The notes beneath the pieces are model-generated. The model was given only the letters and a program-made list of their open reading frames with translations. It did not search any database and was not told the DNA's origin. A stretch of DNA of 49,271 nucleotides, taken from assembly GCA_024276195.1 (NCBI GenBank), contig JAJRXR010000023.1, positions 1 to 49,271 of the forward strand. Reading direction: 5' to 3'. The DNA is from Planctomycetota bacterium (GTDB taxonomy: Bacteria; Planctomycetota; Phycisphaerae; Phycisphaerales; UBA1924). How positions within the stretch are numbered: the first letter of the stretch is position 1; the number at the start of each line of letters is the position of its first letter. This document shows, one piece after another, positions 1 through 49,271 of this stretch. Made by a program: the position numbers and the translations under genes.

Positions 1-461
1 CCCGTGACATAGATGCTCTGCGTCGCCGTCCCGCCGACGGGGGCCATGTGGGCCGCCTTCCAGCCGGGCGCGAACAGGTGGATGATGTCCAGGATCGGGA
101 CCAGCCCCATCAGGTTGTTGATGAGGATAAAGAAGAACAACACCAGCAGGAACGGCAGGTATCGCTTGGTCCGCTCGTGCAGCAGCGGCTCGATCACCTG
201 ATCCCGCAGATACACACAGATCACCTCGATCATGTGCGCAAACACGTTGCGTGTGACGTACCGGTCGTGCCCCTCGTCCTCAGAGCCGGTCGCGATCTTC
301 TTCGCGACCCACGGGCCGACGGTGAGCATGATGATCGCCGTCAGCAGCAGGTTGCCCTGTGTCGAGGACCAGATCCACCAGCCGTCGATCTCGTAGAACA
401 CGTGGTTGATCACGTGCGCAACGGGGTTGTCCAATGCCAGAGTCAGCACACCACTGTTCAC
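1..461 (-). CDS. atpB: F-type ATP synthase subunit a, N-terminal part (cut by window edge)
   Basis: This is the membrane subunit a of the F0 sector, which forms the proton half-channels facing the c-ring. About 153 codons are visible before the window edge, so the essential Arg helix is not seen. The translation starts with a short periplasmic segment, then a membrane helix (WIWSSTQGNLLLTAIIMLTV), a charged loop, and a second helix (YLPFLLVLFFFILINN) ending in NLMGLVP, which is characteristic of the family. The start is GTG at 459-461. It overlaps the stop codon of the preceding atpI-like gene as GTGA, so translation is probably coupled. Gene order atpZ, atpI-like, atpB is typical of F-ATPase operons. 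I am sure of the family; the 3' part lies outside. Confidence 0.93.
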   Translation of the reverse strand, partial: MNSGVLTLALDNPVAHVINHVFYEIDGWWIWSSTQGNLLLTAIIMLTVGPWVAKKIATGSEDEGHDRYVTRNVFAHMIEVICVYLRDQVIEPLLHERTKRYLPFLLVLFFFILINNLMGLVPILDIIHLFAPGWKAAHMAPVGGTATQSIYVT

Positions 462-916
462 GCCGACGCCTCCGTGACCGCAGCGCCTGCGCTCGCGCCG
501 GAGTTGGCGCCGCGCAGAACGGGAAGAAATATCAGAACCTCAGCCGCCAGCACCGCCAGCGACGTCAACAGCAGCACGCCCCAGAACCCGGTCTTGTCGG
601 GCGCCAGCGATGTGTGAATGCCCATGCCCACCGCGAGCGTCACGATCATGCGGACCGTGGACGCCCCGATCTGGATCACCGCCCAGCGGAAGGCCTCGCG
701 CTCGGGCGTCATCCCGATGACCAGCAGCCCGCCGGCAAGCCCGAGCAGCGTCGCGCCCGCGCCCATCCAGGCGCCGGAGCTGTGCCCCATCGAGCTGACG
801 ACCGCCAGAACCACCGCCCCCGACAGCAGCCACGCCAGAACCTCGACGCACGCCAAGCGTCGCATCGGTATCTGGATCATCGGCTGGCTGGGCGCCTTGG
901 TCATCTCGTCTCGCAC
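458..916 (-). CDS. ATP synthase I-like four-helix membrane protein
   Basis: This 152-residue protein has four predicted membrane helices (about residues 20-42, 50-70, 78-103 and 112-132) and a short basic N-terminus. Size, topology and position between atpZ and atpB match AtpI/UncI, a small F0 accessory protein thought to help assemble the c-ring. I assign it by context and topology, because this family diverges strongly in sequence. The start is uncertain: GTG at 914-916 or ATG at 902-904, with no strong ribosome-binding site for either. The frame is also open further upstream and reads plausibly as coding. The stop overlaps the atpB start by four bases. Confidence 0.7.
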   Translation of the reverse strand: MRDEMTKAPSQPMIQIPMRRLACVEVLAWLLSGAVVLAVVSSMGHSSGAWMGAGATLLGLAGGLLVIGMTPEREAFRWAVIQIGASTVRMIVTLAVGMGIHTSLAPDKTGFWGVLLLTSLAVLAAEVLIFLPVLRGANSGASAGAAVTEASA

Positions 917-1036
917 GCTCGGCGTGATCTCAAACAGTGCCCCGCGACGCGACGCGCGACGCGGGCGATTCCGGTCTGCCCGGATCCCTGACTGCGGGGC
1001 AAGAGAATAGGACGCGTCCGCCCACCCGGCGAGCCG

Positions 1037-1353
1037 TCAGACCCGTCTTTCTGCCTCATCTTCATCCCCCTCCGCCCCATCCGCGTCCCCGCTCGCGTCC
1101 CAGGTCTCGCTTGTGCCGAGCCTCCCCTCCCGGGCGTCCTGGGCGAAGCCCCGGTTGAGGCGGTTGGCCCCCTTGACAAACCGGACCATCCCGCCCACGA
1201 GCATCGCCATGCTCAGGCCCATCGTCAGCCAGGGCGAGGTGTGGAAGACGTACCGATCCAGAACGTACCCGACCACGAACCCGGCCACCACGCCGTACAC
1301 CAGGTCCAGAGCCAACGCCCACGCCCGGACCTGGCCCTGGGAGCCGCCCGCCA

Positions 1354-1354
<1 letters not shown>
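1037..1354 (-). CDS. atpZ: AtpZ/AtpI-family F0F1-ATPase accessory subunit
   Basis: This 105-residue protein has two membrane helices (about residues 12-30 and 41-60), the second following the loop DRYVFHTSPW. It ends in an acidic cytoplasmic tail rich in Asp and Glu. This matches AtpZ, a two-helix protein often encoded first in F-ATPase operons and linked in the literature to Mg2+/Ca2+ transport or assembly. Its ATG (1352-1354) overlaps the alaS stop codon by one base (TAATG), so it is probably translated by reinitiation after alaS. A 120-base gap separates it from the atpI-like gene downstream. Family assignment rests on topology and operon position. Confidence 0.75.
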
Positions 1355-4461
<3,107 letters not shown>

Positions 4462-4502
4462 GGGCTCTCCGGAGGGTGAGCGGAATCGTAGTGGCTCTGA
4501 AC

Positions 4503-4667
4503 TGGAGGGGAGGGCTTCCAGCCCTCCCTCACTCCCTGGAGGGGGTGGCTTCCAGCCGCCCCGTTCTTCGAGCGATCAAGAAAGTTCCGCGAATGACACT
4601 CGGGCGTGCGGGTGGGCTGGAAGCCCACCCCTCCAAGGAAAGAGAGGGTGGCTGGAAGCCCTCTCCT
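4503..4667. repeat. composite four-hairpin repeat element, copy 1
   Basis: Four short hairpins with the core GGCTTCCAGCC or its reverse complement lie at 4513-4523, 4547-4557, 4615-4625 and 4650-4660. The first two are in one orientation and the last two inverted, with centres 34, 68 and 35 bases apart. Stems reach about 8 bp with 3-base loops, and G-rich arms (GGAGGGG or its complement CCCCTCC) flank them. The 57-base central spacer aligns with the reverse complement of the spacer in the element at 11155-11329 at roughly three quarters identity. The element fills the divergent gap between alaS and holB. It resembles a REP/REPIN-type non-autonomous repeat; no associated transposase is in the window. 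Confidence 0.85.
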
Positions 4668-4686
4668 ACGGGGCTGGTCAACCCGC

Positions 4687-4692
4687 TACCCT
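4687..4692 (+). promoter_or_regulatory. putative -10 box (TACCCT) for leaderless holB
   Basis: TACCCT ends 8 bases before the holB ATG at 4701, and no Shine-Dalgarno sequence lies between. The spacing would place transcription initiation at or near the start codon. Confidence 0.4.
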
Positions 4693-4700
4693 CGGGGCGG

Positions 4701-5846
4701 ATGGGCAAGAAGAAGACCAAGACAACGCGGAAGCGGACGGTCCGAGTCCCCCAGGACGACTCGCCCAGAACCCGCCTGGAGACGCCCAGGCCGATCCCGC
4801 TGGACCTGGTGCTGGGCCAGCGCCGGGCGCACACGATCATGGACGCGACCCTGCGCTCGGGGCGGGTGCACCACGCCTGGATTTTCCACGGCCCCTCGGG
4901 CGTGGGCAAGTTCACCAGCGCCCTGGCCTTCGCGGGCGTGCTGCTCGACCCGACGAGCGAGGTGGGCCTGACCGGGGCGTTTGCGCCCGACCCGGACTCG
5001 CCCGTGCAGGCGATGCTGGCGCGGGGGGCTCACCCGGACCTGCACGTGGTTGTCAAGGAGCTCGCCCGGTTCAGTGACGACGCGAAGCTGCGCTCGCGCA
5101 AGCTCGCGTCGATCCCGCGGGGTGTGATCGACGAGCACCTGATCGGGCCGGCGGCGCTGCGGGCGACGACAGCTCCGGGCGGGCTGGCGTCCAAGGTCTT
5201 TATCGTGGACGAGGCGGAGCTGATGTCGGGCGTCGTGCAGAACACGGTGCTCAAGACGCTCGAGGAGCCGCCCGAGGGGACCGTGATCATCCTGGTGACG
5301 TCGAGCGAGGAGCGGCTGCTCCCGACGATCCGCTCGCGCTGCCAGCGTGTCACGTTCACGCCGCTTGATGACGGGGCGATGCGGGCGTGGCTCGATCAGA
5401 GCTCTTCTGAGATGGACCCGGAGCAGCGGCGTTGGCTCACGAGCTACAGCGCCAGCTCGCCCGGGCGCTTCGTCCGTGCGTTCGAGGGCGGGATGTACGC
5501 GTGGCACCAAGCGGTCGAGCCCATGCTCAGCGAGCTCGACCGCGGGGGGTACCCGCTGGCGCTGGGCGGGGCGATGTCGTCGTTTGTTGATGACTGGGCC
5601 AAGGTGTGGGTCAAGCAGGGCGACCCGCTGGGCGAGAACCGCTCGAAGGACAACGCGAATCGGATCGGGGCGCGCCGGATGCTGGCGCTCGTGGGCGAGC
5701 ACTACCGCTTGCAGCTGGGCGATGAGGCGCAGCGCGAGCGTGCGGCGGACGCGATCGACCGCGTCGCGCAGGCCGAGAGCACGCTGGCGTCCAACGTGCA
5801 GGTGCAGTTTGTGATGGACGAGCTTGTCGCGGGCCTGGCGCGCTAG
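4701..5846 (+). CDS. holB: DNA polymerase III delta'-like clamp-loader ATPase
   Basis: This 381-residue AAA+ protein resembles the delta' subunit of the DNA polymerase III clamp loader, which helps place the sliding clamp on DNA. A basic N-terminal tail (MGKKKTKTTRK) is followed by the Walker A motif GPSGVGKF near residue 66. Then come AHPDLHVV, a Walker B-like VFIVDEAELM, a sensor region, and the conserved Arg-finger region IRSRCQRV. The four Cys of the usual zinc module of gamma/delta' subunits are not visible, so that module is lost or replaced. I chose ATG 4701 rather than the longer open frame from 4437, because the extension would read through the hairpin repeat. The gene converges on fliS with 12 bases between stops. 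Confidence 0.85.
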   Translation: MGKKKTKTTRKRTVRVPQDDSPRTRLETPRPIPLDLVLGQRRAHTIMDATLRSGRVHHAWIFHGPSGVGKFTSALAFAGVLLDPTSEVGLTGAFAPDPDSPVQAMLARGAHPDLHVVVKELARFSDDAKLRSRKLASIPRGVIDEHLIGPAALRATTAPGGLASKVFIVDEAELMSGVVQNTVLKTLEEPPEGTVIILVTSSEERLLPTIRSRCQRVTFTPLDDGAMRAWLDQSSSEMDPEQRRWLTSYSASSPGRFVRAFEGGMYAWHQAVEPMLSELDRGGYPLALGGAMSSFVDDWAKVWVKQGDPLGENRSKDNANRIGARRMLALVGEHYRLQLGDEAQRERAADAIDRVAQAESTLASNVQVQFVMDELVAGLAR

Positions 5847-5858
5847 CTAAGCCCGGCG

Positions 5859-6335
5859 TCAGGCCTGAACGCTCAGCGATGAGCCCGAGTCAAACCCCGA
5901 GTCGAAGCCGGGGGCGACCTGCTGGGGTTGAGCCTGAGGCGGGGTCGTTTCGCCCTTGTTGGTCAGCTCTTCGAGCAGGAGCTTCCAGGTCTCGACCTCG
6001 TACTCGAGCAGCTCGATGATCTTGCCCACGCGGGCCGGGTCTTTTTGGAAGCTGGCCTCGACGAGTTCCTGGTAGAAGAACGTGTAGAGGCTCTGGACCC
6101 GCTCGCCCAGCTCGGGGTTGGCTTCGGGTCGGATGGTGTTGATGAGTTCGAGGATGATGTTGCGGCACTGGGTGAAGCCGCTGTGGGCGATCTCGTGGTC
6201 GGCGCGCTCGAGGCCGTCCTTGGCCTGGCGGGCGAAGCGGACGGAGCCCTCGAGCAGCAGCATGCGCAGCTGCTCGGGGCTGGCGGTCATCACCTGGGTG
6301 GTCAGGTACGCGTTGGCGGTGTTGTTCTCACTCAT
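5859..6335 (-). CDS. fliS: flagellar export chaperone FliS
   Basis: FliS binds the disordered C-terminus of flagellin in the cytosol and prevents premature polymerisation before export. The 158-residue protein has the family's all-helical character: NAYLTTQVMTASPEQLRMLLLEG, then a helix with the ARQAKDGLERAD pattern, and SLYTFFYQELVEAS. After about residue 120 it carries a Pro/Gln/Gly/Ser-rich tail not needed for the fold, which makes it slightly longer than usual (~130). Start ATG at 6333-6335; an upstream in-frame ATG at 6356 is less likely. It lies 57 bases downstream of fliD on the same strand, the classic fliD-fliS order. Confidence 0.93.
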   Translation of the reverse strand: MSENNTANAYLTTQVMTASPEQLRMLLLEGSVRFARQAKDGLERADHEIAHSGFTQCRNIILELINTIRPEANPELGERVQSLYTFFYQELVEASFQKDPARVGKIIELLEYEVETWKLLLEELTNKGETTPPQAQPQQVAPGFDSGFDSGSSLSVQA

Positions 6336-6392
6336 CGCCGGCGATATCGGCCTCACGGGGGCGGCGCTGAAGGCGGACGCCCGGTTTCTGTG

Positions 6393-9254
6393 TTATCCGA
6401 CGCTGCCGATCGAGCCGAGCGTCGCGTTCATGGACTGGAGCTGCCCGATCGCCTTTTCCATCGCCAGGAACTGGCGCCCGAGGACGACCCGCCGGTTCTC
6501 GAGCTTGAGGTTGATGAACTCGATCCGGTCCTGCTGGAGCTGGATCTGGCGGTCGAGCGAGTCGCGTTTGGCCGTGAACACGCCGCCGATCGAGCTGATG
6601 TACCGGTTGGCGAACTCCTCGAGCTTGACGACGGCGCCCAGCTCCGTGAACTCCGTCACGGCGTCCGGGTCGTTGATGGTCACGCCCTCGACCACCGTGG
6701 TCCCGCTGTCGGGGTCGATGGTCCGCCTGCTGAACATATCCTGCACGGCCTGGGGGTCCTGGTCGAACGCCTCGCGGAAGCGGTCGCGGTCGAAGGTGAG
6801 CGTGCCGCCCTCGCCGATGGTGATTCCGACCTCGGCCAGGTTGTTGAAGGTGTCCTGGAAGCCCTCGTTCTCGCCGAGAATTTCTCTGTAGAGCGCCGAG
6901 CGGAGAGAGATGGCGGTGCCGTCGCCCAGGAGCGGCCCGCGGGCGCCGGTGTCCTCGTCGTAGCGGGTCTGGAGCGCGATGCGCCCGACAACATCGTTGA
7001 AGGCGTCGATGAGGGTCTGGATATCGCCCTCGATCTGCTCGTTGTTCTTTGTGATCGTCAGCTCGATCGGGTCGGCGCCTGTCGAGTTGAGGTCGATCGT
7101 CACGCCCGTGAGGACCGAGTCGAGCGTGTTCGAGTCGCTCTGGAGCAGGACGCCCTGGGCGGGGTTGGTCGAGCCGAAGAAGACGATGGCGTCGTCGCCC
7201 TCGCTGAGGACATCGAGCCCGAGGTCGAACCCGTTGGTGTCGAGGGTGAAGCGTCCGGCGGCGCCGGTGTTCTCGCTGATGAAGCTCAGGCGGTTGGCGG
7301 CGCCCCCGTCCCCGGTGTTGAGGATCGAGACGCTGACGCCCGCCTCGGAGGCGTTGATGGCCTGGACGACATCATCGAGCGTGTCGGCGGGGTCGAAGGT
7401 GAGCGTCACCTCGAACGAGCCGTCGAGGCGGTTGAGTCCAGAGTCGGTGGACTCGGACTCGCCGGCGATGCGCAGGTCACGCGCGATCGTGCCCTCGGTG
7501 TCGGCGACGATGATCGCGACGCTCCCGCCCAGGTTGTCGTCGGGCTCGCTGATGAGCAAGCCATCGCCCGTGGAGTTGATCGAGGCGCTGATGCGCGATC
7601 CGGCGGCGTTGGCCTGGCCGTTGATCTCGTCGATGAGGTCGCCCAGCGAGACGGTGTCGTCGCCGACATCGACGGTGAAGACAGAGCCGTTGGAGTCGGT
7701 GAACTCGATCTTGCCCGGGTTGATGCCGGCGCCGTTGTTGAGGTCGCTCAGGCGGGTGGACTCGGAGATGTAGCGGAGCTGGAGCGAGCCGGAGTCGATC
7801 GAGGTCTCGGTGACGCCCCCGGCTCCGGTGTCGAGGCCCAGGTCGGCGGCGGTGGTATCGGCGCTGGTGACGATGAGGGCGCCGCCGCCCCCGGAGGTGT
7901 CCGTGAGGCTGAAGCCGGTGCCGACAGCGCTGAGCGAGACGCTGATCCCGGCGCCCGCAGTGTTGGAGGCGGCGTTGATCGCGTCGAGGATGCCCTGGGT
8001 GGTGGTCAGCCCGGAGGTGTCAACGTTGAACGAGACGCCGTTGCGGTCGGTGATGTTGAGCGTGCCCTGAGAGGCGAGGCCTGCGCCGCCGTTGAGACTG
8101 GAGATGAGCGTCTCGTTGAGCCCGGCAAGGATACGCCGCCCGCTGACGGTGGTGTCGGTGAAGGTGGTGTCGGTGGTGATGCCGAGGTCGCGGGCGGCAG
8201 TAGCGCCGTTCTCGGTGAAGATCAGATCGCGCCCGGCGGTGTTGGAGAAATCGATGGCGCCGGTGGCCGCGTTGATGGAAGCGGCGACGGTGGTGACGCC
8301 TGCGGCGGTGAGCGCGTCGTTGATGCGTTGGACAGCGCCACCGAGCGTGGAGACGGCGGCCTCGGTGATCTCGAGTTCTTCTTCGTTGAGTATGTAGACA
8401 TCGCCGAGGTTGACCTCGACGACGACGCCGTTGACATCGATCTTGAAGTCGTGGCGGTTCTCGCCGACGCCCGAGTTCAGGCCCACGCCGGTGCCGTCGT
8501 TGAGGCTCCCGAGCGCGGTATTCGCGTTGAGGGTGTAGACGTCCGAGCCGGTGAGGGCGCCTGCGGAGGAGCCCTCGATGCCGAGGGAGGTGGCGGTCTG
8601 GTCGAGGCCGACGTTGGAGACGGTGATGTACTGGAGCGCGGAGCTGGTCGTGAGGACGAAGGCGCCGCCCTTGATGCTCGCGGTGACGCCGGCGCCGGAG
8701 GAGTTGATCGTGTCGAGCACATCGCTGACGGTCGCGGCCCGGGAGAGATCAACCTCGACGGGGCCGGAGCCGGTGTCGATGGAGATCGTGCCACGGTCGA
8801 TGCCCGAGCTGTCGTTGAGCAGGGCGAGGGCGGTGTCGCGGTCGAGGCGTCCGCGCCAGTCCTCGAATGTGAGCTGGTCGATGCCGGTCGCGGAGGAGTC
8901 GGTGTCGGTGAAGCCGCGCGAGAGGAGCTGGCGCGAGGTGACGAGGCGATCGACAAGGAACGTGTACGAGCCCTGGAGCGAGTCGGTCCCGGCGACGGCG
9001 CTGAGCACGTCCGGGCTGGAGCTGGTCGCGGTTTTGGCCAGGAACGAGAGGCTGGTGCGGAAGTTCGACGCGGCGTTCTTGAGCGTGCCCATCCGCGAGT
9101 TGAGGTCCAGGTAAGCCGCCTGCTGGGTCTGGAGCTGGATCAGGCGTCGCTCGGCGAGCTGGCGCGGGCGGGCCTCGATCGAGAGGAGCTGCTCGATGAG
9201 CGTGGCGCTGTCGATGCCGCTGAAGATGCCGATGCCCGTCGTGATGCCGCTCAT
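6393..9254 (-). CDS. fliD: flagellar filament cap protein FliD (hook-associated protein 2), enlarged
   Basis: FliD forms the cap at the filament tip that folds incoming flagellin. The N-terminal FliD_N region is clear (GIFSGIDSATLIEQLLSIEA, then a helical QQAAYLDLNSRMGTLKNAA). The C-terminal region has helical coiled-coil character (SIGGVFTAKRDSLDRQIQLQ). At 953 residues it is well above the usual 400-700. The middle (about residues 100-680) holds several repeats of the flagellin hook-IN type, each with a D-L-x-D-I-N/I-N-A signature (ISDVLDTINSSGAGV-like, LGDLIDEINGQANAAG, LDDVVQAINASEAGV). A GGAAGGGA ribosome site precedes the ATG. It is followed by fliS, and a 69-codon ORF lies 22 bases upstream. 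Confidence 0.95.
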   Translation of the reverse strand: MSGITTGIGIFSGIDSATLIEQLLSIEARPRQLAERRLIQLQTQQAAYLDLNSRMGTLKNAASNFRTSLSFLAKTATSSSPDVLSAVAGTDSLQGSYTFLVDRLVTSRQLLSRGFTDTDSSATGIDQLTFEDWRGRLDRDTALALLNDSSGIDRGTISIDTGSGPVEVDLSRAATVSDVLDTINSSGAGVTASIKGGAFVLTTSSALQYITVSNVGLDQTATSLGIEGSSAGALTGSDVYTLNANTALGSLNDGTGVGLNSGVGENRHDFKIDVNGVVVEVNLGDVYILNEEELEITEAAVSTLGGAVQRINDALTAAGVTTVAASINAATGAIDFSNTAGRDLIFTENGATAARDLGITTDTTFTDTTVSGRRILAGLNETLISSLNGGAGLASQGTLNITDRNGVSFNVDTSGLTTTQGILDAINAASNTAGAGISVSLSAVGTGFSLTDTSGGGGALIVTSADTTAADLGLDTGAGGVTETSIDSGSLQLRYISESTRLSDLNNGAGINPGKIEFTDSNGSVFTVDVGDDTVSLGDLIDEINGQANAAGSRISASINSTGDGLLISEPDDNLGGSVAIIVADTEGTIARDLRIAGESESTDSGLNRLDGSFEVTLTFDPADTLDDVVQAINASEAGVSVSILNTGDGGAANRLSFISENTGAAGRFTLDTNGFDLGLDVLSEGDDAIVFFGSTNPAQGVLLQSDSNTLDSVLTGVTIDLNSTGADPIELTITKNNEQIEGDIQTLIDAFNDVVGRIALQTRYDEDTGARGPLLGDGTAISLRSALYREILGENEGFQDTFNNLAEVGITIGEGGTLTFDRDRFREAFDQDPQAVQDMFSRRTIDPDSGTTVVEGVTINDPDAVTEFTELGAVVKLEEFANRYISSIGGVFTAKRDSLDRQIQLQQDRIEFINLKLENRRVVLGRQFLAMEKAIGQLQSMNATLGSIGSVG

Positions 9255-9276
9255 CGCGGGTCCCTTCCTCGCTCGT

Positions 9277-9486
9277 TCAGAGCGTGTGGGCGCTGCCCGC
9301 GCGGGCGACGCCCCATCCGATGCCGCTGGGTCCGCCCTCGCGCCGGCACGGGCGGTCGAGCCCGGACGAGCGGAGTCGCAGACAGTCCGCAGCCCACGCG
9401 CCCAGGACGCGCCGGTACTTCCGCTGCGCCTCGCGCCGGGCGAGCTCGCCCGAGGGGTCCGGTCTCTGGTTGCGCTGCGACATCAT
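9277..9486 (-). CDS. small basic protein upstream of fliD, unknown
   Basis: This 69-residue ORF ends 22 bases before the fliD start. It begins MMSQRNQRPDPSGELA and is rich in Arg, with a helical stretch (RREAQRKYRRVLGAWAADCL). About nine codons in ten end in G or C, as expected for a real gene here. A GGAG sequence sits about 9 bases before the ATG at 9484-9486. I do not recognise a family. Position suggests co-transcription with fliD and fliS, so a small flagellar accessory role is possible but is only inference. The remaining gap from 9487 to 9706 shows no further gene. Confidence 0.5.
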   Translation of the reverse strand: MMSQRNQRPDPSGELARREAQRKYRRVLGAWAADCLRLRSSGLDRPCRREGGPSGIGWGVARAGSAHTL

Positions 9487-9691
9487 CCAAGAGCTCCACG
9501 AGGGGCACGCCCGAAGTCCAGATCGGCCCCTCCGTCGATTCACCTGCAATCCGTCCGCCCCATCCGGACGGGCAGCGGGGCGAACGCGCAGCTATCGGCT
9601 GGACATGGGCGAGACTTGCCCGAACCCGAGCGATCGGCGCAATATCCGCGCCCAAGCCCGAACCGGGCGATCTGATCGGGAGATCGGGACG

Positions 9692-9697
9692 TAGTAT
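9692..9697 (+). promoter_or_regulatory. putative -10 box (TAGTAT) before the 9707 gene
   Basis: TAGTAT ends 9 bases before ATG 9707, and no Shine-Dalgarno sequence is seen between them. Confidence 0.35.
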
Positions 9698-9706
9698 CGC
9701 GGACCG

Positions 9707-10378
9707 ATGGCCGATCAGAGCGTCATGACCCGTCAGCTGCCACCCCCGTCGCCCGCGCTGCGCCGAGCGGTCCTGGTTCTTTCTCTGCTCCTGGGCGCCA
9801 GCTCACTGGCGGGTCTGGGCTTGGCGCTGATGGGAACCAGCTCGATCATCATCGGCATGCTCGGGTTTGAGGTGGTTGTGCTCGTCTCCGCGGTGATCGC
9901 GATCCTGTGCGGGCTCGGGCGGTTCACCAACGGCTACGCGATGGCCCTCGCCTGCGCCGCAGGGACGGCGCTGGGGGCGACGCTGCTCGGGTTTCTCGAC
10001 GCGCGCCCGAACTTCGTATCGAGCCCGGACATGGCCCGCGTGCTGCGCGGGATTGTGATGGCGCGTGTGCTGATCGCCGTGGCGCTGGGGGCGCTGGGCG
10101 CTCTGGCGGTTTTCTCGCGGAACAGCTCGTCGTGGGGGAGCCTCGGGCGAGGACTGCTCATGGCGGCCCCGGTGGTCATCTCTGGCGTGCTCCTTGCGAT
10201 GTTCGGCAAGGGCTGGCTGACCGTCCCGCGCGACGGCGCGTTCGAAGCGGTCCGCATCGGCTCGATTGTGCTCGGCGCGTTCGTGCTCGGCGGGTTCTTC
10301 TCCGCCAGTGTCCATCTGGTCATCCGGGCGTTCCAGAGCGGCGATATCGACCGAATGCCCGAGAACGACAGCGCCTGA
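9707..10378 (+). CDS. polytopic membrane protein, unknown function
   Basis: This 223-residue protein has about six hydrophobic segments (roughly residues 20-40, 45-67, 73-98, 113-135, 148-168 and 183-206) and short polar termini. The last residues (GDIDRMPENDSA) are polar and probably cytoplasmic. I see no conserved catalytic motif and do not recognise the family. It is the first of two plus-strand genes; the DUF4230 gene follows after 76 bases that contain a GC-rich hairpin. The start ATG is supported by the nearby TAGTAT box, although an in-frame ATG six codons later is possible. Confidence 0.7.
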   Translation: MADQSVMTRQLPPPSPALRRAVLVLSLLLGASSLAGLGLALMGTSSIIIGMLGFEVVVLVSAVIAILCGLGRFTNGYAMALACAAGTALGATLLGFLDARPNFVSSPDMARVLRGIVMARVLIAVALGALGALAVFSRNSSSWGSLGRGLLMAAPVVISGVLLAMFGKGWLTVPRDGAFEAVRIGSIVLGAFVLGGFFSASVHLVIRAFQSGDIDRMPENDSA

Positions 10379-10406
10379 ACCCCGCTGGGGCGGTCTGAGG
10401 GCATCT

Positions 10407-10438
10407 GGCGCCCCGCGTGTGGAACACGGGCGGGCGCC
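10407..10438. terminator. GC-rich hairpin between membrane protein and DUF4230 gene
   Basis: GGCGCCC and GGGCGCC arms, extended by GTGT/ACAC, enclose a 3-base loop. No U-run follows, so it could be an attenuating or processing hairpin rather than a true intrinsic terminator. Confidence 0.3.
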
Positions 10439-10454
10439 TTCCGAATAATCAATC

Positions 10455-11135
10455 ATGCTTGGAGACCCACTCGCGACTCTCGTTGTTTTCGCCGGCGCTG
10501 TCTGTCTGGGCGGCCTGGTTGTGTTCTTTGCGCAGCGGTTCTTCCGCTCGGGCAAGGCGTCGCCGCAGACGACGACCGACCTGCGCCTGATCACGGAGCG
10601 CGTGCGCGCCGTGGGCAAGCTCGTCGGGCTGGAGGTCCACGCGAAGGAGATCGCGACAGCCAAGCGCGGGTGGGCGTGGATGCCCCCGATTCTGCTCAGC
10701 CAGGCCAAGCTCGCGATGATCTTCCAGTTTGAGAAGCAGTACTCGGTGGAGCTTGGGGTCATCACGCCCGACAGCGTCGAGGAGATCGCCCCGGGCGAGT
10801 TCTGCCTGCGCCTGCCGGCGATCCAGGGCTCGCTGCGCCTCGTGGATGTCAAGCCGTACGACATCCAGCAGGGGCGTGTGCTCGGGCTGATCGATGTGAT
10901 CTCAATGAATGCGGAACGCCAGGGCGAGCTGATGAAGGTCGCCCAGGAGCAGGCGGCGGAGCTGTTCGACCGCTCGGACGAGCGGTACAGCGCCCAGGCC
11001 CGCGACGCGATCGAGCGCCAGCTTCGCTCGCTGCTGGGGTTGTTCGAGATCAATCTCGATATCGCGTGGGCCAAGCCAGCGACGACGGTGCAGCCGCGCG
11101 TGGTGCTGGACCAGGAAGCGACCATCGTCAGCTAG
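10455..11135 (+). CDS. DUF4230 domain-containing membrane-anchored protein
   Basis: The 226-residue protein has one N-terminal membrane helix (about residues 5-26), then a soluble part beginning TTTDLRLITERVRAVGKLVGLEVHAKEI. A VELGVITPDSVEEIAPGEFCLRLP segment and a helical C-terminal part with ARDAIERQLRSLLGLF follow. This arrangement matches DUF4230, a widespread family of unknown function anchored at the membrane. The start is the ATG right after an AT-rich stretch at the end of the upstream hairpin region. The second copy of the composite hairpin repeat begins 20 bases after its stop codon. Family call is from memory of the motif pattern. Confidence 0.72.
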   Translation: MLGDPLATLVVFAGAVCLGGLVVFFAQRFFRSGKASPQTTTDLRLITERVRAVGKLVGLEVHAKEIATAKRGWAWMPPILLSQAKLAMIFQFEKQYSVELGVITPDSVEEIAPGEFCLRLPAIQGSLRLVDVKPYDIQQGRVLGLIDVISMNAERQGELMKVAQEQAAELFDRSDERYSAQARDAIERQLRSLLGLFEINLDIAWAKPATTVQPRVVLDQEATIVS

Positions 11136-11154
11136 ATCGAAAGTCACCAGCGCC

Positions 11155-11329
11155 CGGAGGGGATGGCTTCGAGCCCTCCCAAAGAACATTGGAGGGGTGG
11201 GCTTCCAGCCCACCCGGGCGCCCGGGGTGTCAAGCGCGGACCATTGCATAGTCGCTTGAAGAACGGTGTGGCTGGAAGCCACACGCTCCCGGGGAATGGA
11301 ACGGTGTGGCTGGAAGCCACACCCTCCGG
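11155..11329. repeat. composite four-hairpin repeat element, copy 2 (inverted relative to copy 1)
   Basis: Hairpin cores lie at 11165-11175, 11200-11210, 11270-11280 and 11308-11318: two in one orientation, then two inverted, with centres 35, 70 and 38 bases apart. This is nearly the same geometry as at 4503-4667. The reverse complement of the 59-base central spacer aligns with the copy 1 spacer in about 44 of 59 columns, including CCGTTCTTC, TCCGCG and TGACAC. The two copies are therefore the same element in opposite orientations. It fills the gap between the convergent DUF4230 and ALDH-like genes. Confidence 0.85.
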
Positions 11330-11337
11330 GGGATGGG

Positions 11338-12186
11338 TCAGGTCGCGCTCGGGTGCCAGATCGTTTTCATCTCGAGGAACGGTTCGATCCACCACGGGTC
11401 TTCGCAGGCGTTGTCGTCGGTCCAGTCGATGCCTTCGCGGAGCGTGACGCGCTTGAGGTTCGTTGCGCTGCCCTCGCGCAGGATCCGGGCCTGGTCATCG
11501 CTGAGCCCGCCCGCGTGGATCGCGTCGAGCTCGGAGTGCGACGAGAAGTGGGGGGCGAGTTCGTCGCGGAAGCCGGTGAGGATGTTGACGACGCCTCCGG
11601 GCAGGTCGCTCGTCGCCAGGGCCTCAGCCAGCACGCACGGCGCGATCGGGCTCGACTCGCTGGCGAGCACCACACAACTCGACCCGCCCGCGATCACCGG
11701 CGCCACGAGCGAGACAAGCCCGAGCAGCGAGGGCTCGTCCGGGCAGATCACGCCCACAACGCCGACGGCCTCGGGGACCGTGAAGTTGTGGTACGGACCC
11801 GAAACCGGGTTAGCGCACCCGAGTACTTGGGGATATTTGTCGCACCAGCCGGCGTAATGAACCACGCGGTCGATCGAGCGGGCGACCTCGGCGTCAGCGT
11901 CAGTCCCGGTGAGCGCCGCCGCGAGTTCCGCCCGCTTGCCCTCCATCATCTCGCCCAGGCGGTAGAGGATCTGTCCGCGCAGATAGGCGGTTGAGCCCGC
12001 CCAGGCGGGCTGGGCCTTGCGGGCCGCCTCGACCGCGTCGCGCAGATCCTTGCGGCTCGCGTGACAGACGTACGCCTCGGGCGCATCCCCATCGCCCACG
12101 GGTGTGACGCGCCCGGACTCGGAGCGCGGGAACGTGCCCCCGATGAGCAGCTTGTAGGTTTTGGTGACGCTTAGACGTTCGCCCAT
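11338..12186 (-). CDS. truncated, non-catalytic aldehyde dehydrogenase-like protein
   Basis: This 282-residue protein aligns with the NAD-binding half of aldehyde dehydrogenases (YKLLIGGTFPRSESGR, RVVHYAGWCDKYPQ, EAVGVVGVICPDEPSLL, DLPGGVVNILTG). It stops soon after the position of the catalytic Glu, which reads NLKRVTLREG. The catalytic Cys domain is absent, so it should be inactive alone. The motif YAGWCDK is shared with the full ALDH at 13497-15026. Together with deoC nearby this resembles the two ALDH domains of ALDH16, whose second domain is also non-catalytic. A GGGGAG ribosome site inside the end of the SIMPL gene supports ATG 12184-12186. It probably acts as a partner subunit of the full ALDH; this is inference. 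Confidence 0.8.
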   Translation of the reverse strand: MGERLSVTKTYKLLIGGTFPRSESGRVTPVGDGDAPEAYVCHASRKDLRDAVEAARKAQPAWAGSTAYLRGQILYRLGEMMEGKRAELAAALTGTDADAEVARSIDRVVHYAGWCDKYPQVLGCANPVSGPYHNFTVPEAVGVVGVICPDEPSLLGLVSLVAPVIAGGSSCVVLASESSPIAPCVLAEALATSDLPGGVVNILTGFRDELAPHFSSHSELDAIHAGGLSDDQARILREGSATNLKRVTLREGIDWTDDNACEDPWWIEPFLEMKTIWHPSAT

Positions 12187-12190
12187 CGGC

Positions 12191-12943
12191 TCACTCCCCG
12201 ACCTTGCAGTCCATGGTGACGCGGGCGCGGACGATGATCTTGCCGCCCTCGATGGGTGTCGCCGACGCAGCGTCCATTGACGGCATGTCGTAGCTCTCGA
12301 TGCCCCGCTGCATGATCGGCCTGGGCGGCTCGGCGCCGTGCTCGGTGACACGCACAACGCGCATCTCGCCCAGGCCCAGCTCGGACGCGATGACCTGCGC
12401 CTTGCGCTTGCCCTCGCTGACGGCCATCCGCAGCGCCTCGCGCTCCGCCTCGGCGCGGTTTTGCAGCATGAACGTCACACCAAACCCCTGGTTCGCCTCG
12501 TGCGACAACCCAACGTCCATGACGCGTCCGACCTGCGAAACATCATCCACCTGCACGCTGATGGTGTTGCTGGCGCGGTAGCCGGTGACGCGGGGCGCCT
12601 TGTTGCGCGGGCGGTCGTAGATCGGATGGATCGAGATCGAGGCGGTCTGGATGACCGTGCCGACGATCTTCAGATCGCGCACGTCCTCGATGATCTGCCC
12701 GAGCACCCGGTTGACCCGGTGCTGGGCCTCGCCGGCGGTGTCGCCCTCGAAAACAGCCCCCAGAACGACCTGCGCCCGGTCAGGCTCGAGCGCAAGCTCG
12801 CCCACGCCGACGACGCTCAGATCGCACACGACCGAGCTGGCCTGGGGCTGAGCGGTCGGAGCCGGGGCGGGCGTGTGTGTCGCCGCGACAGCGCCGAAAA
12901 GCGCGGCGGAGCCGAGGGTCGCGGTGAGGAGGGAGGTCTTCAT
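12191..12943 (-). CDS. SIMPL (DUF541) domain periplasmic/secreted protein
   Basis: The protein starts with a signal peptide (MKTSLLTATLGSAALFGAVAA) and a Pro/Ala linker. It continues into a SIMPL domain: VVGVGELALEPDRAQVVLGAVFEG, GYRASNTISVQVDDVSQVGRVMD, and the helix AVSEGKRKAQVIASELGLG. Family members such as E. coli YggE are linked to oxidative-stress tolerance, though the biochemical role is unclear. The ATG overlaps the GNAT stop codon (TGATG); a GTG one codon earlier is also possible. The last bases provide the ribosome site for the truncated ALDH-like gene, so the three genes look co-transcribed. Confidence 0.85.
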   Translation of the reverse strand: MKTSLLTATLGSAALFGAVAATHTPAPAPTAQPQASSVVCDLSVVGVGELALEPDRAQVVLGAVFEGDTAGEAQHRVNRVLGQIIEDVRDLKIVGTVIQTASISIHPIYDRPRNKAPRVTGYRASNTISVQVDDVSQVGRVMDVGLSHEANQGFGVTFMLQNRAEAEREALRMAVSEGKRKAQVIASELGLGEMRVVRVTEHGAEPPRPIMQRGIESYDMPSMDAASATPIEGGKIIVRARVTMDCKVGE

Positions 12944-13449
12944 CACAGTGTCTGCTCCATCTCGATTTCATGGCGGATCGGGACGCCGTCCATCCCGGTG
13001 TCGGGGATCTCGGATTTGAGGCGCCTCGATTCGGCGATCGCGTTGCGGTGGACGGCGACAAACTCGAACCCGCGCCGCTGGTAGAAGCGCATCGCCTGGA
13101 CGTTGTCGTTGGTGGTGATGAGCCAGATGCGCGAGCACCCGCGCTCACGCGCGAGCGTTCGGACCTCGGCCAGCAGGCACGAGCCGATCCCGCCGTGCCC
13201 GGCCAGGGCGTTGTGCGTGATGATCTGGCACTCGTTGTCGCGGATGTCGTAGGTGATGACGCCGACGGGCTCGTCGCCTCGCCACGCGGCGAACCCGGGC
13301 AGCTCGTCGGCCTGGAAGACCCTTCCCTTGGCGACCTGCTTCGTGGACGCCCAGTATTGGAGCAGAACCTTCTGGACCCACGGGCGGTCTTCGCTGGTGA
13401 GCGGTCGGACCTCGAAGGCCGAGGCCACCGCTTCGCGTACGTCGTTCAT
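12943..13449 (-). CDS. GNAT-family N-acetyltransferase
   Basis: This 168-residue protein has the GNAT fold order: VRPLTSEDRPWVQKVL (strand 1 and helix 1), a strand with GDEPVGVITYDI, the acetyl-CoA pyrophosphate loop region GHGGIGSCLLAEVRTLARERG (motif A, a Q/R-x-x-G-x-G/A variant), and the C-terminal NVQAMRFYQRRGFEFVAVHR. The acceptor substrate cannot be told. An AAAGGA ribosome site precedes the ATG. The stop codon overlaps the start of the SIMPL gene. Confidence 0.88.
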   Translation of the reverse strand: MNDVREAVASAFEVRPLTSEDRPWVQKVLLQYWASTKQVAKGRVFQADELPGFAAWRGDEPVGVITYDIRDNECQIITHNALAGHGGIGSCLLAEVRTLARERGCSRIWLITTNDNVQAMRFYQRRGFEFVAVHRNAIAESRRLKSEIPDTGMDGVPIRHEIEMEQTL

Positions 13450-13496
13450 CGTGACCGTCCTTTCTGCGGCGGGGCAGGGCCGAGCCGCAAGCTGCT

Positions 13497-15026
13497 TTAG
13501 AGGCGAACGTACGCGCGCAGGCCGTGCATGCCGCCCTCGCGTCCGAACCCGGATTGTTTGAACCCGCCGAACGGGCTGGCGGGGTCGAACTTGTTGTATG
13601 TGTTGAGCCAGACCACGCCCGCCTGGAGGCGGCGCGCGATCTCAAAGATCTTCGATCCCTTGTCCGTCCACACGCCCGCAGCCAGCCCATAGGGCGAGTT
13701 GTTCGCGCGGGTGATCGCCTCGTCGGGCGTGCGGAAGCTCATCACGGCCAGCACGGGGCCGAAGATCTCCTCGCGCGCGACCGTCTGGCTCGGCTGCACG
13801 CCCGTGAAGAAGCACGGGCGACACCACGACCCCGCCTCGGGCAGCGCCGAGTTGTTCACCTCGTGCAGCTTGGCCCCCTCGTCCTTGCCCGCCTGCAAGT
13901 ATCGCTCGATGGTCTCGAGCTGCGCTTTGCTGTTGATCGCGCCCACGTCCGTGTTCTTGTCCAGCGGATCGCCCACACGCAGGCTGCCCAGGCGTCGCTC
14001 GAGGCGCGCGATCACATCATCGAGCACGCTCTCTTGCACAAACAGGCGGCTGCCCGCGCAGCACACGTGCCCCTGGTTGAAGTAGATCCCCTGGATGATC
14101 CCCTCGATCGCCTGGTCGATGCTCGCGTCCTCGAAGATGATGTTCGGGCTCTTGCCGCCGAGTTCGAGCGTGAGTTTCTTGTTCGTGCCCGCGACGGACT
14201 TGGCGATGCGCTTGCCGACCTCGGTTGAGCCGGTGAACGCGATCTTGTCCACACCGGGATGGTCCACGATCGCGGCGCCCGTCTCGCCCGCGCCGGTGAC
14301 AATGTTCACCACACCCGCGGGCAGGCCGATCTCGCGGCAGATCTCGCCCAGGCGCAGCGCCGTCAGCGGCGTTGTCTCCGCCGGCTTGAGCACCGCCGTG
14401 TTCCCGCACGCGAGCGCGGGCGCCAGCTTCCACGCCGCCATCAGCAGCGGGAAGTTCCACGGGATGATCTGCCCGCACACACCCACCGGCGCCGGCTCGC
14501 GACCCGCGAATGCGTACCGCAGCTTGTCGCACCACCCCGCGTGATAGAAGAAGTGCGCCGCGGCCAGCGGGATGTCGATGTCCCGGCTCTCGCGGATGGG
14601 CTTGCCGCCGTCGATGGTCTCGAGCACCGCCAGCTCGCGGGCGCGCTCCTGGATGCGCCGCGCGATGCGGTAGAGGTACTTGCCCCGTTCCTTGCCGGGC
14701 AAGGCGCTCCACGCGGGCAGGGCGTCCCGGGCCGCCTGGACGGCGCGATCCACGTCCGCCTGCTCCGCCCGGGCGATCTGGCAGATCGTCTCGTCGGTCG
14801 CCGGGTTGATCGTGGGCATCAGGGCGCCCGAGGCGCTGGGGACGAACTCGCCTCCGATGAACAGCCCATACTCCGGGCTGATCTCCGGGCGGATCCGCTC
14901 CGGGGCGGCGTCGTACGCCCAGAGGGCCTCAGAGCCCGTGTTGATCGGTGTCAGCACGCCCTGGGGGGCTGGCGTGGGGAGCGGTGGGGGGATGGGCGGG
15001 GGCTCGCCCCGGGTTGCCGTGGTCAT
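13497..15026 (-). CDS. NAD(P)-dependent aldehyde dehydrogenase (ALDH16-like catalytic subunit)
   Basis: This 509-residue ALDH oxidises an aldehyde to a carboxylic acid. Catalytic residues are present: Asn190 in PWNFPLLM, Glu287 in LELGGKSPN, and Cys321 in GHVCCAGSR. Cofactor motifs FTGSTEVG and EEIFGPV are also clear. A Pro-rich N-terminal tail of about 25 residues precedes the fold. The FFYHAGWCDKL segment matches the YAGWCDK motif of the truncated ALDH-like protein at 11338-12186. DeoC lies next on the same strand across an opposing gene, so acetaldehyde from deoxyribose-5-phosphate cleavage is a plausible substrate. The start ATG is supported by a TAGAAT box 6 bases upstream. Confidence 0.93.
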   Translation of the reverse strand: MTTATRGEPPPIPPPLPTPAPQGVLTPINTGSEALWAYDAAPERIRPEISPEYGLFIGGEFVPSASGALMPTINPATDETICQIARAEQADVDRAVQAARDALPAWSALPGKERGKYLYRIARRIQERARELAVLETIDGGKPIRESRDIDIPLAAAHFFYHAGWCDKLRYAFAGREPAPVGVCGQIIPWNFPLLMAAWKLAPALACGNTAVLKPAETTPLTALRLGEICREIGLPAGVVNIVTGAGETGAAIVDHPGVDKIAFTGSTEVGKRIAKSVAGTNKKLTLELGGKSPNIIFEDASIDQAIEGIIQGIYFNQGHVCCAGSRLFVQESVLDDVIARLERRLGSLRVGDPLDKNTDVGAINSKAQLETIERYLQAGKDEGAKLHEVNNSALPEAGSWCRPCFFTGVQPSQTVAREEIFGPVLAVMSFRTPDEAITRANNSPYGLAAGVWTDKGSKIFEIARRLQAGVVWLNTYNKFDPASPFGGFKQSGFGREGGMHGLRAYVRL

Positions 15027-15032
15027 GCTTTC

Positions 15033-15038
15033 ATTCTA
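15033..15038 (-). promoter_or_regulatory. putative -10 box (TAGAAT) for leaderless ALDH gene
   Basis: On the minus strand TAGAAT lies 6 bases before the ATG at 15024-15026, without a Shine-Dalgarno sequence. Confidence 0.5.
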
Positions 15039-15198
15039 CGTCGTCCGAGGGCGCCGCCCCGCTCTGCACGCCCGAGAACACGCTCGCGGGCGGGATCTCT
15101 GCGGATTTGCACGTTTGCTCGGGAGCAATGGCGGGGCTCTGGCGCCCAGGACGCCCTGTTCACAGGCCGGCGCCCTCGCTTGAAGGCAGACTCTGGGC

Positions 15199-15870
15199 AT
15201 GCTCTCAAACATCATCAGAACAGCACAGACCCAGCGCCGGCGCCTCGAACGCCTCCCCGCCCGCACCCTCGCGTCCATGGGCGGCTCGCTCGTGGACCTC
15301 TCGGGTCAGGGCATGCGCATCAAGGTTCACGCCAAGCCCGAGCACAAGGTCGGCGCGTCCTATCGCGTCGAGATCCGGTCTTCGAGCCAGTGCGTCCGCC
15401 TCACGGCCCGCGTGGTCTGGATCAAGCGCACCAGCGTCCTGAGCCGTGACCACGAGCTCGGACTCCGCTTCACCGACGTCCAGCCCGCGGTGGGGCGCGT
15501 CTTCGAGCACTGGGCCGTGTACGGGTTCATCCCGAACGCCAACAACGTCGCCGCGATGCCCGAAGTGCAGCAGTATGCGACCGCGACCACGACCGATGGC
15601 GAGTCGCAGTCGCCCTCCGAGTCGCAGTCGCCCTCAAAGACGCAGGCGCCGTGCTTCTACGCGGTCCTGGGCCTGACGCCCGAGGCGTGCCGGGCGGAGA
15701 TCCACTCGGCGTACCGGAAGCTGGCCAAGAGCCTGCACCCGGACCTGTGCCGCGACGAGGACGCCGCCGAGCGGTTCGCGTTCGTCGCCCGGGTCTACGA
15801 AGTGCTGGGCGATCCGATCAAGCGTGAGCGGTACGACGCGGCGGTCCACCAGCGCAGCACCGCAGCGTGA
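15199..15870 (+). CDS. PilZ-DnaJ (J-domain) fusion protein
   Basis: The 223-residue protein joins two domains. Residues 10-115 look like PilZ, the c-di-GMP receptor domain: overlapping R-x-x-x-R motifs at R14/R18/R22, then D33-L-S-G-Q-G38 matching the D/N-x-S-x-x-G signature, and strands such as RLTARVVWIKR and HELGLRFTD. Residues 116-150 are a Ser/Gln-rich linker containing two copies of ESQSPS. Residues 152-214 form a J-domain with the HPD motif at 180-182 (SLHPDL) and a DPIKRERYD end. J-domains recruit and stimulate DnaK-type ATPases, so the protein might link c-di-GMP level to a local Hsp70 action; this is inference. It converges on deoC, with stops 7 bases apart. Confidence 0.85.
   Translation: MLSNIIRTAQTQRRRLERLPARTLASMGGSLVDLSGQGMRIKVHAKPEHKVGASYRVEIRSSSQCVRLTARVVWIKRTSVLSRDHELGLRFTDVQPAVGRVFEHWAVYGFIPNANNVAAMPEVQQYATATTTDGESQSPSESQSPSKTQAPCFYAVLGLTPEACRAEIHSAYRKLAKSLHPDLCRDEDAAERFAFVARVYEVLGDPIKRERYDAAVHQRSTAA
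15601..15636 (+). repeat. 18-base tandem repeat coding the ESQSPS linker
   Basis: Two adjacent 18-base units (15601-15618 and 15619-15636) differ at one base. They encode ESQSPS twice, in the linker between the PilZ and J domains. Confidence 0.85.
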
Positions 15871-15877
15871 AAGACGC

Positions 15878-16825
15878 TTAGGCCTCGCTGAACTCGTACC
15901 GCGCCGGATAGGCGCCGGTCTTGAGCTTGACCATGGTGCGCAGCAGGTCGTTGAGCAGGCTCGAGGCGCCGAAGCGGAACCACTCGGGCGTGAGCCAGGC
16001 GTCGCCGAGGGTTTCTTTGACCATGCACAGGTAGTGCCAGGCCTGCTTGCCGGTGCGGATGCCGCCGGCGGGTTTCATGCCGATCATCTTCGGCTCGTAC
16101 CCGCGCCACGGGCCGGTCCCGGCGTAGGCGTCGCGGATGGCTTCGAGCATGACGAGCGTCACGGGCATGGTCGCCGCCGGTGAGACCTTGCCCGTGCTGG
16201 TCTTGATGAAGTCGCCCGGGCCGATGCGTTCGATGGCGATGTCGCTGGCGCGCCGGACGTTGTCGTACGTCTCAAGCTCACCGGTTTCGAGGATGACTTT
16301 CAGGTGGGCCGAGCCGCAGGCGTTTTTGATGGCGGAGATTTCTTCCGCGACCTCGCCGTAGCGCCCGCTGAGGAAGGCGCCGCGGTTGATGACCATGTCG
16401 ATCTCATCCGCCCCGGCCCGCACGGCGCCCTCGACATCACGGATGCGCACGTCCAGCGGGTACTGCCCGCTCGGGAACCCCGTCGCCACGCTGGCAATCT
16501 TCACCGTGGTACGGGCGTCTCGCCCGTACGCATCCGAGAGCGCTTCCTTCGCAACCGGCACAAGACTCGGATACACACACACCGCCGCGACCGTCGGCAG
16601 ACGCTCGCCGAATAGCTCCTCATCCCGCTCGAACGGGCGCACCGCCTTGCGGCACAGCGACCGGACCTTCTCGGGCGAGTCGGCGCCCTCGAGCGTCGTC
16701 AGGTCCACCATCGACAGGGCGAGCTTGAGGGCCGCGAACTTGCTCTCGGTCTTGATCGAGCGCGTCGTAAAGCCCTTGGCCCGTGCCTCGGCCATCACAG
16801 CATCAACGGTTGGGGACGCCTGCAT
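15878..16825 (-). CDS. deoC: deoxyribose-phosphate aldolase
   Basis: DeoC cleaves 2-deoxyribose-5-phosphate to acetaldehyde and glyceraldehyde-3-phosphate through a lysine Schiff base. The class I TIM-barrel motifs are clear: VCVYPSLV, VKIASVATGFPSG, EIDMVINRGAFLSG, LKVILETGEL, DFIKTSTGK (Schiff-base Lys) and MKPAGGIRTG (second active Lys). At 315 residues it is larger than the E. coli enzyme (~259) because of N- and C-terminal extensions. The end (WFRFGASSLLNDLLRT) fits the phosphate-binding terminus. A TAGACT box 6 bases before the ATG lies at the end of the upstream hydrolase gene. The ALDH pair nearby could consume the acetaldehyde. Confidence 0.95.
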   Translation of the reverse strand: MQASPTVDAVMAEARAKGFTTRSIKTESKFAALKLALSMVDLTTLEGADSPEKVRSLCRKAVRPFERDEELFGERLPTVAAVCVYPSLVPVAKEALSDAYGRDARTTVKIASVATGFPSGQYPLDVRIRDVEGAVRAGADEIDMVINRGAFLSGRYGEVAEEISAIKNACGSAHLKVILETGELETYDNVRRASDIAIERIGPGDFIKTSTGKVSPAATMPVTLVMLEAIRDAYAGTGPWRGYEPKMIGMKPAGGIRTGKQAWHYLCMVKETLGDAWLTPEWFRFGASSLLNDLLRTMVKLKTGAYPARYEFSEA

Positions 16826-16831
16826 GGGACC

Positions 16832-16837
16832 AGTCTA
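16832..16837 (-). promoter_or_regulatory. putative -10 box (TAGACT) for leaderless deoC
   Basis: On the minus strand TAGACT lies exactly 6 bases before the deoC ATG. It overlaps the stop region of the upstream hydrolase gene, so deoC may have its own promoter. Confidence 0.5.
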
Positions 16838-17776
16838 GGAGCGCTCGCTTCCCGCTCCCAGACGCCCGAGCAGCGCTCGGACCGCTTCGCTGGCCTTGGC
16901 GCTGTGTTCCGGGTCGGTCCACAGGTCGTTGTGCCGCCCGTGCTCGATCTCACACAGCTCGCCCCTGGGGGCGGAGCGGGCGATCTCGCGGGCGTCGTCG
17001 ATGGGGCAGACCTCGTCGTCGCTGCCGTGGATCACGAGGAGCGGGCAGGCGAGCTTCGCAGCCAGCGAGGCCCGATCGAACCCGCGCCAGCTCGGACCAA
17101 CGCCCAAGCGAACGCCCAGCAGCGCCAACGCCGGCCCCAAGTTCGCCCGGTGCGGCAGGTTCGCGTTGCGCAGCACGTTCCGGGCAGGTGTGTGCGCCAG
17201 GCGGTAGGGCGCCTCGGCGATGATCGCGTCGATCGAGCGGGCGCAGCCATCATCCCCGGAGCCCACCGCGATCGCCACGCCCGCGCCCAGCGACCACCCG
17301 AACACGCCCAATGCCCGTCCGTCTTCCTTCACGCGCTCGATCAGAGCGCACAGATCCTGCGTTTCGCGCGTGCCGAGCGAGCAGGTTCCGGGGGCTTCGC
17401 CGTGCCCGGGCAGCTCGAGCATGACGACGCGCGAGCACACGGGCACAATCGCGGGCAGGCGGGTCAGCGCGCCGACACGCGCGTCGCCCCAGCCGTGGAC
17501 CATGATGACGACCGCCCCGTCCGGGTCATCGCCGCGGACATCCCACACGGGCAGGTCGCGCCCGCGGCTCCTGAGCAGCCAGCTCTCGTACTCGCGCCCA
17601 TCGAGCGCCTCGCCCGGGTCGCCCGGGCGCCCGCGCGCAATCGCGCTGGCGTAGGTGCGCCGGGGCGGGCGTGTGAGGCGGCGCATTGTGTACCAGATCA
17701 GAACGGTGAGATAGACCGCCAGACCGATCGCCAGCAGCTGCGCAAGGCCAAGAACTGAGGCGCCGTCGAATCGCAC
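16835..17776 (-). CDS. membrane-anchored alpha/beta hydrolase
   Basis: A single N-terminal membrane helix (about residues 9-30) precedes a serine-hydrolase domain of 313 residues in total. The oxyanion region is VVIMVHGWGDAR, the nucleophile elbow is FGWSLGAG, the acid lies in IHGSDDEVCP, and the catalytic His is in EHGRHNDLW. Substrate is unknown; relatives include the BAAT/acyl-transferase-like and BEM46-type hydrolases. The start is GTG 17774-17776, with a TACGCT box 5 bases upstream at 17782-17787. It ends 9 bases before the deoC start. Confidence 0.87.
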   Translation of the reverse strand: MRFDGASVLGLAQLLAIGLAVYLTVLIWYTMRRLTRPPRRTYASAIARGRPGDPGEALDGREYESWLLRSRGRDLPVWDVRGDDPDGAVVIMVHGWGDARVGALTRLPAIVPVCSRVVMLELPGHGEAPGTCSLGTRETQDLCALIERVKEDGRALGVFGWSLGAGVAIAVGSGDDGCARSIDAIIAEAPYRLAHTPARNVLRNANLPHRANLGPALALLGVRLGVGPSWRGFDRASLAAKLACPLLVIHGSDDEVCPIDDAREIARSAPRGELCEIEHGRHNDLWTDPEHSAKASEAVRALLGRLGAGSERS

Positions 17777-17800
17777 GGGCGAGCGTAGCCCGCGCCCCGC

Positions 17801-19936
17801 TCACACGCCCAGGAGCGCCTTGACATCGTTGAACGTGACGAGCAGGAACATCGACCCGATGAGCACCAGCCCGCCCATCGTCACCGCGTTCTGCACCGGG
17901 ATCGGCACCGGGCGGCCGCGCACCCATTCGTAGCACAGCATCAGGAACTGCCCGCCATCGACGATCGGCAGCGGCAGGAAGTTGATCACCGCCAGGTTCA
18001 CGCTGATCAGACCCAGGAAAAACACCACCCAGATAAATCCCCTGTCCGCGATGAGCGTGCCCAGGTGCGCGATGCCGACCGGGCCTTTGAGATGCTCGAC
18101 CTTGACCGTGCCCTGGGCCAGGCGCGCGAACGTCAGGTACGTCGAGATCATCACCCGCTCGGTCTGGCGGAAGCCCTTGCCCAGCGCATCGACAGGCCCC
18201 GCCGCCCGGAGCAGCACACGCTCGGGCTCGAACAGGCTCAGCGGCACGCCCGAGATCCAGCTCAGCTCGTGCAGGCGGGCGATTGCTCCCGCGTCGAGCG
18301 TCCACGGGATCTCGACGACCGTGCGCTGGGGCGTCGGGCTCTCGAGGCTGAGCGTCACACTCGCCCGCTCTCCGCCCGGTGGGACAGCCGCCCGCAGCGC
18401 CTCACGAACCTCGACGAGCGTGCCCGTCGGGCGCCCGTTGACCGCGACGAGGCGCTGGCCCGGGATATCAATGACGCTCGCGCCCGCGGGCGTCCTTGCT
18501 TGGTCCTGGCGGTCGGTCACGCTCTCGGGGGGCAGGGCCAGGAGCACGTCGGTCGTGCTGGTGTCGCCCGGGTAGAACCCGACGCGCCCGTCGGACCCGA
18601 CCTTGACCTCGAGCGTGACGCGCTCGCGCTCGGGCGCGGGGCCTTCGCCCCGGAGGACCACGAGCGTGATCTTCCGCCCGGCGTGCGCCCGGATCTCTCG
18701 GATGCCCTCGACGATGCTGGGGAACTCGACGGCGCCGACGCGGGCAAAGATGTCGCCGCGCACAAGCCCCTGCTTCGGATCACCGTCCTGATCCATCCCC
18801 ACGGTCATCACAGGCGTCAGCCCGAGCAGGTGCTCGATTGTGATTTTGGAGTCGCCCAGGGGGACAAAGTCCGTGTTGAGCTGGACGCGGGGCGTGATGC
18901 GGACGAGCGTTTCGTCGCCGGTTATTTCGTCGCGGAAGAGCGCGGTGATCTCGTTGCCGCCCGAGGCCTGGGCCGCGCTGCGCAGGTCCAGGGGGTTGGT
19001 CGCGGGGCGAGCGTTGACCTCAACGAGCGTCATGCCCGGCTCGACGCCCGTGAGGCCATACCGATCGGTCAGCTTGTCCCAGGTCTTGCGCTGCGCCCCA
19101 TCGTCCATGTCAACCAGGCGGGCGCTGATGCTCGGGCCAACGCCCAGGTCGAGCAGCCCGGAGAAATCGCTGCGCTGAGGAACAATCTCGAACCGGAGCA
19201 CGCCCTCGACGCCCGGGCGCTGCACAGAGAGGCGGACGGGCTGTTTCGGCCCGACCATCGCGGTCGTGACGATCAGGTCGTTGTACGTCTCGGGCACGGT
19301 CCCGTTGATCTCGACGGCGACATCGCCCGTCTGCAGCCCGGGCACGGTGACGCCCAGCTCGCCAGCATTGAGCGCGACGGCGCTCGCTGCGGGCGACCCG
19401 GGCGCGACGGCCCCGACCACCGGCGGCTCGACCTGAAGCCCGATCATGAAGACGGTCACAAACACCACCGCCGCGGTGATCAGGTTCATGATCACGCCCG
19501 CGCTGATCACGACCATCCGCTTCCAGACGGGTGTGTTCTGGTAGCTGTCCGACGCGGCGCTGACGGCGCCCGGGTCCATGTCGTCCTGGCCGAGCATCTT
19601 CACATACCCGCCCAGCGGCAGCCAGTTCAGGCGGTACTCCGTCGGGCTGATGGCTTGGGCTTGTGCGGGACGGTCCTCGTCGGTCGCCGCGTCCTTCGCG
19701 TCGGCGTTGAGCATGTCGATGTAGTCACGCTCGCTCGAGCCGCGGCGCAGGCCCATGCCCTTGCGGTAGCTCAACGCTGCGGGTCCGAAACCGATGGCGA
19801 AGGCGAGCACGCGGATCCTGGCCCACTTCGCGGCCAGAAAGTGCCCCAGCTCGTGGACAAAGATAATCAGCCCGAAGCCGATCACAACCACGCTCAGGTC
19901 CGCGAGCGTTCCAAGAATTCCGGGCAGTCCAAACAT
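17801..19936 (-). CDS. rseP: RIP (site-2-type) zinc metalloprotease RseP, enlarged
   Basis: RseP cuts membrane-embedded substrates such as anti-sigma factors. The zinc motif HELGH is at residues 28-32 in the first helix. The typical NWLPLGGYVKMLGQDD loop follows, and the second metal-ligand motif VDGGQF lies in the C-terminal membrane region (INFLPLPIVDGGQF). At 711 residues it is far longer than the ~450 of E. coli RseP. There is an Ala/Asp-rich insert between HELGH and the GGYVKM loop, and the long periplasmic section (about residues 190-560) could hold three PDZ-like units (for example VTVPGLQTGDVAVEINGT). A TAGGAT box lies 7 bases before the ATG. Confidence 0.94.
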   Translation of the reverse strand: MFGLPGILGTLADLSVVVIGFGLIIFVHELGHFLAAKWARIRVLAFAIGFGPAALSYRKGMGLRRGSSERDYIDMLNADAKDAATDEDRPAQAQAISPTEYRLNWLPLGGYVKMLGQDDMDPGAVSAASDSYQNTPVWKRMVVISAGVIMNLITAAVVFVTVFMIGLQVEPPVVGAVAPGSPAASAVALNAGELGVTVPGLQTGDVAVEINGTVPETYNDLIVTTAMVGPKQPVRLSVQRPGVEGVLRFEIVPQRSDFSGLLDLGVGPSISARLVDMDDGAQRKTWDKLTDRYGLTGVEPGMTLVEVNARPATNPLDLRSAAQASGGNEITALFRDEITGDETLVRITPRVQLNTDFVPLGDSKITIEHLLGLTPVMTVGMDQDGDPKQGLVRGDIFARVGAVEFPSIVEGIREIRAHAGRKITLVVLRGEGPAPERERVTLEVKVGSDGRVGFYPGDTSTTDVLLALPPESVTDRQDQARTPAGASVIDIPGQRLVAVNGRPTGTLVEVREALRAAVPPGGERASVTLSLESPTPQRTVVEIPWTLDAGAIARLHELSWISGVPLSLFEPERVLLRAAGPVDALGKGFRQTERVMISTYLTFARLAQGTVKVEHLKGPVGIAHLGTLIADRGFIWVVFFLGLISVNLAVINFLPLPIVDGGQFLMLCYEWVRGRPVPIPVQNAVTMGGLVLIGSMFLLVTFNDVKALLGV

Positions 19937-19943
19937 CTAGAAG

Positions 19944-19949
19944 ATCCTA
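19944..19949 (-). promoter_or_regulatory. putative -10 box (TAGGAT) for leaderless rseP
   Basis: On the minus strand TAGGAT lies 7 bases before the rseP ATG, with no Shine-Dalgarno sequence between. Confidence 0.5.
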
Positions 19950-20031
19950 TCCGCAGGCCCGGCTCGGGCGCTGGCGCCTCTGTATCGGGCGGGCGCCTCC
20001 CGGCGCAGCACACCCGGGCGCCCCAAATCAC

Positions 20032-20061
20032 GAAAAAAGACCCCGGGCGGGGCGCCCGAGG
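20032..20061 (-). terminator. intrinsic terminator after the redoxin gene
   Basis: Read on the minus strand, a 9-bp stem (one G-T wobble) with a CCC loop at 20041-20061 is followed by TCTTTTTT. It lies 35 bases after the redoxin stop codon and would end the DsbD-N-like/redoxin transcript before rseP. Confidence 0.8.
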
Positions 20062-20095
20062 CCAGAGAGGAGCGTGCCGTGACCGCTTTCCCGGT

Positions 20096-20755
20096 TTACG
20101 GGCGGGCGTACTTGATCGAGCACCCGTAGGCCTTGGTCTCGGTCGTAGCGATGGTCTCGCCCGCGAGGATGGCCTCGAGGGCCGAGCGGACGTAGATCTC
20201 ATCGCCGATGTTCATCGCGCCCCGGTCCTTGTCCGAGCACATGGCCCCGTGGTAGCGCAGGACGCCCTGAGCGTCAATGACGTACAGCTCGGGCGTGCGT
20301 TTGGCGCCGTAGGTGCGCCCGACCTTGCCCGAGTAGTCGAGCAGGATCGGGGTCTGGAGCTTGAACTGCTCGATGGCCCTGGCCATGCGCGCCTGTCCTG
20401 TGGTCGGGTGTCCCTCGCGGGCGGAGTTGACGCGCAGCCAGGTGACGCCCTTGTCCTTGAACTCGCTGGCGAGCGCGTTCATGGTTCCCGTGTCGTCGCG
20501 GTAATACTTCTTGACGAACGGGCAGTCCGGGTTGAACCATTCGAGGACGACAATCTGTCCCTGCTCGGTGTAGTCGCTCAGGGTGTGCTCGACGCCCTGG
20601 ACATCGACGAGGGTGAACTTCGGCGCCGGCTTGCCGATCTTGGCCTCCGCCTTCGGGGGCGCGATGCTCAGCCCGATCATCGCGGCGCCCGACGCGACCG
20701 CCGCGATGAGGGCGATCGCACGCCTTGACTTGAGTATCTGGAGTCTCTGGATCAT
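20096..20755 (-). CDS. secreted thioredoxin-fold redoxin (AhpC/TSA-like)
   Basis: The 219-residue protein has a basic N-terminus and a hydrophobic segment that acts as a signal peptide or anchor (about residues 15-35). A redoxin domain follows: KIGKPAPKFTLVDVQGVEHTLSDY, then VLEWFNPDCPFVKKYY with a single Cys at the active site, and RTYGAKRTPELYVIDAQG. The NPDCPFVKK form is typical of a one-Cys redoxin group rather than CxxC thioredoxins. ATG 20753-20755 has an excellent AAGGAG site about 10 bases upstream, so the longer frame to 20839 is rejected. It follows the DsbD-N-like gene by 80 bases, and an intrinsic terminator follows it. Confidence 0.88.
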   Translation of the reverse strand: MIQRLQILKSRRAIALIAAVASGAAMIGLSIAPPKAEAKIGKPAPKFTLVDVQGVEHTLSDYTEQGQIVVLEWFNPDCPFVKKYYRDDTGTMNALASEFKDKGVTWLRVNSAREGHPTTGQARMARAIEQFKLQTPILLDYSGKVGRTYGAKRTPELYVIDAQGVLRYHGAMCSDKDRGAMNIGDEIYVRSALEAILAGETIATTETKAYGCSIKYARP

Positions 20756-20835
20756 GGGTCGTATCTCCTTGTCAGGGCGGGCGCCCCGCGGGCGCCGGCC
20801 TGGGGTGCGGATTCTGAGGCGCTGGCTTTCCAGCG

Positions 20836-21720
20836 TCATCCCGGGCGGGGGAGCGAGATTTTATACAGGCGGGGCAGCCTCCGGTTGACGACGTCGATCT
20901 CGATCACACCCCGGATCGTGTCCTGCTCGGGGTCGTCGGCGAAGTCCAGACGCAACGTATCACCCCGGGCCACGGCGCCGCCCAGCGGATCGATCAGATC
21001 CGGGCAGTCCGCCTTCGGGTAGAAAGCAATCTCCTTGCCCGCCTGGGCGCGGATCACGAGCGTTGACCCGTCCCACTCGGCGCTGACCCCAGGAGTCTTG
21101 CTCGTCAGCGGGACCGGGATTCGTGCGTGCGCGAGCTTGATCATGCGCGCATACCGGCTCGGGGGCGGGCGGGTCGCCGACGGCGCGACGACGGGCAGTT
21201 CGAGCGTGAGGTGGTCACTCTCGGGGATGCAGTACTCCTCGCACGCGAGCCACTCGACCTCGGCTCTGATCGTGACGCTGGCGCCCGGCTCGATTGTCAT
21301 CGGCGCCCGGACCGGGATCACGAGTGTCACCTCGCGCGTGTAGATGTGGTCGAGGATGTCGCCTGGCGAGATCTTGCGCACCGGCGCGGGCCAGCGGATC
21401 GCCTCGCGGGTGAACCCCTCGGGCAGGGACAGGTCCACGCTGATCGGGAAGCCCGAGTCGTTCTTGCCATCCCAGTACAGATGCCAGCCCTCTTCGATGT
21501 CGAACGTGACGCCCAGGAGGAACACGCCGCCCGGGGTGATCGCGGTCTGATCCGAGATCAGCTCGACGCTCGCGTGCTGGCGATCGTCACCGCCCGGGGC
21601 GAAGGGGTTGAGGGCGGGGGCGTCGTACTGCGCCAGCGCCCCGGCGGCGAGGGCGGTCAGCACGCCCACCGAGACCAGAGCCCTCAAAGATCGTCCCGAG
21701 CGTGTCAGCGGCGTTGTCAA
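20836..21720 (-). CDS. DsbD N-terminal-like (ScsB/DsbD-alpha) secreted protein
   Basis: A signal peptide (LRALVSVGVLTALAAGALAQ) leads into a beta-rich domain like the periplasmic N-terminal domain of DsbD: ITPGGVFLLGVTFDIEEGWHLYW, then EWLACEEYCIPE with two Cys as the redox pair, then LTLELPV. The transmembrane and C-terminal thioredoxin domains of DsbD are absent at 294 residues, so it is a free-standing domain. It may pass electrons to thioredoxin-fold partners such as the redoxin encoded next. The start is TTG 21718-21720 with an AAGGA site 8 bases upstream. The rhodanese-like gene is divergent. Confidence 0.82.
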   Translation of the reverse strand: MTTPLTRSGRSLRALVSVGVLTALAAGALAQYDAPALNPFAPGGDDRQHASVELISDQTAITPGGVFLLGVTFDIEEGWHLYWDGKNDSGFPISVDLSLPEGFTREAIRWPAPVRKISPGDILDHIYTREVTLVIPVRAPMTIEPGASVTIRAEVEWLACEEYCIPESDHLTLELPVVAPSATRPPPSRYARMIKLAHARIPVPLTSKTPGVSAEWDGSTLVIRAQAGKEIAFYPKADCPDLIDPLGGAVARGDTLRLDFADDPEQDTIRGVIEIDVVNRRLPRLYKISLPRPG

Positions 21721-21809
21721 ATGTGGGTTCCTTGGAGTAGGGAGCGCAGAGGCGCCCTTGGGCGCCCGGTACAGGATTCAACCGCTTTGGGCCGATATTG
21801 TTCCTTCCC

Positions 21810-22274
21810 ATGATCGCACGACACACGACCTCACGCACGCGTCTGCTTGTCCTCCTGCTCGCCCTGGCGCCTTTGGCGGCCCTTGTCGGGGGGTGCGGGG
21901 GCCAAAAAAAGGTCAATGAGCGGGATATCGAGCGGATCTCCACGAACGAGCTCCAGCGCCTCGTCGCCCAGGCCTCGGCCCAAGACGGGGTGCTCATCCT
22001 CCTCGACGCCCGAACCGAGAGCGACTTTCGCCAGGCCCACCTGCCCGGCGCCCGCAACCTGCGCCCGGCCCGCGTGAACCCGGAACTGGGCAAGGACTCG
22101 GGGATCTCTCGCCATGACCACATCATCACCTACGGCGAGCACCCCAACAGCGCCGTCGCCAAGGCGCTGACCAAGCGGTTGATGTCCACGCGCTACAAGG
22201 GCGTCCGCATGTACGACGGCGGCGTTGTCGCGTGGCGCAACGCGGGCTTGCCCATGTTCTCGTCCGACGATTGA
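21810..22274 (+). CDS. rhodanese-like lipoprotein lacking the catalytic Cys
   Basis: The 154-residue protein has a lipoprotein signal (LLVLLLALAPLAALVGGC, Cys29 in the lipobox) and a rhodanese fold: LLDARTESDFRQAHLPGARNL, then HDHIITYGEHPNSAVAKAL, then GVRMYDGGVVAWRNAGLPM. In active rhodaneses the loop after the I-I-x-Y strand carries the persulfide Cys. Here that position is Gly109, so sulfur transfer is unlikely and a binding role is more probable. ATG 21810 is preferred over an in-frame start at 21798, because TATTGT lies 8 bases upstream and the signal peptide fits. Confidence 0.82.
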   Translation: MIARHTTSRTRLLVLLLALAPLAALVGGCGGQKKVNERDIERISTNELQRLVAQASAQDGVLILLDARTESDFRQAHLPGARNLRPARVNPELGKDSGISRHDHIITYGEHPNSAVAKALTKRLMSTRYKGVRMYDGGVVAWRNAGLPMFSSDD

Positions 22275-22307
22275 AGCTCGGTTCCGGGCTTGGCTTCGGG
22301 CTCGGGT

Positions 22308-23000
22308 TCAGGAGTCGATCGCCTCGCGGACGGCGCGCTGGGCGAGCAGGTCGCCCGCGTCATAGACCGCGATGGGCGACGACGCCGCGCACACAACCAG
22401 GGGCGCCTCGGAACATCCCAGGATCACCGCGTCGCACCCGCGCTCGCACAGGCGGTCGATCACGCCCGTCATGATGGCCCGGGCGGTGTCCGTGACACGC
22501 CCGTAGGCCAGGTCGCCGTAGATCGCGGTGTCGAGCGCTTCGACATCTTCATCGGAGGGGACGACGGCCTTGATGCCGCGCAGTCCCAGGTGGGTCTGGT
22601 AGGCGGACCCGCGTGTGACGACGCTGGTGCCGAGGATGCCCACGGTCTGGCGCCCGTCGGTCTCGATGGTTCCCGCGACGATCTCGGTCATGTTGAGCCA
22701 GGGGATGGGCGAGCCGGCCTCGGCCAGGTGGACGCCGTGCTGGACGGCGTTGTCCGGGGTGAAGCAGAACTCGGCCCCGCAGGCGCTGAGCACCTCGGCC
22801 GAGCGCCGCAGCATGGCGCCGACGCTCCGCCAGTCGCCCGCGCGGACGGCATCCACATACCCCGCCAGGGGGAGATTGTGGAGGCTGACGATCGGGTGCT
22901 CGTGCGGATCCAGCTGGGCCGAGGCGTACCGGAAGATCTGGCGATGGCACAGCGAGGCGCCCTCGGGGCTGACCGCGACGATGCCGATGTGCTTGGTCAA
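22308..23000 (-). CDS. aspartate/glutamate racemase-family protein with altered first active-site Cys
   Basis: The 230-residue protein fits the two-lobed Asp/Glu racemase fold (IGIVAVSPEGASLCHRQIFRYA, TVGILGTSVVTRGSAYQ, DAVILGCSEAPLVV). The second catalytic Cys is present (Cys196 in LGCSEAP). At the first site, where the family usually has a Cys followed by x-N-T, the sequence is FTPDNAVQ with Thr81, so two-base racemisation is doubtful. It may be a one-base enzyme (isomerase or decarboxylase-like) or inactive. The start is TTG 22998-23000 with an AAGGAG site 6 bases upstream. It is divergent from hscB. Confidence 0.8.
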   Translation of the reverse strand: MTKHIGIVAVSPEGASLCHRQIFRYASAQLDPHEHPIVSLHNLPLAGYVDAVRAGDWRSVGAMLRRSAEVLSACGAEFCFTPDNAVQHGVHLAEAGSPIPWLNMTEIVAGTIETDGRQTVGILGTSVVTRGSAYQTHLGLRGIKAVVPSDEDVEALDTAIYGDLAYGRVTDTARAIMTGVIDRLCERGCDAVILGCSEAPLVVCAASSPIAVYDAGDLLAQRAVREAIDS

Positions 23001-23109
23001 CGACCACTCCTTGCCAGTCTCTCTCCGCCTCCTGCGGCGCCCCTATCCTCCGTGACGGCGCGTGCCGAGTCAACGCGCAATACGCCCGAGCGTCGATGCG
23101 CCCCATTCC

Positions 23110-23670
23110 ATGCCTAAAAACACCGACATCCAGGACCCGTTCGACGCTCTCGGGCTCCCGCCGAGGTTTGATCTGGAGATCGAAGACATCGAGCGGGCCT
23201 ACCTGGCGCGGGCGGCGGCGCTCCACCCGGACCTGGCCTCGGGCGACGCCGAAGCGCGAGAACTGGGCGAGCGGGCCTCGGCGGCGCTCAACGGGGCGCG
23301 CCGCGTTCTTCGCAACGCTGAGCGACGCGCCGGGGCGCTGCTCAGTCGTCTGGGCGCCCCTGACAAGGGCGAGGACCGCTCGCTGCCCGACGGGTTCCTG
23401 ATCGAGATTCTTGAAGTCCGCGAGCAGGTCGAGAGCGCCCAGGCCTCGGGCGACCCGGAGCAGGTCGCCCGCTGGGAGGCGTGGGGCGAGCAGGAGCGGG
23501 CGCGCTATACCGAGCTGGTGTCCGGGCTCTTTGGCGCGCTGGGCGAGGCGCCAGCGCCGGAGGCGCTGCGTGAGATCCGCACGAAGCTCAACGCCTGGCG
23601 GTACATCGAACGCCTGATCGAGCAGCTCGATCCGGACTACAACCCGTCGGAGGCGGACTTTGCCGACTGA
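23110..23670 (+). CDS. hscB: Fe-S cluster assembly co-chaperone HscB
   Basis: HscB is a J-domain co-chaperone that delivers the IscU scaffold to HscA. The 186-residue protein begins DPFDALGLPPRFDLEIEDIE, has the HPD motif in ALHPDLASGD, and continues with ALNGARRVLRNAERRAGALLSRLG. The last ~90 residues are the three-helix HSCB C-terminal domain (PDGFLIEILEVREQVESAQ). No other isc genes are adjacent, so it is separated from its usual partners. ATG 23110 gives the expected length; an earlier in-frame start at 23062 would add a non-homologous tail. Confidence 0.9.
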   Translation: MPKNTDIQDPFDALGLPPRFDLEIEDIERAYLARAAALHPDLASGDAEARELGERASAALNGARRVLRNAERRAGALLSRLGAPDKGEDRSLPDGFLIEILEVREQVESAQASGDPEQVARWEAWGEQERARYTELVSGLFGALGEAPAPEALREIRTKLNAWRYIERLIEQLDPDYNPSEADFAD

Positions 23671-23734
23671 ACCGGGGCGTTGGAGGCGCGAGGACTGATC
23701 CGCCCGCCTCCCACGAGCCGATCCCACCTGATCC

Positions 23735-25024
23735 ATGCTGGCACTCGCCGTCATCCTTCCGGTCCTGCTGATTTTCTCGGCGATCGCCTCGGGCTCCGAG
23801 ACGGCGCTGTTCAGCCTGACCCCGGGCGAGCGGGCGCAGATCACGCGGGCCTCGCCTGTTCGCGGTGGGGCTATCGAGCGACTGCTCTCGCGCCCGCGGA
23901 CGCTGCTGATCCAGGTGCTGCTGATCAACATGGGCGTGAACATGACGTACTTCGTGGTGACGTCGGTGCTGACGCTGAGCGTCGAGAGCACGGGGGCGAA
24001 GATCGGGATCTCGGTCGGGAGCGTGCTGGGGATCGTGCTGGTGGGCGAGGTGCTCGCGAAGGTGCTCGCCGCGGCGATGCGTGTGCGTGTGTGCCTGGCG
24101 ATCGCGCTGCCGATGAGCGTGCTCCAGCGTGTGATGAGCCCGGCGCTGTTGGTGCTTGATGTGGGGGTGATCGCGCCGCTGTCGCGTCTGGTCCGCCCGA
24201 ACCAGGGCGCGCCGATCGCGGTGACGCCCTCGGAGATCAGTGTGCTGCTCGAGGCGGGCGCCCGCCAGGGGGCGCTGACCGACGACGAGCAGCGTCTGCT
24301 GACCGAGGTGGTCCGCCTGGGCGAGAGGCGGGTGCGCGAGGTGATGACGCCCCGGGTTGATTTGGACTGGATCAGGCGTGACGCGACGCGGCGCGAAGTG
24401 CTCGAGATGGTCGCGCGGACCGGGCGCACGACGGTGCCCGTGTGCGAGCGCACACTCGATGATGGTGTCGAGTCGCTGCTGCATGTCAACCGGTATCTGG
24501 GCGATCCGCGCCCGGGGGTGCGCATCGCCGACCACGCGCGCCCGGCGATCTTCGTGCCCGAGCAGAGTGGGCTTGACCGTCTGCTCAACACGCTGCGCGA
24601 CGCCTCGGACCACACGGCGATCGTGGTCAACGAGCTGGGCGTCGTCACGGGGCTGGTGCAGATCGAGGACATCGCCGACGAGCTGCTCGAAGGGCTGGGC
24701 GAGAATACCCCGGGCGAGCAAAGCCGCGTCGAGCTTGTCGGGCTGGGCGAATGGAGCGCGCCCGGGCGCCTGAGCGTTCGCGACTGGGAGGAGAGCTTCG
24801 GAGGCGCAGCGGGGCATGGCGAGGGGGACGACGCGATCAGCGAGAGCGAGCGGGCCAGGGTCAGCACGATCGCGGGGCTGGTGCTGGCGCGCCTGGGGCG
24901 AGTCCCGAGCGAGGGCGACGCGGTGCATATCGGGGCGTACGAGATCATGGTCGAGACGATGCGCGGACGCGCGATCGAACGTGTGCGCGTGCGCCTGCTC
25001 GACGACGAGGGGGATCAGGCATGA
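23735..25024 (+). CDS. CNNM/CorC-type transporter-associated protein, full length
   Basis: The 429-residue protein has the order typical of the CorC/HlyC/CNNM family: a DUF21 membrane domain (about residues 1-180, with ASGSETALFSLTPGERAQI and the NMGVNMTYFVVTSV helix), a CBS pair (about 200-325, with REVMTPRVDLDWI and GLVQIEDIADELLEGLGE), and a C-terminal CorC_HlyC domain (VSTIAGLVLARLGRVPSEGDAV). These proteins are linked to Mg2+/Co2+ efflux or homeostasis. The stop overlaps the ATG of the next paralogue by 4 bases, so the pair is translated together and may form a heterodimer. Confidence 0.9.
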   Translation: MLALAVILPVLLIFSAIASGSETALFSLTPGERAQITRASPVRGGAIERLLSRPRTLLIQVLLINMGVNMTYFVVTSVLTLSVESTGAKIGISVGSVLGIVLVGEVLAKVLAAAMRVRVCLAIALPMSVLQRVMSPALLVLDVGVIAPLSRLVRPNQGAPIAVTPSEISVLLEAGARQGALTDDEQRLLTEVVRLGERRVREVMTPRVDLDWIRRDATRREVLEMVARTGRTTVPVCERTLDDGVESLLHVNRYLGDPRPGVRIADHARPAIFVPEQSGLDRLLNTLRDASDHTAIVVNELGVVTGLVQIEDIADELLEGLGENTPGEQSRVELVGLGEWSAPGRLSVRDWEESFGGAAGHGEGDDAISESERARVSTIAGLVLARLGRVPSEGDAVHIGAYEIMVETMRGRAIERVRVRLLDDEGDQA

Positions 25025-26007
25025 GCACAGAAGTGCTTATCTGGGCCTTGCTGGTCGTGATCGGCGTGGGCGGGTCGGCGGTCTGGTCCGGGATGGAGAC
25101 CGGGCTGTACCGGGCGAGCCGCATCCGGGGCGCCGCCCGGGCCAGCGGCGCATCGCCCAATGCGCGCGCGCGCCTGCTGATGAACGAGGTACGCCACCCG
25201 GAGCGTGCGTTGACGACGCTGCTCATCGGCAACAACGTGTGCAACTATGTCGGGACGCTGGGGGTTGTGGGGCTGCTGACGCTTGCGCATCTGAACGAGG
25301 TCGAGATCATCGCGTTGCAGGTGTTCGTGCTGACACCGGTGCTGCTGGTGTTCGCCGAGAGCCTGCCCAAGGAGGTGTTCCGGGTGGACGCGGATCGCCT
25401 GAGCGAGCGGTTTGCGCCGGCGCTAACGGGGCTGCGCTGGCTGGCGACGCTGACGCTGGTGCTGCCGCTGGTGCTGTGGGTGATGCGCCGGGTGACGCGC
25501 CTGTTCGGGGCGCCGGGGATGGGGGCGGTCTCGGGGGCGCGCGAGCGGATCGTCGCGATGATCAAGCAGGGTGCGCACGGCTCGAGCCTTTCGGACGAGC
25601 AGGCGTCGCTGATCGACCGCGCCCTGGCGTTCGGGCGGGCGCGGGTGGACCGGGAGATGATCCCGTGGAGCGGGGTGCACCGGATCGGCGTCGATGCGCC
25701 GCGCGAGCGCCTCGACGCCCTGCTCGCGCGCAGCGGGCACGCGCGGTACCCGGCGGTTGACAGGAGCGGGCGGGTGGTCGGGATGCTGGTTCGTGTAGAT
25801 GCAGCCCTGGACCCCAACGCGGATGTTCGGTCGTTGATTGGCCCCGTGGTCCGCCTGGAGCCGGACCTGAGCGCTCGTGAGGCGTTGGCGCGGCTGCGGG
25901 CGTCGGGGGGGCGCCTGGGGGTTGTCGAGCGTGAGGGGCGCCCGATCGGGGTGGTGTCGCCCAAGGATCTGTTTGAGCCGCTGATGGGCGAGTTGCTGGC
26001 CTGGTAG
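25021..26007 (+). CDS. CNNM/CorC-type protein, short paralogue without CorC_HlyC domain
   Basis: This 328-residue paralogue of the preceding gene has the DUF21 membrane domain (SGMETGLYRASRIRGAAR, LIGNNVCNYVGTLGVVGLL, FAESLPKEVFR) and a CBS region (REMIPWSGVHRIG, VVSPKDLFEPLMGELL). It stops before the C-terminal CorC_HlyC domain. The start ATG overlaps the upstream stop as ATGA. Paired long and short CNNM genes suggest a two-subunit transporter complex. Ion specificity cannot be read from the sequence. Confidence 0.9.
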   Translation: MSTEVLIWALLVVIGVGGSAVWSGMETGLYRASRIRGAARASGASPNARARLLMNEVRHPERALTTLLIGNNVCNYVGTLGVVGLLTLAHLNEVEIIALQVFVLTPVLLVFAESLPKEVFRVDADRLSERFAPALTGLRWLATLTLVLPLVLWVMRRVTRLFGAPGMGAVSGARERIVAMIKQGAHGSSLSDEQASLIDRALAFGRARVDREMIPWSGVHRIGVDAPRERLDALLARSGHARYPAVDRSGRVVGMLVRVDAALDPNADVRSLIGPVVRLEPDLSAREALARLRASGGRLGVVEREGRPIGVVSPKDLFEPLMGELLAW

Positions 26008-26093
26008 GCCAGAGAATCGGTTGGGATCGCGGGGGGAATAGGGCGCCTTCGGCGTTGGTTTGGTCGATGAGTGCAGCGAAAGGACTCGTGCGA

Positions 26094-26552
26094 ATGAAGT
26101 CATCCTCGATTGGGTTGGTGGTGATCGTGGCGGCGCTCGTCGGGGTGATGCTTGTGCCTCGCTTGCTCAATGGGGGCGGCGTGGCGCCGACGCCGGCGTA
26201 CTTCGACACGAGCCTCTCGCTCGACGATGTGCTCGAACGGGCGGAGGCGTCCGGGAAGCCGGTGCTGGCGTTGGTGACGGCGGACTGGTGCCCGCCGTGC
26301 CAGAAGCTCAAGCGCGGGACGCTCGTTGACGAGCGTGTGGCTGCGTTTATCACGTCCTCGACCGAGCCGGCGTACATCACCGACAAGCAGGGGTACGACG
26401 TGGAGCGTCTGGGCGTCAAGGCGTTCCCGACGTCGGTCATCCTCCGCGACGGCGAGATTGTCGCGTCGCTCCGGGGCGCGGTCTCGGCTCGCAGGTACCT
26501 CAAGTGGCTCAATGAGAACGCGGGGGTGGCGCAGGCGAACGCCGAGCCCTGA
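26094..26552 (+). CDS. membrane-anchored thioredoxin-family protein
   Basis: An N-terminal hydrophobic helix (IGLVVIVAALVGVMLVPRLL) anchors or exports a 152-residue thioredoxin-fold protein. The active site is WCPPC within VTADWCPPCQKLKRGTL, and the cis-Pro loop is AFPTSVI. It is probably an envelope thiol oxidoreductase. ATG 26094 has an AAAGGA site 9 bases upstream, which supports it over the in-frame starts at 26055 and 26067. It converges on the DUF1015 gene. Confidence 0.88.
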   Translation: MKSSSIGLVVIVAALVGVMLVPRLLNGGGVAPTPAYFDTSLSLDDVLERAEASGKPVLALVTADWCPPCQKLKRGTLVDERVAAFITSSTEPAYITDKQGYDVERLGVKAFPTSVILRDGEIVASLRGAVSARRYLKWLNENAGVAQANAEP

Positions 26553-26572
26553 GCCCTCAGACTCAAGACAGT

Positions 26573-27937
26573 TTATTCGTCGGCGAGCGGGTTGAGGAAG
26601 AGCCCGGTCGCGAGCTTCGGGTAGAAGAACGTTGATTTCTGTGGCATCAGCTCGTTGGCGCGGCTGATCTCGCGCACGGCTTCGAGCGGCGTGGGGCGGA
26701 CGATGATGGCGAGTTGCGGGCGTCCGCCGCCCTCGATGGAGCTGCCGGTTTCGTCGCCTCGCCCGATGGCCAGGACCTCGTCGATGGTGTGCGGGAAGGC
26801 CCACTTGACGGGCTCGCCCCCGTTGAGCAGGGGCTGGCAGATCTCCTCGACAATCGTGTGCTGGATGATCGCGACGTCGAGCGTGCGCCAGGCGGCGGGC
26901 TTGTCGGGGAAGCGGTCTTCGAGCAGGTCGGGAACCGCCGGGAACGCGGCGTAGCACAGGCCCGTGTCGAAGTCGTAGATGCCCAGGGTGTTGGTCCGCT
27001 CGCGGGTTGCGATGCGCTCGATCTGTTCGTTGAAGATGTGCGGGTCGTTCTCGACGGCCTCGATGTTGAGCGCGCCCGCGGCGGCCTCGATGAAGGCGTC
27101 GATGGTGTAGTCCTTCATGCCGCCGAGCACGCGGTGGGTCGGGCCGATGGCCAGGCCCGGGTCGCTCATCGAGGTCATCACAAACATCGTGCGCCGGGCG
27201 GGGTGCTCTGCGGGGACGTCGCCCTGAGATTCGAGCCAGGCGAGATAATCGAGCGCGGTGTTGTAGCGGTGGTGCCCGTCGGCGATGAAGACGTCCTCGC
27301 CCATGAGCGCGTCCTGGTAGGCGCGGATGGTGGGCTCGTCGTTGATGGTCCAGACCTCGTGGAGGACACCATCGCCCAGGTCGGCGCGCCGATCGGCGCC
27401 TCTGGATTCCGTGATGGTGCGGACGAGCTCGCTGGCCTTGCCCTGGTTGTCGGGGTGCAACCCGAAGATGGGGCTGAGCTGGCAGCGCGTGCTCTTCATG
27501 AGGGCGAGGCGGTCTTCTTTGGGACCGGAGAAGGTCTGTTCGTGGGGGAGGACGCCGCCGCCGCGTGAGGCGTCGGAGTCGGGGCCGAGGGGGACGGTTT
27601 CGAGGGTGCAGGCCATGCCGCAGCGTTGGAGCGGGCGCCCCTCGAAGGTGAAGCTCTGGCGGTAGGCGAACATGGCGGGTCGCTCGGAGCGCGAGAGGGA
27701 GGCGTTGTTGAGCATGGCGCGGTAGGCGTCGGCGGCGCCCTGGTAGGCGGAGTCGGGGCCGAGTTCTTTGGCCGGGACGTGGGGGAGGTCGATCCCGACG
27801 ACGTTGTGCGGGTCTTTCTTGAGAAGCTCAGCCTTGGAGGCGGCGTCGATGACGTCGTAGGGCGGGGCGACGAGGGCGCTGATATCGGCGCTGGCGCTCT
27901 GGTATTGCACGGCGTTGAAGGGGTAGACCGCTGGCAT
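26573..27937 (-). CDS. DUF1015 family protein
   Basis: The 454-residue soluble protein has the DUF1015 hallmarks: APPYDVIDAASKAEL near the N-terminus, a central VFIADGHHRYNTALDYL, and a C-terminal MPQKSTFFYPKLATGLF. The family has no firmly established function in bacteria in general; the GHHRY motif looks like an active or nucleotide-binding site. Start ATG 27935-27937 has an AAAGGA site 8 bases upstream; an ATG five codons earlier overlaps that site. It is divergent from purQ. Confidence 0.88.
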   Translation of the reverse strand: MPAVYPFNAVQYQSASADISALVAPPYDVIDAASKAELLKKDPHNVVGIDLPHVPAKELGPDSAYQGAADAYRAMLNNASLSRSERPAMFAYRQSFTFEGRPLQRCGMACTLETVPLGPDSDASRGGGVLPHEQTFSGPKEDRLALMKSTRCQLSPIFGLHPDNQGKASELVRTITESRGADRRADLGDGVLHEVWTINDEPTIRAYQDALMGEDVFIADGHHRYNTALDYLAWLESQGDVPAEHPARRTMFVMTSMSDPGLAIGPTHRVLGGMKDYTIDAFIEAAAGALNIEAVENDPHIFNEQIERIATRERTNTLGIYDFDTGLCYAAFPAVPDLLEDRFPDKPAAWRTLDVAIIQHTIVEEICQPLLNGGEPVKWAFPHTIDEVLAIGRGDETGSSIEGGGRPQLAIIVRPTPLEAVREISRANELMPQKSTFFYPKLATGLFLNPLADE

Positions 27938-28024
27938 CCTGCGTCCTTTCACTCATGGGGCGTCCGAGCCGTTGGGGCAATGGTATGCGCGCACGAGGCG
28001 GGCGCACGGGCGGGCGGGGTGTTC

Positions 28025-28030
28025 TATGGT
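28025..28030 (+). promoter_or_regulatory. putative -10 box (TATGGT) for leaderless purQ
   Basis: TATGGT ends 6 bases before the purQ ATG at 28037, and no Shine-Dalgarno sequence is seen. Confidence 0.45.
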
Positions 28031-28036
28031 GTGGGC

Positions 28037-28852
28037 ATGAGCGATCAGCGGGGGCCTCGCGCCCTGGTCATCCGGACGGCGGGGACGAACTGCGACCGGG
28101 AGCTGTGCCACGCCTTCGAGCTGGCGGGCGCCCGCGTCGAGCTGGTCCATCTCGACCGCCTGCTCGCGGACCCGGATCCGATCCGGCGGGCCGAGCTGGT
28201 CGGGTTTCCGGGCGGGTTCTCGTACGGGGACGACATCGCCTCTGGGCGGTTGTTCGCGGTGAAGCTGCGTGAGGGGTTGTACCCGGAGCTGCGGGAGGCG
28301 GCGGAGCGCGGGGCGCCGATGATCGGGGTGTGCAACGGGTTTCAGGTGATGACGCAGCTCGGGCTTTTGCCCGGGCCTGGGGCGGGGCAGCCCTGGCCCG
28401 AGCTGGCGCCGCCGCGTCAGAGTGTGTCGTTGACGGGCAACCGCGGGGCGCGGTTTATTGACGACTGGATCCCGGTGACGCTCGAGCGACCCGAGCGGTG
28501 TGTGTGGACGGAGGGGCTGGACGCGGGGATGTCGCCCGAGGTGCTGCGCCTGCCGATCGCGCACGGCGAGGGGCGGTTCTTTGCGGCGCCCGAGACGCTG
28601 CGGATGCTCGAGGCGTCGGGCAGTGTGGTGATGCGGTACGCGGAGAACGTGAACGGATCGGTGGGGTCGATCGCGGGGATCTGTGATTCGACGGGTCGGG
28701 TGTTCGGACTGATGCCGCACCCAGATCGGTACACGCGCTGGTCGCTGCACCCGTTCTGGACGCGCCTTGATGAGCGGACGCGCCGGGGGGAGGCGCCCGG
28801 GCTGACGATGTTCCGGACAGCGGTGGACGCGGCCCGTGCGGCGCGGGTCTGA
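28037..28852 (+). CDS. purQ: phosphoribosylformylglycinamidine synthase, glutaminase subunit
   Basis: PurQ hydrolyses glutamine and channels ammonia to PurL in step four of purine synthesis. The 271-residue class I amidotransferase has ALVIRTAGTNCDREL at the start, GFPGGFSYGDDIASG, the nucleophile Cys99 in GVCNGFQVMTQLG, PIAHGEGRFFA, and the catalytic His in LMPHPDRYTRW. The length fits a stand-alone PurQ rather than the large fused PurL. No purL or purS is in the window. A TATGGT box precedes the start. Confidence 0.93.
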   Translation: MSDQRGPRALVIRTAGTNCDRELCHAFELAGARVELVHLDRLLADPDPIRRAELVGFPGGFSYGDDIASGRLFAVKLREGLYPELREAAERGAPMIGVCNGFQVMTQLGLLPGPGAGQPWPELAPPRQSVSLTGNRGARFIDDWIPVTLERPERCVWTEGLDAGMSPEVLRLPIAHGEGRFFAAPETLRMLEASGSVVMRYAENVNGSVGSIAGICDSTGRVFGLMPHPDRYTRWSLHPFWTRLDERTRRGEAPGLTMFRTAVDAARAARV

Positions 28853-28880
28853 GGGCGGATCAGGCGGGGCCTGGGGTTCG

Positions 28881-28886
28881 TACACT
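28881..28886 (+). promoter_or_regulatory. putative -10 box (TACACT) for leaderless zinc-ribbon gene
   Basis: TACACT ends 8 bases before ATG 28895. No ribosome-binding site lies between. Confidence 0.45.
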
Positions 28887-28894
28887 GTGGTGGT

Positions 28895-30052
28895 ATGAGC
28901 GCCGCATCAGACTATCTGACGCCGGGCAGCCGCAAGGTTGAAGGGCGCCGACCGTGCCACAAGTGCGGGTATGACCTCTGCGGGCTCGACGAGAGCGCAC
29001 GCTGCCCGGAGTGCGGCGCGCCGATCCGGGCGCGGGGGAGCGGGTCTCGGTTCGCCGACAACCTGACCGAGGCGCCGCTGGAGTATCTGCGCTGGCTGAC
29101 GCTTGGGTTTCTGCTGATGTCGGCGGCGATCCTGGTTGCGGCGGGCTCTGTGTTGTACTTTGTGTTCGCGGGCTGGGGGGCGGCGGTGATCCCGGCGGTC
29201 GTTGTGCACGGGCTGATGGTTGGCGCGTCGCTTGTCTGGTTGCCCGGGGTGTGGATCAGCACGAGGAAGCGTCCGGTGGGCGAGCACACGGCGCGAGACC
29301 CGGTGCTGGATTCTGGTGTGCTGCGGCGCGCGACGCGGTGGGCGCAGGTGTCGGCTCCGGTCGGCGCCGGGCTGGGCGTGGCCAGCGTGTATTCGCCCGC
29401 AGGGGCAGGGTCGCAGGCGCTGGCGATCGGGGCGGCGTTGTTCGGGACGCTGAGCCTGCTGGCGATGGTCCCGCTGTGCGTGTACCTGTCGAGCCTGGCG
29501 GACTGGGCGGGGGACTCGGGGATCGGCGAGCGGCTGCGCGGGGCGGCCTGGGCGCTGGCGATCTTTGGGCCGGTGACGGCGGTGTCGGTCGTGCTGAGCC
29601 CGAGTGCGGGGGTGTTCGCGGTCTCGGCGGGGTGGGGTGGGGTGTTTGTGACGCTCGGGGCGGGGCTGTTCGCGTTCTCGGTGTTGCAGCTCGCGAAGCT
29701 GGCGTCGTGGGCGGTGCGGAACCACATTTCGGGCGCCGAGCGTGACAGCCGGGTCGCGGAGCGCCGGATGCGCGAGCGCGTCGAGCGCGAGGAGCGGATC
29801 GACGCGATGACCGCAGAGTGCGAGGCGGCGCCGGGGGCGCGCACGGAAGCGGTTGTCGATGACTCGCCCATCGAGGTGAGCGAGGGGGGCGGGCGGGAGA
29901 TCCGGTACGGGCACGATGCTTTGGCTCCGATCAGCAAGGGTCACCGGGCGAAGGAGCCCGAGCGGGCGCCGACGACGCTGCCTGATATGGGTGAGGAGCA
30001 CTACCAGGAGCACCGGATCGAGCGTCCGCGTGGCCCTGGGGCGGACGAATAG
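28895..30052 (+). CDS. zinc-ribbon membrane protein, planctomycete type
   Basis: An N-terminal zinc ribbon (CHKCGYDLCGLDESARCPECG, about residues 21-41, four Cys) is followed by six or so membrane helices (about residues 65-280) and a long charged tail (AERRMRERVEREERIDAMTA, then acidic and disordered). The C-x-x-C-GYDL-x-GL ribbon is frequent in Phycisphaerales and related planctomycetes. The biochemical role is unknown; such fusions often act in membrane sensing or sorting. It precedes mnmA by 61 bases on the same strand. Confidence 0.85.
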   Translation: MSAASDYLTPGSRKVEGRRPCHKCGYDLCGLDESARCPECGAPIRARGSGSRFADNLTEAPLEYLRWLTLGFLLMSAAILVAAGSVLYFVFAGWGAAVIPAVVVHGLMVGASLVWLPGVWISTRKRPVGEHTARDPVLDSGVLRRATRWAQVSAPVGAGLGVASVYSPAGAGSQALAIGAALFGTLSLLAMVPLCVYLSSLADWAGDSGIGERLRGAAWALAIFGPVTAVSVVLSPSAGVFAVSAGWGGVFVTLGAGLFAFSVLQLAKLASWAVRNHISGAERDSRVAERRMRERVEREERIDAMTAECEAAPGARTEAVVDDSPIEVSEGGGREIRYGHDALAPISKGHRAKEPERAPTTLPDMGEEHYQEHRIERPRGPGADE

Positions 30053-30101
30053 AGCGAGGGATTGGTCGGGGTTTCGGGCGGGGCTTCGTGGAGATCGGCG
30101 C

Positions 30102-30107
30102 TACGAT
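30102..30107 (+). promoter_or_regulatory. putative -10 box (TACGAT) for leaderless mnmA
   Basis: TACGAT ends 6 bases before the GTG at 30114, which supports GTG as the start. Confidence 0.5.
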
Positions 30108-30113
30108 CGGGTC

Positions 30114-31322
30114 GTGAATGATGACGCCCATAAGCCGGGGACGAAGGTCCTGCTCGCGATGTCGGGCGGGGTTGATTCTTCATTGGCGGCGTCGATCCTG
30201 CTCGAGCGCGGGTACGACGTGGTGGGGGTGTTCATGCGCCTCGGTTCGGCTGGTGAGGCGGTCGGGGAGCTGATCCCAGAAGCTGCGGGGTGCGACCCGA
30301 GCAAGATCCGCATCGGCAAGCAGGGGTGCTGCTCGGTGGGCGACGCGAACGACGCCCGCCTGGTCGCGGCGCAGCTGGGCATTCCATTTTACGTCTGCAA
30401 CTTCCGCGATGACTTCGGGCGGGTGATTGAGTACTTCATCGAGGAGTACGCGCGCGGGCGGACGCCGAACCCGTGCGTGCGCTGCAACGACTGGCTGAAG
30501 TTCGGGAAGCTGCACGAGTACGCCGGCCAGATCGGGGCGGGGCTGGTGGCGTCGGGTCACTATGCGCAGGTGGACGGGACGCCAGCGCTGCGGCGCGGGC
30601 GCGACGGGTCCAAGGACCAGTCGTATGTTTTGTTTGGTGTGCCGCGCGAGCGGCTGGCTCAGATGGTGCTGCCGATCGGGGGGCTGCTCAAATCCGAGAC
30701 GCGCGACATGGCGCGTCAGCGGGGTTTGCCGGTGTTCGACAAGCCGGACTCGCAGGAGATCTGCTTTGTGCCGGATAATGACTACGCGGGGCTGATCGAG
30801 CGCCGGCGCCCGGAGATGGCGGCGCCGGGGGCCATTCTTGACGGGCAGGGGCGCGTCATCGGCGAGCATGGGGGCGCGCATCGGTTCACCATCGGGCAGC
30901 GCCGGGGCCTGGGCATCGCCTCGGAGAAGCCGCTGTATGTCATCGAGAAGGACGCGCAGGCGAACACCGTGACGGTCGGGGCGGACGAGGATCTGCTGTG
31001 CGGGGGCGCCCTGGCGGCGGAGTCGAACTGGCTGGTGGACCCGTACGAGTTTGAGGAATGGCAGGCGTGCTTCGCACAGATCCGGTACAACGCGCCGGGT
31101 GTGCCTGCGCGGGTGCGTGTGATTCCGGATCTGGACGCGCCGACGCCCTCGGGGCGGACCGGGGCGTTTGAGGTGCGATTTGAACGGGCGCAGCGGGCGG
31201 TCGCGCCCGGGCAGGCGGCGGTGATCTACAGTGCTGCCGACCCGGACCTCGTGCTCGGCGGCGGGTGGATCGTGCGATCCACGCCCCGGAGGGCGCCACA
31301 AGCGGCGGATTGCATCGAATGA
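30114..31322 (+). CDS. mnmA: tRNA-specific 2-thiouridylase MnmA
   Basis: MnmA adds sulfur to U34 of tRNAs for Lys, Glu and Gln. The 402-residue protein has the ATP-pyrophosphatase P-loop AMSGGVDSSLAA, the catalytic Cys in TPNPCVRCND, and the second Cys in SQEICFVPDNDY. The tRNA-binding motifs SGHYAQ and KDQSYVLFGV, and the C-terminal beta domain with FTIGQRRGLGIA, are also clear. The start is GTG 30114; no in-frame ATG lies before the P-loop, and TACGAT at 30102 fits a leaderless start. Its stop overlaps the ATG of the next gene by 4 bases. Confidence 0.96.
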   Translation: MNDDAHKPGTKVLLAMSGGVDSSLAASILLERGYDVVGVFMRLGSAGEAVGELIPEAAGCDPSKIRIGKQGCCSVGDANDARLVAAQLGIPFYVCNFRDDFGRVIEYFIEEYARGRTPNPCVRCNDWLKFGKLHEYAGQIGAGLVASGHYAQVDGTPALRRGRDGSKDQSYVLFGVPRERLAQMVLPIGGLLKSETRDMARQRGLPVFDKPDSQEICFVPDNDYAGLIERRRPEMAAPGAILDGQGRVIGEHGGAHRFTIGQRRGLGIASEKPLYVIEKDAQANTVTVGADEDLLCGGALAAESNWLVDPYEFEEWQACFAQIRYNAPGVPARVRVIPDLDAPTPSGRTGAFEVRFERAQRAVAPGQAAVIYSAADPDLVLGGGWIVRSTPRRAPQAADCIE

Positions 31323-31777
31323 GTGAGACGAAGCAGACCGCCGTGTACTTGGCCGGGATCAATGCCGAGACGTTCGATCGACTTGACGAGGCGACGGCGG
31401 ACTCGGACGGGCACATCATCAACGCGACGATCTTGAGGCGGGAAGAGCCGGTGCAGTCGCTGATCCCGGTTCGGGCGCGCGTGGCGCACGGGGTGGCGCC
31501 TGCGACAGCGGCGGCGATGCTGCGGAAGATGGCGGACCTGATCGAATCGGCGCCGGATCTGGTCAACGCCGAGCCTGGGACCGCGTACCGGCGTCTGCCC
31601 GACGGGACGAGTGTTCGCAAGAAGCTGACGCCCAAAACACTGCTCGAGGCGGGGCGGATGCTCGACGAGGACGACCGGAAGCGTCTGATCGAGCTGATCG
31701 AGCGGTTGCGGGACGATCTGCCGGCTGACGACGAAGAGGGCGGGGCGCCCGGGCCTGACGCTCCGTCGCACGGGTAG
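31319..31777 (+). CDS. small charged protein overlapping mnmA, unknown
   Basis: This 152-residue protein is soluble and mostly helical, rich in Asp, Glu, Arg and Ala, and ends in an acidic, Gly/Pro-rich tail. A notable segment is ATAAAMLRKMADLIESAPDLV, followed by a C-terminal helix RKRLIELIERLRDDL. I do not recognise a family. The ATG overlaps the mnmA stop (ATGA), so it is translated together with mnmA, and the TPR-sulfotransferase gene follows after 8 bases. It is likely part of one operon of three genes. Confidence 0.7.
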   Translation: MSETKQTAVYLAGINAETFDRLDEATADSDGHIINATILRREEPVQSLIPVRARVAHGVAPATAAAMLRKMADLIESAPDLVNAEPGTAYRRLPDGTSVRKKLTPKTLLEAGRMLDEDDRKRLIELIERLRDDLPADDEEGGAPGPDAPSHG

Positions 31778-31785
31778 GCTTGGGG

Positions 31786-33384
31786 ATGGGGCCAACGCGC
31801 CAGGGGCAGAGACCGATGCAAGGCCCGGGGGGAGTCCCGCGCGGGATGGACGCGGTGCAGCGCGCGTACGGGCAGTTTCAGCAGGGGCGGGTGCGTCCGG
31901 CGATGAAAGAGCTGAAGGCGCTGCTTGCCAAGGCGCCCTCACCCCAGGCGGAGCAGAAGGGGCGTCACCTGTATGGCGCGTGCCTGGTGCGCGAGGGGTT
32001 TCACGCGCAGGCTGCTGAGCAGATCGGGCGCTCGGCGGAGATGGCGCCCCGGGATCTGCAGGTGCAGTACGACTGGGCGCAGGCGCTGCAGTTCTCGGCG
32101 CAGATCGACAAGAGCGAGCGTGTGGTCCGCAAGCTGCTCAAGGTGAAGGCGGACTACCCGGAGGCGATCGGCCTGCTCGCGAGCCTGCTCCAGTCGCGGG
32201 GCAAGCATGAGGAGGCGGTCGAGGTCATCGACGACGCCATCGGACGCGGCATCGGGCACCCGGCGATCGCGATCGCCCTGGCCGGTTCGGCCAGGCGGGT
32301 CGGGCGAGAGACGGAAGCCATCGAGCGGCTTCAGGCGGTCGGGGCGAACGCGGCGCTGCCCTCGAATGTACGCCAAGAAGCGATGTTTCAGTGCGCCGCG
32401 CTGCTGGACTCGCTCAAACAACGCGACGAAGCCTTCGAGCACTACGAGAGAGCGCACGGGCTGGTGAGCGCGACCTACGACCCGCGCGTCACGGCCCGCG
32501 ACACGGACGAGATGATCCGGGAGTGGACGCCCGGGGCGATCGCGGGCGGGGCGCCGGGGCGCGATCTGGATGAGACGCCGATCTTTATTGTGGGCATGCC
32601 GCGGTCGGGGACGACGCTGGTGGAGAACATCCTGGGCGCGCACCCGGGGGTCTACGCGGCGGGCGAGCAGATGAAGATGGCGACGGTGTACCGCGTGCTG
32701 ATCCACAAGCCGGGGCAAGGGCAGGGGGGAGGGCTGGCGCAGGGCATCAAGGGGCTTGATGAGCGCCTCGTCGCGGCGGGGGCGCAGGAGTACCTCTCGC
32801 ACATCAAGAAGCTGGCGCCGGGGGCGCAGCGGGTGGTGGACAAGCACCCGTTCAACTTTCTGCACCTGGGGCTGATCGCAAAGTTGTTCCCGGGGGCGCG
32901 TGTGATCCACACCATCCGGGATCCGCGCGACACGTGCTTGTCGTGCTACATGCGAAACTTTCTCAACGCGATGCCGTACACGACGAACCAGCGCTGGCTC
33001 GGGTCGTTCTACCGCGAGTACGTCCGCCTGATGGAGCACTGGCGGGAGGCGCTGCCCGGCGATCCGGTGGGGCTTCGGTTCATGGAAATTCGGTACGAGG
33101 ACGTGATCGCGGACCAGGAGGGCGCCAGCCGTCGGCTGATCGAGTTTGCGGGGCTGGAATGGGACGAGGGCGTGATGCGGTTCCACGAGAAGCCGAGGCA
33201 CGCGCCGACGCTGAATGTGGATCAGGTGGGGCGCCCGGTGTACGCGTCGTCGGTGGCCAAGTGGCGGCGGTACGAGAAGCACATCGGGGTGCTGCTCGGG
33301 GAGCTTGAGCCTGTGCTCGGGGGCCTGGGCTATGCGGATAGCGATGGCAGCGGGCAGGGCGGCGGGGAGGGGCAATCGCCCTGA
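31786..33384 (+). CDS. TPR-containing sulfotransferase
   Basis: This 532-residue protein couples an N-terminal set of TPR-like helical repeats (about residues 20-235, for example QKGRHLYGACLVREGFHAQA, KSERVVRKLLKVKADYPEA and RDEAFEHYERAHGLV) to a sulfotransferase domain. The PAPS 5'-phosphosulfate loop is PIFIVGMPRSGTTLVENIL near residue 266. The 3'-phosphate motif is RVIHTIRDPRDTCLSCY. The acceptor is unknown; similar enzymes modify proteins or polysaccharides. The start is uncertain: ATG 31786, or later ATGs at 31816 and 31846. It is third in the mnmA group. Confidence 0.86.
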   Translation: MGPTRQGQRPMQGPGGVPRGMDAVQRAYGQFQQGRVRPAMKELKALLAKAPSPQAEQKGRHLYGACLVREGFHAQAAEQIGRSAEMAPRDLQVQYDWAQALQFSAQIDKSERVVRKLLKVKADYPEAIGLLASLLQSRGKHEEAVEVIDDAIGRGIGHPAIAIALAGSARRVGRETEAIERLQAVGANAALPSNVRQEAMFQCAALLDSLKQRDEAFEHYERAHGLVSATYDPRVTARDTDEMIREWTPGAIAGGAPGRDLDETPIFIVGMPRSGTTLVENILGAHPGVYAAGEQMKMATVYRVLIHKPGQGQGGGLAQGIKGLDERLVAAGAQEYLSHIKKLAPGAQRVVDKHPFNFLHLGLIAKLFPGARVIHTIRDPRDTCLSCYMRNFLNAMPYTTNQRWLGSFYREYVRLMEHWREALPGDPVGLRFMEIRYEDVIADQEGASRRLIEFAGLEWDEGVMRFHEKPRHAPTLNVDQVGRPVYASSVAKWRRYEKHIGVLLGELEPVLGGLGYADSDGSGQGGGEGQSP

Positions 33385-33429
33385 AGCGGGCGTGTGATCG
33401 GGCCGATCCAGGGTGCTGGAGGGGCGATC

Positions 33430-33705
33430 ATGAACGGGCACATTGGTCGAATCGGGTTTGTCGCTTTGGCGTTGGTTCTCGCGGGGGCGGCGCTGCTTGG
33501 TGAGCCGGAGGGGGCCTCGGCGGGGAGCGTCGCGCTCTCGCCTTCTGCGCCAGCTCAACAACCATCCCACAGCATGCCGGCGACGATCGGCGCTCCGGGG
33601 TTTGCGAGCGCGGGGTTGCTCGCTGAACTGCCCGGGTTTGTGATGGTGTCGATGTCGGACGATCAGCTCGCGGCGTGGCACGGCGCCCAGGTGGGCTCGC
33701 GCTAG
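33430..33705 (+). CDS. small secreted protein, unknown
   Basis: A 91-residue ORF starts at ATG 33430 with a GGAGGGG site just upstream. It has a signal-peptide-like N-terminus (IGFVALALVLAGAALLG) followed by an Ala/Ser/Pro-rich mature part. No domain is recognised. It overlaps the convergent methyltransferase stop by 4 bases. It could be a genuine small exported protein; coding support is moderate. Confidence 0.45.
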   Translation: MNGHIGRIGFVALALVLAGAALLGEPEGASAGSVALSPSAPAQQPSHSMPATIGAPGFASAGLLAELPGFVMVSMSDDQLAAWHGAQVGSR

Positions 33706-34568
33706 GCGTCGTCCTCTTTCTTCATGATGAAGAGGTAGTTGAACCCGCGGAGGAAGTAGGCGCCGTCCTCGGCGGCCTTGTGCCAGTTGGCGCGGGTGAG
33801 CTTTTTGTTGTGGCGGACGACCGAGATGATGTCCACCGGGCGGAACAAGCGGCGCATGATCGAGAAGAGCTCGAAGCCGATGGGCATGAACTGGCCCCCC
33901 TTGCGCCCCTTCTCTTTGCGGAACGAGTCCGAGACGTACAGGCCCAGATAGCGCCGGTCTTTGAGCACGCGGTGGAGCTCTGCTATGACCTGTTCCATGG
34001 CCTCGTAGTAGCTCGCGCCGGTTGGGTCTGATGGGGCTCGTCCGTGCTCGCCCGCGTCGAGCTTGCCGATGCAGGCGGGGTCGCTCGAGTAGTCAACGTG
34101 GGTGGAGTAGGGGGGGTCGATGAAGGCGAAGTCCACGGACTCGCTTTCGAGCGGGAGGGCGCGGGCGTCGGCTTGGGTGATGTCCGGGCGCGAGGGGGCG
34201 AGATCGAAGGCGAGGGGGGATCGGTCGAGGTCGGCGCAGACGTCGATGGTGGTGCCGCTGCCGCACATGGGGTCGAGGACGGTATCGCCCGGGCGTGTGT
34301 AGCGTGAGAGGAGCTGCCAGATGATCCAGCTCGGGGTGGCGCCGACGTAGTCTTTGCTTCCCTGGAACTTGGCGCCTGAGGGGCTGTCGTAGTGCTGGCT
34401 GGGGTATTCCCAGAGGGTGCTGGTGAAGACGCGCAGGGGGGGGCGTTTGCCGGGGCGGACGCCGCGCGGTTCGCGGGCGCTCTCGCTTGCGGCGCGCTCG
34501 ATGCGGGCGCGCAGGTTGTCATTCGGGCCTGGGTTGTCGCGCCCTCGGGGGGGGCGCCCGGGGCTCAT
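33702..34568 (-). CDS. DNA methyltransferase, N6-adenine/N4-cytosine type, no restriction partner
   Basis: The 288-residue protein has an AdoMet-binding motif LDPMCGSGTT (about residues 98-107) followed by the catalytic motif DPPY (residues 151-154, FIDPPYSTHVDY). The order of motif I before motif IV is seen in some amino-methyltransferases. A region before motif I (GSKDYVGATPSWIIWQLL) may form the target-recognition surface. DPPY usually indicates adenine N6 or cytosine N4 methylation; an RNA target is not excluded. No endonuclease gene is adjacent, so this is a solitary methyltransferase. Its ATG overlaps the nrnA stop by 4 bases; it is last in the ribF-nrnA operon. Confidence 0.8.
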   Translation of the reverse strand: MSPGRPPRGRDNPGPNDNLRARIERAASESAREPRGVRPGKRPPLRVFTSTLWEYPSQHYDSPSGAKFQGSKDYVGATPSWIIWQLLSRYTRPGDTVLDPMCGSGTTIDVCADLDRSPLAFDLAPSRPDITQADARALPLESESVDFAFIDPPYSTHVDYSSDPACIGKLDAGEHGRAPSDPTGASYYEAMEQVIAELHRVLKDRRYLGLYVSDSFRKEKGRKGGQFMPIGFELFSIMRRLFRPVDIISVVRHNKKLTRANWHKAAEDGAYFLRGFNYLFIMKKEDDA

Positions 34569-35614
34569 GCGAGGGCCTCAAGGAGGCGGGCTTTGGCGGT
34601 TTTGAGGTCGCCCTGGACGCGGGCGCCGGCGGCGCGGGCGTGCCCGCCGCCGCCGAGCTTCTGAGCGACCTGGTTGACGTCCACGGGGTCGTCGCCTCCC
34701 TTGCTGCGGAGTGAGATTTTGGTGATGGTCTGCTTGTCGGGTGTGAGGATTTCGGTGAGGAGCGCGGAAACGCGGACCTTGCCGACGGAGCGGGGGATAT
34801 CGACGAAGCCGCCCGAGTCGCCCGGGGCGGCGCCGGTCTCGACAAGGTCGATCGGGCGCAGCGACATGAAGACGACGGTCTCGTCGTTGTGCATCTCGAG
34901 CGAGGCGAGGGCGCGGGCCATGAGGCGGAGGCGCGCGGGGCGATCGTGCATCTCGGTGATGTTGTAGAGGCGCTCGTGGTTGACGCCCGCAGCCAGGAGG
35001 TCGCCGGCCGTGCGCATGACCGCAGCGTTGACGTTGCCGTGCTTGAACCAGCCAGTGTCGGTGGCGATCCCGAAGTAGAGCGGCTCGGCGACCTCGGTCG
35101 GAAGATCCGCGACAGAGTCGAGCCCGAGGACGAGGCGGCAGAGTTCGGCGACGCTCTGGCAGACGGCTGCGGCGCTGGTATCGACGTTGCGCATCGGCGC
35201 GGTGTCCGGGTCGCCCTGGAGGTGGTGGTCGATGACGCAGGCGCGATCGACGCGGGACCGCAGCCAGTCGGCGTACCCGTCGATCTGGCCCCAGGTCCCG
35301 GTGTCGCAGATCACGATCGCCTCGGGGTCGAGCGTGAAATCGGGGGCGCCCCCGGGCTCGATGGTCCGGAGCTTGGTCGGAGCGCTGAGGAACTTGTACC
35401 AGGCGGGCATCGGTCCGGCGTACCAACATTCGCACACGCTGGCGGCGCCGCTGGTCCCGCTGGCCAGGTTGAGCGCGCGGGCCAGGGCGAGGGTCGATCC
35501 CATGGCGTCGCCGTCGGGCTTGGCGTGCGTGAGCACGACGACCGAGCGTTTGGCGCTGAGCCAGGCGGCGATCTCGGGCAGTGGGGCGGTTGTATTCCAG
35601 TCGGGGTCGGTCAC
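34565..35614 (-). CDS. nrnA: DHH/DHHA1 phosphoesterase, NrnA-like nanoRNase/pAp phosphatase
   Basis: The 349-residue protein has THAKPDGDAMGS (motif I), VICDTGTWG (motif II), the DHH signature in VIDHHLQGD, and GIATDTGWFKHGN (motif IV). A C-terminal DHHA1 domain ends in LGGGGHARAAGARV. These enzymes degrade very short RNAs (nanoRNase) and often pAp. The start is GTG 35612-35614 with a GGAGGG site, overlapping the ribF stop by 4 bases (GTGA). Its own stop overlaps the methyltransferase start by 4 bases, so translation of the three genes is tightly coupled. Confidence 0.92.
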   Translation of the reverse strand: MTDPDWNTTAPLPEIAAWLSAKRSVVVLTHAKPDGDAMGSTLALARALNLASGTSGAASVCECWYAGPMPAWYKFLSAPTKLRTIEPGGAPDFTLDPEAIVICDTGTWGQIDGYADWLRSRVDRACVIDHHLQGDPDTAPMRNVDTSAAAVCQSVAELCRLVLGLDSVADLPTEVAEPLYFGIATDTGWFKHGNVNAAVMRTAGDLLAAGVNHERLYNITEMHDRPARLRLMARALASLEMHNDETVVFMSLRPIDLVETGAAPGDSGGFVDIPRSVGKVRVSALLTEILTPDKQTITKISLRSKGGDDPVDVNQVAQKLGGGGHARAAGARVQGDLKTAKARLLEALA

Positions 35615-36558
35615 GAGGCGCCCTCCAAAGCAGGGGCAGCGGCGCACAGGCCGCGCACCCGCTGACAATCACGCATAAGTTGGTCACAAAGTTGTTCGAC
35701 GGAATCAAACCGGATCTGGTCGCGGACCCAGGCGAGGAGCTCGAGACGGACGCTCCAGTCGTACTCGTCGAGTCCCGGGATGGGCGCCCAGGGTTCGCCC
35801 GCGCCCGGGACGTCGAGTAGGTGGGCCTCGGCGCGCCGGTCCACGCCGTCGAACGTGGGGCGGGAGCCGATGTTGACCGCGGCGGGGAAGCGCCGTCCGT
35901 CGTCGAGCGTCGCCATGGCGGCGTAGACACCATCTCCGGGCAGGGCGGTGTCGGGGTCGATGTTGGCGGTGGGGAAGCCGATGGTGCGTCCGCGTCGGTC
36001 GCCGCGGACGACGGCGCCCGAGAGCTCGGGCGGGCGCCCGAGCACAGCGGCCGCATCGCGGACGCGCCCGCGCTCGAGCAGCCAGCGGACCATGGTGCTC
36101 GAGGCGACGCAGACGCTCTGGTCGGTCAGGGCGACGCGGACAGGATCGACGATTTCTGCGCTGGCGCCGAGGCGCTGTGCCTGTGCGCACAGGGTCGCGA
36201 CATCGCCCGAGCGTCCGGCCCCGAAGCGAAAGTCGCGCCCCTCGACGAAGACAGTGGCGTTGTGGTCGTGGATGACACGCTCGAGGAAGGCGGCGGGCGA
36301 GAGGGCGAGCAGCTCGGGGGTGGGCGTGAGGGGGAGGACCTCGTCGGCGGAGAGGGCGGTGAGCAGCTCCGTGCGCCGGGGGAAGGTGGTCAGGCGGGGC
36401 GGGGCATGCCCGGGGCGGAGGACGGAGGCGGGGTGGGGGTCGAAACTGAGGACGAGGACCCGCCCATCGGGGCCGACACACTCGCGGGCGCGCCGGATGA
36501 GGGCGGCGTGCCCGAGGTGGACAGCGTCGAAGTTCCCGATTGTGACGGCGGTCGGCAT
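35611..36558 (-). CDS. ribF: bifunctional riboflavin kinase/FAD synthetase
   Basis: RibF converts riboflavin to FMN and then FAD. The 315-residue protein has the N-terminal nucleotidyltransferase domain (TIGNFDAVHLGHAALIRRA, LSFDPHPASVLRP, FVEGRDFRFGAGRSGD) and the C-terminal kinase domain (LSGAVVRGDRRGRTIGFPTANID, then AAVNIGSRPTFDG). The start ATG 36556-36558 has a TAGTGT box 7 bases upstream and is divergent from putA. It is first of the ribF-nrnA-methyltransferase operon. Confidence 0.95.
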   Translation of the reverse strand: MPTAVTIGNFDAVHLGHAALIRRARECVGPDGRVLVLSFDPHPASVLRPGHAPPRLTTFPRRTELLTALSADEVLPLTPTPELLALSPAAFLERVIHDHNATVFVEGRDFRFGAGRSGDVATLCAQAQRLGASAEIVDPVRVALTDQSVCVASSTMVRWLLERGRVRDAAAVLGRPPELSGAVVRGDRRGRTIGFPTANIDPDTALPGDGVYAAMATLDDGRRFPAAVNIGSRPTFDGVDRRAEAHLLDVPGAGEPWAPIPGLDEYDWSVRLELLAWVRDQIRFDSVEQLCDQLMRDCQRVRGLCAAAPALEGAS

Positions 36559-36565
36559 CGCGGAG

Positions 36566-36571
36566 ACACTA
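36566..36571 (-). promoter_or_regulatory. putative -10 box (TAGTGT) for leaderless ribF
   Basis: On the minus strand TAGTGT lies 7 bases before the ribF ATG. Confidence 0.4.
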
Positions 36572-36605
36572 GCCGGGCGGGGGCAAGCGAGCGACGCCCG
36601 GTTCC

Positions 36606-36611
36606 TATACT
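36606..36611 (+). promoter_or_regulatory. putative -10 box (TATACT) for putA
   Basis: TATACT lies 33 bases before the putA ATG, which has a GAGGA ribosome site at 36633-36637. This is a conventional leadered promoter, unlike many neighbours. Confidence 0.45.
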
Positions 36612-36644
36612 GCCCGCCCGCACCCACGACCCGAGGACCCGTCC

Positions 36645-39600
36645 ATGGCGATCTTTTCTCGTCGCGTCAAGCCAGCGCCCGTTGCCAACGCTGGCGCCCA
36701 GGCGGCAGCTCAGCCCGGGCGGCCCGAGGCCGAAGCGCGGACACGCGAGCTCGGGCTCGAGCTGCTCGAGGGCGCCCGCGGGCACAAGACCGGGCTGCTC
36801 TCGGCCCGGTTCTACTCGGACAAGCTGATGGACTGGTCCATGAAGGACCGGGCGTTCAAGGTGCAGTTGTTCCGGTTTGTGGACGCGTTCCCGGTGCTGA
36901 CGACGCCCGAGATGGTCCACGAGCATCTGATGGATTATCTGACGCAGCCGGGCGTGAAGACGCCGCCGGGCATGGACCTGGCGCTCAAGGCGGGGGGGGT
37001 GGCCAAGGCGCTGGCGACGAGGACGATCTCGTCGCAGATCAAGTCCATGGCGTCGAACTTCATCGCGGGCGTGGACGCGAGCGACGCGCTGCCCGGGCTG
37101 CGGTCGCTGTGGAAGGACGGGATCGCGTTCTCGGTGGATCTTCTGGGCGAGGCGTGTCTGTCGGAAGTCGAGGCGGATATGTACCGGGGCAAGTACCTGG
37201 ACCTGGTCGAAAATCTGCACACGGAGGCCTCGAAATGGCCAGCGAATGAGCGGCTCGAGCGGGACCACATCGGGGCGATCCCGAGGGTGAATGTGTCGGT
37301 CAAGCTCAGCTCGCTCTCGCCCCGGTGGGACCCGATTGACCCGGAGGGCGCGATCGCGGACGTGATCTCGCGCCTGGAGCCGATCCTGCTGGCGGCGAAG
37401 CGGAACAACGTGCTGATCAACTTCGACATGGAGGATCACTCGCTCAAGGACCTGACGCTCGAGTGCTTCAGGCGCTGCTGCGAGCGGTACGAGTTTGAGG
37501 CGGGCATCGCGATGCAGGCGTACCTGCGCTCGGGCGTGGAGGACGCGCGGGCGATGTGCGACTGGGCGCGCAAGTCCAAGCGGCGCGTGAGTGTTCGACT
37601 CGTCAAGGGTGCGTACTGGGATTACGAGACCATCCACGCGGAGATGGAGGGGTGGCCTTGCCCGGTGTGGGCGGAGAAGTGGGAGACGGACAAGTGCTTT
37701 GAGAACATGACGGACGTGCTGCTCGATGCCTGCCCGAAGGCGCCCGACGAGGGTGGGGTTCTGCTGGCGCTTGGGTCACATAACGCGCGGTCGATCGCGC
37801 ACGCGTTGGCGGGGCTTGAGGCGCGGGGCCTTCCCCGCGAGGCGGTGGAGCTGCAGATGCTTCATGGCATGGCGGACCAGCTCAAGCACGCGGCGGGTGA
37901 TATGGGGCTGCGGGTGCGCGAGTATGTGCCGGTGGGGGAGATGATCCCGGGGATGGCGTATCTGGTGCGCCGGCTGCTGGAGAACACGTCCAACGAGTCG
38001 TGGCTCAAGGCTGGGTTTTTGGATGACGTGTCGCCCGATGAGCTGCTGGCGGCGCCGCGGGGGACCGGCGAGGGCAAGCGGGATCTGAGCGAGATCGCGC
38101 CCGAGCGTCACGCGCTGTCGTCGGCGCCCGCGGGCGTGGGCGACGGGCGCCCGTACTTCACGGAGGCGTTGCGGGATTTTTCCAGGGCGGACCAGCGGGC
38201 GGCGTTCGCGCGTTCGTTCGAGAGCGCCAGCGTGCCGAGCGTCGCCAATGACAGCACGCCCGAGGACGCGGCCCGGGCGATCGGGCGCCTGAGCGAGGCG
38301 TTCCCGAGGTGGCGCGATACGGACCCGGTGCGCCGGGCGAATGTTCTGGTTCGCGCCGCGGCGTCGATGCGCGAGCGACGCGATGAGCTGTCGGCGATCA
38401 TCGTCAAAGAGAACGGCAAGGACTGGCGCAACGCCGACGCGGACGTGACGGAGGCGATTGATTTTTGCGAGTTTTACGCGCGCGAGGCGCCGAAGCTGTT
38501 TGAGCCGGTGCGCCTGGGGCGGTTCATTGGCGAGCTGGACGAGACCTGGCATCAGGCGCGCGGGGTGGCGGCGGTGATCTCGCCCTGGAACTTCCCGCTG
38601 GCGGTCTGCGCGGGGATGACCAGCGCCGCGCTGGTGACGGGCAACACAGTTTTGGTCAAGCCGGCGGAGCAGACGCCGGGGATTGCGAGGGTGTTTTTCG
38701 ACATGCTCGCGCGGGCGGTGGACAGCGAGTTTGGCGAGTGGAAGGGCGCGGGCGGGGAGGTGCTGGCGTTCGTGCCGGCGCCGGGGGAGACGACGGGGGC
38801 CGCGATTGTGCGCGATCCGAGGATCGCGCTCATCGCGTTCACGGGCTCGAAGGCGGTGGGCCTGGACATCATCAAGGCCGCCGGCGCGACGGGCGAGGAC
38901 CAGGCCCAGGTCAAGCGCGTGGTATGCGAGATGGGCGGCAAAAACGCGATCATCGTGGACGCGAGCGCTGATCTGGATGAGGCCGTGCTGGGTGTGCGCA
39001 GCTCGGCGTTCGGATTCCAGGGGCAGAAATGCTCGGCGTGCTCACGCTGCATCGTGGTTGATCCCGAAGGCCCGGACGGACGCATCACCGCGACCTTCCT
39101 CCGGCGGCTCGTGAACTCGACCAAGGCGCTCGTGATTGATGACCCGGCTCTGCCCGGGTGCGACATCGGGCCGGTGATTGACGACGAGGCGGCGGCCAAC
39201 ATCCGGCTCGCGATCGCGCGGGCAAGCGAGGAGATCGGGGCGCCCATCCTGGCGATGTCGGCGCCCGATGGGCTCGAAGCGAGGGTGGGCAAGGCGTATG
39301 TTGGGGCGCACATCTTCGCGGGTGTTCGACCGGAGCACGCGCTGGCGCGCGACGAGGTGTTCGGTCCGGTGCTGGCCGTGATGCACGCCAAGACGTTCGA
39401 CGAGGCGCTGGCGATCGCCAACGGGCATGTTTACAAGCTCACCGGCGGCGTCTTCACCCGCAAGCCCGGGCACATCGACAAGGCCAAACGCGAGTTCCGC
39501 GTGGGCAACCTGTACATCAACCGCTCGATCACCGGGGCGCTCGTCGGGCGCCACCCGTTCGGCGGGTTCGGGATGTCGGGCGTGGGCTCGAAGGCGGGCG

Positions 39601-39683
39601 GGAGCGAGTATCTGCTGCAGTTTGTCGAGCCGCGGGCGTGCGCGGAGAACACGATGAGGCGGGGGTTTGCGCCGGAGCTGTAG
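36645..39683 (+). CDS. putA: bifunctional proline dehydrogenase / glutamate semialdehyde dehydrogenase
   Basis: PutA oxidises proline to glutamate in two steps. The 1012-residue protein has a proline dehydrogenase barrel (about residues 60-480; NVSVKLSSLSPRWDP, LINFDMEDHSLKDLT, RVSVRLVKGAYWDYE, LALGSHNARSI). An aldehyde dehydrogenase domain follows (about 530-1005), with PWNFPLAVCAG, VCEMGGKNAII (Glu near 762), GQKCSACSR (Cys near 794) and DEVFGPVLAVM. No N-terminal ribbon-helix-helix DNA-binding domain is present, so it is not an autorepressor. Length fits the minimal PutA type. Confidence 0.95.
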   Translation: MAIFSRRVKPAPVANAGAQAAAQPGRPEAEARTRELGLELLEGARGHKTGLLSARFYSDKLMDWSMKDRAFKVQLFRFVDAFPVLTTPEMVHEHLMDYLTQPGVKTPPGMDLALKAGGVAKALATRTISSQIKSMASNFIAGVDASDALPGLRSLWKDGIAFSVDLLGEACLSEVEADMYRGKYLDLVENLHTEASKWPANERLERDHIGAIPRVNVSVKLSSLSPRWDPIDPEGAIADVISRLEPILLAAKRNNVLINFDMEDHSLKDLTLECFRRCCERYEFEAGIAMQAYLRSGVEDARAMCDWARKSKRRVSVRLVKGAYWDYETIHAEMEGWPCPVWAEKWETDKCFENMTDVLLDACPKAPDEGGVLLALGSHNARSIAHALAGLEARGLPREAVELQMLHGMADQLKHAAGDMGLRVREYVPVGEMIPGMAYLVRRLLENTSNESWLKAGFLDDVSPDELLAAPRGTGEGKRDLSEIAPERHALSSAPAGVGDGRPYFTEALRDFSRADQRAAFARSFESASVPSVANDSTPEDAARAIGRLSEAFPRWRDTDPVRRANVLVRAAASMRERRDELSAIIVKENGKDWRNADADVTEAIDFCEFYAREAPKLFEPVRLGRFIGELDETWHQARGVAAVISPWNFPLAVCAGMTSAALVTGNTVLVKPAEQTPGIARVFFDMLARAVDSEFGEWKGAGGEVLAFVPAPGETTGAAIVRDPRIALIAFTGSKAVGLDIIKAAGATGEDQAQVKRVVCEMGGKNAIIVDASADLDEAVLGVRSSAFGFQGQKCSACSRCIVVDPEGPDGRITATFLRRLVNSTKALVIDDPALPGCDIGPVIDDEAAANIRLAIARASEEIGAPILAMSAPDGLEARVGKAYVGAHIFAGVRPEHALARDEVFGPVLAVMHAKTFDEALAIANGHVYKLTGGVFTRKPGHIDKAKREFRVGNLYINRSITGALVGRHPFGGFGMSGVGSKAGGSEYLLQFVEPRACAENTMRRGFAPEL

Positions 39684-39738
39684 TGGGGCAGCGTCTCCAC
39701 GCCACCCGGCTCCTGCGGCGCCCAGTACGCCTTCTAAG

Positions 39739-40383
39739 TCAGTGCTGATGCAACGCGGGGGTTTCGGCGCCTGCTCCATGCATAAAGCCCGCGTATCCGG
39801 CGAGCAGGAACTGCGCCCCGATCGCGAGCAGGATCATCCCCATGAACCGCGTGAGAAGCCGGAGCGATCGCCCGCCGAAGCGACCGACAACCGCGCCTGA
39901 AAAGATAAGCGTCACGCCGAGCACACCGACCGTCACGAGCACAGCAAGCAGTGTGATGCTTACGCTGTCGTGCTCGGTCGAGCCGGCCGAGAGCGTGATC
40001 GCGGTGGTGATCGATCCAGGCCCGGCGACCAACGGCATCGCAAACGGCACAAAGATTCGATCCTCCTCGTCAGATTCATCATCGGGCGACCGATGAATCG
40101 CCGAGGTCTGACCCCGAAGCATCTCAAGACCCATCAGGACAATCACGAGCCCGCCGCCAAAGCGAAAGGCATCGAGCCCGACGCCGAAGAGCTTAAGAAT
40201 CATGGCGCCAGAGATCGCCGCCCCTCCGAGGATCAACCCCACCGTAATGCAAGCCCAGACGACCGCCCGGCGGCGTTGCGCCCCGGTCATCCCCTCCGTG
40301 ATGCTCGCAAACAGCGGAGCGGCGCCGAGCGGATTTGTGATCGCCAGCAACGCAACGACCGCATGGATGCCATAAGAAAGCAT
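39739..40383 (-). CDS. MarC-family integral membrane protein
   Basis: The 214-residue protein has six membrane helices with the family signatures ALLAITNPLGAAPLFASIT near the N-terminus, GLDAFRFGGGLVIVLMGLEML, and FVPFAMPLVAGPGSITTAI. MarC proteins are of uncertain transport function, despite the old drug-resistance name. It converges on putA with 55 bases between. A GGAG site and a TACCAT box at 40407-40412 lie upstream. Confidence 0.93.
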   Translation of the reverse strand: MLSYGIHAVVALLAITNPLGAAPLFASITEGMTGAQRRRAVVWACITVGLILGGAAISGAMILKLFGVGLDAFRFGGGLVIVLMGLEMLRGQTSAIHRSPDDESDEEDRIFVPFAMPLVAGPGSITTAITLSAGSTEHDSVSITLLAVLVTVGVLGVTLIFSGAVVGRFGGRSLRLLTRFMGMILLAIGAQFLLAGYAGFMHGAGAETPALHQH

Positions 40384-40515
40384 GCTTCATCTCCGGGATT
40401 CTCCTGATGGTAGCGGTCTCGCTTCAGAGAACGAATCCATCAGGCCGTGTCTGATGGCGGGTGGCGCGGAGACGGCGTTCGCGGCTTCTGCACGGCGCCC
40501 GGCATATCTGTGTCG

Positions 40516-40521
40516 TATATT
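40516..40521 (+). promoter_or_regulatory. putative -10 box (TATATT) for the 40527 gene
   Basis: TATATT ends 5 bases before ATG 40527, and no Shine-Dalgarno sequence is seen. Confidence 0.4.
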
Positions 40522-40526
40522 GCTTT

Positions 40527-41204
40527 ATGCGCAAGGTACTCACGATAACAGCGATATTCATCCTCTGGATCGCGACGGGTGTGCTGACACTCTGGCTGCT
40601 CATCATGACGTGTCTGTCGGCGAGCCATCTGTATATCGGGCGGAGCAACGCGTACGCGGATCTCTCGGATATCCGGGTGTACGCGATCTGGGATGGATAC
40701 CTGTTCAAGAGATCGCCGACTCGATTGTCGGTGAAGTTTCCGTACTCAGAGTCAGACGCAGGGCGGTTCCGGTACAGGCCAAGCACGGGCCTGTTGTATG
40801 AGTGGCCTGAGATCGGTGGGCCAGACGGCTCCGAGATCGGTGTGTTGAGCGTTGAGAACGTGATCCCTCGCGTTGCGGCCGCCCTGCCCGAGAGGGATAG
40901 CGCGTATCACCAGAAGTTGGGCGCCGATGTCGTTCGGCTCATCGAGGCGGCGACAAGCCCGGGATCGGGTTCCCTCGGCGCCGATGATGACGATAACGCG
41001 CTGGCGGACGAGAACGGGGACATGGCGCCAGCGGAGGGGTGGGAGTTGGTTCGCCCGAGCTACGGGGGGACGGCGCCGTTGACGGGGCGGAGGTCGGTGG
41101 ATTGGACGATGCTGCTGGTGTTGGCGCCGGCGGCATTCGTGGGGGGCGTGACGCTGTTGGGGCTTCGGAGAATCAGGAAGAAAGCGGGTTCGGTAGACCG
41201 CTGA
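40527..41204 (+). CDS. two-helix membrane protein, unknown
   Basis: The 225-residue protein has an N-terminal membrane helix (about residues 5-30, KVLTITAIFILWIATGVLTL), an extracytoplasmic region of about 160 residues with no recognised motif, and a C-terminal helix (about 194-214) followed by a basic tail (RRIRKKAGSVDR). The DNA is noticeably less GC-rich than neighbouring housekeeping genes, especially at its 5' end. No function is assigned. ATG 40527 is chosen over the open frame from 40461 because it begins the membrane helix and has TATATT just upstream. Confidence 0.65.
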   Translation: MRKVLTITAIFILWIATGVLTLWLLIMTCLSASHLYIGRSNAYADLSDIRVYAIWDGYLFKRSPTRLSVKFPYSESDAGRFRYRPSTGLLYEWPEIGGPDGSEIGVLSVENVIPRVAAALPERDSAYHQKLGADVVRLIEAATSPGSGSLGADDDDNALADENGDMAPAEGWELVRPSYGGTAPLTGRRSVDWTMLLVLAPAAFVGGVTLLGLRRIRKKAGSVDR

Positions 41205-41205
41205 G

Positions 41206-41232
41206 CACGGCTGCCCTAGCGGGTTAGCCGTG
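41206..41232. terminator. hairpin between convergent genes
   Basis: CACGGCT and AGCCGTG arms enclose an inner CCC/GGG pair; a second hairpin (CCGGTGCC with GGCGCCGG) lies at 41240-41261. No clear U-run follows. Both overlap the short coding remnant. Confidence 0.35.
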
Positions 41233-41280
41233 GCGCTGGCCGGTGCCTTGGTTGGCGCCGGTTATGAGGTAGGTGGGCAT
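41224..41280 (-). pseudogene. short coding remnant with TGANxGxG-like motif
   Basis: Read on the minus strand, ATG 41278-41280 begins MPTYLITGANQGTGQRHG and then a stop. The segment resembles the first strand and glycine loop of a short-chain dehydrogenase (TGAN-x-G-x-G). Sixteen of the 18 sense codons end in G or C, unlike the adjoining low-GC gene. The same frame also reads a basic K/R-rich stretch upstream until it enters the HEPN-like gene. It could be a truncated gene left after insertion of the neighbouring low-GC DNA, or the 3' tail of a displaced gene. Confidence 0.4.
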
Positions 41281-41305
41281 GGGGGCTTTCTTGCCGGATC
41301 GGCGT

Positions 41306-41893
41306 TTACCAGATATCGCCAGGCTCTGGCGGGAAGCTGCCTTCTGTATCTACGAGAAATTCTAGGTACTTAGTGATGTGTCCGTGTAGCTGATCTTGAT
41401 CGCCTAAATCCCTGTCTTTGTATGCGTGCACGGCATTGCGCCGTTGCTGAATCACGAGGATCCACGCACTCCAACGGTTAGGATCGTCGTCCCAGATCCG
41501 CTTCTCGAAGAACTGCCGTAATCCCTCAAGTGATAACGTATCAGCGTCACGGATTGACTGCTTTTGATCGCGAGGCGCATGTTGGTCACTCAGATAGTCA
41601 TTCAGATACAGCGACAGAAAGGTCTTGAGTGTGCCTTCGATGAGTGCGCCGAGTGTGACATACCCGAGGATCAGAAGACCATCACGTTCGTCAGTCGGGA
41701 ATCGGCCCTCAAACCTCTTCAGACAACGTGAGAGTGAGACCTGCCAGTCCAAGCGTGATCGGTCTAGTAGCTGTGCAGACTCGTCAGGCGCCCACCCGTA
41801 GGCGTTGCTCCATGACGAATCGATGCGTTCGTTAATCTCTACGATTCGATCAATTGAGTTTAAGATTGTTCGCATCAGGCCGGTTCTCGCCAC
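41306..41893 (-). CDS. low-GC HEPN-like protein, probably acquired
   Basis: The 195-residue helical protein has no signal peptide. Near the C-terminus WILVIQQRRNAVHAYKDRD carries an R-x4-H arrangement (R151 to H156) like the catalytic motif of HEPN ribonuclease-type domains, with a polar Asn inside it. Other segments (LDWQVSLSRCLKRFEG, YVTLGALIEGTLKTFL) look like the helical bundle. Hand counts of two 60-base lines give 40% and 55% GC, well below the neighbours. The start is GTG 41891-41893, with TAGCAT 7 bases upstream; ATG at 41873-41875 is the alternative. No nucleotidyltransferase partner is adjacent. A defence or toxin role is possible only by analogy. Confidence 0.6.
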   Translation of the reverse strand: MARTGLMRTILNSIDRIVEINERIDSSWSNAYGWAPDESAQLLDRSRLDWQVSLSRCLKRFEGRFPTDERDGLLILGYVTLGALIEGTLKTFLSLYLNDYLSDQHAPRDQKQSIRDADTLSLEGLRQFFEKRIWDDDPNRWSAWILVIQQRRNAVHAYKDRDLGDQDQLHGHITKYLEFLVDTEGSFPPEPGDIW

Positions 41894-41900
41894 AAATCGT

Positions 41901-41906
41901 ATGCTA
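41901..41906 (-). promoter_or_regulatory. putative -10 box (TAGCAT) for the HEPN-like gene
   Basis: On the minus strand TAGCAT lies 7 bases before GTG 41893. Confidence 0.4.
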
Positions 41907-41920
41907 CACCAGGCTCGATC

Positions 41921-43114
41921 CTAAGCCTCAACCACCATCGCCACAGCGTTCCCGCCGCCGAGGCAGAGGGCGACGAGGCCGCGTTTGGCGTTGGCGCGTT
42001 GCATCTGGTGGAGGAGTGTGGTGAGGACGCGGGCGCCGGAGGCGCCGATGGGGTGCCCGAGTGCGATGCCGCCGCCGCAGATGTTGAGCTTGTCGGCGGG
42101 GATGTTCAGCTCCTTGACGTTGCACAGGACCTGGGCGGCGAAGGCCTCGTTGATCTCGAAGAGATCGATGTCGTTGATCGAGAGGTTGGCCTTGGCGAGC
42201 GCGCCACGGACGCCTTCGATGGGGGCGAGGAAGATGTCTTTGGGGTCTACGCCGTGGGTGTGGTAGCTGAGGATTGTGGCCATGGGCTTGAGGCCAAGCT
42301 CTTGGGCTTTGGCGGATGAGCAGACGGTGATGGCGGCGGCGCCGTCGGAGATCTGGCTGGCGTTGCCGGCGGTGACTGTGCCGTCTTTGGTGAACGCGGC
42401 GCGGAGCTTGGACAGGCCTTCAGCGGTGGATTCGGGGCGGATGCCCTCGTCGCGCTGGGCGCCACCCTCGGGGCCGGGCTTGCGCCGGTTGCCGAGCTGC
42501 TCGCCGGTGAGGGTGACGGTTTCGGCGTCGAAGTGTCCGGCCTCCCAGGCGGCGTGGGCGAGTTGGTGCGAGCGGGCGCTGAACTCGTCCTGGGCCTGGC
42601 GGGAGATATCACACTTCTCAGCGACGTGCTCGGCGGCGTTGCCCATGGGCCAGCACTCGAAGGGGCAGGTGAGGCCGTCGTGGGCCATGAGGTCGGTGAG
42701 CTCGGCGGGGCCGAACTTGACGCCCTGGCGGACGTGGGCGAAGTGGGGGGCTCCGGTCATGTTCTCGAAGCCGCCGGCGAGAACGCAGGCGTTGTCGCCG
42801 GCCTTGATGGACTGGGCGGCCATCATGACGGCTTCGAGGCCCGAGCCGCAGACCTTGTTGACGGTTTTGGCGGAGATGCTGGTGGGCAGGCCGGCCTTGA
42901 GGGCGGCTTGACGGGCGGGGTTCTGGCCGAGTCCACCCTGGAGGACGCAGCCGAAGATGGCCTCGTCGATGTGGTCCTTGAGGGCGGGGGCGTCGGCGAG
43001 GGCGGCCTCGATGGCGAAGGCGCCGAGCTGGGGGGAGGGGGTTCTGGCGAGAGAGCCAAAGAACTTGCCGATGGGGGTGCGCTTGGCGCTGACGATGACG
43101 GGGGTGTGGGGCAT
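41921..43114 (-). CDS. acetyl-CoA C-acetyltransferase (thiolase)
   Basis: Thiolase condenses or cleaves acetoacetyl-CoA. The 397-residue protein has the nucleophile Cys89 in VNKVCGSGLEAVMMAA, the NEAFAAQ motif, His in GGIALGHPIGASGAR, and the second catalytic Cys in CLGGGNAVAM. Length and motifs fit the degradative/biosynthetic thiolase II group (PhaA/AtoB-like); which direction dominates cannot be told. A GGAG site precedes the ATG. It stands alone, with no adjacent hydroxyacyl-CoA dehydrogenase. Confidence 0.95.
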   Translation of the reverse strand: MPHTPVIVSAKRTPIGKFFGSLARTPSPQLGAFAIEAALADAPALKDHIDEAIFGCVLQGGLGQNPARQAALKAGLPTSISAKTVNKVCGSGLEAVMMAAQSIKAGDNACVLAGGFENMTGAPHFAHVRQGVKFGPAELTDLMAHDGLTCPFECWPMGNAAEHVAEKCDISRQAQDEFSARSHQLAHAAWEAGHFDAETVTLTGEQLGNRRKPGPEGGAQRDEGIRPESTAEGLSKLRAAFTKDGTVTAGNASQISDGAAAITVCSSAKAQELGLKPMATILSYHTHGVDPKDIFLAPIEGVRGALAKANLSINDIDLFEINEAFAAQVLCNVKELNIPADKLNICGGGIALGHPIGASGARVLTTLLHQMQRANAKRGLVALCLGGGNAVAMVVEA

Positions 43115-43152
43115 CTCGGCTCTCCGGATAGGTGGTGATGGGCCGGAATGAT

Positions 43153-43178
43153 AGGAACGCCCCCGGGGGGGCGTTCCT
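43153..43178. terminator. strong palindromic hairpin after secreted-protein gene
   Basis: Arms GGAACGCCCCC and GGGGGCGTTCC form an almost perfect 11-bp stem with a tiny loop. It lies downstream of the minus-strand gene ending at 43210. Only a weak T-containing stretch (TATCATT) follows on that strand. Confidence 0.45.
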
Positions 43179-43209
43179 GGTAGGGGCTGTGGTTGTGTGG
43201 GGCGAGGCG

Positions 43210-44598
43210 TTAGGGGCAGCCGGCGCCGAAGGCGGTGAGGAAGGCGAGAACATCGTCGAAATCGAACATGCCCATCGGGGGCGCCAGGTCTGCAGCGGGG
43301 TCCATGGCGGCGAAGGCGGTGAGGAAGGCGAGCACGTCGTCAAAATCGAGCGTGCCGAAGGACGGCGCGAGGTCGGCGGCGTTGCACCCGCTGGGGTCGG
43401 GAGAGCCGTCGCAGTCGAGGTCGAGGAAGAGGGAGTTATCCATCGTTCCCCGCCCGATGGTGGAGGTGTCCCAGTCGATGGTGTGCTGTTCGAGGATGGA
43501 GGTGGCCTTGTTGCGTTCGGGGGTGGAGGGAGCGTCGCCCGGGAGGTGGAGCATGACCCAGGCGGTGCGGAAGTCTTTCTGCGCTGCGGTGGAGTTGGGG
43601 ATGCGTGGGCCGGCGGAGGCGACGATGTCGGAGGAGGAGAGGTTGGTGATGGGGCCGTTGTACTCTTCGAAGTTGAAGCAGGCGGCGTTGTCCATGTAGC
43701 GGAACTCGGCCATGCCGGCGTCCATCTCGGAGGGTGAGACGTAGCCCATGAGGTAGAGGTCCGGGTAGCTCCAGATGCCCCCGGGGATGTCGGTGTTGAA
43801 GTTGATGGTGGTGAAGACGGTGGGGATCCATGTCGCGGGGCTGGACCCGACCCAGTCGGAGATTTCCATGGACGAGCCTTGGCCATCGACCTTGAAGTTC
43901 CAGTGAGCGCCGCGTCCGCAGGATCCGTTGTTGCCCTGGAGCTCGCGTCCGGCGGCGGGGGGGAGAAACATCCCGAAGCGGTGCTCGAACTCTTGTCCGA
44001 GCACGAGGCGGACGCCCGCAGCATCACCCCCGGTCCCGGGTTGCCAGAAGGATTCGTTGATGTTCCACATCATGACGTAGCCCTCGACATTGTCGCCCAA
44101 GAGGCCGAAGTCGGGGCGCGCGTTGAAGATCGGGCTGCCAATACCCAGCACGTCGTTCTCAATGCCGAGGTAGAAGGCGGCGCCGATCTGGTGGTGAGGC
44201 TCGAAGTTGACCCAGAAGCCGATGAAGTCGAAGTTGTCGCCCCATTCTTGAATGACGGCGTTGGTCGCGTCGTTCATGAGACCGATGAGCTCGCCCGTGG
44301 AGAAGTTGCTGAGCAGGACCTGATCCGAGTCTTCGAAGGCGAAGATCTGCTCGGGCGCGAGGCAGGTTGTCATGCCGCGCGGGGTTTGTCGGGGCTGGAA
44401 CTCGATGGCGGGGCGGAGGGCGGGATCGGCGACGAGCCCGGACGCGATCGCGCGCTCCCAGGCGGGCATGACCTCGCTGGGCGCGAGATAGCGGGTGTCG
44501 GCGAGTGTCTGCTCGATGCTCGGCGCCTGCGCGAGGGCGGCGGGGGTGAGGCCGGCAAGAAGGGCGAGTGTGGCGATGGTGGGGACCGGGTGATTCAT
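43210..44598 (-). CDS. secreted protein with C-terminal dockerin-like double module; degenerate metalloprotease motif
   Basis: A signal peptide (PTIATLALLAGLTPAALAQ) is followed by a large extracellular region and a 58-residue C-terminal module. The module begins CNAADLA and ends GAGCP, and has two halves with LDFDDVLAFLTAF-like cores resembling calcium-binding dockerin repeats. In the middle, VLGQEFEHRFGMFLPP occupies the place of a HEXXH zinc-protease motif, but the first His is Gln, so protease activity is doubtful. Nine or more Cys and several aromatic-rich segments suggest a stable fold. The next secreted gene upstream ends in the same module. An AGGAG site precedes the ATG. Confidence 0.78.
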   Translation of the reverse strand: MNHPVPTIATLALLAGLTPAALAQAPSIEQTLADTRYLAPSEVMPAWERAIASGLVADPALRPAIEFQPRQTPRGMTTCLAPEQIFAFEDSDQVLLSNFSTGELIGLMNDATNAVIQEWGDNFDFIGFWVNFEPHHQIGAAFYLGIENDVLGIGSPIFNARPDFGLLGDNVEGYVMMWNINESFWQPGTGGDAAGVRLVLGQEFEHRFGMFLPPAAGRELQGNNGSCGRGAHWNFKVDGQGSSMEISDWVGSSPATWIPTVFTTINFNTDIPGGIWSYPDLYLMGYVSPSEMDAGMAEFRYMDNAACFNFEEYNGPITNLSSSDIVASAGPRIPNSTAAQKDFRTAWVMLHLPGDAPSTPERNKATSILEQHTIDWDTSTIGRGTMDNSLFLDLDCDGSPDPSGCNAADLAPSFGTLDFDDVLAFLTAFAAMDPAADLAPPMGMFDFDDVLAFLTAFGAGCP

Positions 44599-44784
44599 CT
44601 CTCTCTCCTGATTGAGACGCGGTGTGCAGAACAGCGTGGCGTGAGGCCCTGAGTGAGCCGGGCGCCCGTGAGCGCGGGATGGCGTCGGCGATCTATTCGC
44701 AGAAGCAAGGGCTTCGGTTGACCCATTTCTTTGATGGCAGAATGGGGGGATAGGTACTTTTACCGGGTCGGTGGCCCTGCGGGG

Positions 44785-46521
44785 TCAGGGACAGCCGCTG
44801 CCGAAGGCGCCAAGGAACGTGAGCACGTCGGAGAAATCAAAGACCCCGGTCGGGGCGGCGAGGTCCGCGGCGGGGTCCATGGATCCGAAGGCGGTGAGGA
44901 AGGCGATGACGTCGGTGAAGTCGAGGGCGCCGAAGGGCTCGGCCAGGTCGGCGGCGTTGCACATCGCGGGGCCTGTGAGGACGATGCCGTCGGCGCTGGG
45001 GCCTCCAAGGGCGAGGATCTCGGCGTCGGAGAGGGTGTCGTCGGCGAAGTACATGTTGGCGAGGTAGACGGTCTCGGAGCGCCCGCCGACAAGATCAGCA
45101 AAGAGGCAGATGGTTGACGAGCAGGTGGTTGGTCCTGCGGAGCCCGGGGCGCTGCCGGTGGAGCGCGCCCAAGGGCTGGGGAAGGCGCCCCAAGCTGTCC
45201 AGTCGGCGGGGTCAACAAGCTCTCCATCGGCGTAAGCGGGCGCGGTCGGATCAACCTGGTTGTAGTACCAGTCGGAGTTGGTCTCGAACTGGAAGACGCC
45301 GTCGAGGAAGACGCGCATGATGCCGGTGGTGAAGTCGTCGCTGACGAGCGCGAGGCGGAACCAGGTGTCGGGGGCGATGGGCAGGGGCTTGTAGACAGCG
45401 GATGAGAAGTCCACGCCCGAGTTGCCGAAGGTCATCTGCCCGCCGGCGTTGCGGAAGAAGGTGTCGGCGGTGTTGTCGTTGTTGTGGTTGCCCTGGATGA
45501 GGGCGAGGGGGAACTGGCGCGCGATGGTGTTGGCGGGGAAGTCCTCGAACCAGGCCTCGCTGGGGATGTAGAGATCGAAGACCATGGTCCATTGACCGAA
45601 GAACTTGCCGGGGTAGAGCGGCTGGGTCGCGGGGAAGAGGGCGAGGCCGACGGCGCGCCGGTGGTCGGGGTTGAGGGTGGAGAGGTTGCGCGCGGGGCTG
45701 GTGCGGTAGACGGAGTCTTCGGCGCCGCCTGGGCCTGAGATGCCCAGGGCGGTGGTGGTGATGAACGAGGACTGGGCCTGGGTGATGCCGGTGGGTGTGG
45801 AGGGGTTGGGGTTGGTCTCGTCGCCGACGCCTCCGAGGATGACGCCGAAGGCGGGGTCGTCGAGGTAGCGGAGCTGGGCGTTGTCCGAGCCCGGGGCGCT
45901 GGAGAGGTCCGCGTCGAAGTGCCACTCGGTCTGCTGGCGGGGCGAGGGCGTCCAGGTGTCGAGCTGCGCGAAGCCGTCGGTGAAGGTGGCGCTGCCGGTG
46001 AGGAAGCCGGTGGGGATGTCGATGTCCTTGAGCGATGCGGTGAGCGCGCCGGCCTGGTCGAGGACGAGCTCGATGGTGATGGAGAGGTCGAGTTCGAAGC
46101 CTTCGTCGCCGAAGACGCCCGAGAAGGGTTCGGACCAGATCTGGTTGACGGGGTCGGGCAGGGCGGCGGCGGGGTAGCGGACGTAGCCGCGGGTGAGGAA
46201 GGAGTTGCCAGCCTGGAGGGTGTCGAGGAGCTCTTCGAGCGTGGAGCCGGTGGGGATGAAGCTCGAGAGCGGGAAGGTGGTGTCGAGGGTTCCGCCCAGG
46301 GTCCATTGGTAGCCGCTGGCGGGGACGATGGTCTGCACCGGGCCGGCGGGGAAGGGGCTGGAGATGGAGTCGCGGACCTGATCGGGGAAGCACGGACCCA
46401 GGAAGACGCACTCGATCTCGACGCCCGTGAGGTCCACACCGACATCGGAGTCTGGCTGGGCGAGCGCGGGGCTCATCATCATCGCAGCCAGCACGAGCGT
46501 GAGGGGGGCGGATCGGGGCAT
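44785..46521 (-). CDS. secreted LamG-like protein with the same C-terminal double module
   Basis: The 578-residue protein starts with a signal peptide (APLTLVLAAMMMSPALAQ) at ATG 46519-46521, which has an AAGGAG site. The N-terminal half is rich in beta structure. The region around residues 320-500 (GQWTMVFDLYIPSEAWFEDF, then DTWFRLALVSDDFTTGIMRV and FLDGVFQF) resembles a concanavalin/LamG-type carbohydrate-binding fold. The last 58 residues (CNAADLAEPFGALDFTDV to GSGCP) match the module of the neighbouring secreted protein at 44 of 58 positions. Function is unknown; an extracellular adhesion or glycan-binding role is plausible. Confidence 0.75.
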   Translation of the reverse strand: MPRSAPLTLVLAAMMMSPALAQPDSDVGVDLTGVEIECVFLGPCFPDQVRDSISSPFPAGPVQTIVPASGYQWTLGGTLDTTFPLSSFIPTGSTLEELLDTLQAGNSFLTRGYVRYPAAALPDPVNQIWSEPFSGVFGDEGFELDLSITIELVLDQAGALTASLKDIDIPTGFLTGSATFTDGFAQLDTWTPSPRQQTEWHFDADLSSAPGSDNAQLRYLDDPAFGVILGGVGDETNPNPSTPTGITQAQSSFITTTALGISGPGGAEDSVYRTSPARNLSTLNPDHRRAVGLALFPATQPLYPGKFFGQWTMVFDLYIPSEAWFEDFPANTIARQFPLALIQGNHNNDNTADTFFRNAGGQMTFGNSGVDFSSAVYKPLPIAPDTWFRLALVSDDFTTGIMRVFLDGVFQFETNSDWYYNQVDPTAPAYADGELVDPADWTAWGAFPSPWARSTGSAPGSAGPTTCSSTICLFADLVGGRSETVYLANMYFADDTLSDAEILALGGPSADGIVLTGPAMCNAADLAEPFGALDFTDVIAFLTAFGSMDPAADLAAPTGVFDFSDVLTFLGAFGSGCP

Positions 46522-46620
46522 GGATTCTCTCCTTGATCTGAGCGGGACAGCGTACATGGGCGGAGGGGTGGGGCCAAGGGCGCCAGCACAACCAGCGGGC
46601 AATCGGGGGTGATATCTCGC

Positions 46621-46626
46621 TACACT
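46621..46626 (+). promoter_or_regulatory. putative -10 box (TACACT) for leaderless pseudopilin gene
   Basis: TACACT ends exactly 6 bases before GTG 46633. This supports that start over the GTG at 46609. Confidence 0.5.
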
Positions 46627-46632
46627 GGCCTG

Positions 46633-47589
46633 GTGGAGCGATCCAGGATCCATCGCGGGGGAGCGTTTACGCTGATCGAGCTGCTGGTCGTGATCGCGAT
46701 CATCGCGCTGCTGATCGGGATTTTGCTGCCGGCGCTGGGCTCGGCGCGGGGGGCGGCCCAGCGCAGCGTGTGTCTGTCGAACCTGCGTCAGTTGTCGCTG
46801 GGGATGCAGGCGTACTCGAACGACACGCGCAAGGAGCTGTTCTGCCCGTCGTTCCATGCGTTCGAGGACAACATCGGCTGGCTGTTTCCTGACTACATCA
46901 ACTCGTACGAGGTCGCGTTGTGCCCGTCAACGATCAACGAGATCAACGATCTGGACACGAGGCTGAGCCATCTTCCGGGGCCGCTGGCGTTGCTGCCGGA
47001 GGTGATCGGGCGGGACTTTCCGATCCAGTTGTTTGCGCCCGCGGCGGACCGTGACGACGACGGGGGCGGGCATTCGTACGAGCTGTTCTTGTGGTCAACG
47101 CCGGGGAAGTACCCGGATGGTGAGGTGATCGTGCCGGCGCCGTTCGCGGGGTCGGTGCGTCAGCAGCTCGGGTTCCGGGCGCCGAGCGAGGCGTTGACGG
47201 TGCCGCTGTATGACAGCGCCGCGCAGGCGCCGGGCGTGCTCAAGACGCAGCGCAACACGCGGTTCCCGTCGCGGACACTGCTGGTACTCGACAATGACAA
47301 TGATGAGCTGAGCCCGCTGGCGGCGCAGCTGGGGATCCCGGGGCGTCTGGACGGCGACTCCAACTGGCCCAACGAGTGGAACAACCACACGGAGGCGGGG
47401 CTGCAGATGTCGTTCGCCGACGGGTCGGCCAGGTGGATCGCGACGGGCGAGACCCTGATCGAGACGTACCTCGCCTCGCACGAGGGCGTGGACGAGCGGA
47501 TCCTGCGGGCGAACTCGCGGTTCGAGACGCGTCCGTTCATTTACAACGGTGTGCCGATCGACGAGTACTTCGATCCGAACTTGGATTAG
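46633..47589 (+). CDS. type II secretion pseudopilin-like protein
   Basis: From GTG 46633 the leader is ERSRIHRGG followed by the prepilin cleavage site and [20 protein letters not shown], a textbook type IV pilin/pseudopilin N-terminus with Glu at position 5 of the mature protein. The 318-residue protein continues with [27 protein letters not shown], common in planctomycete pseudopilins. Near the end it has [18 protein letters not shown], close to the H-x9-DG motif of that family. Such proteins are numerous in planctomycetes and their individual roles are unclear. Start choice is based on the TACACT box and on leader length. Confidence 0.88.
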
Positions 47590-47615
47590 GCGCGGACTGA
47601 ATGATCCAGCCTCAC

Positions 47616-47680
47616 CCGAGCCGCGAGCGTGAGCTCGCGCTTGTTGAACGCATGTGCGCGAGCTTACGCTCGCGGCTCGG
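47616..47680. repeat. 25-base inverted repeat with internal palindrome
   Basis: Arms at 47616-47640 and 47656-47680 are reverse complements with one mismatch and a 15-base loop. Each arm itself contains GCGAGC...GCTCGC. It lies between the convergent pseudopilin and nhaA genes. It could be a bidirectional terminator or a mobile/structural repeat; similar GAGCCGCGAGCG sequences occur in other planctomycetes, as far as I recall. Confidence 0.8.
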
Positions 47681-47693
47681 TTGTGAAATCGCC

Positions 47694-49091
47694 TTACTCA
47701 TCGCAGCTTGGTGATTTCGGCGCCTTGGTTGTGAGCAGGAGCACGCCGAGCCCGATGACGCCGGCCAGGATCGAGGCGGAGAGGATGCCAATCTTGGCCT
47801 GGTCGAGGTCGTGGGGGGAGTCTTTGAAGGCAAGGTTGGCGATGAAGAGGGACATGGTGAAGCCGATGCCGGCGAGCCAGCTGGCGCCGTGGATGTGGTG
47901 CCAGGTGACGCCGCAGGGCAGCTCGCCGAGGCGGAGCTTCACGGCGATGAGGCAGGCGAGAAGAATCCCGAGCGGCTTGCCGATGACAAGGCCCGCGACG
48001 ATGCCGAGGGTGACGCGGCTGGTGAGCTCGGTCCCGGAGCCGACGTGAACGCCTGCGTTGGCGAAGGCGAAGATTGGGATGATGAGGAATGCGCACAGAC
48101 CCGCGAGCTTGTGCTCGAGGCGGTGGAGCGGGGGCTCGACGTGCTCGCAGTTGAGCTCGATGGTCCGGGCGGCGGCGATGAGCTCGCGGTTGCGCCGGAT
48201 GTCGGCGGTCTGCTGCTTGGCGGCCTCGAAGACGTCGAGCGCGTGCCTGTTTGAGTCGAGGAAGGCGTCGGGGTCGATGCGTTGGCGGGCGGGGATGCAC
48301 GCGGCCAGGAGGATGCCGGCGATGGTGGCGTGGACGCCGGATTGGAGGACAAAGAACCAGAGCGGGATGCCGAGCAGGAGGTAGATGGTGATTTTTTTGA
48401 CGCCGAGGAGGTTGGCGCCAATCAGCATCGCGAGGATAAAGCCGGCGTTGCGGAGCGCGTCGATGTCGAGCTGGTCGGTGTAGAAGACGGCGATAACGAT
48501 GAGGGCGCCGAGGTCATCGACGATGGCCAGGGAGGTCAGGAAGACCTTGAGCGCAGCGGGGACTCGCTTGCCCAGGAGCATGAGAACGCCGAGGGCGAAG
48601 GCGATGTCCGTGGCGACGGCGGCTCCCCAGCCGTCGACCTGGGGGGTGCCCCAGTTGATGGCGGCGTAGACGGCGCCGGGCACGATCATGCCGCCGGCGG
48701 CGGCGGCGAAGGGCAGGACCGCCTTGCGCGGGCTCGAGAGCTCGCCGACGAGCAGTTCGCGCTTGATTTCGAGGCCGACGAAGAGGAAGAAGACGGCCAT
48801 GAGCGCGTCGTTGATGAACAGCTCGAGGGAGAGCGGCTTGGCGTAGTCACCGAGCGGAACCTTGAGGACCCACTCGTCGAGGCCGATCTGGATGACGTGC
48901 TGGAAGAATTTTTCGTAGGCCTCGGCGAGGTCGGTCTGGGCGATGACGAAGGCGGCGATGGCGGAGAGCATGAGGACGATGCCGCCGGCGGCGCCGAATC
49001 GGGCGAAGTCTTGGAATGGGCGGATCAGACGCTCAACGGGGAGTGGGGGGGCTTGGTCTCGGGCGGCTTTGGGGCCTGGGGCAGATTCCAT
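47694..49091 (-). CDS. nhaA: Na+/H+ antiporter NhaA
   Basis: NhaA exchanges sodium for protons to keep pH and Na+ balance. The 465-residue protein has the transport-site aspartates in AATDIAFALGVLML and SLAIVDDLGALIVIA, plus FFLFVGLEIKRELLVGEL and the late helices HGASWLAGIGFTMSLFIA. A longer-than-usual hydrophilic loop (about residues 270-310, with ALDVFEAAKQQTADIRRNRE) separates the two halves. A GGAG site precedes ATG 49089-49091, and a TAGGCT box lies at 49129-49134 on the minus strand. Confidence 0.95.
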   Translation of the reverse strand: MESAPGPKAARDQAPPLPVERLIRPFQDFARFGAAGGIVLMLSAIAAFVIAQTDLAEAYEKFFQHVIQIGLDEWVLKVPLGDYAKPLSLELFINDALMAVFFLFVGLEIKRELLVGELSSPRKAVLPFAAAAGGMIVPGAVYAAINWGTPQVDGWGAAVATDIAFALGVLMLLGKRVPAALKVFLTSLAIVDDLGALIVIAVFYTDQLDIDALRNAGFILAMLIGANLLGVKKITIYLLLGIPLWFFVLQSGVHATIAGILLAACIPARQRIDPDAFLDSNRHALDVFEAAKQQTADIRRNRELIAAARTIELNCEHVEPPLHRLEHKLAGLCAFLIIPIFAFANAGVHVGSGTELTSRVTLGIVAGLVIGKPLGILLACLIAVKLRLGELPCGVTWHHIHGASWLAGIGFTMSLFIANLAFKDSPHDLDQAKIGILSASILAGVIGLGVLLLTTKAPKSPSCDE

Positions 49092-49201
49092 GCGTGGGCG
49101 TCTCCGGCGCGGTGTGTCGGGCCGGGGAGCCTAGGCAGTGTCTGACGGCTCAGTTGTTCGGCGCATGAGCGGGGTTGCGCTGTGTTGGTTGAGCGGCGAA
49201 G

Positions 49202-49271
49202 ATGCGCCTCTTGGAGGCCATGGATCTGGCCTCCGGTCAGGAGGTCACGGATGCCGCCGCTTCGACGATAC
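49202..49271 (+). other. possible start of a truncated gene at the window end
   Basis: A frame from ATG 49202 (or 49220) reads MRLLEAMDLASGQEVTDAAA with mostly G/C third bases. A different frame has ATG 49251 with a perfect AGGAGG site 6 bases upstream. The window ends too soon to decide. The rest of 49092-49201 shows only the nhaA upstream region. Confidence 0.2.

Follow-up and report, generated by a model that had tools for sequence, protein, structure and literature searches.

The two hairpin sites in the window, by which we mean the whole 49,271-nucleotide stretch that was analysed, are probably clusters of REPINs built from a REP family with a GGAG tag. These REPINs would be spread by a REP-bounded RAYT transposase that is carried in frame within rdgB elsewhere in the genome, as part of a cassette that we propose to be homing-like and shielded from decay.

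Two hairpin sites and their REP family

The earlier note had described four GGCTTCCAGCC-type hairpins per site, two forward and then two inverted. Core mapping confirmed this arrangement, with cores at 4513, 4547, 4615(-) and 4650(-) in site 1 and at 11165, 11200, 11270(-) and 11308(-) in site 2, and these positions reproduced the reported centre spacings of 34/68/35 and 35/70/38, respectively. With at most one mismatch allowed, the window holds nine cores (eight of them the site 1 and site 2 hairpins) compared with 1.77 expected, a count reached by 0 of 100 shuffles. The features of both sites and their neighbouring genes are as follows:

1354..4461, minus strand: alanyl-tRNA synthetase gene (Pfam, translation), its start 41 bases from site 1
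4503..4528, plus strand: REP 1 of site 1, tag TGGAG, 9-bp stem, loop TCC
4537..4562, plus strand: REP 2 of site 1, tag TGGAG
4563..4609, no strand: central spacer of site 1; shares homology with the site 2 spacer and is recognisable in the sister genome G002
4610..4635, minus strand: REP 3 of site 1, tag TGGAG
4645..4670, minus strand: REP 4 of site 1 (core 4650), tag GTAG, the one hairpin with an imperfect stem
4701..5846, plus strand: DNA polymerase III delta'-like gene (Pfam), divergent neighbour of site 1
10455..11135, plus strand: DUF4230 gene (Pfam), converging on site 2
11155..11180, plus strand: REP 1 of site 2, tag CGGAG, variant core GGCTTCGAGCC at 11165
11190..11215, plus strand: REP 2 of site 2, tag TGGAG
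11216..11264, no strand: central spacer of site 2, matching the site 1 spacer once reverse-complemented
11265..11290, minus strand: REP 3 of site 2, tag GGGAG
11303..11328, minus strand: REP 4 of site 2, tag CGGAG
11338..12357, minus strand: aldehyde-dehydrogenase-family gene (Pfam), converging on site 2

The proposed homology of the central spacers also held: 4563-4609 and the reverse complement of 11216-11264 agree in 36 of 49 columns with an alignment score of 21, which none of 1000 dinucleotide shuffles attained (-1.8 +/- 3.0), compared with -4.5 in the wrong orientation. As single strands the sites fold more strongly than shuffled sequences (z -7.3 for site 1 and -5.0 for site 2; 0 of 200 shuffles each), and site 1 forms one long nested hairpin in which REP 1 pairs with REP 4 and REP 2 with REP 3. 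The reported absence of a nearby transposase was borne out, in that no PF01797 (Y1_Tnp) match was found up to E 10 on the window's contig. Separately, the window's alanyl-tRNA synthetase (1034 aa) was considered as a RAYT host on length grounds and rejected, as Pfam and its translation revealed no RAYT inside.

A genome-wide core search supported the REPIN-like, dispersed nature attributed to these hairpins, as the 3.04-Mb genome contains 69 exact cores compared with 5 for the reversed pattern, forming a REP family of short palindromes with a conserved 5' tag in many dispersed copies. The tag is GGAG in 57 of these cores, GGTG in 6, GTAG in 1 and others in 5, so that GGAG dominates instead of the GT[AG]G consensus; REP classes 2.6 and 3 are described without that consensus in PMC6006769. 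The 9-bp stem covaries, with arm pairing in 318 of 345 cells (shuffled mean 222, maximum 243). Stretches from the genome itself yielded 56 REP clusters, including 35 singles, 12 +- doublets and 0 -+ doublets, from a loose REP set that includes six valS-type REP cores (GGCGTCCCGCC) and one core of another type; without those seven cores there are 76 REPs in 53 clusters, with 9 +- and 0 -+. The +- clusters and the fold z-scores thus display the inverted REP doublets, with spacer and folding together, that define REPINs. GGAG-REPs are present in 4 of 37 family genomes, our own included (reversed-pattern control, 0), and all four also carry an rdgB-nested RAYT. Among the near genomes compared, which are drafts, the sister species G002 is missing site 2, while G001 holds a REP of another type at the site 2 position and has no orthologous site 1, different genes occupying that place.

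RAYTs nested in rdgB and other core genes

A RAYT flanked by the same hairpins, which the earlier note had suggested might lie elsewhere, was found on contig C39 with REPs at 6081 and 6607. Bounded by inverted GGAG-REP copies, it sits in frame in a turn inside rdgB, the only rdgB detected in the genome, and its flanking REPs are dispersed through that genome as in a REPtron. This RAYT is likely the cognate transposase of the window REPs, the pairing being made by association, and would act on the window hairpins. No start codon was found in frame among the 31 codons before the domain (left REP to HuH motif), nor does the nested RAYT have a stop of its own; the whole RAYT, as sequenced, could therefore be made only within an RdgB-RAYT-RdgB polypeptide. 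The HuH motif and one catalytic Tyr, diagnostic of RAYT/TnpA-REP proteins, are invariant in 18 of 18 RAYTs, and HuH, Tyr and RdgB motifs are all kept in 13 of 13 RdgB-RAYT fusions, with dN/dS values of 0.167-0.402 for the nested RAYT. The nearest solved structure is TnpA-REP 4er8 (E 4.7e-10) and not IS200 TnpA 2xm3 (2.1e-4). In a model of the G001 fusion, of moderate quality (pLDDT 71.7, pTM 0.50), the RdgB fold is matched across the insert, the RAYT domain matches 4er8, and the REP-coded linkers are predicted to be disordered.

Among the 34 genomes with rdgB, the gene is uninterrupted in 24, including the same-genus G003, and all inserts lie at one turn. On the host tree the filled rdgB sites are scattered, with 7 occupancy changes for 8 filled, and well-supported branches force only 3 of these 7 changes. 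Identity between G001 and its congeners is 64-65% for the nested RAYT and 79-87% for the RdgB parts, suggesting that the RAYT is faster-evolving or was re-acquired. The junction REPs of G020 were not comparable, as the contig ends there.

In the window's own genome, both leuS and valS also harbour an in-frame RAYT. With nested RAYTs as the query, 460 relatives were named and the best 80 analysed; 67 of these 80 lie in long frames, a share that overstates the proportion among all RAYTs owing to both the query and the restriction to the best 80. Hosts in this best-80 set include rdgB, valS, ileS, alaS, purH, recG, metH and priA. Inverted repeats flank the junctions of 61 of the 67 long-frame RAYTs among the best 80 of 460, compared with 1 of 208 controls. 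Flanking repeats also accompany 10 of the 13 stand-alone RAYTs, which shows that REP flanks are no peculiarity of nesting. A possible start codon lies between the left REP and the domain in 33 of 61 other nested cassettes, and the bounding REPs of five other nested RAYTs are likewise dispersed in their genomes. The host gene of the nested RAYT is single copy in the genome, and dN/dS for the valS-nested RAYT is 0.186. The RAYT tree, from which seven stand-alone rows of 42 were omitted because their motif was unplaceable or they were judged too divergent, sorts by host gene (5 label changes versus 19.6 when shuffled), and at least two RAYT classes occur among the nested cases. We note that valS is split over contigs in G000, that the valS frame of G002 is interrupted after the RAYT, that the junction repeat of the LeuRS case L118 measures only 11 nt, and that the valS-type REP is also abundant in G016 (19 copies). 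The Pfam host scan covered the loci other than L136, L139, L140 and, within the best 80 of 460, the long frames L272, L281, L282, L286, L297, L299 and L307; it recognised no host at L109, L124-L129, L131-L135, L137 and L138, where Y1_Tnp alone was matched apart from an additional weak DUF6027 match at L128. The R-M/DUF1156 hosts L244, L253, L283, L277 and L295, with junction scores of 0, 15, 0, 23 and 13, were not relied on.

Putative mechanism and alternative readings

In the mechanism we propose, the fused RAYT, with its HuH and Tyr residues intact, would cut and rejoin single-stranded REP/REPIN DNA in trans, which would lead to REPIN spread. The REP-RAYT-REP cassette would itself be a site-specific, homing-like parasite of permissive loops in conserved enzymes that borrows the host promoter and start codon, with REP-coded linkers that may allow both proteins to fold. 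Because a frameshift or stop in the cassette would also break the host enzyme, the cassette would be shielded from decay, a strategy that would resemble an intein without known splicing. In E. coli, rdgB is dispensable on its own, and the shielding argument is therefore stronger for leuS and valS than for this RAYT's own host. On balance we lean toward an unrecognised class of mobile element, in which REP-bounded RAYT cassettes home to fixed permissive positions in housekeeping genes, are translated within the host enzyme and mobilise genome-wide REPINs.

It is unlikely that domestication has turned the nested RAYT into an insertion domain that serves the host enzyme or the cell. Such a role would fit the purifying selection on nested RAYTs and the description of RAYTs as domesticated and vertically inherited in PMC8049555 and PMC6006769, but the hosts are unrelated (synthetases, RdgB, PurH, RecG, MetH), more than one RAYT class is involved, the cassette is absent from 24 of the 34 sampled rdgB genes, and the terminal REPs mark the nested RAYT as a cassette. 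It is also quite improbable that these are conventional REPIN/BIME clusters retained because they serve at the RNA or DNA level, for instance in mRNA 3' protection or as binding sites, with the nested RAYT incidental. Site 2 does lie between convergent genes, a usual REP location, both sites fold strongly as single strands, and REPs are thought often to be transcribed (PMC3733652); site 1, however, is flanked by divergent genes, a search of both window sites gave no terminator-like site, site 2 is missing in G002, and GGAG-REPs and the nested RAYT occur together in 4 of 37 genomes.

The 165-175 bp common to both copies, spacer included, had led the earlier note to a distinct four-hairpin composite, and BLAST matches at C84 (76%) and C12 (71%) extend across the spacer. 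These spacers did not convincingly pass shuffle tests, however: 798 of 1000 shuffles were as good for C84 forward, the weak reversed match of C84 was equalled by 5 of 1000 against site 1 and 40 of 1000 against site 2, and the C12 tests gave 55, 475, 520 and 574 of 1000. Convincing spacer sharing is limited to the two window sites, and other REP clusters differ in make-up. That the composite amplifies by itself as a distinct MITE-like element is thus very unlikely, and the four-hairpin arrangement is better read as a cluster of REPINs than as a separately amplified element. It is likewise very unlikely that intein-like splicing excises the cassette from the protein, or that the cassette is circumvented in some other way before the host enzyme becomes active. 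Its in-frame placement at conserved sites in core enzymes is a trait shared with inteins, but no intein self-splicing domain was among the Pfam matches listed for the frames scanned (E 0.01 or E 1e-5), and the REP-coded linkers are predicted to be disordered.

Relation to known systems and significance

The favoured reading, a homing-like RAYT cassette that spreads REPINs from within rdgB, has in common with REP/REPIN/BIME systems and their RAYT (TnpA-REP), or REPtrons, the tagged hairpins, inverted doublets and a RAYT gene flanked by the same REP, the nested domain being closest by sequence to TnpA-REP 4er8. It differs from them in its GGAG rather than GT[AG]G tag, in a RAYT placed in frame inside a housekeeping gene without its own start or stop, and in that related genomes have the same position either occupied or empty. 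In-frame residence in core enzymes, patchy occupancy and an internal DNA-cutting domain are features shared with inteins and homing endonuclease elements, whereas the present cassettes show no splicing domain, carry a HuH transposase with DNA hairpin ends, and apparently leave the host protein interrupted. IS200/IS605 elements likewise combine a Y1 HuH transposase with terminal hairpins, but their ends are same-sense, whereas here the end hairpins are inverted, the domain is RAYT-like and IS200-type transposases match less well. Rickettsia RPE palindromic elements and REPs inside genes are also palindromic repeats in frame in genes, as PMC3733652 describes, whereas here a whole transposase is inserted and not the palindrome alone.

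No report of an intein-like RAYT lifestyle was found in the literature searched. A REPIN copied into a gene is modelled as gene-destroying in PMC8049555. According to PMC6006769, a small number of proteins of unexpected length were set aside there as fusions or misannotations, so that earlier filtering may have removed nested-RAYT cases. Nested RAYTs are natural examples of large insertions tolerated in core enzymes, and in-frame REP-bounded RAYT cassettes in synthetases, RdgB, PurH and RecG, together with empty alleles, would be evidence of RAYT mobility. The finding bears on how RAYT/REPIN systems persist: in-frame cassettes would offer a concrete maintenance mechanism for RAYTs and, if this is true, nesting in genes that can hardly be lost would explain the persistence of a single-copy transposase and its REPINs.

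REPIN clusters in the window and across the genome

All eight hairpins of the earlier note, with their spacings, were found in place in the window, and the single-strand folding of both sites is strong (site 1, z -7.3; site 2, z -5.0).

Site 1, 4503-4670: four REP hairpins, two forward then two inverted; central spacer 4563-4609
Site 2, 11155-11328: four REP hairpins, two forward then two inverted; central spacer 11216-11264

The proposed homology of the two central spacers, in opposite orientation, holds over 36 of 49 columns, with none of 1000 shuffles equally good. The proposal that the four-hairpin composite is a separate element was not borne out. BLAST matches on two other contigs of the genome, C84 and C12, extend across the spacer; in shuffle tests the C84 spacer failed in forward orientation (798 of 1000) and made a weak case in reverse (5 of 1000 with site 1, 40 of 1000 with site 2), and the C12 spacer gave 55 to 574 of 1000. 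Because these matches are weak or fail against shuffles, we name the four-hairpin unit a REPIN cluster.

The further genomic copies that were to be sought do exist: the core GGCTTCCAGCC occurs 69 times in the 3.04-Mb, 88-contig assembly, compared with 5 times for the reversed pattern, and the stretches fetched for analysis cover all 69 cores. Most copies share a layout of YGGAG, five variable bases, GGCT-TCC-AGCC and five bases. Across the 69 cores, 318 of the 345 cells of the variable arms are paired; re-dealing the arms gave 222 on average and 243 at most. The tag is GGAG in 57 cores and GGTG in 6. A looser set (up to two core mismatches, an allowed tag and at least three of five arm pairs) comprised 83 REPs in 56 clusters within the fetched stretches; without its seven other-type cores, 76 REPs remained in 53 clusters, nine of them +-.

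Make-up of the 56 clusters (signs give REP orientation)
Singles: 35
+-: 12
++-: 3
--: 3
++: 1
+++: 1
++--: 1

Site 1 is scored ++- because its fourth REP, which is degenerate, falls outside the strict criteria. No -+ cluster occurred in either count (56 or 53 clusters), and the tags therefore face outward in each mixed cluster, as they do in REPINs. We judge the window elements to be a new member within a known kind, namely REPIN clusters whose GGAG tag is unusual. A stretch of about 11 kb on contig C25 (1403-12497) holds seven single REPs on one strand, all belonging to a subtype with GGTGG arms.

In the sister genome G002, with 81% DNA identity over the window region, the site 1 spacer and REPs 2 and 4 are still recognisable; at site 2 it has no such hairpin and no match to the GGAG-REP pattern, and the gap between the flanking alignments is 66 bases as against 204 in the window. 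In relative G001, other genes occupy the place of site 1 and another REP type that of site 2. The simplest reading of these alignments is that site 1 would be the older, site 2 having been gained in the own lineage with the spacer of site 1 or lost in G002.

RAYTs nested in frame within host genes

None of the genome's six matches to PF01797 (Y1_Tnp) lies on the window's contig, in keeping with the statement that no transposase is nearby, and a RAYT (REP-associated tyrosine transposase) flanked elsewhere by the same hairpins, as had been anticipated, is present on contig C39.

C39:6081, forward: GGAG-REP
C39:6246-6530: RAYT
C39:6607, inverted: GGAG-REP
Order in frame: RdgB N-half, REP-coded linker, RAYT, REP-coded linker, RdgB C-half

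All of this is read as one uninterrupted frame, 402 aa long. Between the left REP and the point where the RAYT domain begins lie 31 in-frame codons, none of them ATG, GTG or TTG; past that REP, such a codon first appears as the ATG within the HuH motif, and the frame continues across the right REP. No second RdgB was found anywhere in the genome outside this frame. Two other matches are nested alike, in leuS (C64; L032/L064) and valS (C7, at a contig end; L034), with their own REP types (tags GTAG and GTGG), and the last three are short frames of 162-198 aa. Read in frame, REPs of L034 and of the G002 valS locus L110 give recurrent peptides such as GTGVPPV and HGRDARATR.

Y1_Tnp was matched at E 0.001 in at least 47 of 61 genomes (the own and 60 relatives), among the matches listed. 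Thirty-five of these matches were fetched, long frames being mainly favoured, and the three nested own-genome loci and that of G015, found through a survey of rdgB, were added; the in-frame host in this set was RdgB for eight RAYTs (one gene truncated at a contig end), LeuRS for five and ValRS for nine (three partial). Junction inverted repeats of at least 18 nt bound 19 of the 21 nested loci examined, the exceptions being L118, with 11 nt, and L119, which lies at a contig end and has none. The LeuRS editing domain gave one match in each of the five LeuRS-nested genomes, always within the RAYT's frame. The ValRS C-terminal domain likewise gave one match in each of nine, within that frame in six, on another contig in G000 (the own genome) and G047, and in another frame further along the same contig in G002. 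The valS frame of L110 (G002 C9, about 32670-32765) stops after the RAYT, near another REP copy.

With 18 nested RAYTs as query, matches were obtained in 190 of 392 phylum genomes. Among named-contig relatives the best 80 of 460 were analysed, and the choice of nested RAYTs as query means that this set is not a census; the titles name Planctomycetota and Verrucomicrobiota among other taxa. Sixty-seven occupy frames that either reach 380 aa or extend past the end of the locus (as 18 do); the other 13 are in short stand-alone frames. Hosts of 60 of the 67 were assigned by BLAST against RdgB, ValRS and LeuRS references or by Pfam, some on one side only, mostly at locus ends.

Hosts of 60 of the 67 nested RAYTs (best 80 of 460)
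ValRS: 18
RdgB: 14
PurH: 7
Class I synthetase, IleRS type: 5
R-M or DUF1156 proteins: 5
RecG: 4
AlaRS: 3
MetH: 2
DnaK: 1
PriA: 1

In these best 80, junction inverted repeats scoring at least 15 accompany 61 of the 67 nested RAYTs, compared with 1 of 208 displaced controls, and 10 of the 13 stand-alone ones, compared with 0 of 41. Among the 61, an ATG, GTG or TTG between the left REP and the domain is absent in 28 and present in 33; a stop before the right REP is absent in nested cases, partly by definition, and present in 9 of the 10 stand-alone ones. Several of the RAYT-like domains in long R-M or DUF1156 frames (L244, L253, L277, L283, L295) have weak or missing junction repeats. By eye, the window's alanyl-tRNA synthetase (1354-4461) has very roughly 70 additional aa close to where L284 holds its nested RAYT.

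Occupancy, phylogeny and REP type

Among 37 family genomes, rdgB was found in 34. Of these genes, 24 have no interruption, that of G035 runs into a contig end, and nine have an insert at Ham1 positions 122-127 (G000, G001, G002, G015, G017, G020, G022, G028, G036). In the alignment every insert falls within a single turn, VLAxP|...|VLA..RG, which reads VLAVAGGTVLATVRG in G003. The G022 gene (L196) holds at this turn a short in-frame extra segment without a RAYT, perhaps a decayed cassette (REP-RAYT-REP unit).

Mapped on a tree built from host residues alone, the eight RAYT-filled rdgB genes require 7 occupancy changes, compared with 7.3 when shuffled, and well-supported branches force three of the 7. 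On a RAYT tree of 35 rows, host-gene labels change 5 times, compared with 19.6 when shuffled: LeuRS-nested RAYTs form one group, class-3-like ValRS-nested RAYTs another, and the RdgB-nested need two changes. Taken together, the scatter of rdgB occupancy and the sorting of RAYTs by host gene suggest, on trees with weakly supported deep branches, repeated site-specific gain or loss. Four ValRS loci (L106, L107, L108, L114) carry the other RAYT class (NHVH, YVxEQ-like), resembling class 3 of PMC6006769, at nearly the same place as class-2-like RAYTs, an apparent convergence of two classes on one ValRS site.

The pattern GGAGN5GGCTTCCAGCC occurs in four of the 37 family genomes, the own included (57, 10, 27 and 8 copies); its reversed control has no copy in any of the 37. 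All four (G000, G001, G002, G020) have an rdgB-nested RAYT; in G020 contig ends cut the gene, and its junction REPs were therefore not comparable. The other RAYT-filled rdgB genomes (G015, G017, G028, G036) hold no GGAG-REP, and junction REPs of other kinds were read in the last three. In G003, of the same genus and 60% complete, rdgB is empty and none of these REPs occurs. For the valS-type REP GTGGCACGGGCGTCCCGCC, which bounds the valS RAYT in both G000 and G002, the copy numbers are 33 and 15 respectively; a further 19 copies lie in G016 (outside the nesting check) and 1-3 in seven other genomes. GTGGGAYSGGCTTCCAGCC numbers 15 copies in G017, 8 in G019 and 6 in G020, of which 4, 2 and 2 were located at the cassette; such REPs bound nested RAYTs in all three, and 4 copies lie in G036 and 1-2 in three other genomes.

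Selection, structure and relation to known elements

In three congeneric pairs, rdgB-nested RAYTs gave dN/dS of 0.375, 0.167 and 0.402, and the RdgB host halves 0.145-0.294; a valS-nested RAYT gave 0.186 and its ValRS host 0.119. The HuH and Tyr residues do not vary in any of 18 class-2-like nested RAYTs, and in 13 of 13 RdgB-RAYT fusions the RAYT residues and the conserved RdgB motifs, which we take to be catalytic, are invariant. In a predicted model of the G001 fusion (mean pLDDT 71.7, pTM 0.50), the RAYT domain is well predicted and matches the TnpA-REP structure 4er8 (TM 0.70), the REP-coded linkers are predicted to be disordered, and the modelled RdgB fold aligns across the insert to RdgB structures (2q16, TM 0.78 by target).

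In-frame REPs and RPEs within genes are already described in PMC3733652. Within the literature covered, which leaves out most subscription journals and preprints, we recognised no report of in-frame RAYTs within tRNA synthetases, RdgB or other hosts. With its RAYT nested in a host gene, the system counts as a new variant and may represent a new class of element.
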